A DNA stretch of 38,292 bases from Candidatus Saccharimonadota bacterium (lineage in GTDB: Bacteria; Patescibacteriota; Saccharimonadia; Saccharimonadales; Saccharimonadaceae): NCBI GenBank assembly GCA_009781895.1, contig WQUV01000002.1, positions 1 through 38,292 of the forward strand. Reading direction: 5' to 3'. Within the stretch, counting starts at the first letter, position 1, and each line of letters begins with the position of its first letter. The position numbers were made by a program, and so were the translations under genes. The notes under the pieces are model-generated. The model searched no databases, was not told the DNA's origin, and saw only the letters and a list, made by a program, of their open reading frames with translations. Positions 1 to 38,292 of the stretch are shown in pieces.

Positions 1-62
1 CCAATTAGCTCGTCAATAAAATTACTAAACTGATCTTGACCGTTTTGGTTTTGCTCGTCCAT
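1..62 (-). CDS. Partial CDS, 5' end only, unknown protein
   Basis: The first 20 codons of a leftward gene that leaves the window. It begins MDEQNQNGQDQFSNF and is very polar and Asn/Gln-rich. The start is supported by AAAGAGGAG just upstream. A promoter lies behind it: TTGACT (complement of 107-112), a 17-nt spacer and TATGAT (complement of 84-89). This resembles the promoters of the long-leader genes further on. No family can be named from this fragment. Confidence 0.6.
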   Translation of the reverse strand, partial: MDEQNQNGQDQFSNFIDELI

Positions 63-108
63 AATCGCTCCTCTTTACCTATAATCATAAGCAATACGCA
101 AGCATAAG

Positions 109-741
109 TCAATAGGAATCGACACTTTTGTCGAACCACTGGTCAACTGGGAAGGTGACGGTTGTGGTATAGCGACCGTCAATGCTGGAGATCTCTATAG
201 TGAGTGGGGCAGGGTCACCCTCTCTCGGGTGACGGAAAACATGCTCTATAGTATATCGATCGCGCCTAGTCCAGCCGGGCGGCACGTCAAGCTGAATGTC
301 GTCGCTAGAAAGAGAGACATGGACTGTGTCGCTAGACTCCAGGCCTGTCAGGATGCTGCAGTTCTGGTCCTGATTGCAGGTCGCGAGCAAGACGAAGTCG
401 CCCTGACCAACTTCGTCAGAGGGGTCTTCTTCGTCATCAGAGCCTGGACTCTGACTACCTGGAGGAGTGTTGTTGCCAGGCTGAGAGGGGGGTCGGACTG
501 GTGGTTGCTCGTTGGCTTCTCGGTCAGCTTCGTACTCTCTCTCGGCGCGAGCTTCTGCCTCGGCGCGTTCGCGCTCTAGCTGCTCGTTGCGGGCGATCAA
601 TTCTTCCTGACGAGCGGTAGCAGCCTCACGGATACTGTGAACTTGACCGCGGACCACCATGACAATACCGATGCCAAGCGGGATATTAATAGCAGGGATA
701 ATCAGCCAAATCCATGCCGCCTTACCCGTCTTTGTCTTCAT
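109..741 (-). CDS. Membrane-anchored coiled-coil protein with exported beta-like domain
   Basis: 210 residues, not recognised as a named family. One N-terminal membrane segment (about residues 8-30) is followed by a long charged helix rich in Glu, Arg and Ala (about 32-75), probably coiled coil. A Pro/Gly/Ser/Asp linker follows (about 78-110). The C-terminal domain (about 112-210) has alternating hydrophobic residues and one Cys pair (ATCNQDQNCS), which suggests an exposed beta domain. The expected topology is a cell-surface stalk with a small head. TATAAT (complement of 748-753) ends 6 nt before the ATG, so the mRNA should be leaderless. Confidence 0.75.
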   Translation of the reverse strand: MKTKTGKAAWIWLIIPAINIPLGIGIVMVVRGQVHSIREAATARQEELIARNEQLERERAEAEARAEREYEADREANEQPPVRPPSQPGNNTPPGSQSPGSDDEEDPSDEVGQGDFVLLATCNQDQNCSILTGLESSDTVHVSLSSDDIQLDVPPGWTRRDRYTIEHVFRHPREGDPAPLTIEISSIDGRYTTTVTFPVDQWFDKSVDSY

Positions 742-812
742 GTATATATTATATCATAACCGCGCAAGATGATGAGGTGCTTGCGCAGTTATAGGCTAAT
801 CTTAGTGGATTA

Positions 813-1031
813 TTAGTCCGCAGCCATAGCGATGTTTGAGTCGTACTTCAACATCATCTTCTCGAGTAGCATGGCATGGTTCTTTTCGTCTGAGATGATC
901 TCTTTTAAGATATCCTGATCGGCTTTGTCCATGATCTTTGGCATGATAGCGTAGTATCCCTCAATTGCCTCGGCTTCGTCAGCTAGTAGTTTCGCAATCT
1001 CTGAGGCCAGAGCAAAATTTTCGTTATTCAT
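813..1031 (-). CDS. Mini ferritin-like / rubrerythrin-type two-helix protein
   Basis: 72 residues. The ATG at 1031 is chosen because AAAGGAGGA lies just upstream, rather than the longer upstream frame. The sequence is two amphipathic helices. The first carries E-A-E-A-I-E-G-Y-Y and the second D-E-K-N-H, matching the acidic/His metal-ligand pattern of ferritin-like diiron proteins. A full ferritin-like fold needs four helices, so this would be half a bundle that must dimerise or oligomerise. An iron-binding or peroxide-handling role is inferred from the motif only. It is divergent to lepA. Confidence 0.6.
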
Positions 1032-1120
1032 TATTTCCTCCTTTTGGACATTATAACACACCAAACACTCCAGCAAGAATACCCCTCGAAAATAGAAGGA
1101 TTTGTGGTATAATAGTTGAT

Positions 1121-1963
1121 ATGGAGAAAATTCGTAACTTCTGTATCATCGCGCACATTGACCATGGCAAATCGACACTGGCCGATCGAATGATGGAGAT
1201 TTCAGGCACAGTAAATAAACGCGAGATGAAAGCGCAACTACTTGATAGCATGGAGCTAGAGCGCGAGAAGGGGATCACGATCAAGCTAACGCCCGTTCGT
1301 ATGAAATGGCAAGATTACGACCTAAACCTTATTGATACCCCTGGACATGTTGATTTCTCGTATGAAGTATCGCGAAGCCTGCAGGCGGTCGAGGGTGCGA
1401 TCTTGGTAGTCGACGCCAGCCAAGGCGTGCAGGCGCAGACTCTAGCAAACGTCTACTTAGCGATGGACGCGGGTCTGACAATTATTCCAATACTAAATAA
1501 AGTAGACCTGCCAGCTGCTGATGTGCCGCGCGTAAGTCGTGAGGTTTGCAGCCTGTTGGGTTGCGACGAGAGTGAAATCATTCCGATTTCGGCGAAGTCG
1601 GGTCTAAATGTAGAGCAGGTTCTCGATTCGGTGGTCGAGAAAGTGCCAGCACCAAAAGGCGATTCAAAAGCGCCACTAAGGGCGCTGATCTTTGACAGCT
1701 ACTACGACGACTATCGTGGCGTCGTGCTATATGTGCGGGCGGTGGATGGTAGTCTAACAAAAGGCGACAAGATCTGGATGATGGCGGCCGAGAAGGGCGG
1801 GATAGCGCTCGAAGTTGGCAGTCTGAATCCCGGCATGACACCTGGCGCAACCCTAAGCACGGGCGAGATTGGCTATATCGTAACTAACCTAAAGACGACG
1901 CGAGACGCAAGGGTTGGCGACACAGTGTCGCTCGCAAAATATTTCGCGAAAGAGGGCAGGTGA
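1121..1963 (+). CDS. lepA: Elongation factor 4 (LepA), N-terminal half: GTPase and domain II
   Basis: 280 residues covering the G domain and beta-barrel domain II of EF4, the ribosome-associated translational GTPase. Visible motifs are the P-loop AHIDHGKST, the switch region [10 protein letters not shown]3 DTPGH, G4 NKVD and G5 SAK. The frame stops after [15 protein letters not shown], exactly in the linker that joins domains II and III in one-piece LepA (about 600 residues). The rest of the protein is encoded at 2532-3503. The ATG at 1121 is preferred to an upstream in-frame start because TATAAT at 1108-1113 ends 7 nt before it, which predicts a leaderless message. The stop overlaps the next gene's GTG (GTGA). 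Confidence 0.93.
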
Positions 1964-2532
1964 GTAAATTGATTTTTGCGACGAGTAACGCGAGAAAAGT
2001 CGCCGAAGCTAGCCTGGTGGCCGAACGACACGGTGTGATACTAGAGAGCCGAGCGTTAGAAGTTGAAGAGATCCAAGACCGCGACCCACTAGAAGTGAGT
2101 AGGACGAAGGTAAAAGCGGCCTTCGTTGCCGCTGGCGCCCCAGTCGTTGTAAACGATTCGAGCTGGAGTATACCTGCACTGAATGGATTTCCAGGAGCAT
2201 ACATGCGCGACGTGACACGATGGTTCGTGGCAGACGACTGGTTGAAACTGATGGCAAAACGGGGAGACAGAACAATAGTATTGACTGAAAGCACATTGTT
2301 CTTTGACGGCGAAACAACGAAGATCTTCCAACGTCAGCAAAAAGGGAGATTCCTGGAAGAGGCGCGAGGCAAAAAGAATGTCTCAATTGAAGAAGTGGTG
2401 AGTTTGGTCGAAGATGGCAGGACGATGGCAGAAATAACTGAAGTCGGCGAAGACCGAGGTAGCGCGACTATGGACACGTGGGAGGAGTTTTTCACGTGGT
2501 ATAAAGATGAGTATATAGATGGAGAGCGATAA
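1960..2532 (+). CDS. HAM1/RdgB-like non-canonical purine NTP pyrophosphatase lying inside lepA
   Basis: 190 residues. The start resembles Ham1/RdgB house-cleaning enzymes, which hydrolyse dITP/XTP to monophosphates: [11 protein letters not shown] matches the substrate-binding T-x-N-x-x-K segment. [23 protein letters not shown] matches the family's V-x-D-S-G-L-x-V-x-A-L-N-G-x-P-G block and keeps its Asp. The C-terminal S-H-R signature is not evident, so the protein is divergent and its activity is unproven. The GTG start overlaps the stop of the lepA 5' half and its TAA overlaps the ATG of the 3' half, so all three frames are probably translationally coupled. Finding this gene between two halves of EF4 is very unusual. 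Confidence 0.78.
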
Positions 2533-3503
2533 TGTATAACGGAAAGCCAATCGAGCCGTTACCAGGGTATAAAGAGGTTTTGCCGTTTGTTTATGCTGGG
2601 TTTTTCACTAGCAGCAACGAACAGTTCAAGGACCTAAAAGAAGCGGTGGAGCGGCTGGCGTTGTCGGATTCGGCCTTACAGTTCTTGCCAGAAAACTCGC
2701 CCGTCTTAGGGCAGGGGCTTAGGATAGGATTCCTTGGACTTCTGCACCTCGATATTATCAAAGAGCGCCTGGAGCGAGAGTTTGATTTAGATCTAATTGT
2801 GACCAATCCGAGCACCGACTACAAAGTAACCTTGACGGATGGTGAAGAATTGGACATAAAATCGGCCTCGGAGCTACCTGACCGAACGAAAATACTAGAG
2901 ATTCGTGAACCATTTGCGGCAGGCGAGATCATCGTGCCTAAACAGCTGACTGGCGCAGTTATTGACTTGGTGGTAAAACGACGCGGCATAGTAAAGAATC
3001 TCTCGTACCTCGAAGCTGGGCATGATGCACAGTGCCTAATGACGTTCGAGGCGCCAATAGCAAACCTACTAACTGACTTTTATGATCGACTGAAATCTTC
3101 GACTAGCGGCTACGGGACTTTTAGCTATGAACTAGCAGACTATCGAGCGGGTGATCTAGTGCGGGTCGACTTTTACGTAGCTGGCGAAATAGTGGATGCG
3201 CTGAGTGTGATGGCGCATAGAACAGAAGCCGAAACGATTGGGCGTGAAGTAACGAAGAAGCTGAAAGAAGCTATCCCGCGACAGAACTTTGAAGTAGCGC
3301 TACAAGCAGGGATTGGTCACAAATTCATCGCGCGTGAAACACTAGGAGCTTTCCGTAAAGACGTGACGACTGGACTCTATGGTGGCGACGTGACCCGAAA
3401 GAAAAAAGTGCTCGAAAAACAGAAAAAGGGTAAAGCTCGCATGAAGCGATTCGGTAAAGTCGATATCCCGAGTGAAGCTTTCACTCTCATGCTTAAGCGT
3501 TAG
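2532..3503 (+). CDS. lepA: Elongation factor 4 (LepA), C-terminal half: domains III, V and CTD
   Basis: 323 residues that continue EF4 where the first half stops. EPLPGYKEVLPFVYAGFF corresponds to the start of domain III, GFLGLLHLDIIKERLEREFDLDL is a LepA/EF-G domain III hallmark, and the end has the LepA-specific tail YGGDVTRKKKVLEKQKKGKARMKRFG. No part of the family sequence seems to be missing between the halves. The start ATG overlaps the previous stop (TAATG) with no strong separate SD, which suggests re-initiation. The two chains would have to assemble into one factor on the ribosome. Confidence 0.93.
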   Translation: MYNGKPIEPLPGYKEVLPFVYAGFFTSSNEQFKDLKEAVERLALSDSALQFLPENSPVLGQGLRIGFLGLLHLDIIKERLEREFDLDLIVTNPSTDYKVTLTDGEELDIKSASELPDRTKILEIREPFAAGEIIVPKQLTGAVIDLVVKRRGIVKNLSYLEAGHDAQCLMTFEAPIANLLTDFYDRLKSSTSGYGTFSYELADYRAGDLVRVDFYVAGEIVDALSVMAHRTEAETIGREVTKKLKEAIPRQNFEVALQAGIGHKFIARETLGAFRKDVTTGLYGGDVTRKKKVLEKQKKGKARMKRFGKVDIPSEAFTLMLKR

Positions 3504-3592
3504 CTTTCGACACCTATCCCCTTGATATGCTAGACTATAGCCATACACTACGGCATTGACTGAAAGAACCTTAAAAAAAGGAGGCAATAGAC

Positions 3593-5137
3593 ATGACCGC
3601 TATGCAGAGACTACTACAGACGGCGCGGATTTACGCCTGCGCCTATGATCCGGAACACCCAAAGATTCGAGCAGAGTTCATGATTGCGGCAATAGCCGAC
3701 GTATCGACTGGAGTTTGCGCTAGACTTACCGCTTATGTTGACGATGAGATGCCGGAATTCTGGATGAAACTTCGAGTCTACATGGCTGGCTATTACAATA
3801 AAGATAGCTACAACGAGATCGTACGAAGAATCCAAGAGACGACATTCGGGTCGAAATTATCGCACGTGAAGCCGGACCGCTTAATGCAACAGTTAATTAA
3901 GGCGTCTGATAGGAGCTGGCAGAACCACCGTAAAGTCGTAAAGTCACCGACGCCAGTAGACTACCTGCTAGCTGAGATCTTGATGTATTCAGGCGACATG
4001 GACATCTTGGACATGACACTATTAGACTTTGACGTCGAGCGCAACGAGCTGGTTCCCTACCTAATGGGGTCATCGCGCCATATCACGAACGAATACATGG
4101 ATACCGGTCTACAGACGCGCGCCTTTGATAGCTTCGAAGGCTATTCTGAGTGGAGAACGAATAGCGCCAAAGGCGCCAAGAAAAAGACCAAGGTCGAAGT
4201 GCAGCCGAAGCTCGCCGACAGCATAGCTGATGTTGAGCGACTAATGCATGAACGCGTAATTGGTCAGAGGAAAGCTATTGATTCGGTGATCCGTGCGTTG
4301 AAAATCGAAAGGTCAGGACTAAAAGACCCAAAACAACCAGTCGCAGTGCTATTGTTTGCTGGGCCGACTGGCGTCGGCAAGACTGAAATAACAAGAGCTT
4401 TAGCCGAGATCACGAAACGACCAATGCGGCGCCTTGACATGAGTGAGTACCAGGAGTCACATTCAGTGATGCGCCTGTTTGGCGCGCCGCCGAGCTATGT
4501 AGGATACGATGACGGCGGGCAGTTAACGAAGTTTATCAGCGACAACCCGAACGGCATTGTAGTTTTTGATGAAGCGGAAAAGGCACACCCAGACGTGCTA
4601 AATGCGGTTCTACAAATTGCAGAAGAAGGCACACTAACCGACGGCCGAGGCAAAATAGTGTCGTTCGCGGATGCGATAGTTTTTATCACAACGAATATCG
4701 GTGCAGTGGAAGCGGCGCGCCAAGAAATCGGCTTTAGCGCAGGTGAGACGTCGCGTGAACATGCATTCAAGAAAGCGCTAGAAAAGTTTTTTAAGCCAGA
4801 GTTTCGCGGTCGCTTGACAGGCACTGTAATCTTCGAACCACTGACAGCTGGCGACGCACTAAAGATTGCTGAACTAGAGCAAGAAAAAGTAGCGAGACTG
4901 TTACTGGAAAATCGCAACATTGAACTGCGTTTTAGACCGCTCGTACAAGAGTATATTGTACAACAAAGCAAAATCCTCCAATACGGCGCGCGCGACATTA
5001 AAACAACGGTTAGAACACTGATCTCTGCTGCACTAAGTGACTTTATCGTTGAGAATGACCTACCTGACGGATCTATCGTTATAATAGGCGTTGACGATGA
5101 TAAAACAATCACTTTTAACACCCCCCCCCCATACTAA
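3593..5137 (+). CDS. Clp-N-like domain plus single D2-type AAA+ unfoldase, probable ClpP partner
   Basis: 514 residues. Residues about 1-160 look like two degenerate Clp-N repeats; the second (TPVDYLLAEILMYSGDMDIL) is clearest. Residues about 205-510 are a Clp/Hsp100 D2 ATPase: Walker A GPTGVGKT, MSEYQE, the pore-loop region PPSYVGYDDGGQLT, Walker B VVFDEAEKAH, sensor TTN, arginine finger PEFRGRL, sensor 2 YGARDIK. The IGF tripeptide in RQEIGFSAGE sits where ClpA carries its ClpP-binding IGL loop. The D1 ATPase and M domain of ClpA/B/C are absent. A clpP gene is at 19445. GGAGG lies 8 nt before the ATG. The last codons run through a C10 tract (5121-5130). Confidence 0.85.
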   Translation: MTAMQRLLQTARIYACAYDPEHPKIRAEFMIAAIADVSTGVCARLTAYVDDEMPEFWMKLRVYMAGYYNKDSYNEIVRRIQETTFGSKLSHVKPDRLMQQLIKASDRSWQNHRKVVKSPTPVDYLLAEILMYSGDMDILDMTLLDFDVERNELVPYLMGSSRHITNEYMDTGLQTRAFDSFEGYSEWRTNSAKGAKKKTKVEVQPKLADSIADVERLMHERVIGQRKAIDSVIRALKIERSGLKDPKQPVAVLLFAGPTGVGKTEITRALAEITKRPMRRLDMSEYQESHSVMRLFGAPPSYVGYDDGGQLTKFISDNPNGIVVFDEAEKAHPDVLNAVLQIAEEGTLTDGRGKIVSFADAIVFITTNIGAVEAARQEIGFSAGETSREHAFKKALEKFFKPEFRGRLTGTVIFEPLTAGDALKIAELEQEKVARLLLENRNIELRFRPLVQEYIVQQSKILQYGARDIKTTVRTLISAALSDFIVENDLPDGSIVIIGVDDDKTITFNTPPPY

Positions 5138-5162
5138 TGCCGAGAGAAGCTAAGCGCCGAAG

Positions 5163-5191
5163 ATGCTCACACTATGACTTTGTGTGGGCAT
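5163..5191 (+). terminator. Stem-loop terminator after the Clp gene
   Basis: A 10-bp stem (5163-5172 with 5182-5191, one G-U pair) and 9-nt loop, followed by a short T-containing stretch. It separates the Clp gene from the transporter promoter. Confidence 0.6.
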
Positions 5192-5232
5192 TCTTACTTG
5201 TAAAGACACCCCTAGTGGTCTATAATTAAAGC

Positions 5233-5298
5233 ATGAGCAAGACGGCGGGTGGCAGAAAACACGAAACTGGCGATAAAGAATACGAAAAGATCAAATAA
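5233..5298 (+). CDS. 21-residue coupled leader ORF upstream of the transporter
   Basis: A short ORF, MSKTAGGRKHETGDKEYEKI plus K. TATAAT at 5221-5226 ends 6 nt before its ATG, so it would be read from a leaderless mRNA. Its TAA overlaps the ATG of the transporter (TAATG), and the transporter has no SD of its own, so translation of this peptide probably delivers ribosomes to it. The peptide is highly charged and has no membrane segment. It may be a regulatory leader or simply a ribosome-loading device. Confidence 0.55.
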   Translation: MSKTAGGRKHETGDKEYEKIK

Positions 5299-6437
5299 TG
5301 TCGAAGTTGCGCTTGCTGTACATCTATACGTTTTTGCATTATGCAGGGAGTTCGATTGGCGGGCTATTCTCAGCAGTGCTGCTTTATACACTCGGGTTTT
5401 CGTTGTCGCATGTATTGGTTTTCTATGGTCTACACTGGGGGGTGATGGGGCTGATAACGCCCTTGACGCCAGTAATTGTCGCGAAGATTGGCTACTTCCG
5501 AGCTGAAGCCTGTGCGGCCATAGCGATCTTGTCGGCAAATATAATCTTAACCACCATCCCAATGGAGCACGCAAACTTCGCTATCTTCGGGTTGCTACTA
5601 GTGCTTTATGGTGTCGGTGGAGCGCTGACGGTGCCGATTCAATTTACAATGAAAGTGCGCTTCATACCAGAAGAAAAGCGAGGCACCACCAACGGTCAGC
5701 TATTTGCTCTTCGAGCAGTAGCCGTAATGTGCGGGTCACTCTTAGTGGGGTTCTTCTTATCACATACCTTCGTGATGATCACAGCGATTGCAGGCGCGCT
5801 TCTAGCATCGCTGATACCGCTGGGCATGATGTTCGCAGGCACACGAAGACCACCAACCAAATACTCCTACAAGGCCACCCTGAAAGCTATAAATAGTAAA
5901 CAACTCCGTCCGTTCATACCAGTTCTTGCGATACGATCATTCATGCATGTAGAACGAGTACTGGTCCCGCTCTATATCTTCTTGGTAGTAGGTGATATCT
6001 TCGTCTTGGCGCTTTATATCGTGCTTGCGACCTTAGTCGAGATGGTAGTGATGATGACTTTTGGTGGGCGCTACGACAAAAACCGCCGCCGAACATTCCG
6101 TACAGCTGCGGGCTTTCGTTCGCTGGCATCGATATCGCTTTGCTTCCGGCCACTAGTAGAGAGAGTGCCAATTTTTGGTCAGATCTATAGCCGGATTGCG
6201 GGACGATCATATGACAACATCTTCTTGACCTACAACCAACGCATCATCAATAAGTCGAAGCTTGACGCCACAACAGCATCATCGGCACTAGAAACAATAC
6301 TGTGTTGGACAGAACTAGTAGTCTGCCTGGTGTTTGCCGCAATGGCCTTGACGATCGGTACTGATATCTTCTTTGTGATATTCGGCGCCTCGGTCTTTGC
6401 GGCGTGGTCAATCTATTATCGACTAAGGAAAGTTTAG
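5298..6437 (+). CDS. MFS-like multi-pass membrane transporter
   Basis: 379 residues with about 10-12 hydrophobic segments along most of the length. A typical major-facilitator signature is not obvious, but the spacing of helices, the basic loop RFIPEEKRGTTNGQ between helices (about residues 125-140) and the half-way cytoplasmic stretch RRPPTKYSYKATLK (about 190-205) fit an MFS-type carrier of two six-helix halves. The substrate cannot be told. The start overlaps the stop of the 21-codon ORF. The following gene converges on it, with stop codons adjacent at 6437/6438. Confidence 0.65.
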   Translation: MSKLRLLYIYTFLHYAGSSIGGLFSAVLLYTLGFSLSHVLVFYGLHWGVMGLITPLTPVIVAKIGYFRAEACAAIAILSANIILTTIPMEHANFAIFGLLLVLYGVGGALTVPIQFTMKVRFIPEEKRGTTNGQLFALRAVAVMCGSLLVGFFLSHTFVMITAIAGALLASLIPLGMMFAGTRRPPTKYSYKATLKAINSKQLRPFIPVLAIRSFMHVERVLVPLYIFLVVGDIFVLALYIVLATLVEMVVMMTFGGRYDKNRRRTFRTAAGFRSLASISLCFRPLVERVPIFGQIYSRIAGRSYDNIFLTYNQRIINKSKLDATTASSALETILCWTELVVCLVFAAMALTIGTDIFFVIFGASVFAAWSIYYRLRKV

Positions 6438-6767
6438 CTATTCAAACTGAAGAGCGTCGTTACCAGCGAAGCCAATATATTCTAGGTCGCCAGCTGACCC
6501 AGGTGGAAGCCCAGGACGCTCAGGGACGACAGTCTGACCAGCCGCCTCTTCGTCGTTAGGCGCAGACAGCGGACCATAAGACTGCGATACCATAAACTCA
6601 CGCTCTTCGGCCTCGGTGACATTATTTGTTGAAGCTAAACCAATACCAATGGCGATAAGCGCAACAACCGCGACAATTGGGAAAAGCCAAGGTCTGGCCT
6701 GACTCCACACAGCTCTAAGCGGGCTGAGACGCTCTGACTCGGACTCCCTAGGCGATCCCTTAGACAT
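6438..6767 (-). CDS. Small single-pass membrane protein, unknown
   Basis: 109 residues: a charged cytoplasmic N-terminus (about 1-25), one membrane helix (about 29-47, PIVAVVALIAIGIGLAS), then an acidic, Pro/Gly-rich outer part of about 60 residues without Cys. No family recognised. Start supported by TAGGAGG 6 nt before the ATG. A possible -10 TATACT lies about 24 nt further back, so unlike many neighbours this mRNA has a short leader. It is divergent from ychF. Confidence 0.7.
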   Translation of the reverse strand: MSKGSPRESESERLSPLRAVWSQARPWLFPIVAVVALIAIGIGLASTNNVTEAEEREFMVSQSYGPLSAPNDEEAAGQTVVPERPGLPPGSAGDLEYIGFAGNDALQFE

Positions 6768-6834
6768 AAATACCTCCTAAACTATATTTTCAGTATAACA
6801 CATAAATCCAACAGGGATATGGTATAATACCTCT

Positions 6835-7815
6835 ATGAGTTTAAAGATTGGGATCGTAGGGCTGCCGAATGTCGGGAAGTCGACACTATTCAACGCACTA
6901 ACTAATGCAAAAGTATTAGCGGCGAATTATCCGTTTGCGACGATTGAGCCAAATAGCGGGATGGTGGCCGTACCAGACGAAAGATTAGTCAAACTAGCCG
7001 AGATGTACGAGACAGAGAAAATCGTCCCAGCACAAGTCGAGTTTGTCGATATCGCTGGCCTAGTGAAGGGTGCAAGCGAAGGCGAGGGTTTGGGTAATCA
7101 ATTCTTAGCGCATATTCGCGAGTGTCATGCGATATGTCACGTAGTGCGAGCGTTCGAAGATCCAGATGTGATTGCGACAGGGACTAACCCCAAAGAAGAT
7201 ATCGAGATCATTAATCTAGAACTGCAGCTAGCCGACGACGACACGATCGCGAAGATGAAGGCGAAGAAGGGATTCAAGGAGAGTGACCTAGACGAGGTGC
7301 CGCTACTAACCCGCAAGCCTATAATTTATATGTTCAATGTTGACGAGAAGTCACTAAATGATGAAGCGCGGCAAAAGGATCTAGCGGCGATTGCGGATAG
7401 CGTCACGACAGGAGCGCAAGCGATCTTTGTCAATGCGCGGATTGAGTCGGAGTTGGCGGACCTCGACGCAGAGATGAAAACCGAGTTCTTGGCCGAGTAC
7501 AATATCATACATTCAGGGCTTGAGAAGTTGATTAGGGCAGCCTATGATACCTTAGGACTACAGAGCTTCCTGACAGCTGGTAAAAAAGAAGTGCGAGCTT
7601 GGACAGTACGCAAGGGCGCGACCGCACCACAAGCGGCTGGCGTAATTCATACTGATTTTGAGCGCGGCTTCATAGCGGCGAGCGTGGCGAAGTATGCGGA
7701 CCTAGTTGAGCTAGGTAGCGAAAAAGCCGTGAAAGAGGCCGGTAAGCTCGCGACAGTCGGCAAAGACTACGTGATGCAACCAGATGACGTGGTTGAGTTT
7801 AAGTTTAATGTATAA
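6835..7815 (+). CDS. ychF: Redox/ribosome-linked GTPase YchF (OLA1 family)
   Basis: 326 residues of the Obg-related YchF/OLA1 ATPase/GTPase, which binds ribosomes and is implicated in translation stress responses. Motifs: P-loop GLPNVGKSTLFNAL, the family FATIEPN, G3 DIAGLVKGASEGEGLGNQFL, a G4-like FNVDE region (YchF has a non-canonical G4 and prefers ATP), and the TGS-domain ending GKDYVMQPDDVVEFKFNV. It is about 35 residues shorter than the usual 360, mostly in the coiled-coil region. TATAAT at 6823-6828 ends 6 nt before the ATG, predicting a leaderless mRNA. Confidence 0.95.
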   Translation: MSLKIGIVGLPNVGKSTLFNALTNAKVLAANYPFATIEPNSGMVAVPDERLVKLAEMYETEKIVPAQVEFVDIAGLVKGASEGEGLGNQFLAHIRECHAICHVVRAFEDPDVIATGTNPKEDIEIINLELQLADDDTIAKMKAKKGFKESDLDEVPLLTRKPIIYMFNVDEKSLNDEARQKDLAAIADSVTTGAQAIFVNARIESELADLDAEMKTEFLAEYNIIHSGLEKLIRAAYDTLGLQSFLTAGKKEVRAWTVRKGATAPQAAGVIHTDFERGFIAASVAKYADLVELGSEKAVKEAGKLATVGKDYVMQPDDVVEFKFNV

Positions 7816-7859
7816 ACAAAAAGCCCCAACTTCACACTAGTAAAAGTATGTAGCTGGAG

Positions 7860-8147
7860 TTAAGAGATCTTACTGGCAAGTAAGCCAGCCTCTTTTAGGA
7901 GGCGACGAGCTTTCTGGCGACAGGCGATTTTGTCGTTGAGATTAAGCATCTGGTCTGCGACGTATCCGCGGTGAGGGGAGGAGCGATAGAGTCCAGCTTT
8001 AAGTAGTCGCTTGTTCTCGAGTATGGCCTGCTCGATGATATCAGCCATCTTTAGTAGTTCGGCGGCTTTCTGGTGGAGTGCGGAAATGCGCCTAGCGGCG
8101 CGGTTTTTCTGGTGCTGTCTAAGCATAGACTTGAGAGCGGTAAACAT
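7860..8147 (-). CDS. Small basic helical protein, unknown; long-leader cassette class
   Basis: 95 residues, strongly basic (many Arg/Lys/Gln) and predicted almost all helical, with no membrane segment. No family recognised; nucleic-acid or ribosome binding would suit the charge but is a guess. The start is set by AAAGGGGAC just before the ATG. It has a leader of about 65 nt and a promoter (8218-8246, minus) whose block over 8207-8230 is identical over 24 nt to the promoter/leader start of the gene at 32073. It therefore belongs to the cassette class despite being far from the others. Confidence 0.65.
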   Translation of the reverse strand: MFTALKSMLRQHQKNRAARRISALHQKAAELLKMADIIEQAILENKRLLKAGLYRSSPHRGYVADQMLNLNDKIACRQKARRLLKEAGLLASKIS

Positions 8148-8206
8148 ATGAGTCCCCTTTTAGCATGCGCTCGTAAGATTAAGGTTCTATAGTAGTCGGC
8201 GTGACT

Positions 8207-8246
8207 ATACCCTCCATATTATATCACACTAACGCTTAAAAAGCAA
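8207..8246 (-). promoter_or_regulatory. Cassette promoter and conserved leader start for the gene at 7860
   Basis: On the minus strand: TTGCTT (8241-8246), a 17-nt spacer, extended -10 TGATATAAT (TATAAT at 8218-8223), then TGGAGGGTAT. The 24 nt at 8207-8230 equal those at 31994-32017 on the plus strand, and nearly equal 21060-21078. Downstream the leader can fold TATAGT with ACTATA. Confidence 0.75.
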
Positions 8247-8254
8247 GCTAGGGG

Positions 8255-9223
8255 CTATTTTATGCGGGTAGCGACGGCATCTGGGTCAGCGTCAAACTCG
8301 AATTCATCAGATAGCGGACGACCCAAGAGACGCTCAAAGATATCAGCAACGGTGAGTATCCCACGAACCCTTTTTCGGCGATCGATAACAATCAGCATAA
8401 AGGTATTGGTGCGAGCGAAAATGGCAAGAATATCGTCGAGGGTGTTATCTGCGCGGGCGAAGTAAACCTTGGGTCGCATGATGTCGCGAGCGGGGAGAGT
8501 ATCGGTAATACTGAGACTAGTGAGGCGACGGAGGTTAAGGATACCGACAATATCGTTTTGGTCTTTGTCGTAGACGGGGAAGCGGCGAAAATGAAGACGG
8601 GAGAGCTCGTCGACCTTAACTGGTGTCAACTTCTCGCTAGACTTAATCATGTGGACCTCCTCAAGGGGGGTCATAATATCGCTAGCTTTAAATTCGGAAA
8701 ACTGGAGAGCGCCGACTAAAAGATTCTTTTCCTCGACTGAGATCACACCATCGCTCGCGGTCTGGACCAAGCGAAGAATCTCGTCTTTGCTGCCAATGGT
8801 CGGATTGATGAAGTCGTCTTTGACGCCAGCGAAGAAACGGAGGACAACGTGGAGGTACTTGATGATATTCAATAGCTCGGGCTCGGCATGACGGTAGAGC
8901 TGAGTAACGAGATTTGACCAGGTGCGGATATTACGGACAACTGGCAGAGTAATAGCGGCAAGTACGGTGACAAAGATTGCCGGCCCAAAGCCATATTCAA
9001 AATGAGCGACAACCGCAAAGCCAATAATGACGAGAAAGACCAGAAAGTCGCGAAGTACGAAGAGGGAGGGGAGCATCCTCTCACGGAAGATGGCTTTTTT
9101 GGCTTGCGAATCACCGGCTTTGGCGCGGCGATCAAGCTCGAAACTGCTGAGGATCGAGTGGGTGGGACGGATAGCAACAAGACACATTGCTACGAAATAA
9201 AGCGCTAGTAGAACAAATATCAT
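8255..9223 (-). CDS. CNNM/CorC-type membrane protein with CBS-domain pair
   Basis: 322 residues. An N-terminal membrane region has about three or four helices (residues 1-20, 55-100 and around 125) in place of a full DUF21 domain. A linker with DGVISVEEKNLLVGALQFSE, the conserved stretch before the CBS pair in CNNM/CorC/hemolysin-C-like proteins, leads into two CBS motifs (DIMTPLEEVHMI..., DIMRPKVYFARAD...) that normally bind adenine nucleotides. The C-terminal CorC domain is absent. A role in Mg2+/cation export is known for the family but untested here. TATATT ends 6 nt before the ATG, so it is likely leaderless. Confidence 0.8.
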   Translation of the reverse strand: MIFVLLALYFVAMCLVAIRPTHSILSSFELDRRAKAGDSQAKKAIFRERMLPSLFVLRDFLVFLVIIGFAVVAHFEYGFGPAIFVTVLAAITLPVVRNIRTWSNLVTQLYRHAEPELLNIIKYLHVVLRFFAGVKDDFINPTIGSKDEILRLVQTASDGVISVEEKNLLVGALQFSEFKASDIMTPLEEVHMIKSSEKLTPVKVDELSRLHFRRFPVYDKDQNDIVGILNLRRLTSLSITDTLPARDIMRPKVYFARADNTLDDILAIFARTNTFMLIVIDRRKRVRGILTVADIFERLLGRPLSDEFEFDADPDAVATRIK

Positions 9224-9334
9224 AACTACAATATATCACAAAATGCTAATTCTGCGACAGGAACGGTTCTGGCTACCACCAAGCTGGCATTCCGTAATAT
9301 GCTATGCTATCATAGTAGTTAGAAAAGGAGACAT

Positions 9335-9625
9335 ATGGCATTTGAGCAACTGAAAATGTTGGGTGAACTGAAGAAGGCGCAGAAGGCGCTAGCGAATGAA
9401 ATTATTGAGGTGGAGACAGGTGACGGCGCTGTCGTGGTGCAAGTAAATGGCGAACTAAAGATTAAGAAGATCGAACTCGATAAAGACAAAATTGACTTTG
9501 ATGACATGCGCGAGCTAGAGCGCTGGCTAGAGAAGGCGATCGCTGAGGCCTACACTCGGGCACAGCAGATCGCACAAGAGAAAATGACACCACTCATGGG
9601 CAAGCTGGGTCTGGGTAACGGATAA
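9335..9625 (+). CDS. ybaB: YbaB/EbfC nucleoid-associated protein
   Basis: 96 residues of the YbaB/EbfC DNA-binding dimer family: helical arms around a small beta core (VETGDGAVVVQVNGELKIKKIELD) and a C-terminal helix with AIAEAYTRAQQIAQEKM. In bacteria this gene is classically next to recR, as here (28 nt gap). The start is supported by AAAAGGAGA 5 nt upstream. Likely function is nucleoid binding, co-expressed with recombination genes. Confidence 0.92.
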   Translation: MAFEQLKMLGELKKAQKALANEIIEVETGDGAVVVQVNGELKIKKIELDKDKIDFDDMRELERWLEKAIAEAYTRAQQIAQEKMTPLMGKLGLGNG

Positions 9626-9653
9626 ACCCTGGGCTAAATAATACACTGTCATC

Positions 9654-10271
9654 ATGGCGCAACATTTACTACCTAAAGCATTCCTCGGATTAATAGAGGC
9701 GTTCGGCAAGATACCGGGCGTTGGGGCGCGGACTGCCGAGCGCTATGCCTACTTTATATGGAAGTCTGACCCGCGAACCGCCCATGTTCTAGCCGAGAAC
9801 CTAAGTGGACTACATGAGTCGGTAAAGGTCTGCCCGAAAACATTTGCCTTGATATCAGAAGGAGAAGACGAAAGTCACCTATATAGCGATTCTAGCCGAG
9901 ACAAAACTCAAGTTCTGGTGGTTGAAGAACCCCTAGACATTATCGCGATGGAGAAAACTGGCGGTTATAATGGCACCTACCACTGTTTGGGCGGAGTGAT
10001 CTCGCCGATCGACAACATATCACCAGAACAACTAAAGATTGGCGAGCTACTGCAGCGGATTCAGGACGATGAGGTAAGGGAAGTAATTATCGCGACCAAT
10101 GCCAGTATTGAAGGCGAGAGTACGGCGATTTATCTTGCAAAACTGATTCGCGAAAAGAGCCATGAAGCCAAAGTGAGTCGATTGGCGCGCGGGATTCCGA
10201 TTGGTGTGGACTTGGAATACGCCGACTCCCTGACCTTATCGCAGGCGCTGAAGGGTCGAACTGAGATCTAG
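9654..10271 (+). CDS. recR: Recombination mediator RecR lacking its zinc finger
   Basis: 205 residues. RecR helps load RecA at gaps. The N-terminal helix-hairpin-helix is clear (FGKIPGVGARTAERYAYF), as is the Toprim domain (VLVVEEPLDIIAMEKTGGYNGTYHCLGG, then IIATNASIEGESTAIYLAKLI) and the C-terminal Walker-like tail. In ordinary RecR four Cys form a zinc finger between these parts; here the segment VCPKTFALISEGEDESHLYSDSSRD retains only one. TACACT at 9642-9647 ends 6 nt before the ATG, so it may have its own leaderless transcript besides read-through from ybaB. Confidence 0.92.
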   Translation: MAQHLLPKAFLGLIEAFGKIPGVGARTAERYAYFIWKSDPRTAHVLAENLSGLHESVKVCPKTFALISEGEDESHLYSDSSRDKTQVLVVEEPLDIIAMEKTGGYNGTYHCLGGVISPIDNISPEQLKIGELLQRIQDDEVREVIIATNASIEGESTAIYLAKLIREKSHEAKVSRLARGIPIGVDLEYADSLTLSQALKGRTEI

Positions 10272-10333
10272 ATACGGAAACAGCTTTTGCTATCTCGGAT
10301 CTGACAGATATGATATAATGAATACGTAACATA

Positions 10334-11314
10334 ATGAGTAAGATTTTAGACTTTGCGGGTAGGCATACGCGGATTACAGTGATTCAGGCTGAAAACCCTG
10401 ACGCTGACAGTCTGGGGTCGGCTTTAGCGCTGGAAGAAATACTACCAAACAGTGAGGTCTCACTATACTGTCCAGTGCAGATACCGAAGTACTTGCGCTA
10501 CCTGCCTGGCTGGGATAGGGTAGTGGACGAGTTTGACTTTTCTGCTGACGCGGCAATCATCGTGGATACCGCGGCAAAAGTACTATTGTCAAAACTACTA
10601 GAGAAACCAGCTATCGCTGATTTTCTTCAGCACAAGCCAATACTGGTGATTGACCACCATGAGACCGAGCCAGACCTACCGTTTGAGTTCGAAGGCATTA
10701 TTGCGTCGGTCGAAAGCACGACGAGGTTGATATTTGAAGATGTCGGCAAGACAAATATAACGGCAATAGCAGCTCAGCACCTACTAGCAGGGCTGATGAG
10801 CGATACGCTAGGGCTATCGACAGCAGATTCTAGAGCAGAGAGTTTTCGTCTGGCCGCGGATCTGATTGACTGCGGAGCGAACGTCTATGACCTAGAGCAA
10901 GAGCGCTTCCGCCTAATGAAGAAATCACAACGAATCCTAAGCTACAAGGCAGACCTGATTAAGCGAGTGGAGTATCATCTAGGCGGACGGCTTGCGACTG
11001 TACTGATTCCGTTTGACGATATTCAGCAGTACTCTGACGAATACAACCCGAATGTGCTAATTCTAGATGAGCTAAGAATGGTAGAAGGAGTAGAGGTGGC
11101 GATCGCATTAAAGACCTACCCAGATGGCAAGCTTACTGGCAAGCTCCGCGCCAGCCTACCAATTGCAGAGGAGCTGGCCGCAGCCTTTGGTGGTGGCGGG
11201 CACTCTTATGCAGCAGGTTTTCGGGTCTACGAAGATTACAATACATTTCTACCCGAACTAATCCAGAAAACTGCCGACCTCTTAGATGGCAACGCAGGGC
11301 GAGAGGGGAGCTAG
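10334..11314 (+). CDS. DHH-DHHA1 family phosphoesterase (NrnA-like)
   Basis: 326 residues. DHH motif (VIDHHETE), a preceding VDTA Asp, the later SDTLGLSTADS Asp and a C-terminal DHHA1 with GGGGHSYAAGF identify a DHH phosphoesterase, a family that degrades nanoRNA, pAp or cyclic dinucleotides using Mn2+. Motif I, usually H-x-x-P-D-x-D-x-x-G-S, reads A-E-N-P-D-A-D-S-L-G-S, so the first metal-ligand His is replaced. It may be altered in activity. TATAAT lies 14 nt before the ATG and there is no SD. The next gene starts 3 nt after its stop. Confidence 0.85.
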   Translation: MSKILDFAGRHTRITVIQAENPDADSLGSALALEEILPNSEVSLYCPVQIPKYLRYLPGWDRVVDEFDFSADAAIIVDTAAKVLLSKLLEKPAIADFLQHKPILVIDHHETEPDLPFEFEGIIASVESTTRLIFEDVGKTNITAIAAQHLLAGLMSDTLGLSTADSRAESFRLAADLIDCGANVYDLEQERFRLMKKSQRILSYKADLIKRVEYHLGGRLATVLIPFDDIQQYSDEYNPNVLILDELRMVEGVEVAIALKTYPDGKLTGKLRASLPIAEELAAAFGGGGHSYAAGFRVYEDYNTFLPELIQKTADLLDGNAGREGS

Positions 11315-11317
11315 AAG

Positions 11318-12679
11318 ATGAAAGTTCTAAAATCACGATTCACAAACACCACCACTTACCAACTTAGGTACATATTACTGTATATCATTATTGGCGCTTT
11401 GCTGATAGGCGCGATTGTGGCGATGCCTATACTGACTGGCATGAGACTATCAGAGGCTGAACGAGCCAGTGCTTTGATATCGATGAACTACAGTCCGTCA
11501 TTAATCAACTTCCCATACCATCTACTTCAAGGACTATCGATACATCTACTTGGGCTAACACCTCTAGCTATCAAATTGCCATCAATAGTACTAGGAGTGG
11601 TCACAGCGATCCTGTTGACGCTACTACTAAATCGCTGGTTCCGCAACTTAGCCGCCTTTACGTCGGCAGCATTAATTGTCTCGAGTGTGGCATTCCTCGG
11701 TCTGACGACTAGTGGGACACCAGATATACTCTATGTATTATTCCCAGCACTAATGCTTTGGCTAGGGTCTCAGATCATCGACGAGAAGCCGCGAGTCATA
11801 ACGGTCGTGGCGCTGACGATCACAGCTGGAGTCTCTTTACTTATACCATATATGGTATATTTCAACATAGGCATGTTGGTGCTACTTCTAGCACACCCGC
11901 ACCTAAGATTCAGCTTCAAGCAAATCAAACCGCTGGCGATCGTCGCGGCGACAGCAGCAGTAGTAGCTGTAGTGGCGCCGCTATTCTTCCTGACAGACAG
12001 CTTTAATATCTGGGCGCTAGTTGGGCCTAGCGCGAACATGGCGCAGAACGCTACGAACGCCTGGTGGCAGATGGTAGGCTTTAGCGAGCCTCTGTCTTGG
12101 TTCGCATTGCCGGTCCTAGCACTGTCGCTAATTGGCGTCTATGCCACCATCCTTGACTTTCACATTGCGCGGAACCACACGGTATTTGTACTACTAGCGA
12201 TAGTAATTGCAGCATCACTATTCTTCCCACCACTATTCACGATCGTAATCCTACTGATGACAATTCTGGTCGGCAACGGTCTGGGGTTCTTGATCCGCAC
12301 CTGGAAAGGCATCTTCCCACAAAATATCTACGCAACACTAGTAGGGCTAGTGCCACTTGGCGCATTCTGTCTGCTGGTCGCAGCAGGAAGCATCAACTTC
12401 TTCTATATCGCGCCCAGAACGATCTCAGGCGTACACTACTCGGCAAATACTGATCTCCAGCTACTGACTGACAATATTGAGCCAGGAGACGTGTTACTAC
12501 TAAATCAAGATACGGAGTTCTACGACCGAGCTTTCCCAGACAACTACGTAGTTGAGAACACTAATATTGGTGCGCCGCGGATTATTTCAGACCATCCTCT
12601 AGAAACGTCGCGACGACTAGAGCGGATTGTGACGAATTCGTCGACCACATCGAGTGCTCGATTTTTTATATACAGATAG
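11318..12679 (+). CDS. GT-C-like polytopic membrane glycosyltransferase (PMT/ArnT type)
   Basis: 453 residues. A first membrane helix (about 17-40) is followed by a short outer loop with MRLSEAERAS, where GT-C enzymes of the PMT/ArnT/GT39 type place their acidic catalytic residue. About nine to eleven more membrane helices follow, then a C-terminal soluble domain of about 80 residues (from ISGVHYSANTDLQ) with alpha/beta character. These enzymes move sugars from a lipid-linked donor to outer-surface acceptors. Assignment rests on topology rather than strong motifs. It is tightly linked to the DHH gene (3 nt gap), so it is probably co-transcribed. Confidence 0.6.
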   Translation: MKVLKSRFTNTTTYQLRYILLYIIIGALLIGAIVAMPILTGMRLSEAERASALISMNYSPSLINFPYHLLQGLSIHLLGLTPLAIKLPSIVLGVVTAILLTLLLNRWFRNLAAFTSAALIVSSVAFLGLTTSGTPDILYVLFPALMLWLGSQIIDEKPRVITVVALTITAGVSLLIPYMVYFNIGMLVLLLAHPHLRFSFKQIKPLAIVAATAAVVAVVAPLFFLTDSFNIWALVGPSANMAQNATNAWWQMVGFSEPLSWFALPVLALSLIGVYATILDFHIARNHTVFVLLAIVIAASLFFPPLFTIVILLMTILVGNGLGFLIRTWKGIFPQNIYATLVGLVPLGAFCLLVAAGSINFFYIAPRTISGVHYSANTDLQLLTDNIEPGDVLLLNQDTEFYDRAFPDNYVVENTNIGAPRIISDHPLETSRRLERIVTNSSTTSSARFFIYR

Positions 12680-12750
12680 GCATATTTTATCTGATTTGAT
12701 TTCTGAGTTATCGCTTGTGCTTACAGTAAAACTTTGATATAATAGGAGCT

Positions 12751-14010
12751 ATGAGGAGGCTAGGGGCTTTAAGAATCTTAATGTTGGGCTGGGAATTGCC
12801 ACCTCACAATAGTGGCGGATTAGGGGTTGCTTGCTTCCATATGGCGAGCGCGCTCGCCAAGCAGGGCGGGAAGATCTCGTTTGTCCTACCATATGATGCG
12901 GAGCACGACTGTGGCTTTATGAACATATTAGCTGCGACCCACCTTGACCCAATTGAACGATTTGGTGGTTGCGCCTATGAACACCTTGACCTAGATGCAC
13001 CAGCTTTTGTGGCGCCTGATGGCGGGTTTTCAATCCGTGATGTCCAAACAAAGTATGTCGAGTTTGTGAAGAAACACATGGAGGACCACAAGTACGATGT
13101 GATCCATGCACATGACTGGCTGACACTAGAAGCAGGAATGGCCGCGAAGCGAAAATTTGGTGTGCCGCTGATTGCCCATATCCACGCGACCGAGTTTGAC
13201 CGCTCGGGCGGCTCGATGGGCAACCCAATTATTCATGAAATTGAACGTGAGGGACTAGTCATGGCTGATCGTATCTTGGCGGTCTCGGAGCTGACCAGAC
13301 AGCTAATCCATGAGAGGTACGACATTCCTCTAGACAAGATCGAAGTAGCTCATAACGGCTTTGACCCAGAGGAGTGGGGGCCATACGATTACGACCCATC
13401 AAGACTAGCTTATATCGAGCAGAAGAAATCAGAAGGTCACACAGTCGTTGCGACGATTTCACGGCTGACGATTCAGAAAGGACTAGTGCATCTACTTAGA
13501 TCATTTGCGCGAGCGCTAGAATACAACCCGAAGATGCTATTAGTGGTGGCGGGCGACGGCGACCAGCGCGACGAACTCCTAGAACTATCAGCTGACCTCG
13601 GCGTGATGCAGAAAGTCTTATTTACAGGCTTCATACGAGGCCGAGAAATCCGCGATGTTTACTCAAGCGCGGATATTTTTGTTATGAGTAGCCGATCAGA
13701 GCCGTTTGGGCTGACGGCATTCGAGGCGGCGCATCATGGTAGCGCCGTAGTCCTGACCAACCAGTCGGGTGTGGCCGAAGTGCTCTGGAATGTGATGAAA
13801 TACGACTTCTGGGACGAGCACCGCTTGGCCGATATCTTGGTTAACATATCGCAGTCGGAGGGCTTAAAGGAAGAGCTCCAAGAGCACATTAGGAGAGAGT
13901 ATACCAAGCTGCCATGGTCCAAGGTAGCCGAGAGGATACTCGGGTCATATCGCAATACAATCAGAGGCGCGGCAGTACTGAATAAAAAACGAACAAGGAG
14001 GGCAGTATGA
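12751..14010 (+). CDS. GT-B glycosyltransferase, family 4/5 (glucan-synthase-like)
   Basis: 419 residues with a two-Rossmann GT-B fold. The N-terminal part has LGWELPPHNSGGLGVACFHMASAL, the glycine-rich acceptor/donor loop seen in glycogen synthase-like enzymes, and IHAHDWLT. The C-terminal part has VATISRLTIQKGL, VVAGDGDQRDEL and SRSEPFGLTAFEAAHHG, the E-x7-E nucleotide-sugar-binding motif of retaining GT4/GT5 enzymes. The overlap (ATGA) with a GH57 gene suggests glucan synthesis or remodelling. TATAAT at 12738-12743 ends 7 nt before the ATG. Confidence 0.88.
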   Translation: MRRLGALRILMLGWELPPHNSGGLGVACFHMASALAKQGGKISFVLPYDAEHDCGFMNILAATHLDPIERFGGCAYEHLDLDAPAFVAPDGGFSIRDVQTKYVEFVKKHMEDHKYDVIHAHDWLTLEAGMAAKRKFGVPLIAHIHATEFDRSGGSMGNPIIHEIEREGLVMADRILAVSELTRQLIHERYDIPLDKIEVAHNGFDPEEWGPYDYDPSRLAYIEQKKSEGHTVVATISRLTIQKGLVHLLRSFARALEYNPKMLLVVAGDGDQRDELLELSADLGVMQKVLFTGFIRGREIRDVYSSADIFVMSSRSEPFGLTAFEAAHHGSAVVLTNQSGVAEVLWNVMKYDFWDEHRLADILVNISQSEGLKEELQEHIRREYTKLPWSKVAERILGSYRNTIRGAAVLNKKRTRRAV

Positions 14011-15203
14011 GCCAGACGAAACAAGCACCAGACCGAACGATTGTGCTATATATGCACATTCACCAACCGTGGCGTGTGCGACCGTATTCTTTGTTTGAGG
14101 TGGGGCGAGACCATAACTACTACGGTCCAGATAATGAACGAGTGTTCAAAAAGGTAGCGGAGAAATCATACCGACCAATGCTAGACCTGTTAGATAAGCT
14201 ACTAAAGAAGCACCCGAACTTTGCGTTCTCGCTATCAATCACAGGGACATTTATTGAGCAGGCAGAGCTGTGGGGCCAAGATGTGATTGAGAGGCTACAG
14301 GCTCTGGTAAAGACAGGTCGAGTAGAGATTGTAGCGGAGACCTACCACCATTCGCTAGCGTTTTTCTATGACGAGGCGGAGTTTGAGCGACAAGTTGAAA
14401 TGCACCAGAGGAAGATCAAGGAACTATTTGACGTGGAGTCGACGTCGTTCCGTAATACAGAGCTAGCATACAATGATGCCCTAGCAGAGAAGGTCGGTCA
14501 AATGGGCTTCAAGACAGTGGTGGCAGAGGGCTGGGACAAAGTCCTTGGCTGGCGCGGGCCAGGTTACGTCTATAATGCGAAATCATCTACTCCTCTGAGG
14601 CTGCTACTGAAGAACTATCGCCTGTCAGACGACATCGCGTTCAGGTTCTCCAATAAGCAGTGGAGCGAACATCCACTCTCGGCGCAAAAATATCTGAAGT
14701 GGGCAAAGGACGCCACGGTTGAAGCGCCGCTCGTAAACCTATTCATGGATTTCGAAACCTTTGGTGAACACCAATGGGCAGACACAGGGATCTTTACGTT
14801 TTTTGAGAAGTTTGTTGAGATGTGGATAAAGATCGACGGACATTTTGCAACAGTGAGTGAAGCAGCATTTACGCATGAGCCGCAAGACGTCGTCTCTATG
14901 CCAGAGACAGTGACTTGGGCGGACAGCGAACGAGACTTGACGGCCTGGGTGGGTAATTCCATGCAGCGCGAAAGCTTGCAGCACCTATATTCATTACTGC
15001 CCGCCATAATGAGGAGGAATGACAGCAAGTTGCTGGCAGATTTCAGGAATCTATCAACGTCAGACCATTCATACTACATGTGTACGAAATATTGGAGTGA
15101 CGGCGATGTACACGCCTACTTCTCAGCCTACGATTCGCCTTATGACGCATTCTTGTTTGTGTCAAATGCAGTGCGCGACCTCGAATACCGCATGAAAACA
15201 TAG
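14007..15203 (+). CDS. Glycoside hydrolase family 57 alpha-glucan enzyme
   Basis: 398 residues of a GH57 (beta/alpha)7 barrel. Visible family regions: YMHIHQPWR near the start, FSLSITGTFIEQ, AETYHHS, FRNTELAYND with the nucleophile Glu, and LFMDFETFGEHQW with the acid/base Asp. GH57 enzymes are amylases, 4-alpha-glucanotransferases or branching enzymes; the sequence alone does not separate these. Its start overlaps the glycosyltransferase stop by 4 nt and an AAGGAGGG SD lies inside that gene's end, so the two form a coupled pair acting on an alpha-glucan, with no signal peptide (cytosolic). Confidence 0.9.
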   Translation: MSQTKQAPDRTIVLYMHIHQPWRVRPYSLFEVGRDHNYYGPDNERVFKKVAEKSYRPMLDLLDKLLKKHPNFAFSLSITGTFIEQAELWGQDVIERLQALVKTGRVEIVAETYHHSLAFFYDEAEFERQVEMHQRKIKELFDVESTSFRNTELAYNDALAEKVGQMGFKTVVAEGWDKVLGWRGPGYVYNAKSSTPLRLLLKNYRLSDDIAFRFSNKQWSEHPLSAQKYLKWAKDATVEAPLVNLFMDFETFGEHQWADTGIFTFFEKFVEMWIKIDGHFATVSEAAFTHEPQDVVSMPETVTWADSERDLTAWVGNSMQRESLQHLYSLLPAIMRRNDSKLLADFRNLSTSDHSYYMCTKYWSDGDVHAYFSAYDSPYDAFLFVSNAVRDLEYRMKT

Positions 15204-15265
15204 ATGATTTCATGCTTGACATGACGCCCTAATAAGATATAATGAGGGTAAACATAAAGGGGAGT

Positions 15266-15772
15266 ATGCCAGACAAACAACTTCGTCGTCTGAAGACACT
15301 ACTGCAAGAAGCGGAGACGAATCTTGCGGCGGCTCGCGAACTACTCTCGAGTGTGCTTTCTGAAGAAGGCGAAGTGATGGCGCCAGCAGCTCCTAGCGCA
15401 TCGCTGGAGGGCAAGGTGGTAGAGGGGATCTTTGACGGTCAAGTGATGATCGGGCCAGATAACCGTAACTACCCAGTACCGTCGAACTATGCTTCGAAGT
15501 CGAAGCTGGTTGAAGGCGATGTCCTAAAGCTAACTATCACTCCTGAGGGCAACTTCCTGTATAAGCAGATCGATCCAGTAGCGCGACGTAATGCCGTAGG
15601 TATACTAAAGATGAGAGACGGTGTGTATTTTGTCGATGTTGAAGGCAAGGACTTCCGGGTCTTGCTCGCGAGTGTGACATTCTTCCGACTCAAGGTCGGT
15701 GAGCGAGTAGCGGTAATCGTACCAAGCGAGAATGCCGATGCCTCATGGGCAGCGGTTGAGATGGCGCTATAG
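15266..15772 (+). CDS. Conserved-looking cytosolic protein: helix plus beta domain, unknown
   Basis: 168 residues. A helical, possibly coiled-coil N-terminus (KQLRRLKTLLQEAETNLAAARELL) and an Ala/Pro linker precede a beta-rich domain with V-E-G-I-F-D-G-Q-V-M-I-G and V-E-G-D-V-L-K-L-T-I-T, reminiscent of small nucleic-acid-binding barrels. No family named. The ATG at 15266 is preferred over an in-frame ATG at 15242 because the latter overlaps the -10 (GATATAATG) and because AAAGGGGAG stands right before 15266. The promoter is TTGACA, about 16 nt, then TATAAT. Confidence 0.65.
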   Translation: MPDKQLRRLKTLLQEAETNLAAARELLSSVLSEEGEVMAPAAPSASLEGKVVEGIFDGQVMIGPDNRNYPVPSNYASKSKLVEGDVLKLTITPEGNFLYKQIDPVARRNAVGILKMRDGVYFVDVEGKDFRVLLASVTFFRLKVGERVAVIVPSENADASWAAVEMAL

Positions 15773-15798
15773 AACTAGATATGTACTAAAAGTCAAGT

Positions 15799-16230
15799 TC
15801 ACGGGCGGTAGTCGCGCATTTCCTTGCGGCAAGTGCGGTAAGCGGGGCAGTGCTTGGCAACCTCAGCCCAGAAAGCAGGAGAGTGGTTCATATGAACAAT
15901 GTGACAAAGCTCATGGATGATGACATAGTCAATTAGGTGGTCAGGTAAACGAACAAGGCCGATATTAAGCGAGATAGTACCGCTAGAGCTCCTAGAGCCC
16001 CAGCGAGTGCGCATATGGCCCAAGCGGATGCCGTCACGCTGGATGTTATAGTTGATACCAGTCTGCTTGACGAGGTCGATGGTGCGAGCGGGGAGGATGC
16101 GCTTGGCTTTGGCGCGGAGGTCGTTCTGTTGCTCCGCGACTAACCGCTCTTTCATAGTCAAGGTCGTCTTCTTGACCTCACGCTTGACCGTGACACGAGA
16201 TTTTGGCTTAACGCCTAGCCAGTAGAACAT
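15799..16230 (-). CDS. YgjP/WSS1-type M48-like metallopeptidase
   Basis: 143 residues. The zinc motif H-E-L-C-H in VIIHELCHIVHMNHSPAFW, with the third ligand His and the F-W that follow, is typical of the YgjP (DUF45) group of metal-dependent hydrolases. GHMRTRWGSRSSSGTISLN upstream is also family-typical. The usual YgjP is about 170-240 residues, so this is short at the N-terminus. Substrate unknown. Its ATG overlaps the stop of the kinase gene (TAATG on the minus strand), so the two are coupled. Confidence 0.85.
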   Translation of the reverse strand: MFYWLGVKPKSRVTVKREVKKTTLTMKERLVAEQQNDLRAKAKRILPARTIDLVKQTGINYNIQRDGIRLGHMRTRWGSRSSSGTISLNIGLVRLPDHLIDYVIIHELCHIVHMNHSPAFWAEVAKHCPAYRTCRKEMRDYRP

Positions 16231-16736
16231 TATTTACCGGTCAATTTCTCGAGGACGGATCGGACCTGAGTAGAGAAGACGTGCTTACCGCTGATAAATA
16301 GAGCGCGTTCCTGTGGTTGCGGTAGCTCAATCTCCTTTACGGCCGAAGTATAGATGTCAGATTTCAGGCCTTCGTCCTTCATGCGTTCGGTGAAGCGACG
16401 CTTCAGGGTTGGCTGATCAACCTGGAGCCAGACGATAGTGGTCTTGTAGCCAGCGCGCTCAGCCATGACGCGCCACTTCTGACGCTCAGCGAAAGTCTCA
16501 CCGCCGACTGCTAGCAGTGGATAACCAGAAGACATAAAAGTACGAAGCATCATGTGCGCAACCTTACGGGCGAGCTTACCCTCGACCTCCGAATAGTCTG
16601 GTTTGCGCTTTAGGTCGTGCCGAATCGCTTCGACATCAACTAGCGGCGCCTTAAATAAGACACTGAACTGCTCCGCAAAGGTCGATTTTCCACTCCCAAT
16701 CGGGCCTGCGATGATCAAAAAATGTGGCTTCGCCAT
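16230..16736 (-). CDS. P-loop kinase of the AAA_33/zeta-like type
   Basis: 168 residues. Walker A AGPIGSGKST, then VDVEAIRHDL (an Asp-containing substrate/nucleotide loop) and an Arg-rich lid region (LKRRFTERMKDEG) indicate a small-molecule or nucleotide P-loop kinase resembling zeta-toxin/AAA_33 proteins. No antitoxin-like gene precedes it, and the partner downstream is a metallopeptidase, so a toxin role is not supported. A GGAGGG SD precedes the ATG. A -10 TATAAT (minus strand) lies about 18 nt before the start, divergent from the tRNA promoter. Confidence 0.7.
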   Translation of the reverse strand: MAKPHFLIIAGPIGSGKSTFAEQFSVLFKAPLVDVEAIRHDLKRKPDYSEVEGKLARKVAHMMLRTFMSSGYPLLAVGGETFAERQKWRVMAERAGYKTTIVWLQVDQPTLKRRFTERMKDEGLKSDIYTSAVKEIELPQPQERALFISGKHVFSTQVRSVLEKLTGK

Positions 16737-16790
16737 AAACCCTCCGTTTTGATTATTATATCACAAAACCTATGATATAATACAAGAGTT

Positions 16791-16865
16791 AGGGGCGTGG
16801 TCTAATGGTTACGATAGAGGTCTCCAAAACCTTTGATTGCAGTTCGATTCTGCACGCCCCTGCCA
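16791..16865 (+). tRNA. trnW: tRNA-Trp (anticodon CCA), 3' CCA encoded
   Basis: The cloverleaf folds fully. The acceptor stem 16791-16797 pairs with 16855-16861 (7 bp). The anticodon arm GAGGT/ACCTT closes the loop CTCCAAA with anticodon CCA. The T arm has a 5-bp stem and loop TTCGATT. The discriminator is G at 16862 and CCA at 16863-16865 is encoded. An extended -10 TGATATAAT (TATAAT at 16776-16781) lies just upstream. Confidence 0.95.
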
Positions 16866-16892
16866 AGCATAAACTTAATTTAATAGATTATA

Positions 16893-17183
16893 ATGGAAGA
16901 CATATTGACGAACCTTGGGCTAAGTTTGCCTCCGCCAGCACGCTGGTGGGTGCCAGAATGGAAAGAGCACGGCTGTCGGTTCTGGGAAGAAGCGGAGGTC
17001 ACGGAGCTGATATCTGTGTGGCAAATACCAATATATGAGTGCGTCCCCAGGAGTAATGCTGGATTGATAATTGGCGCCAGCATCGCTGGCGCTACTCTAG
17101 GTGTGCTACTAATAGTGGGAGCCGTACTGCTCATCGTAAAGAGAAACAGCAAGAACAAAAAACGCCGGCAAAGCAAGAAGTGA
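16893..17183 (+). CDS. Small Trp-rich single-pass membrane protein next to tRNA-Trp
   Basis: 96 residues. The first 45 contain five Trp (RWWVPEWKEHGCRFW... and VWQI) plus two Cys. One membrane helix follows (about 56-82) and then a very basic tail (RNSKNKKRRQSKK), so the Trp-rich part should be outside. There is no SD; TTTAAT at about 16874 could act as a -10 about 8 nt before the ATG, or the gene is read through from tRNA-Trp, 28 nt upstream. No family recognised. The methyltransferase ORF starts 10 nt after the stop. Confidence 0.55.
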   Translation: MEDILTNLGLSLPPPARWWVPEWKEHGCRFWEEAEVTELISVWQIPIYECVPRSNAGLIIGASIAGATLGVLLIVGAVLLIVKRNSKNKKRRQSKK

Positions 17184-17193
17184 CACCTATATC

Positions 17194-18084
17194 ATGCGCC
17201 AAACTAAAGAAAACCTTGCTTATCTAGAAGAAATAATTGACCTGGACTGGTATCTCGAATACGACCAAAATCTAGGCAAAGGTGTGAAGCTATACTACGC
17301 ACTCAATAAGCTAGCTTACAGGGTTTTTCATTCCAAGGACGGCTTTATGCACTTCCGAGTCTCAAAGAATGGCGAGTACAATGAGAGCGACGTGATGTAC
17401 CAAGTAGACAAGATCGCCAGCTTAATAAAGCCTGGCGACAGCATACTGGAGCTGGGCTTCGGGCAGGGCGCAAACCTGTTTGCCTTAGCCGAAGACTACA
17501 AAGATGTTGACTTTACTGGAGTGGACCTCTTCCCGACCTATAAGAAGAACTCTCACGAAAACGTTAAGCTACTCAAGCAGAACTACGAAGACCTGTCGAG
17601 ATTTAGCGATGAGAGCTTTGACGTGGTCTTCGCCATAGAAACCCTAGTGCACTCCTCGCATAAAGAGAAGATTTTTAAGCAAGTAAATCGCATCCTGAAA
17701 CCAGGTGGGTACTTTATAGTCTACGATTACGCAAGTGTTAAAGACGTTAATGAAAGCGACGAATACACCAAGAAAGCCCTGACCTTAATCGCTAAAGGGG
17801 GCGCGTCAGCAGAGATAGAGTCGTTCGACAGCTGGAAGAAAGCTTTTGCAAAAAATGGATTTATCGAAGAGTCCAATGCTGACCTATCGAAAGAAGTGTT
17901 GCCAGACCTTAAAAGGTTGAAGCATGAAGCTTATCGACTACTGCGCCGTAAAAGACTGGCGAAGACTGCATTTAAGATACTCCCCAAGAGATTCTTAGGA
18001 AATGTGATTGTTGGCTACCTCGGCTATGATAGTTGCAAGGAAAAGCTAGGCTACTATATGGAGTTTATCTACAAAAAACCATAG
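17194..18084 (+). CDS. Class I SAM-dependent methyltransferase
   Basis: 296 residues. A central Rossmann methyltransferase core: motif I ILELGFGQGANLFALAE, the acidic end of strand 2 FTGVDL, motif DESFDVVFAIETLVHS and KPGGYFIVYDYA. N-terminal (1-85) and C-terminal (about 215-296) helical extensions are basic and could hold the substrate. The pattern resembles lipid or small-molecule methyltransferases (UbiE/sterol-MT-like), but the acceptor cannot be told. It follows the Trp-rich gene closely and may share its transcript. Confidence 0.82.
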   Translation: MRQTKENLAYLEEIIDLDWYLEYDQNLGKGVKLYYALNKLAYRVFHSKDGFMHFRVSKNGEYNESDVMYQVDKIASLIKPGDSILELGFGQGANLFALAEDYKDVDFTGVDLFPTYKKNSHENVKLLKQNYEDLSRFSDESFDVVFAIETLVHSSHKEKIFKQVNRILKPGGYFIVYDYASVKDVNESDEYTKKALTLIAKGGASAEIESFDSWKKAFAKNGFIEESNADLSKEVLPDLKRLKHEAYRLLRRKRLAKTAFKILPKRFLGNVIVGYLGYDSCKEKLGYYMEFIYKKP

Positions 18085-18128
18085 ACAATCAATAGCTGAC
18101 AGACTTCCTGTGGTGAAGGCTTATAGCG

Positions 18129-18410
18129 CTAAAATACGAAAGATAATAATTGCGCCCCAATAAAGAGGGCGATAAGTATGTAAATTAAGTAACGCCACTT
18201 CTGTTTACCGACATTAGCGATAGCTACAACCAAAATTCCCGCCACAGCAAGCATCAAAATAAAGTCTAGTAGAGCCCTGAAGAAAATGCCCCATTCCCCA
18301 AGATAGGATATTAACGTGAGAAGGCTTGGGATAATGGCGACACCTATCAAAGCCAGGAATAGCATAGCGATGCGGACGGTGTTACGGTGTTCATCGAGAT
18401 TCTTCTTCAT
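18129..18410 (-). CDS. Small membrane protein, three helices, unknown
   Basis: 93 residues from the ATG at 18410, chosen over a longer frame because TATAAT ends exactly 6 nt before it on the minus strand (leaderless). A charged start (MKKNLDEHRNTVR) is followed by three hydrophobic segments with short loops. No motif or family recognised. Divergent from the DUF368 gene. Confidence 0.6.
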   Translation of the reverse strand: MKKNLDEHRNTVRIAMLFLALIGVAIIPSLLTLISYLGEWGIFFRALLDFILMLAVAGILVVAIANVGKQKWRYLIYILIALFIGAQLLSFVF

Positions 18411-18470
18411 GCCGTAATTATAACACGCTAACGCTAGTCGACTCGTTGGATTCATGGTAAAATATTTAGT

Positions 18471-19400
18471 ATGAAGAAAGTCGCAATCAATAAACAGAAT
18501 AAGTTGACGGATACTATCCTTGGATTCTTTCGCGGGATGGCGTTTGGGGTGTCGACGATTGTGCCGGGGGTGAGCACAGGGACGATTGCGATTATTTTGG
18601 GCTTTTACGACAAGTTACTCGACGCGATTAACGAGCTGCATAAGAACCCTGTGAAGTCGCTGAAGTTCTTGGTGCCGCTAGGTATCGGCGCGGTGATTGG
18701 CGTACTGCTATTTAGCGGGCTGATTAGTTGGCTACTCTCGACGGTGCCATTTCCGACCATGCTGTTTTTCATCGGCTTGATTGCGGGGATTATACCGATT
18801 ATCTTTAACAAAGTTAAGTCGACCCAGAAAAAACAATTACGCTCCGACTGGAAAGCCCTACTAATGATAGCAATACCGATTGCACTGCTGGTGGTAGTAA
18901 CGCACATCCGACCAGAGGGTGAGGTGGATCCAGCAGAGATGATGGCAGGTGTCGGCTGGCCGATGATGATGTACTTATTGCTGGCTGGTGTCATCGGGGC
19001 GGCGGCGCTGATCGTGCCAGGGACGAGTGGGTCGTTCGTACTACTATTGATGGGGATTTATCACTTGGCAACCTTCGCTTTATCGCAACTGGGTGTCTGG
19101 GTGCGAGACCCGAGTGACACGGCTCTACTGTTGGAGATTATGCGAGTGGTGATGCCGCTAGGCATTGGCATACTTATTGGCGCGTTTTCGATGGCGCGGG
19201 CGATTGGCTATCTACTCGAAAAGCACACGCATATAGTATTCTCGATAATTCTAGGCTTGGTGATTGGGTCGATTTACGCGCTATTTGGCGAACCAATTCT
19301 CTGGCAAGCAGGCCTGACACCGCTAGTGGGTCTGGCGGGCGTAGTGATGATGGGCGTTGGTGCTTTTGCTTCATATAAGCTAGGTCAAACTAAGATTTAA
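18471..19400 (+). CDS. DUF368 / PopT-type polyprenyl-phosphate carrier transporter
   Basis: 309 residues, polytopic. The family signature is clear: RGMAFGVSTIVPGVSTGT near the start, and a second inverted-repeat copy VIGAAALIVPGTSGSFVLLLMGIYH in the second half. DUF368 proteins (PopT) have been reported to recycle undecaprenyl phosphate across the membrane for envelope synthesis, so this gene should serve glycan or peptidoglycan export. TAAAAT ends 7 nt before the ATG (leaderless type). A strong shared terminator follows. Confidence 0.88.
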   Translation: MKKVAINKQNKLTDTILGFFRGMAFGVSTIVPGVSTGTIAIILGFYDKLLDAINELHKNPVKSLKFLVPLGIGAVIGVLLFSGLISWLLSTVPFPTMLFFIGLIAGIIPIIFNKVKSTQKKQLRSDWKALLMIAIPIALLVVVTHIRPEGEVDPAEMMAGVGWPMMMYLLLAGVIGAAALIVPGTSGSFVLLLMGIYHLATFALSQLGVWVRDPSDTALLLEIMRVVMPLGIGILIGAFSMARAIGYLLEKHTHIVFSIILGLVIGSIYALFGEPILWQAGLTPLVGLAGVVMMGVGAFASYKLGQTKI

Positions 19401-19406
19401 GTAGCC

Positions 19407-19446
19407 AAGAAGCCTCAGATACAGGGATAGCCCTGTGAGGCTTCTT
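19407..19446. terminator. Bidirectional terminator between DUF368 gene and clpP
   Basis: An 11-bp outer stem (19407-19417 with 19436-19446) plus an inner CAGGG/CCCTG stem and ATAG loop. It overlaps the clpP stop codon and serves both converging genes. Confidence 0.85.
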
Positions 19447-20041
19447 ACTTGCTAAGGATTTTATCTACCAAGCCATAATCGACAGCGTCGTCGGCAGAGA
19501 GCCAGTAGTCGCGGTCGGTGTCACGTTCGATGGTCTTAAATGGCTTACCAGTATTCTGGCTTAAGATCTCGTTGAGACGCTTTTTAAGGGCGATTGACTC
19601 GCGGAGGGAGATTTCTTGGTCGGAGACTTTACCCTCAGTGCCACTAGATGGTTGATGCACCATGATGCGGGCGTTTGGAAGAGCGAAACGCTTTCCTTCC
19701 GTGCCAGCCGAGAGCAGTAGGGCGCCCATTGAGGCAGAGAGGCCGACAGCGATGGTCTGGACGTCAGGCTTGACGAGATTCATGGTGTCGAGTATAGCAA
19801 GACCATCATAGACGCTACCGCCAGGAGTGTTAATGTAGAACTTAATATCGGCATTTGGATCCTCGTGTTCGAGAAAGAGGAGCTGAGCGACGACCAGATT
19901 AGCGATGGGGCGCGTGACAGCCTCGCCCAAGAAGACGACGCGGTCCTTTAGGAGTCGTGAATAGATATCGTAGGCTCGCTCGCCGTCTGGGGTGGTCTCG
20001 AGTACGGTCGGCACTAGATAGCTTTTTGGTTGTTTATCCAT
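19445..20041 (-). CDS. clpP: ATP-dependent Clp protease proteolytic subunit ClpP
   Basis: 198 residues, full length. Catalytic Ser in [14 protein letters not shown], His in MVHQPS and Asp in [10 protein letters not shown] form the serine-protease triad. The oxyanion/handle region [12 protein letters not shown] is intact. ClpP forms the degradation chamber fed by Clp ATPases; the short Clp unfoldase at 3593 carries an IGF loop that could dock to it. TATAAT (complement of 20048-20053) ends 6 nt before the ATG, predicting a leaderless mRNA. Confidence 0.96.
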
Positions 20042-20082
20042 AAGCTTATTATATCATATTTTGCGGTGTTTCACAAGGGATA

Positions 20083-20502
20083 CTAGATGACACCGAGGTC
20101 TTGGAGGGCGCGACGATAGACTTTGACGGCGCGCTTAGCCTGCTCGAAACCGACTGAGAACTTACGAGTGTGGGCGATTTCGTTGCGGAGCTTGTGGGCG
20201 TACCAGACGGCGTTGATGTTGGAGATGCTGGAGTTTGCAGACTTGAGGCGATCGGCCATGGTCTTGCCTTCAAACCCGAGTTCGCGGAGGACTTCGTCGA
20301 GCATTTTGTCCATCTCAAAAACTGTGTCGTTCCAAGACTTCGGCTGGAGCTTGTCCAGGCCGTTCTCGATCTCGAGGAAGTCAGCTTGATACTTGGCGGT
20401 GTCGATCTTGACGACCTTATGTGATGTGAGACTGATGGCGGCGAATACCAGGACGCCGACAATTAAAATGGCTGCCAAAAGAAAGGCAAGATTCGTTGTC
20501 AT
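20083..20502 (-). CDS. Membrane-anchored HEPN-like helical protein
   Basis: 139 residues. One N-terminal membrane helix (about 5-27) is followed by an all-helical cytosolic part. Near the end, AVWYAHKLRNEIAHTRKF contains R-N-E-I-A-H, matching the R-x4-6-H catalytic motif of HEPN ribonuclease-like domains, followed by a helix as in that fold. HEPN identity is inferred from this motif and length; whether it cleaves RNA is open. No minimal nucleotidyltransferase partner is adjacent. A TATAAT ends 8 nt before the ATG. Confidence 0.6.
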   Translation of the reverse strand: MTTNLAFLLAAILIVGVLVFAAISLTSHKVVKIDTAKYQADFLEIENGLDKLQPKSWNDTVFEMDKMLDEVLRELGFEGKTMADRLKSANSSISNINAVWYAHKLRNEIAHTRKFSVGFEQAKRAVKVYRRALQDLGVI

Positions 20503-20557
20503 ATAGGGTCATTATAGCATATTCAGCTTCAGTAATCCAGCTGCTGGCTCTGCCGTA

Positions 20558-20586
20558 TTGACTTATACGAGACAATATGGTATCAT
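20558..20586 (+). promoter_or_regulatory. Promoter of the frameshifted cassette at 20683
   Basis: TTGACT (20558-20563), 17-nt spacer, extended -10 TGGTATCAT (TATCAT 20581-20586). The transcript would begin near GACAGC, which can pair with GCTGTC between the SD and the ATG at 20683. Confidence 0.65.
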
Positions 20587-20682
20587 GACAGCAACCATTA
20601 GGAGTACGTCGTGGGATACTCCCGAACATTTGCAATATAGTTAGCGAGTAAAAACGACTACACTCCAGAAGGAGGCTGTCCA

Positions 20683-20983
20683 ATGAATACAGCCCAATCT
20701 ATATATCAGGGAAGGCGCCTGGTACGAGGCAATCGAAACCTACATAAGAGGTCTGAGTGGCCCACAGCTGGCACGCATGACAATACACCAATTTGCGCTC
20801 TTCAATGACCTGCTGGTCGGAGAGCCAGGAGCCTACGTAAACAGCGGCATGATCTCACCGACGATGCTCGAGTTCTTGAGCGACGCGAAACGAGACCTGC
20901 TGTCCCACCCGAGTGCGCCATACATGATGAAATGCATGGACGAATACCTCTTAAAAATACTAGAACTTATCAAAACAGAGTAA
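20683..20983 (+). pseudogene. Frameshifted short paralogue of the 21218 protein
   Basis: The best start is the ATG at 20683 after AGAAGGAGG, but that frame ends at 20808 after 41 codons. In the +1 frame, reading from just after the start gives NLYIREGAWYEAIETYIRGL and continues to 20983. That frame's end (LSGPQLARMTIHQFALFNDL, then GEPGAYVNSGMISPTMLEFL) aligns with the C-terminal third of the 21218 protein (MSGKELAKLRGCHLAEINDA, then GRDGAYQAGIVTPVVIECLE). So one gene of about 100 codons appears broken by a single-base shift within its first ~10 codons, unless a programmed +1 shift or a sequencing error explains it. Its own promoter and terminator are intact. Confidence 0.6.
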
Positions 20984-21010
20984 CCCTCGCTGTACACTAT
21001 ACAGAAAAGA

Positions 21011-21032
21011 CCCCGCCTAAATACTGGCGGGG
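21011..21032 (+). terminator. Stem-loop terminator of the 20683 cassette
   Basis: CCCCGCC (21011-21017) pairs with GGCGGGG (21026-21032) around an 8-nt loop. The T-run after it is poor; it directly abuts the next promoter. Confidence 0.6.
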
Positions 21033-21039
21033 GCACTAC

Positions 21040-21217
21040 TTGACATCTAGGCGCTAATATGATATAATGTGGAGGGTAGCTTGGAGCGGACACAACTAAT
21101 GCCCCCCCCCAAGCAATAATCTACTACCGGGCGAGCAACTTTAGAATTCGTGTGAACGGACTATTTTTCGCTTGCCTGAAATCCGCCCCATAGGGGCTAT
21201 CTCAAGGAGGAGAGAGT
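21040..21217 (+). promoter_or_regulatory. Cassette promoter and ~140-nt structured leader of the 21218 gene
   Basis: TTGACA (21040-21045), 17-nt spacer, extended -10 TGATATAAT (TATAAT 21063-21068), then the shared block GTGGAGGGTA. The leader contains a C9 tract (21102-21110). Its 5' part can pair with the sequence just before the SD: GGTAGC with GCTATC, and GGAGCGGA with TCCGCCCC (7 of 8 positions), closing the leader next to AAGGAGGAG. No start codon with a good SD lies inside it. Confidence 0.65.
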
Positions 21218-21979
21218 ATGAACAACAACAAGACCACCATCAGAGGCGTGGAGATTACCGTAAGGGTAGACGAAGTCATCATCGAGCCCGATGCAACAAT
21301 GTTGCTTGCGGCTAACACAGTAAGGAATGCTGGTTCGTGCCGGCGCGGCGGGCCGCCATTTGGCGACAAAACAACCGTAATTGGCGTCATAGAAGCGGTG
21401 GCTGGGTACTCAATGAAGAGGTGCTGCTTGCCTGACGAGCGGCTACAGCAACTGGAAGACGCTATTGGCAAGATATGTGACATGAGCTATTGGCGCAGCC
21501 TCGATGCTGAAATGAAAGTTGACTTGGGCAAACTAATCGCCCACATCAACGACAGGCGGGTTACAACGCTTAGTCAAGCATTGGTTGCAGAAATCCGTAG
21601 TATCCTAACAACCTGCAGCTACGACGACGAAGACAACGACTGCCTGGACGAAATCCTGCGGCTACTGATAGGGCGAACTCCTGGCGACCCTGACTTGAAG
21701 CTGGTGAGCGTTAATTATGCTGCGCTTGACGCATTCTTGTCCAAGATGTCAGGGAAAGAGCTGGCGAAGCTGCGAGGTTGCCACCTTGCCGAGATAAATG
21801 ATGCATTCATCGGCAGAGACGGCGCATATCAGGCGGGTATCGTCACGCCTGTAGTGATAGAGTGTCTTGAAGAGGCAATTGACGACCTCATCAACAATCA
21901 CCGCGACTTAATGCCTGAGATGGACGAAAGCATCTCGACCGCATTGGACCTGGAAAGAAAATACGCCGAGCTGCAATAG
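21218..21979 (+). CDS. Unknown cytosolic protein, long-leader cassette class
   Basis: 253 residues, acidic, no membrane segment. A small beta-like N-terminus (TTIRGVEITVRVDEVIIEPDA) is followed by mostly helical sequence, with an acidic stretch CSYDDEDNDCLDE around residue 140. Five Cys are scattered. The last ~75 residues are paralogous to the broken gene at 20683. The start is fixed by AAGGAGGAGAG 4 nt upstream. Transcribed alone from its own promoter and terminator. No family recognised. Confidence 0.75.
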   Translation: MNNNKTTIRGVEITVRVDEVIIEPDATMLLAANTVRNAGSCRRGGPPFGDKTTVIGVIEAVAGYSMKRCCLPDERLQQLEDAIGKICDMSYWRSLDAEMKVDLGKLIAHINDRRVTTLSQALVAEIRSILTTCSYDDEDNDCLDEILRLLIGRTPGDPDLKLVSVNYAALDAFLSKMSGKELAKLRGCHLAEINDAFIGRDGAYQAGIVTPVVIECLEEAIDDLINNHRDLMPEMDESISTALDLERKYAELQ

Positions 21980-22011
21980 CAGGGTCGGCCCGAAACACAC
22001 GAATAATAAAT

Positions 22012-22035
22012 CCCTCGAAGCAATGCTATCGAGGG
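22012..22035. terminator. Bidirectional terminator between 21218 gene and pta
   Basis: CCCTCGA (22012-22018) pairs with TCGAGGG (22029-22035), 10-nt loop, with CTCTTTATT on the plus side and ATTTATTATT on the minus side. It ends both converging units. Confidence 0.8.
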
Positions 22036-22046
22036 CTCTTTATTGC

Positions 22047-22817
22047 CTAGAGTGAACGAATGGCTTTGATGACGCCATAAATGTCATCAATGGTGGCGCC
22101 GCGAGAAAGGTCAGAAACGGGACGGTTGAAGCCCTGGAGGATAGGGCCGATGGCGATGGCGCCGCCGAATTGTTGCATGGACTTATAGAGTATATTGCCG
22201 GAGTTAAGGTCAGGGCAAATCAAGACATTGGCGCGACCCGCAACAGGAGAGTCTGGGGCTTTTTTACTGCCGACAACTGGGTTAACCGCGGCATCGAGCT
22301 GCATTTCGCCATCAATTAGGAGGTCGGGATTGGCGGCCTTGATGTTGGCTATGGCTTCGCGGGCGATGTCGATAGTGGCGTCTTTACCGCCAGAGCCCAA
22401 GGTCGAGAAACTAAGTACCGCCGCCCGAATGTCGTCCTCGAGAACCTTCTTAGCAGACTCTACTGTGGCGGTAATGATGTCGGTGAGCTGAGCGGCATCG
22501 GGGTGCTTGCAGGTGGCGCAGTCAGCGAGGGCGAACACCCGCCCATCCGACATCTCCATGAAGAATACGCTAGAGAAAGCCTTGAAGCGGGGTCTCATGC
22601 CAATAATATCTCGGGCCGATAGAATAACATCGCGCGAAGTATAGTCGATACCAGCAATAATGGCGTCGGCTTTGTCGTCCTTGACCATTTGCATAGCTTT
22701 AGTTAGAGCCTCAGGTGTACCATCAAGCATGACCGCCTCGCAGAGCTTGGCTTTCTCGGCAAGCTTGACGGCGGCTTTGATATTAGCATTATTGCCTTCG
22801 GGGAAAACTATTTTCAT
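22047..22817 (-). CDS. pta: Phosphate acetyltransferase, compact form
   Basis: 256 residues of the phosphotransacetylase family (acetyl-CoA + Pi to acetyl-P + CoA). Recognisable blocks: KIVFPEGNN at the start, FALADCATCKHPDAAQL, LSFSTLGSGGKD, LLIDGEMQLDAAVNP, KKAPDSPVAGRANVLICPDLNSGNI and GPILQGFNRPVSDLSRG. Typical enzymes have about 320-330 residues; here roughly 18 N-terminal residues and part of the helical domain are missing, but the active-site blocks remain. It is the last gene of the der-pth-activase-pflB operon, 9 nt after pflB, so acetyl-CoA from PflB can be turned into acetyl-phosphate. Confidence 0.93.
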   Translation of the reverse strand: MKIVFPEGNNANIKAAVKLAEKAKLCEAVMLDGTPEALTKAMQMVKDDKADAIIAGIDYTSRDVILSARDIIGMRPRFKAFSSVFFMEMSDGRVFALADCATCKHPDAAQLTDIITATVESAKKVLEDDIRAAVLSFSTLGSGGKDATIDIAREAIANIKAANPDLLIDGEMQLDAAVNPVVGSKKAPDSPVAGRANVLICPDLNSGNILYKSMQQFGGAIAIGPILQGFNRPVSDLSRGATIDDIYGVIKAIRSL

Positions 22818-22826
22818 ATCAACGTC

Positions 22827-25190
22827 CTACTTTACCTTATCGTGGAAAGTGCGATTGATGATGTCTAACTGCTTGTCCTTAGGGAGCTTAAGGAAGTCGA
22901 CGGCGTAGCCAGAGACACGAACGACAATGGTGCCGTAATTAAACTTCTCGGGGTTTTCATAAGCTTCGAGCAGGCGCTCCTTAGAGACGACATTGACGTT
23001 GCAGTGGTATAGATTAGCCTCAGTCATAGTGTCGAGGATCTCGACTAGCTGACCAGCGGTATTGCCTAGGGCTTGCGGGACTACAGTGATGGTGAGCGAG
23101 ACGCCATCAAGGCAATCGGCGAATGGGATTTTGGCGAGGCTGGCCATAGAGGCGATGATGCCAGCTTTGTCCTGGCCGTTTGATGGGTTGGCGCCAGGTG
23201 CAAATGGCTCACGTGGAGCGCGGCCGACGCGCTCGCCATCTTTACCGTTGAGCAACGCTCCATCAGGTAGCGCACCAGTCGCGGCGCCATAGGCGACATT
23301 AGCGGTGATGGTGAGGAGCGAGAGGGTCGGGAAGGCTTGGCGATAGATTTTGCCGTCTTCGTAGTGGCGCATTAACTCGGTCTTGATGGCGCGGACGATC
23401 TTTAGCGCGATGTCATCGGCGCGGTCGTCGTTATTGCCGAAGCGAGGGAAGTCATCTGAATCGATCTTGAAGTCGACGACAACACCGCTTTCGATAACTG
23501 GCTCGACCCTGGCGTGCTTGATAGCGGAAAAAGCGTCAACGACATGGGACAATCCAGCCACACCAAAGCCCATGGTGCGAAAAACTTCAGTGTCATAGAG
23601 CGCCATTTCGAGGCTCTCATAAAAGTTGCGGTCACAGGAATAGTGAATGATATTGAGGGCGGCTATATACTCCTGGATGACGAACTTGAGCATTGGCAGG
23701 AAGTGGTCGTTCCAGACTAGGTCGAATTCGAGGCGGTCGGAATAGGCTGGGTTGGCGACGATCGACTGCGCCCAAGCTGGCTTGCTGACAAAGATCGACT
23801 CGCCCGAGAACTCTTCGAGACCGCCGTTCAGGCCAGCCAAGAAAACCTTACCAAGATTGAAACGAGCGCCGAAGAGCTGGCAGGTCTCTTTGCCTTTCTG
23901 GCTCTTGATCATAGGGCTTACGCAACAGCCAATAGTGGCGTCATTAGATTTGAACTCTTCGCGAATTAGACGGTCGTTTTCGAACTGAATGGTGGAGGTA
24001 TCAGTGGAGACTTTAGCGATATATTCCTTCCACGCCTTTGGGAGATCATCGTCCCAGAGGACAGTGAGGTTGGGTTCGGGCGCGGGACCGAGGTTGTTGA
24101 TGGTTTGCACTAGACGATAGGAGGTCTTGGTGACAAGGGTTTTACGTTTCTTGCCGTCCTCATCGGCGAGCATGCCGCCTAGCGTCAGAGTAGCCCATAT
24201 TGGGTTGCCAGCATACATCTCGTCAAAGGCTGGGTGACGGAGGAAGCGAATGACGCGAAGCTTGATGACGAAGTCATCAATGATTTCTTGGATTTCACGC
24301 TCTTTGATTTTACCTGCTTTAAGATCGCGCTCGGCATAGATATCGAGGAAAGAATCGATACGACCAACACTCATGGCGGCACCATCTTGCTGCTTACAGG
24401 CAGCAAGATAAGAGAGATAGAGCCAGAGGACGGCTTCTTTAAAACTGGTTGCGGGCTTTGAGATATCGTATCCGTACCTCTGCGCCATGACTTTAAGGTC
24501 GGCTAGAGCTTTGATTTGCGAGCTGACTTCCTGGCGAAGCTGCATGACGTCGTCAAGGGCGCCGCTATCAATCTTGTCCGCGAGTTCTAGCGAGTCGACC
24601 TGTTTTTGCTGCATGAGGTAATCGATACCATAGAGAGCGACTCGGCGATAGTCGCCGATCAGGCGACCGCGAGATGAGTTATCGGGTAAAGCAGAGAGAA
24701 TATGAGAGGAGCGGAGCTTACGAATCTGTGGGGTGTAGAGGTCGAACACGGCGTCATTATGAGTCTGAAAAAGAGCGAAGACCTCATTGTCTACGCTAGG
24801 GCTAGTACGAAGACCATGAGCCTCGAGGGCACCGCGGATATTGCGGATACCCTCACGATACATGACGGGGCGCTTGAAGAGGGCGTCAGTTTGAAGGCCG
24901 ACAATGAGATTGTCGTCTTCGGAGATGAATCCAGGCTTGAAAGCGTCGACGTCAGCATTAACCGAGGTTTCGGCCTCGTAAATATTTTGCTGGCGCTGGC
25001 GCTCTTCTTCATCCTGGACAGTCTTCCAGAGACGCTTGGTGCGAGCAGTGGCAGATTCTAAGAAATCAGCATGGTCTTTGTATTCGGTGTAATTATGCTC
25101 GATAAAATCAAAGACGTTGACATTACCAAATTCGCTCCAGTCGCCAGCCTTAAAGCCCTGCCACTCTGGCCATTCTGAGACGCCTCGCAT
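22827..25190 (-). CDS. pflB: Pyruvate formate-lyase (formate C-acetyltransferase)
   Basis: 787 residues, full length for PflB, the glycyl-radical enzyme converting pyruvate and CoA to acetyl-CoA and formate. The adjacent catalytic Cys pair is in NDATIGCCVSPM and the radical Gly in VVRVSGYAVDFLKL near the C-terminus. The radical makes it oxygen-sensitive, so this points to an anaerobic fermentative host. The matching activase is directly upstream in the operon (47 nt) and Pta follows (9 nt). The ATG is preceded by an AAGGAGG SD. Confidence 0.96.
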   Translation of the reverse strand: MRGVSEWPEWQGFKAGDWSEFGNVNVFDFIEHNYTEYKDHADFLESATARTKRLWKTVQDEEERQRQQNIYEAETSVNADVDAFKPGFISEDDNLIVGLQTDALFKRPVMYREGIRNIRGALEAHGLRTSPSVDNEVFALFQTHNDAVFDLYTPQIRKLRSSHILSALPDNSSRGRLIGDYRRVALYGIDYLMQQKQVDSLELADKIDSGALDDVMQLRQEVSSQIKALADLKVMAQRYGYDISKPATSFKEAVLWLYLSYLAACKQQDGAAMSVGRIDSFLDIYAERDLKAGKIKEREIQEIIDDFVIKLRVIRFLRHPAFDEMYAGNPIWATLTLGGMLADEDGKKRKTLVTKTSYRLVQTINNLGPAPEPNLTVLWDDDLPKAWKEYIAKVSTDTSTIQFENDRLIREEFKSNDATIGCCVSPMIKSQKGKETCQLFGARFNLGKVFLAGLNGGLEEFSGESIFVSKPAWAQSIVANPAYSDRLEFDLVWNDHFLPMLKFVIQEYIAALNIIHYSCDRNFYESLEMALYDTEVFRTMGFGVAGLSHVVDAFSAIKHARVEPVIESGVVVDFKIDSDDFPRFGNNDDRADDIALKIVRAIKTELMRHYEDGKIYRQAFPTLSLLTITANVAYGAATGALPDGALLNGKDGERVGRAPREPFAPGANPSNGQDKAGIIASMASLAKIPFADCLDGVSLTITVVPQALGNTAGQLVEILDTMTEANLYHCNVNVVSKERLLEAYENPEKFNYGTIVVRVSGYAVDFLKLPKDKQLDIINRTFHDKVK

Positions 25191-25237
25191 ATTACCTCCT
25201 TGTAGTAAGTATTACTATTTTAGCAGATCCTTAGCAA

Positions 25238-25756
25238 CTAAAAAAGAGTGATTTGGTCAGACTTAAGCGTCTCTTGCACATCAATCAAGCGTTGGTTATT
25301 GCTGCCGCGCCAAGGCAGGGAGATGTCGCGTTCGCTTAAGATGAAAGGGCCATCGACCAAGATGTCTATCTGCTTAAGATACTCGTGCCATTGATTCTCG
25401 GCGCTGGCTTTTTCGATGATATGCTCGAACGTGAGCCCAGTGTAAGCCCAGATATTAAACTTGGGGTTTTGCTTTTTTAGGCGCTTAATTAACTCGATAC
25501 AGGCAGGCGCCTGATAGATCGGGTCGCCACCACAAAGAGTGAGTCGACCCCAGCTAAACCTGTGCTTTTTCATGTCGCTAATGATCTCGTCGATGTCAAC
25601 AAAGTAAGACCCAGGAGCGTCAGGGCAGAAGCTCCAAGTTTCTGGATTATGACAGCCCTTGCAGTGTAAGTAGCAACCCTGAGTGTAGATAGCATAGCGA
25701 ATACCGAGGCCGTCAGCAGTGGACTCAGGGAAGACAGTCGAGAGGTGGAACTTCAT
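25238..25756 (-). CDS. Radical SAM glycyl-radical activase, NrdG-like
   Basis: 172 residues. The C-x3-C-x2-C cluster motif is in TQGCYLHCKGCHNPETW and the SAM-binding G-G-D in LTLCGGDPIYQ. Its length and the ending (DILVDGPFILSERD, then WRGSNNQR) match the NrdG activase of class III ribonucleotide reductase (about 155-175 residues) better than PflA (about 245). Its place beside pflB says that PflB is its substrate, though it could also serve an NrdD encoded elsewhere. The start is 8 nt after the pth stop (minus strand). Confidence 0.85.
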   Translation of the reverse strand: MKFHLSTVFPESTADGLGIRYAIYTQGCYLHCKGCHNPETWSFCPDAPGSYFVDIDEIISDMKKHRFSWGRLTLCGGDPIYQAPACIELIKRLKKQNPKFNIWAYTGLTFEHIIEKASAENQWHEYLKQIDILVDGPFILSERDISLPWRGSNNQRLIDVQETLKSDQITLF

Positions 25757-25764
25757 GCGTTAAT

Positions 25765-26289
25765 TTATAGGTGCTCTTTGATCTTACTGACGATGACGGG
25801 GAGGATATTAGGCAGTTCAGATTTCTCGTCGTCAGTGAGGCGGGAAAGGACAAAGTCAGCATCGCCCATAGTTTGACGCATGTCGCTACCGGTGCCAATG
25901 CGAATACGCTTAACTTTGTCGCCGAAGTGGTCAATGATACTAGAGAGGCCATTATTACCGCCACCCGAGCCGCCCTCGCGGAAGCGGACGTCGCCATAGG
26001 GGAGGGTGAAATCGTCGCAAACCACAAGGATGTCTTCTTTTGCTATCTTATAGAAATGAGCTACCGCTTGCGCTACTTCTCCCGACTTATTGTAGAAAGC
26101 CTGAGGCTTCAGCAGAAAAACCTTTTCGCCGCTGATTTCAGCTTCGGCAATTTGGGCGTTCCATTTTGGCTTATCGGCCCATTCTGTGCTTTGTGTGATG
26201 GCAAGAAAATCAAGGGCGATAAAGCCGAGATTATGACGAGTCCAAAGATATTCGGCGCCAGGATTGCCTAGGCCGACTATTAGCTTCAT
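25765..26289 (-). CDS. pth: Peptidyl-tRNA hydrolase
   Basis: 174 residues. Pth releases peptides from drop-off peptidyl-tRNA. All family residues are visible: GLGNPGAEY (Asn), TRHNLGF (catalytic His), CDDFTLPYGDVRFREGGSGGGNNGL (Asp and the Gly-rich loop with Asn), and GIG near RIRIGTGSD. It is slightly shorter than E. coli Pth (194) at the C-terminus. Its start overlaps the der stop by 4 nt (ATGA), so it is translationally coupled to der. Confidence 0.95.
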   Translation of the reverse strand: MKLIVGLGNPGAEYLWTRHNLGFIALDFLAITQSTEWADKPKWNAQIAEAEISGEKVFLLKPQAFYNKSGEVAQAVAHFYKIAKEDILVVCDDFTLPYGDVRFREGGSGGGNNGLSSIIDHFGDKVKRIRIGTGSDMRQTMGDADFVLSRLTDDEKSELPNILPVIVSKIKEHL

Positions 26290-27920
26290 CTCTTACCCTT
26301 TTTGCTACTAGCGAGACGGCGATTAGTGTGCCCACTAGAGCCGCGAGTCGCACCCTTGCCTTTATAGCGAGATTCGTGACCGCCACCGTCACGGAAACTG
26401 AACTTGATTGGCGTACCGAAGAACGGAAAAGCGGCGCGGAGTTCGTTCTCGAGATAGCGCTGATAGGAGAAATGGATTTTTGATAGATTTGAGCCGTATA
26501 TGACAAACCAAGGCGGGCGAGTGTCGGTTTGAGTGCAATAACGAGGGCGCGGCAGAGGAGGGCGGCCTGTCGGTGGGCTCTTTTGGACGGCATCGAAAAG
26601 GACGCGATTGAGATCAGAGGTCTTTATCGTGGTACGGCGGGATTCGTCAATCTTGAGGGCAAGTTCGAGGATCTTCGCGACGTTTTTGCCAGTTTTAGCA
26701 CTAACTAGCACTACTGGCGAGAATGGGGCAAATTTATATTCGCGTGATAGACGATTTAACAATCTGTCAGATGTCAGCCCAACCGAACCTTCTTCTCGGG
26801 CAGGGAGTTCATCAATCCCGTCGTTACGGGTCTCCGACTCCTCATTCTCGGTCGCAACCTCCGAAAGTTCCTCGACAGAAGATTCGGACGGGCCGCCGGT
26901 AGACAAGTCCCACTTGTTTACCACAAGAATCAGACCCTTGCCAGCTTCGATGATTTCGCCAGCGAGTGTGCAGTCGAAGGCAACGAAAGGGTCAGTGGCG
27001 TCGAGGACGAGGACGCAGATGTCGGATTCGAGAATAGCGCTCATAGTGCGCATGACAGAGAACTTCTCTACGCCAACTTCTTGCTTGCCACGACGACGAA
27101 CTCCAGCGGTGTCGAGGATCTCAAAGTCACGGCCGTAAAAGCGAAGGTCGGTGCGATTGACATCGCGTGTAGTTCCAGCACGGGCGCTCGCAATCGCTTG
27201 CTGCTTGTTGGCGATAGTGTTGAATAATGATGATTTGCCGACATTTGGGCGGCCAATTAGGGCAAGTTTGACGACCCCTCCGGGTGCCTCTCCCGCTTCA
27301 TCTCCTCGGACAGGGAGTTCATCAATCCCGTCGTTACGGGTCTCCGACTCCTCATTCTCGGTCGCAACCTCCGAAAGTTCCTCGAGAGATAATTCGGGAG
27401 CGACACCCGTATCGGCGCCAACTAGCTCAGCGATGGCTTCTCGTAGATGCGGAATCCCGACATTGTGTTCGGCGGAGACTTTGACGATGTCTTTGATGCC
27501 GAGGCGGCGAAATTCGTTCTCATCCAGCGAGCCGCCAAGGTCGGACTTATTGAGGAGGAGTATGACTTTCTTGCCAGACTTGAGGGCTTTCTTGGCGATT
27601 TTTTTGTCGTTGTCGTCTGGGAAGAGAGTGGAGTCAAGGGCAAGAAGGATTAGGTCGGCTACCAGAATGGCGTCGTCGATTTGATCCTGGATGGTTGCCT
27701 CGAAGTCGTCTTCGGGGTCCTTGAGACCAGCGGTGTCGACTAGTATGACTTCTTTGTTGCCGACTGAAAGACGACGCATAACACTGTCGCGAGTAGTGCC
27801 TGGGTCATAGGCGACGATAGCCTCGCGACTACGGGTTAGGCGATTGAAAAGCGCGCTCTTGCCAGCATTGGTCTGTCCGACAATGGCGACAATTGGGAGG
27901 CGCTTTTTAGTGTTACTCAT
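26286..27920 (-). CDS. der: Ribosome-assembly GTPase Der (EngA) with two in-frame repeat insertions
   Basis: 544 residues against about 440-490 usual. Two G domains and a KH-like C-terminus act in 50S assembly. G domain 1: VGQTNAGKSALF, DTAGL, LNKSD. G domain 2: GRPNVGKSSLF, RAGTTRD, DTAGV, NKWD, SAKTG. An identical stretch of about 24 residues (core SEVATENEESETRNDGI) occurs at about 179-203, in the linker between the G domains, and at about 349-374, between NKWD and SAKTG of G domain 2. Both come from the same 75-bp DNA repeat read in the same frame. TAGAAT lies 9 nt before the ATG. First gene of a five-gene operon. Confidence 0.94.
   Translation of the reverse strand: MSNTKKRLPIVAIVGQTNAGKSALFNRLTRSREAIVAYDPGTTRDSVMRRLSVGNKEVILVDTAGLKDPEDDFEATIQDQIDDAILVADLILLALDSTLFPDDNDKKIAKKALKSGKKVILLLNKSDLGGSLDENEFRRLGIKDIVKVSAEHNVGIPHLREAIAELVGADTGVAPELSLEELSEVATENEESETRNDGIDELPVRGDEAGEAPGGVVKLALIGRPNVGKSSLFNTIANKQQAIASARAGTTRDVNRTDLRFYGRDFEILDTAGVRRRGKQEVGVEKFSVMRTMSAILESDICVLVLDATDPFVAFDCTLAGEIIEAGKGLILVVNKWDLSTGGPSESSVEELSEVATENEESETRNDGIDELPAREEGSVGLTSDRLLNRLSREYKFAPFSPVVLVSAKTGKNVAKILELALKIDESRRTTIKTSDLNRVLFDAVQKSPPTGRPPLPRPRYCTQTDTRPPWFVIYGSNLSKIHFSYQRYLENELRAAFPFFGTPIKFSFRDGGGHESRYKGKGATRGSSGHTNRRLASSKKGKR
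26801..26875 (-). repeat. 75-bp exact repeat, copy A, inside der
   Basis: Identical at all 75 positions to 27311-27385; the 10 bases before it differ at only two. It contains a short dyad, CCCGTCGTTACGGG. In der it encodes an acidic, polar peptide inserted between the G4 and G5 motifs of G domain 2. Perfect DNA identity inside a coding region suggests recent copying rather than selection on the protein. Confidence 0.9.
27311..27385 (-). repeat. 75-bp exact repeat, copy B, inside der
   Basis: Second copy of the element at 26801-26875, same orientation and reading frame, 510 bp away. Here it lies in the flexible linker between G domains 1 and 2, where an insertion would be easily tolerated, so this may be the older site. 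Confidence 0.9.
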
Positions 27921-27953
27921 ATTGTTACTATTCTACCACATTTTGCGAGATTA

Positions 27954-28035
27954 TGATATAATATAATGGATTTGGCGGGAAGCCCACCGTAACACGTGAG
28001 AATTACCAGACTGCCCAGAGACTGGTGCTTTTATA
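27954..28035 (+). ncRNA. Candidate short transcript between der and the 28158 gene
   Basis: An extended -10 (TGATATAAT, about 27954-27962) is followed by roughly 65 nt with two possible hairpins: GGCGGGAAGCCCACC, and ACCAG/CTGGT (28005-28009 with 28022-28026) followed by TGCTTTT. No convincing ORF. A small RNA or abandoned leader would fit; no known RNA family recognised. Confidence 0.35.
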
Positions 28036-28157
28036 TTGACTTTTTAGCATTACTGTGATATAGTAGTGGTATAGTTTGATAGCACCTTTACAGCTTGATT
28101 GTTAGAGCGGTAGCTATCTTTTCTTTTACACCAACATATGAAAACAGGAGGAGAAGT
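28036..28157 (+). promoter_or_regulatory. Cassette promoter and leader of the 28158 gene
   Basis: TTGACT (28036-28041), 17-nt spacer, extended -10 TGATATAGT (28059-28064). The leader of about 85 nt has a GATAGC/GCTATC dyad and a CTTTTCTTTT tract that could pair with the SD region GGAGGAGAAG (10 positions, several G-U). Confidence 0.6.
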
Positions 28158-28685
28158 ATGATTTTAAGCTCAGGAAAAGACGAAAAGCGGAGGCACATAC
28201 GGCCCATGCCCAGCACCAACCCCGAACTGCTACAAAGCAACCTCAGAAGCAAGACGGAGGTGCTAAAAACGACAAAGCGGCTGGATTTCCAAATACCCAG
28301 AACAGGCACTGGGTATGGCGGTGTATACCAATGTCAAATAACTTTTACCAACAAGGTAGTGACCATCACGAACAATGCACCACCAGCAGACCGCTATGGG
28401 GAGACCATAAGAGATTTTCTGCACGACTACATGCTTTTGCACTTAAGCGATAGCCCTACGCTGGCAGTAGCGTCCAGATGGAGGCAGTCTCCAAGCGAGA
28501 CCTCTATATGGCTACAGCCAGAGAACATGACAACGGCAAGAGAAGAATGCGCCGCCCCAGTATCTATGAATGGGATTGTTAAACACATCCTAAACGCCAT
28601 GGTGGTCTTCTCTACAAATGCCACAGAGCTGGCTGATAAAGCAACAGAGAAGCTCAATGACATTGAAAATCGAAAAGCATCTTGA
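28158..28685 (+). CDS. Unknown cytosolic protein, long-leader cassette class
   Basis: 175 residues, no membrane segment or signal peptide. A basic N-terminus (KDEKRRHIRPMP) is followed by a beta-like middle (GGVYQCQITFTNKVVTITNN) and helical C-terminal half (VKHILNAMVVFSTNATELADKATEKLNDIE). The ATG at 28158 is chosen because CAGGAGGAG stands 5 nt before it; a longer upstream frame lacks an SD. Own promoter and terminator. No family recognised. Confidence 0.7.
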   Translation: MILSSGKDEKRRHIRPMPSTNPELLQSNLRSKTEVLKTTKRLDFQIPRTGTGYGGVYQCQITFTNKVVTITNNAPPADRYGETIRDFLHDYMLLHLSDSPTLAVASRWRQSPSETSIWLQPENMTTAREECAAPVSMNGIVKHILNAMVVFSTNATELADKATEKLNDIENRKAS

Positions 28686-28725
28686 TGATGTTTGTCGGAG
28701 AAAGCAACAATCAGGTATAAAGAAC

Positions 28726-28747
28726 GGCCCACCGCTAATGGTGGGCC
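28726..28747 (+). terminator. Terminator of the 28158 gene
   Basis: GGCCCACC (28726-28733) pairs with GGTGGGCC (28740-28747), 6-nt loop, followed by TTATCCTTTT. Confidence 0.85.
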
Positions 28748-28799
28748 TTATCCTTTTGGAGATTATGACTGCTTGAGGCTATTTGAAAATATTATGGAA

Positions 28800-28840
28800 G
28801 TGAAAAAGCCAGCGAGGGTGGGCTTCGCTGGCTTTTTCAC
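28800..28840. terminator. Long perfect bidirectional terminator, 3' end of the ncRNA
   Basis: A perfect 16-bp inverted repeat (28800-28815 with 28825-28840), 9-nt loop, with T5 on either strand inside the 3' arm. As the 28158 gene already has a terminator, its main client is probably the minus-strand transcript starting near 29134. Confidence 0.85.
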
Positions 28841-29134
28841 CCTTTAAATCACCTTTTAGGCCTACCACCGTAGAGCATGACCCACCTCATCATCTATGGG
28901 GTCTGCCGTTTAAAGGGGTTGTCCTGATATCAAGTGGTCTCAAAAAGTGGAGGTAAGATTACTTTTTAGCTCTAGGAGCCCAAGGAGGCTTGATAGCAGG
29001 CAACAACTTTAGGAGTAAAGACCAAGCATAACCGGCGGGTATACCGCCTTAAGAGTCTTTACTTTATCCTAAAATATGTTATAGTTTATTTAGGTGCGGG
29101 TTATAAGAGGTCTATTACGACTACTCCTTAACAC
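28800..29134 (-). ncRNA. Candidate structured non-coding RNA, about 335 nt, unassigned
   Basis: Minus-strand unit bounded by a consensus promoter (29141-29169) and a 16-bp terminator hairpin. No ORF of note on either strand. A long helix joins 29008-29022 with 29055-29073 (TTTAGG/CCTAAA plus AGTAAAGAC/GTCTTTACT, one bulge), and it encloses a GGCGG/CCGCC hairpin (29034-29048). A second hairpin is possible around GACCC/GGGTC and a third at CTAC/GTAG. I looked for tmRNA (tRNA-like ends, tag), RNase P (GAGGAAAGTCC core), SRP RNA and 6S features and found none. Strand choice rests on the promoter. Confidence 0.65.
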
Positions 29135-29140
29135 ATCACC

Positions 29141-29169
29141 ATTATAGCACACGATAGGTCATAAGTCAA
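29141..29169 (-). promoter_or_regulatory. Consensus promoter for the ncRNA
   Basis: On the minus strand TTGACT (29164-29169), exactly 17 nt, TATAAT (29141-29146). It is the closest to sigma-70 consensus in the window and points away from dprA. Confidence 0.8.
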
Positions 29170-29252
29170 TACTTTTTGGTGCTTTTTTGATAAAAACAAC
29201 AAGCAGACAACAAAGACTGTGCTTATGCTAATATTACAGAGGGAGAATTAGG

Positions 29253-30098
29253 GTGACTAGATGCTTGACGACATCTGAAAATGATTATCTTCGTCATTTT
29301 ACTGAGGGTGCTACTCTATACATACGGGGAGCACTACCCGAGATACGCAACTTCACGGTAGCCATCGTTGGCACACGCAAACCCACCGAATATGGTGCGA
29401 GAACGGCCTACAAGACTGCCTATGAGCTAGTGAGACAAGGGGTGACGGTGATCTCTGGGCTGGCGCTCGGGATTGACGCGGCGGCGCACAGAGGTGCGCT
29501 AGACGGAGCAACCTTAGCTACTTCTAATACAGGCTTTGTGCCGACCATAGCGGTGCTCGCTAGCGGCGTGAACAACGTCACACCAAGACAAAATCAAGGA
29601 CTAAGCGAGCAGATCCTAAGCGCTGGAGGAGCTATCTTAAGTGAGTACCCAGACGAAAAGCCTAACTCAGTGAAAGCCTGGCAGCTACTAGCCAGAAATC
29701 GTATCGTCTCTGGGCTGGCGGACGCCGTGATTATAGTTGAGGCGGCCGCAAGATCTGGGACTTCGTCCACCGCTCGACACGCAATGAAACAAGGTCGCCC
29801 AGTATTTATAGTGCCAGGAAGGCTAACAGATGTGATGAGCGCTGGGTGCCTCGAACTGCTAGAAGAACACCCAGATAAAGTCAGGATATTTACCACTGTA
29901 AACAAGCTCTTAGGGGCTACTAGACTAAACGACCACGAAGTAAAAGTAGCTTCGGCTAGCCTAGAACCTTCCTGTATCACGACGAAAGCGAAGGATATGA
30001 TTAGGGCTGGCTCGACATCGACAGAGATAGCTAAGAGGTTAGAGATAGGGGCAGCGGAGTTAGCTCAGATACAAACTGAGCTGGAACTCTTTGGCTAG
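29253..30098 (+). CDS. dprA: DNA processing protein DprA
   Basis: 281 residues. DprA binds incoming single-stranded DNA during transformation and loads RecA. The Rossmann core shows VAIVGTRKPTEYGARTA, VISGLALGIDAAAHRGAL, AVLASGVNNVTP, LARNRIVSGLADAVIIVEAAARSGTSSTARHA and GRPVFIVPG. A C-terminal winged-helix-like segment (IRAGSTSTEIAKRLEIGAAEL) remains; the N-terminal SAM-like domain is missing. The start is a GTG at 29253 behind GGGAG; no in-frame ATG lies nearby. Neighbouring recA converges from the other side. Confidence 0.95.
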   Translation: MTRCLTTSENDYLRHFTEGATLYIRGALPEIRNFTVAIVGTRKPTEYGARTAYKTAYELVRQGVTVISGLALGIDAAAHRGALDGATLATSNTGFVPTIAVLASGVNNVTPRQNQGLSEQILSAGGAILSEYPDEKPNSVKAWQLLARNRIVSGLADAVIIVEAAARSGTSSTARHAMKQGRPVFIVPGRLTDVMSAGCLELLEEHPDKVRIFTTVNKLLGATRLNDHEVKVASASLEPSCITTKAKDMIRAGSTSTEIAKRLEIGAAELAQIQTELELFG

Positions 30099-30107
30099 CC
30101 TGACGGA

Positions 30108-31175
30108 CTACTCCTCGGTGGAGGCAGGGCTCTCGCGTGGTGTGGGAGCATCAGGTGTAAAGAGCTTGGCGCGGAGCTTTTTCTCGGCCTCTGCGGCAAC
30201 CTTAGGATTGTCCTTGAGGTATTGCTTAGCAGCTTCACGACCTTGTCCGATGGTTTCGCCGTTATATTTATAGAACGAGCCGCTTTTATCGATGATCTCA
30301 CGAGCGGTTGCAAGGTCGAGGAGGTCGCCAGCGTGAGAAATACCTTCGTTGTACATAATGTCGAACTCAGCGATACGGAAAGGTGGTGCGATTTTATTCT
30401 TGACGACCTTAATCTTAGTACGATTGCCGACGATGTCGTCGCCAGATTTGAGCTGACCAATGCGACGAATATCGAGACGAAGAGAAGCATAGAACTTGAG
30501 GGCATTGCCGCCAGTAGTGGTCTCTGGGTTGCCAAACATCACGCCAATCTTCATGCGGATCTGGTTAATAAAGATTACGGTGCAGCGAGTGCGGTTTATG
30601 ACAGAGGTGAGCTTGCGCATAGCCTGGCTCATCAAGCGAGCATGGAGACCCATATTAGAGTCACCCATGTCGCCATCAATCTCGGCTTGCGGAGTCAAGG
30701 CAGCGACCGAGTCAACGATGATAATATCTACAGCGCCAGAGCGAACTAAGGTCTCGCAGATTTCGAGAGCTTGTTCGCCGCTGTCTGGCTGGCTAAATAC
30801 GAGCTTGTCGGTGTCAATACCGACTTTACGAGCGTAGGAAGGGTCAAAGGCGTGCTCGGCATCAATAAAAGCAGCTGAGCCGCCGGCTTTTTGGACTTCG
30901 GAGACGGCATGCATAGCGAGAGTGGTCTTACCCGAGCTCTCTGGCCCGTAAATCTCGATAATGCGCCCCTTCGGGTAGCCACCACCAAGGGCAAGGTCAA
31001 GCGATAGCGTGCCAGACGGGATTAGCTCAACATCCGCGCGACTATTCTCGCCTAACTTCATGATAGAACCATCACCGAACTGCTTGGTGATTTGCTCCAT
31101 TGCGAGCTCTAACGCCTTGCTCTTGCCGTCCGCACTAGCCTGAGTAGCCGCTGCTTTCTCCGCTTTCTTTGCCAT
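30108..31175 (-). CDS. recA: Recombinase RecA
   Basis: 355 residues. Walker [10 protein letters not shown], the FIDAEHAFD segment, Walker [11 protein letters not shown], loop L1/L2 ([40 protein letters not shown]) and the C-terminal domain are all intact. The ATG at 31175 ([12 protein letters not shown]) is chosen over a frame extending to 31322 because AAAGGAGAGG lies before it and the extension is not RecA-like. -10 TATACT about 22 nt upstream. An 8-bp inverted repeat at 31234-31259 lies about 60-85 nt upstream and could be an operator. Confidence 0.97.
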
Positions 31176-31233
31176 AACCTCTCCTTTGTTAATTCTAGTA
31201 TAACACAAGTGTAGCGGGTGAAAAATTTCTTGC

Positions 31234-31259
31234 AAGCATAAGAACAAACGATTATGCTT
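31234..31259. promoter_or_regulatory. Inverted repeat upstream of recA, possible operator
   Basis: AAGCATAA (31234-31241) and TTATGCTT (31252-31259), perfect dyad with a 10-nt spacer. The same octamer recurs at 31367-31374 in the promoter spacer of the divergent gene at 31449, so one regulator could see both promoters. It does not match known LexA boxes. Confidence 0.45.
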
Positions 31260-31357
31260 ACTTCTGACCACTGAGGCGACTAAGGCAGGTGATTTCATAG
31301 AAAAATCACGTCTTTTTGCCACTTTTTTCTAAAATGTGACATAAAAGCATTCGCAAC

Positions 31358-31386
31358 TTTACTTTTAAGCATAAATATGACATAAT
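31358..31386 (+). promoter_or_regulatory. Cassette promoter of the 31449 gene
   Basis: TTTACT (31358-31363), 17-nt spacer containing AAGCATAA, extended -10 TGACATAAT (31381-31386). The leader's CATATT (near 31412) can pair with AATATG over the first start codon. Confidence 0.65.
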
Positions 31387-31448
31387 AATAGAAGCTGTAT
31401 ACAAACAACCATATTCAGACTGAGACTAAAGGAGGAGGTAAATATGCA

Positions 31449-31949
31449 ATGAACCTAGACAAGATAAATCGTAGTGCGATTAAAACAAGCTCGAGAATTG
31501 TCCGCCCCAGGAGTTGGTGGAGGCAGAATAGAGAAGTATTCATGAAAATAGGATTCCGCAATATAAGCGGTGCACCACTGGAGAATATTGCTGTAGCAAT
31601 AATCCTGCCGCCGGAAGTAGAGATTGTAGACAATCAGATTATGGTGGTGAGTCGCGACAAGCCCGAAGGCGTAATGCTGTCATACGGTGCTTCGTCCACC
31701 TGCATGGACCTCGGCGGATACCCGCCAATTAACGCAAAAGGACGAGGTGTGGGCGTGCTCATATACCGAGCGCGACTTGACCTAAAAACTCTGACGGAGG
31801 GCGCAAATACATTGGACATTCTACATGATTTTACTGGACATAAGATAGGTGGGGTACCCACTAAGAAGTCACGAGAATATACCAACATAAGGGTCACAAA
31901 ACAACAAGGGATCGTATCCTCTCGATACATCATACACTACGACAAGTAA
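31449..31949 (+). CDS. Unknown beta-rich protein, long-leader cassette class
   Basis: 166 residues without membrane segments. The N-terminus is basic (RIVRPRSWWRQNRE). The rest looks like a beta sandwich: VFMKIGFRNISGAPLENIAVAI and LPPEVEIVDNQIMVV resemble the DUF11/CARDB kind of adhesin or glycoprotein fold, but there is no signal peptide and the match is weak. The SD (AAAGGAGGAGG) is best placed for an ATG at 31444 that opens only ATG-CAA-TGA; the real frame's ATG at 31449 overlaps that stop. Monocistronic, terminator at 31955-31978. Confidence 0.7.
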   Translation: MNLDKINRSAIKTSSRIVRPRSWWRQNREVFMKIGFRNISGAPLENIAVAIILPPEVEIVDNQIMVVSRDKPEGVMLSYGASSTCMDLGGYPPINAKGRGVGVLIYRARLDLKTLTEGANTLDILHDFTGHKIGGVPTKKSREYTNIRVTKQQGIVSSRYIIHYDK

Positions 31950-31954
31950 GCATA

Positions 31955-31978
31955 AGCCGCTCCGCTCTTGGAGCGGCT
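31955..31978 (+). terminator. Terminator of the 31449 gene
   Basis: AGCCGCTCC (31955-31963) pairs with GGAGCGGCT (31970-31978), followed by TTACTTTT. The T-run overlaps the -35 of the next cassette. Confidence 0.85.
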
Positions 31979-32017
31979 TTACTTTTAGACATAAGTGTGA
32001 TATAATATGGAGGGTAT
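31978..32017 (+). promoter_or_regulatory. Cassette promoter and conserved leader start for the 32073 gene
   Basis: TTTACT (31978-31983), 17-nt spacer, extended -10 TGATATAAT (TATAAT 32001-32006), then ATGGAGGGTAT. The 24 nt at 31994-32017 are identical to the minus-strand block 8207-8230. A hairpin GGCGCC/GGCGCT follows, and GGGTAT can pair with ATAACCC between the SD and the ATG at 32073. Confidence 0.75.
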
Positions 32018-32072
32018 GGCGCCGACCGACTGGCGCTAGAAAACTTTAAAAATATGACTGGAGGAATAACCC

Positions 32073-32381
32073 ATGCAAAAGCGCGTCGTCATTGGTCCGC
32101 ACGATGAAGTAAAGATTCGTGACTGGGCCAAGAAGCACGGTATTACACTTGCGGAGGCTAAGCCGTTTCGGGATACGGCAAAGAGACTTTGTATAGCAAT
32201 AGAGCTTATGCCAAACAGTATAGGCTACGACCACAACCACGAAGAGACGAGGGCTGTATTGTCCGTAGGAAGTAAGCCTAATGAGGACAAGATTGGCCTA
32301 CTGGAATACGACTGCGGGAAGGATTGCTCAGAGGGCTACTTTGTAACACCCTGGGACCTGGAGCCCACTATACTTCACTAA
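32073..32381 (+). CDS. Unknown small cytosolic protein, long-leader cassette class
   Basis: 102 residues, mixed charge, no membrane segment. A helical N-terminus (KIRDWAKKHGITLAEAKPFRDTAKRL) and a beta-like second half with one C-G-K-D-C pair that could bind metal or form a disulfide. The start is set by ACTGGAGGA 9 nt upstream. The gene at 32440 follows after 58 nt without a terminator, so the two form a bicistronic unit. Confidence 0.7.
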   Translation: MQKRVVIGPHDEVKIRDWAKKHGITLAEAKPFRDTAKRLCIAIELMPNSIGYDHNHEETRAVLSVGSKPNEDKIGLLEYDCGKDCSEGYFVTPWDLEPTILH

Positions 32382-32439
32382 ATACAGGCGATTCTGGTCG
32401 CACAGCGACAACAACATTCGCATAGAGGAGGAGTAAAAC

Positions 32440-32991
32440 ATGATTTTCGAAGCAACCTTGAAAGAAATCATTATGGCACTGGAGGCGGGCGACTGCGAGA
32501 AAGTGCAGAAGGAGATAGTCCCGAGACTTGCCAAAATATTACCGATGTTCCCAGAAAAGATCCATGACATACGTAACCTCGTTAGGGTTGGTGATGATAG
32601 CGAGCGTCATGCAGCTATCCTCATCCTATCAGATCGAAGCATTCTACAGACAGTGATCGCTCGCTTCCATGGCGACTCAGTAAGAACAGCACTGGCAGAT
32701 GCGTTCATTACTGACCCTCACCCATGGTGCGCTGGTAATGCAGTGCTTGCCATGCGTGGGGTGTATTCCATAAAATACGAAAACAGCTATGTGCAGATGA
32801 ATGTAGTACTGCAAGAGGTGTTCGGTGCCAGGATCCAAGCTGAGCAGCAACGTATAGCAGAACTAAACGAAGACGATCTAACAGAAGTTGATGGCTTATG
32901 GTCGACAGCCGCCCTGGCGCGGGACATACCAGACCTGTTTAAGTGGCCAGTAGTTAATCTTCTGGCGGAAATGTTTGATGTTTACCTCTAG
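32440..32991 (+). CDS. Unknown helical-repeat-like protein
   Basis: 183 residues, nearly all helical, with short amphipathic helices in tandem (RNLVRVGDDSERHAAILIL, VIARFHGDSVRTALADAFI, PWCAGNAVLAMRGVY) reminiscent of HEAT/ARM-type repeats, which commonly mediate protein contacts. No enzyme motif. The start is supported by AGAGGAGGAG 7 nt before the ATG. Likely second gene of the 32073 transcript, ended by the hairpin at 33007-33027. Confidence 0.7.
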   Translation: MIFEATLKEIIMALEAGDCEKVQKEIVPRLAKILPMFPEKIHDIRNLVRVGDDSERHAAILILSDRSILQTVIARFHGDSVRTALADAFITDPHPWCAGNAVLAMRGVYSIKYENSYVQMNVVLQEVFGARIQAEQQRIAELNEDDLTEVDGLWSTAALARDIPDLFKWPVVNLLAEMFDVYL

Positions 32992-33006
32992 GTCATAATA
33001 GCATTA

Positions 33007-33027
33007 CCACCCTGATACTCGGGGTGG
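33007..33027 (+). terminator. Terminator of the 32073-32440 unit
   Basis: CCACCC (33007-33012) pairs with GGGTGG (33022-33027), 9-nt loop, followed by CTTTTTG. Confidence 0.85.
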
Positions 33028-33042
33028 CTTTTTGCTTGGCGA

Positions 33043-33137
33043 TTGACTATAAGCCATAAACATGATATAATTGCAAGGAAGATACCAAATACCTGTGGTT
33101 TTAAGGCCACAAATTTTATAAAAGGAGGGTTTGGTAT
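33043..33137 (+). promoter_or_regulatory. Cassette promoter with self-complementary leader masking the start codon
   Basis: TTGACT (33043-33048), 17-nt spacer, extended -10 TGATATAAT (TATAAT 33066-33071). In the leader, ATACCAAA (33082-33089) is perfectly complementary to TTTGGTAT (33130-33137), which includes the first two bases of the ATG and touches the SD GGAGGG. A TGTGG/CCACA hairpin sits between, so the whole leader can fold into one arm closed over the ribosome site. Confidence 0.65.
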
Positions 33138-34203
33138 GAGAAAAAAGAACTTTAACAACAATGGTCCAGTCAGGGTTAGTGAAAACGACTTCGCTAAGTA
33201 CAAGCGAATAGTCTTTACTGACAACATGACTAACAAAACTCGCTTCGACCAGCTCTATTACCTCTGGATTGATGAAAAGAATCCAGATGGGCTGCGCCGC
33301 TTAGCGCTAAGGGACATGCTGCGACAAAGTTACATCATGGACGCGGACGTGGCAAGATGCCATTACGCAGTGGCAGACTCAATGCGTCGCTTGCTCAGAA
33401 TTGGCAACAAAGAACACCGGGAAGACCTGTATTGGTTGCTATTCAACCGCCCAAAATTACTAAGGGAAATGCTTGGCGAATTCTGCTACAACCTGAAGAA
33501 CGACCTAGCTCCACACGAGTTAGTCGGACACGGTAACGGGCAAATAGATGAGCTGATTGAGTTCCTGCTGGGGCTGGTTGACGAGGGTCATGCCCGCGAA
33601 CTACTATCCCACCACAGCGCGAGCCGCTTAGGGGCTGATGAGAGCTACTTGTTAGCTCCGATATTAGTCAAGCTCTGGTCGCCAAAGACCAAAATGCCGC
33701 AAGCTGTAAGAGATGAGATATGGCAGAGGATCGTCGCAGCAACGCAGGCAGAGATGAAGAAACACATGGCAGCAGTTTCAGCAGCTGGCCATGTAAATGA
33801 CATGAGTTTGACGCTATCGCTCACGCCGAACGGTCTCGAGATGGCGAAAGGGTTAGTTGAGCTCGTAATAGATCAATCATACGTCAAGGGAAACGGCTTC
33901 AAGGCTATCTACCCATGCCTCTGGCTACTGGAAAATGAGATACCGGATGTCGTGAAATACATGAGTCTGGGCCAAATTGTCCGCATAGCCATACAGTTAG
34001 AAGACGAGGAGCTGGCGTTAAGGTTTGCACGCCGGCATATCCATGCGGTTGATTCGCGTGATCTAAAAACATTCAAGAACCAAGAGGGCTTAGTATTCCT
34101 GCGCTGGCTAAGAGGCTTGATGGAGGTGGCTACGCCAGGGGATGAAGATTTGCGCGAAGATATCAACGGTATATTGATGCATCTTGGTAAGCAAGTCGAC
34201 TAA
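33136..34203 (+). CDS. Unknown large helical protein, long-leader cassette class
   Basis: 355 residues, no membrane segment, mainly helical with many Leu/Arg/Glu heptad-like stretches (GLRRLALRDMLRQSYIM, IDELIEFLLGLVDEGHARELL, RIAIQLEDEELALRFARRHI). The repeated helix pairs in the last 150 residues recall TPR/HEAT-like scaffolds but no repeat consensus is certain. The ATG at 33136 has AAAGGAGGG 5 nt before it; an upstream in-frame start would lie inside the promoter/leader. Own promoter and terminator. No family recognised. Confidence 0.75.
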   Translation: MRKKNFNNNGPVRVSENDFAKYKRIVFTDNMTNKTRFDQLYYLWIDEKNPDGLRRLALRDMLRQSYIMDADVARCHYAVADSMRRLLRIGNKEHREDLYWLLFNRPKLLREMLGEFCYNLKNDLAPHELVGHGNGQIDELIEFLLGLVDEGHARELLSHHSASRLGADESYLLAPILVKLWSPKTKMPQAVRDEIWQRIVAATQAEMKKHMAAVSAAGHVNDMSLTLSLTPNGLEMAKGLVELVIDQSYVKGNGFKAIYPCLWLLENEIPDVVKYMSLGQIVRIAIQLEDEELALRFARRHIHAVDSRDLKTFKNQEGLVFLRWLRGLMEVATPGDEDLREDINGILMHLGKQVD

Positions 34204-34220
34204 TGGACTATTTGTGTGCG

Positions 34221-34244
34221 CCCCGCTAGACTGTTCTGGCGGGG
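34221..34244 (+). terminator. Terminator of the 33136 gene
   Basis: CCCCGC (34221-34226) pairs with GCGGGG (34239-34244), followed by TTTTC. Confidence 0.8.
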
Positions 34245-34279
34245 TTTTCACTTTAGCGCGAGGTTGGTATAATATAGGG

Positions 34280-34750
34280 GTGAAGAAGATTATTTTTAGT
34301 GACTACGAGGGAACGATTCTAGCTCGAGATGGCAGTACCGCAAAGAACGCTCAGGCAATAGACCGCTGGCGGGCGGCGGGCAAAAAGTTTGTGATCGCAA
34401 CGGGGCAAGGGTTTGCAGCGCCAAATGAAGTCTTGGTTCAGTTTGACTATATTATTACAGATGGTGGGCGCGAAATCAGAGACGCAAACTGGGAGCTATT
34501 ATACCAGGAGGCGATTGGGGCGCGAGCAAGCAAAACAAAAGCAATAGAAGTGGTATTAGCGCGAGAACAAATAACACCAGACGATGCCGTGACAATTGGC
34601 GACGGCCCAAATGATGTTGAGATGATCGAGAAATATGACGGCTATGCGATTCACGGCACATTTGCTGACGAAATGACAAACGACAAGACAGCTAAGAGCG
34701 TTGCGATGATGATTGATGAGCTGCTTGAGCTGGCTGAACGTAATCCTTGA
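34280..34750 (+). CDS. Small HAD-superfamily phosphatase-like protein
   Basis: 156 residues from a GTG at 34280. TATAAT ends 6 nt before it, so the mRNA should be leaderless; longer upstream frames run into the previous terminator. Motif I is F-S-D-Y-E-G-T-I, where the usual second Asp of DxDGT is Glu; motif II is I-A-T-G-Q; motif IV is TIGDGPNDVEMIEKYDGYAI, as in Cof-type phosphatases. The cap domain is nearly absent. The Glu substitution may weaken phosphatase activity. Its TGA overlaps the -35 of the next cassette (34747-34752). Confidence 0.8.
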   Translation: MKKIIFSDYEGTILARDGSTAKNAQAIDRWRAAGKKFVIATGQGFAAPNEVLVQFDYIITDGGREIRDANWELLYQEAIGARASKTKAIEVVLAREQITPDDAVTIGDGPNDVEMIEKYDGYAIHGTFADEMTNDKTAKSVAMMIDELLELAERNP

Positions 34751-34886
34751 CTAATATACATAAGAGTGATATAATCTAAAAACAACGAGGAGGATCATCG
34801 CCCACCCCTCGTATTTCTTTTTTAGAAAATCTGGGCGCGAAGCTTAAAAGCAAAGATTTCGCAGCCCCATAGAGGAGGAGGGTGGC
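34747..34886 (+). promoter_or_regulatory. Cassette promoter and attenuator-like leader of the 34887-35177 unit
   Basis: TTGACT (34747-34752), 17-nt spacer, extended -10 TGATATAAT (TATAAT 34770-34775). In the leader ACGAGG pairs with CCTCGT and is followed by a T-rich run (TTTCTTTTTT), like an intrinsic terminator. The same C-rich segment (GCCCACCCCTC) is also nearly complementary to the SD region GAGGGTGGC before the ATG, so two exclusive folds are possible. Confidence 0.55.
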
Positions 34887-35156
34887 ATGAATCAGGAAAA
34901 GATGAGAGTATTCGATCAACTACCTATTAGGTATGTGGGCGTGGAGCTGACTTGGTTGATAGCTAAAGAAGCTAATCCGAGCAGCTTGGATGGGGAGTTC
35001 GTAAAGCGGGCGGCCGAACAGAGCAAGACGCTCGGTGACTTTTTCAACGTGACTGGCAGAGTTGCCTTTCGTGAGGCGTTCTATGAGTACCTGTCAAAGC
35101 TGGATGGAGTCATGTCGTCCCTCGAAGCGACTGTAAGAGATTTGAATTTGACCTAA
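34887..35156 (+). CDS. Unknown small helical protein, first of a paralogous pair
   Basis: 89 residues, helical, no membrane segment. SD AGAGGAGGAGGG directly upstream. The core KTLGDFFNVTGRVAFREAFY and following YEYLSKL resemble TTMEEYFELFRARSSKANPFR and FFKEFYRKL in the next gene, so the two are probably diverged tandem duplicates. No family recognised. Confidence 0.7.
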   Translation: MNQEKMRVFDQLPIRYVGVELTWLIAKEANPSSLDGEFVKRAAEQSKTLGDFFNVTGRVAFREAFYEYLSKLDGVMSSLEATVRDLNLT

Positions 35157-35176
35157 GAGACAAAGGAGACGGAAAG

Positions 35177-35527
35177 ATGGATTTAAATTTAGTGGGAAAA
35201 GTAAGTACGGCCGAAGACCTGAGCGCGATAAAGATCGCTGATATCGGCAAGAATACAGTGGAAGAGATCAGCCTCAAGGTCACTGCTGGCCAACAAATGA
35301 ACGGACTGGTCCGTCGGAACCTGTACTTCCGCAGCTGTACCACAATGGAAGAATACTTTGAGCTATTTCGCGCGCGAAGCTCGAAAGCTAACCCGTTCCG
35401 CGATGCGTTCTTCAAAGAGTTCTACCGTAAACTGAAGCAGGCGATCGCCAAACAAGAGCGCGCTACCCGAGTGAAGTTGGCATTATTGACTAACAACACC
35501 GGTAGCAAGCAAGTAGCAGTATCGTAA
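35177..35527 (+). CDS. Unknown small protein, second of a paralogous pair
   Basis: 116 residues with a short beta-like N-terminus (EISLKVTAGQQMNGLV) and a basic helical C-terminus (KLKQAIAKQERATRVKL). SD AAAGGAGAC 6 nt before the ATG; 20 nt after the previous stop, so co-transcribed with it. The F-R-[DE]-A-F-[FY] segment is shared with the upstream gene. No family recognised. Confidence 0.7.
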   Translation: MDLNLVGKVSTAEDLSAIKIADIGKNTVEEISLKVTAGQQMNGLVRRNLYFRSCTTMEEYFELFRARSSKANPFRDAFFKEFYRKLKQAIAKQERATRVKLALLTNNTGSKQVAVS

Positions 35528-35539
35528 ATCTTTGCAGAC

Positions 35540-35576
35540 AAAAAGCACCGACAGCTTTCGCTAGTAGGTGCTTTTT
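35540..35576 (+). terminator. Terminator of the 34887-35177 unit
   Basis: A perfect 10-bp stem AAAAAGCACC (35540-35549) with GGTGCTTTTT (35567-35576) and a 17-nt loop. Confidence 0.85.
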
Positions 35577-35599
35577 CATTGCTATGCTATAATCATAGT

Positions 35600-35983
35600 A
35601 TGAAAAAAGGTTTTACAGCCCTAGAGCTAGTGATTGCGATTGCGTTCGTGGGGGCAGCGGTAGTATTCTTCTTTATGCAGCGGGCGACGATTCAAGCTTT
35701 TGCGCGAGACGACCACAACAAAACAGCGGTCAATGCGATCTACTACGCACTAGAGGACGTGCATCATTTCGTATTTGGCTACTACCCAGAAGTCTTGACC
35801 GAGGAGACACTGCGTGGCGCTGACCCGCGATTTATGGTAGACCATGCGGGTAACTTCATCGGCAATATTGGCTCGCATTTATTCTACGAGCCAGAGAACT
35901 GCGTCGAAGGACGATGTTCGAGCTTCATTATCCGAGCGGAGCTTGAGCGTGAGACAGATTTTGTGCGTCGGTCGCGACACTAA
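35600..35983 (+). CDS. Type IV pilin-like (prepilin) protein
   Basis: 127 residues. MKKGFTALELVIAIAFVGAA is a classic type III prepilin leader: a short basic leader, cleavage after Gly4, then Phe with Glu at mature position 5 and a hydrophobic helix. The globular part (about 40-127) has one C-V-E-G-R-C pair likely forming a disulfide. Type IV pili drive DNA uptake and host-cell contact in Saccharibacteria, and dprA and recA are nearby. TATAAT ends 6 nt before the ATG (leaderless). It converges on ruvB with 3 nt between stops. Confidence 0.82.
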   Translation: MKKGFTALELVIAIAFVGAAVVFFFMQRATIQAFARDDHNKTAVNAIYYALEDVHHFVFGYYPEVLTEETLRGADPRFMVDHAGNFIGNIGSHLFYEPENCVEGRCSSFIIRAELERETDFVRRSRH

Positions 35984-35986
35984 TAG

Positions 35987-37027
35987 CTAGCCAAGGTGTT
36001 TTTTAGCGCGACCAGTCACCACGCGACCGCGCGGGGTGCGCTCAAGGAAACCAATTTGCATGAGGTAGGGCTCATAGTAATCTTCGATAGTGGAAGCTTC
36101 GTCGCCAGTTAGGGCGGCGAGAGTTTTGATGCCAACAGGGCGCTCGCCGTAGTGGTCGAGGATAGTGCGAAGTAGGCTACGATCTGCGATATCGAGACCT
36201 AGACGATCGATCTGGAGGAGCTCTAGAGATTGCTCGGCGATAGCTACGTCAATCTTGCCGTTATTGTTGAGTTCAGCATAGTCGCGGACGCGCTTCAGAA
36301 GGCGGTTTGCAATACGCGGAGTGAGGCGAGCGCGCGACGACAGCATAGTCGCGGCTTCGTCAGTGATAGTGAGGTCGAGAATGCGAGATGAGCGCGTTAT
36401 AATCTCCTTGATGTGAGGTTCGCTGTAATATTCGAGACGATAGACTAAGCCAAATCGATCACGGAGCGGGTTAGCCAGGGCACCAGCCCGAGTGGTAGCA
36501 CCAATTAAGGTGAAGCGAGGGAGGGAAAGACGAACAGAGCGAACGGCTGGGCCTTTGCCGATCATGATGTCGATCACATAATCTTCCATCGCGGAGTAGA
36601 GCGTCTCCTCGACCTGGCGGCTGAGACGATGGATCTCGTCGATAAAGAGGACATCGCCATCTTGGAGGCTGGTCAGAACACTCGCGAGATCACCAGGACG
36701 GCTGATACCAGGGCCAGAGGCGACTTTGAAGTTTGGTTTTTGCTCCTCGCCTTTCTTCTTGGTGTTTGCGGCCATTTCATTAGCGATAACACCAGCGAGG
36801 GTGGTCTTGCCGAGTCCAGGTGGACCAAACAACAGAACGTGATCGATAGGTTCGTTGCGTTGCTTGGCGGCATCAATCGCTAGCTGTAGGCTGGTCTTAA
36901 GGCTCTCTTGACCAATGTATTCGCTGAGACGTTGCGGTCGGAGGGTGTTCTCGAACTTCTGCTGCTCATCAGGCATATCGCCGTCATCGCTACTGCCCCT
37001 CGCGTCTACAATCCTCTCAACTGCCAT
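35987..37027 (-). CDS. ruvB: Holliday junction branch-migration ATPase RuvB
   Basis: 346 residues, full length. Walker A FGPPGLGKTT, Walker B VLFIDEIHRL, sensor 1 LIGATTRAGALANPLRDRFG with the arginine finger, sensor 2 and the winged-helix C-terminus (ALTGDEASTIEDYYEPYLMQIGFLERTPRGR). A Lys-rich insertion (AANTKKKGEEQK, about residue 88) lengthens the first loop after Walker A. TATACT ends 8 nt before the ATG, so it is probably leaderless. No ruvA or ruvC is seen next to it in the window. Confidence 0.97.
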   Translation of the reverse strand: MAVERIVDARGSSDDGDMPDEQQKFENTLRPQRLSEYIGQESLKTSLQLAIDAAKQRNEPIDHVLLFGPPGLGKTTLAGVIANEMAANTKKKGEEQKPNFKVASGPGISRPGDLASVLTSLQDGDVLFIDEIHRLSRQVEETLYSAMEDYVIDIMIGKGPAVRSVRLSLPRFTLIGATTRAGALANPLRDRFGLVYRLEYYSEPHIKEIITRSSRILDLTITDEAATMLSSRARLTPRIANRLLKRVRDYAELNNNGKIDVAIAEQSLELLQIDRLGLDIADRSLLRTILDHYGERPVGIKTLAALTGDEASTIEDYYEPYLMQIGFLERTPRGRVVTGRAKKHLG

Positions 37028-37061
37028 ATGGGTTCAGTATAACAGGTTTAAGGGTAGGTGG

Positions 37062-37442
37062 CTAGTCTTCAAAGGGGAGATTGGGCTGGTCGTCGATCTG
37101 ATTACGATCGGGAGCGCGGTAGGCACACCAAACACCGATAGCTTCGCGACATTCCCAGTCTTCCATTTCTGCTGTGCAGTGTTCGAAAACGAGGTTGCGA
37201 CAGTCATCAAAAGAGGGAATGACACCCTCCTCTTCAAGCACGTGGCGAAGGTGATAGTAGCGCAAAAAGCTCTCGTGCCAGTTTTGGCTTATTCGGTCGC
37301 TATCCCAGCGCTGGACAAAGAATAGAGAATGCAGCAAGAAAGCCACCACGATAATGGATATTATATTCATTACGAAGAGGATTATTATGGCTAGCTTGGT
37401 TTTGTCGTATTTCGGGGCTGGATTTCTGCTCTGGGTTCTCAT
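37062..37442 (-). CDS. Single-pass membrane protein with extracellular CX7C-CX7C hairpin
   Basis: 126 residues. A basic N-terminus, one membrane helix (about 16-43), then an outer helical domain. The last part has four Cys in the pattern C-x7-C-x8-C-x7-C (DDCRNLVFEHC... ECREAIGVWC), like the paired-cysteine helical hairpins of CHCH-type proteins, so two disulfides are likely outside the cell. No family recognised. TAAAAT ends 6 nt before the ATG. Confidence 0.65.
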   Translation of the reverse strand: MRTQSRNPAPKYDKTKLAIIILFVMNIISIIVVAFLLHSLFFVQRWDSDRISQNWHESFLRYYHLRHVLEEEGVIPSFDDCRNLVFEHCTAEMEDWECREAIGVWCAYRAPDRNQIDDQPNLPFED

Positions 37443-37474
37443 GTCCCTATTTTAGCATGAGCGTTTTTAAGTGT

Positions 37475-38212
37475 CTAGTCGATGCGAGTAGCGAAGATGA
37501 TGTGGCGGCGATCATAGGTGCCGAGACTGGGGTCGTAGGAGCCAGCGCAAGTCATGAGAGTGAGAGTGCTAGCAGGAGCATGAATGAGACTAGTCATCGT
37601 GATGAGATGCGGGCAGTTCGCGGCGCGATAGGTCGCTATACCTGGGAGGTTATTGACATTGCCAGCGCGCAGACAGCGATAACGAAAATCGAGATGAGAA
37701 CGAGCGATACTAGCACGGAAAGTCTCGGTGCCGCTCGAGGTAATGACCTGAATTAACGCACCATCTCGTATATTACCGAGACTTGCGAAGATATTCTGTG
37801 AATTATGACCGTAAATGAAGCGGGCGCCGTTGGTCGAGATATTGGCGACGCGACCGCTAGCGCTGGTCGGGGTGATGTGGAGTTCGGAAGCAGTGTGGTT
37901 GACGATACAGTTGTCGACACCGAGGCTCGCGATGACGATTCTCTCGGCGCAAAGAGCAGGCTGGGGTTGTGGAGTCGGCAAGGGGGGTGAGGAAGTTAAG
38001 TCGCCTAGCCCACCTCCCTGGATGCGCTGCTCGTCGTGTTCGATTGCAGGCTCTATAAGCTCTTCGGGCGCTTCTGTATCTGTAAGATATTCTATTGTAT
38101 GGTAAGCGGCATCGGCAGCGAGAAAAGAGTGGGTTAGTATAGCCACAGCTGGCGCGAAAGCCAGGCAGAAACTAAAAATGACGCCCAAGGCGCCTCGCTT
38201 ATTGATACTCAT
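37475..38212 (-). CDS. Sortase-family transpeptidase
   Basis: 245 residues. An N-terminal membrane anchor (about 8-30), a Pro-rich linker (about 50-85) and the sortase barrel. The catalytic His is in FIYGHNSQNIFASLGNI, the Cys in LTLMTCAGSYD and the Arg in DRRHIIFATR at the end. Sortases attach surface proteins or build pili. Which class it belongs to cannot be decided here, and no LPxTG-like substrate is seen in the window. TATAAT ends 8 nt before the ATG (leaderless type). Confidence 0.88.
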   Translation of the reverse strand: MSINKRGALGVIFSFCLAFAPAVAILTHSFLAADAAYHTIEYLTDTEAPEELIEPAIEHDEQRIQGGGLGDLTSSPPLPTPQPQPALCAERIVIASLGVDNCIVNHTASELHITPTSASGRVANISTNGARFIYGHNSQNIFASLGNIRDGALIQVITSSGTETFRASIARSHLDFRYRCLRAGNVNNLPGIATYRAANCPHLITMTSLIHAPASTLTLMTCAGSYDPSLGTYDRRHIIFATRID

Positions 38213-38226
38213 GTGTCAATATTATA

Positions 38227-38292
38227 TCATAAGAACGATAAAAATGCAAGTTTTGGATTGTTGCCCGCGAGAATAGCATTGGCGATCGAAGT
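38227..38292 (-). CDS. Possible 3' end of a CDS entering from the right
   Basis: An open frame of 21 codons to a TGA whose complement is at 38227-38229, ending AGNNPKLAFLSFL. Its end overlaps the promoter of the sortase gene. Too short to identify or to be sure it is coding. Confidence 0.3.
   Translation of the reverse strand, partial: TSIANAILAGNNPKLAFLSFL

Follow-up and report, generated by a model that had tools for sequence, protein, structure and literature searches.

The window, a stretch of 38,292 nucleotides from a Candidatus Saccharimonadota bacterium (contig WQUV01000002.1), carries on its minus strand a member of a new RNA family of the order Saccharimonadales. Comparison across the order shows a predicted gene for a structured RNA, equipped with its own promoter and terminator; the RNA's conserved core consists of the helices P5ext/P5, P6 and P3 and the terminator hairpin, arranged around a variable domain. 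That the family is genuine is close to certain. It is a near-universal structured RNA in an order of streamlined epibionts, absent from Rfam, and probably an important, undescribed part of the tiny parasitic Saccharibacteria.

A free-standing RNA gene

The following features define the locus (coordinates are those of the window):

28800 to 29134, minus strand: noncoding RNA of about 335 nt, its start placed from the -10 box and its end from the terminator; homologues exist
29141 to 29169, minus strand: promoter, with TTGACT at 29169-29164, a 17-bp spacer ending in TG-N, and TATAAT at 29146-29141
28800 to 28840, minus strand: intrinsic terminator hairpin of 16 bp, with the conserved loop AGCCCACCC at 28824-28816, complementary to GGUGGG
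29253 to 30098, plus strand: dprA (Pfam DNA_processg_A), the divergent neighbour, conserved across the order

The initial annotation had described a minus-strand TTGACT-17-TATAAT promoter, a 16-bp terminator and about 335 nt without an ORF between them, and all three elements were confirmed. The promoter matches 11 of 12 consensus bases and has a 17-bp spacer and an extended -10 TG. Taken alone, it has no significance in 4 kb, where a looser cut-off gives 6 sites against 4.3 ± 2.3 after shuffling; the same promoter recurs at the same spot, where the RNA starts, in nearly all of 80 homologous loci, as TTGAC-N(16-18)-TAnnnT and mostly with the extended -10 TG (at locus L036 a different best site was picked). 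Predicted RNA lengths across these 80 loci are about 245-520 nt. The terminator consists of 16 perfect base pairs at 28840-28800 with a 9-nt loop (-25.6 kcal/mol), and was missed by a simple scanner because the loop limit of that scanner is 8. No ORF of at least 60 aa overlaps 28800-29134, and the longest stop-free stretch in the RNA is about 29 codons.

Genome-wide, the RNA's promoter is one of 48 sites scoring at least 12 (on the 13.5 scale) in 678 kb, and most of the other high-scoring sites that were inspected precede protein genes with long leaders. Near-consensus promoters in this genome include those at window position 21039 (plus strand), C2:45061 (plus) and C3:91471 (minus); many have small protein genes downstream, with 70-150-nt leaders and strong AGGAGG sites, and several of these leaders also carry C-runs (CCCCCCCC, CCCACCCC). 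Just downstream of the RNA, at 28726-28747, lies a 22-nt hairpin (GGCCCACCATTAGCGGTGGGCC) that contains both GCCCACC and GGTGGGC, the same motif pair as the RNA's terminator loop and its partner.

The gene dprA lies divergently upstream of the RNA in the window and in most homologous loci (63 of the 74 named loci that have room for it; no dprA match was obtained at the remaining 11). This order-wide arrangement would suit a competence-linked RNA acting with or on dprA, the more so as the ModT/raiA RNA of other phyla likewise tends to adjoin a competence gene, comFC (PMC11706538). However, divergent orientation means that no transcript is shared, and old gene order is often kept in reduced genomes; we give a role in competence a slim chance.

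Downstream, mechanical ORF calls at 79 loci make the first ORF codirectional with the RNA at 39 of them and convergent at the other 40, and the next annotated codirectional gene in the window, encoding an EngA/Der-like GTPase, starts about 880 nt away. Since the downstream gene varies while promoter and terminator are kept, the RNA is free-standing and not a leader. Being structured and ending in a terminator, with a loop capable of pairing upstream, it might be read as a cis-acting leader (riboswitch or attenuator), the terminator controlling the downstream gene, but no conserved codirectional gene follows it, and this interpretation, already largely refuted, is very improbable. In the EngA/Der-like GTPase itself (26286-27920, minus strand) the segment EELSEVATENEESETRNDGIDELP occurs twice, at two places in the protein.

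Distribution

By blastn, copies turned up in 18 of 61 genomes, outside the genus as short blocks of similarity. R1, a covariance model built on the RNA's 3' half, matched 184 of 198 genomes of the family, including 137 of the 139 good ones, and 251 of 295 genomes of the order, including 200 of the 223 good ones, nearly always once per genome. Of 380 phylum genomes 32 matched, all of them members of the same order, and none of the phylum genomes sampled outside it gave a match. A second model (R2), from the 5' half of order-wide sequences, matched 131 of 245 genomes of the class, again only in this order, and its matches sit directly upstream of those of R1; R2 misses the window's lineage, whose 5' half has diverged. 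In an exact-pattern scan of named genomes, the matches among those listed are Saccharibacteria/Saccharimonadia, TM7, Patescibacteria or plain "bacterium" records, and include oral taxa 350 and 352. By this comparison the RNA is single-copy and universal or nearly so in Saccharimonadales; its retention in roughly 90-99% of the order's good genomes makes a core gene very likely.

Conserved fold

Folding of the whole RNA gave z = -4.58 against shuffled sequences, and without the terminator only -2.33, with 3 of 200 shuffles as good. The single-sequence fold also misses P3, which is among the best-supported conserved helices. Evidence of this kind is suggestive only, and the case for a structured RNA rests on comparison. 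The elements, all on the minus strand, are, from 5' to 3':

29101 to 29131: P1, a variable 5' hairpin of the single-sequence fold, visible at the same place in homologues
29055 to 29074: 5' arm of a genus-specific 15-bp helix, partner of 29022-29008, from the fold and from duplexes in four species
29008 to 29022: 3' arm of the 15-bp helix, from the fold and same-genus duplexes
28989 to 29004: 5' strand of P5ext/P5 (GUUGCCUG CUAUCAAG), paired in the fold; the homologous helix covaries
28942 to 28967: P6 hairpin, AAAAAGU...ACUUUUU, with the anti-Shine-Dalgarno-like loop AAUCUUACCUCC
28918 to 28934: 3' strand of P5/P5ext (CUUGAUAU CAGG-A-CAAC), from the fold and covariation
28909 to 28917: 5' strand of P3 (CCCUUUAAA)
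28875 to 28907: P7 hairpin of the variable domain (GGCAGACC...GGGUCAUGC), containing GGUGGG at 28886-28881
28840 to 28848: 3' strand of P3 (UUUAAAGGG), pairing with 28909 to 28917

Compensatory changes strongly back the predicted core helices. In 81 sequences, 98.1% of cells are paired in P3 (CCCUUUAAC/GUUAAAGGG), P7 and the terminator stem taken together (82.5 ± 0.5% in the shuffled control), with two-sided changes in 23 of 28 pairs and a covariation score of 0.413 vs. 0.164 for shuffles and at most 0.088 when slid; for P3 by itself the values are 99.3% of cells and 6 of 9 pairs. The alignment of these 81 sequences was fitted to the model, and a MAFFT alignment shows the same covariation at smaller scale. 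P5 and P5ext are 96.4% paired vs. 74.7%, with two-sided changes in all 12 P5 pairs. Under motif anchoring, which involves no fitting, the paired share of P5 is 89.4% over 59 distinct sequences, and reassigning the partners lowers it to 58.1 ± 2.3%. Individual cases include a double compensation in P5ext of one lineage, from GUUAG/CUAAC to GUUGC/GCAAU, and a change from GCA/UGC to GCG/CGC in P7. The look for covariation across Saccharibacteria that the initial annotation had proposed was thus rewarded with a strong signal. The 15-bp helix with a single bulge that it had pointed out (29074-29055 with 29022-29008) can be drawn in each of the four copies from the genus, two of the four species showing one compensatory change from U-A to C-G, and is a predicted elaboration at the genus level.

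Two further pairings were rejected. A CACC/GGUG pseudoknot of the 5' GCACC motif with the P3 junction meets GGCG in L002-L004 and GAUG in L012, with no matching change, and an inner ACCUC/GAGGU helix of P7 is broken by ACCCC variants, GCRGRCC/GGUC-A-YGC being supported instead. In some genera (L017, L111, L112 and L114) the domain inside P3 is swapped for a different, larger one, and the core of P3, P5, P6 and terminator is unchanged despite the swap.

Search for known RNA families

With all of Rfam 15, cmscan identified only tRNA-Trp in the window; at the RNA locus nothing reached the gathering score, the weak matches up to E = 10 being chance or the bare terminator hairpin, and eight diverse homologous loci gave nothing relevant. 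The combination of strong covariation and this lack of an Rfam match for the RNA and its eight homologues supports the earlier idea that the class may be new, in the sense of a new RNA family; none of the known families tested fits it, and precedents exist for this sort of object. We found no description of the RNA in open-access papers, subscription papers and preprints lying outside the search, and a complete oral Nanosynbacter genome has been annotated with only 2 ncRNAs (PMC8830319).

The exclusion of tmRNA and RNase P RNA in the initial annotation was right, as both are located on another contig of the genome, C14. For tmRNA (RF00023) there is no Rfam match and ARAGORN sees none at the locus, the genome's own copy being at C14:3285-3665; the class A model of RNase P RNA (RF00010) has no match, and a partial RNase P RNA is on C14. 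The reported absence of SRP and 6S hallmarks agrees with the lack of Rfam similarity to either at the locus. The SRP RNA models (RF00169, RF01854) have no match there, the conserved domain IV motif was not seen, and no SRP RNA was matched elsewhere in the window's genome. SRP RNA also went unrecognised in 192 patescibacterial genomes (RF00169) and in 21 relatives (RF01854), and tblastn with an approximate query sequence found no match to Ffh or FtsY in the window's 98.8% complete genome; Patescibacteria may be a phylum without recognisable SRP. The failure to recognise SRP RNA in the 192 genomes leaves a vacancy that a divergent SRP RNA, or another known housekeeping RNA, might fill here, but the models and the domain IV motif speak against it, no SRP partner is evident from the Ffh and FtsY searches, and tmRNA and RNase P RNA lie elsewhere in the genome. 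Such an assignment is already largely refuted and its probability almost negligible.

No Rfam similarity to 6S RNA (RF00013) was found in the RNA or the eight homologous loci, and no 6S RNA above the Rfam cut-off in 21 related genomes. One weak match below the cut-off (32.4 bits; G038:C51:16563-16716, L024) comes from a different family within the order, where RNase P RNA lies about 400 nt away. The RNA could bind RNA polymerase and so replace 6S RNA functionally, which would fit the result from the 21 genomes and the character of both as single-copy, strongly promoted RNAs of housekeeping type; yet no 6S model matches, and the conserved fold of P3, P5, P6 and terminator differs from the long hairpin with a central bubble of 6S RNA. 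We regard a 6S substitute as highly unlikely.

Invariant loops and possible function

The P6 loop contains CUCC in 81 of 81 homologues and CCUCC in 80 of them, and resembles the core of the 16S anti-Shine-Dalgarno; a 16S 3' end with GGAUCACCUCCU was not found in the window's MAG. A C-rich 5' strand, ACCUUAUACCCCC, is present in most lineages and is not essential, because ACCUAAAUAA replaces it in the window's lineage.

The terminator loop contains GCCCACCC in 81 of 81 homologues, and 77 of them have GGUGGG (32 only at the P3 junction, 24 only in the inner domain and 21 at both; the regex finds it at neither place in 4, and in L106 a GGGUGGG lies just outside the regex bounds). Sequences that have lost the junction copy tend to carry an inner one (Fisher p = 6e-5, uncorrected for ancestry). 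GGUGGG, which is complementary to the terminator loop (GCCCACC), thus changes position but is kept. Docking of the terminator loop onto GGUGGG is likely, the partners being near-invariant and the backing coming from position switching, not from classical covariation. The GUUAG strand of P5ext has a second complement in a 5' CUAAC strand, whose variants are mostly wobble-compatible with GUUAG, and in the window's genus and in L088 and L093 the two GUUAG/CUAAC pairings are on separate strands. A GUUAG with two CUAAC partners suggests two alternative folds.

We tentatively prefer the explanation that the RNA acts in trans and uses its C-rich loops to control translation. We infer that cells produce it abundantly and that it works in trans, its putative abundance following only from the strong, conserved promoter. 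The folded core would display unpaired C-rich segments, namely the P6 loop with its CCUCC and, except in a minority of lineages, the ACCUUAUACCCCC strand. The loop would pair with GGAGG-type ribosome-binding sites or, alternatively, substitute for the 16S tail with a ribosomal partner, and the RNA would thereby tune translation globally, e.g. between attached and free-swimming states. The docked terminator loop may close the fold and protect the 3' end, and the shared GUUAG strand, with its two complementary CUAAC segments, could act as a switch between two conformations. The unpaired anti-Shine-Dalgarno-like loop expected of a trans-acting RNA of this kind is there in all but one homologue, strong AGGAGG-type ribosome-binding sites are common in the window's genome, which fits the model, and a central part in the life cycle of Patescibacteria has been proposed for translation control (PMC11665869). 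Anti-Shine-Dalgarno complementarity is not specific evidence, because any CCUCC can pair with any Shine-Dalgarno sequence, and it is just as conceivable that the invariant loops bind proteins or make tertiary contacts.

It is possible, if doubtful, that the RNA serves as scaffold or catalyst in a ribonucleoprotein, or works as an RNA-only assembly, with loops that make protein or tertiary contacts instead of antisense pairings. Its size, the likely loop docking, the near-invariant unpaired motifs and the near-universal single copy are closer to OLE, ROOL or RNase P than to short antisense RNAs; against this, no candidate partner gene was found, the closest constant neighbour being dprA, and the variable domain changes size freely. 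Translation control also has a version that we consider unlikely, a so far undescribed housekeeping RNA class, universal in Saccharimonadales, that resets translation between parasite life stages by an anti-Shine-Dalgarno mimic and a GUUAG/CUAAC fold switch. Saccharibacteria are transformable and amenable to Tn-seq screening (PMC10633639), so that the essentiality and function of the RNA are directly testable.

Comparison with other large RNAs

As an RNA family the Saccharimonadales RNA is unrelated to anything known, and as an object it joins the large orphan RNAs (ModT, OLE). Staphylococcal RNAIII and similar RNAs have C-rich hairpin loops (CCUCC or UCCC) able to cover Shine-Dalgarno sites; the present RNA has such loops, but no homology to them, and its targets are putative. 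Like the raiA motif or ModT (RF03072), an independently transcribed, highly structured, trans-acting orphan RNA with pseudoknots found in a very large clade (PMC11706538), it is a free-standing structured orphan. ModT, in contrast, is about 205-215 nt long (vs. 245-520 nt), belongs to Bacillota and Actinomycetota, neighbours comFC instead of dprA, and has no sequence or covariance similarity to the Saccharimonadales RNA, the model giving no match to E = 10 at the window's RNA locus or to 0.5 in the eight homologous loci. OLE, ROOL and GOLLD are likewise large, ornate orphan bacterial RNAs (PMC12286853), whereas the Saccharimonadales RNA is smaller, is a near-universal core gene of a single order and has no Rfam match. 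ModT and the OLE, ROOL and GOLLD RNAs are its nearest parallels, by style and not by homology.
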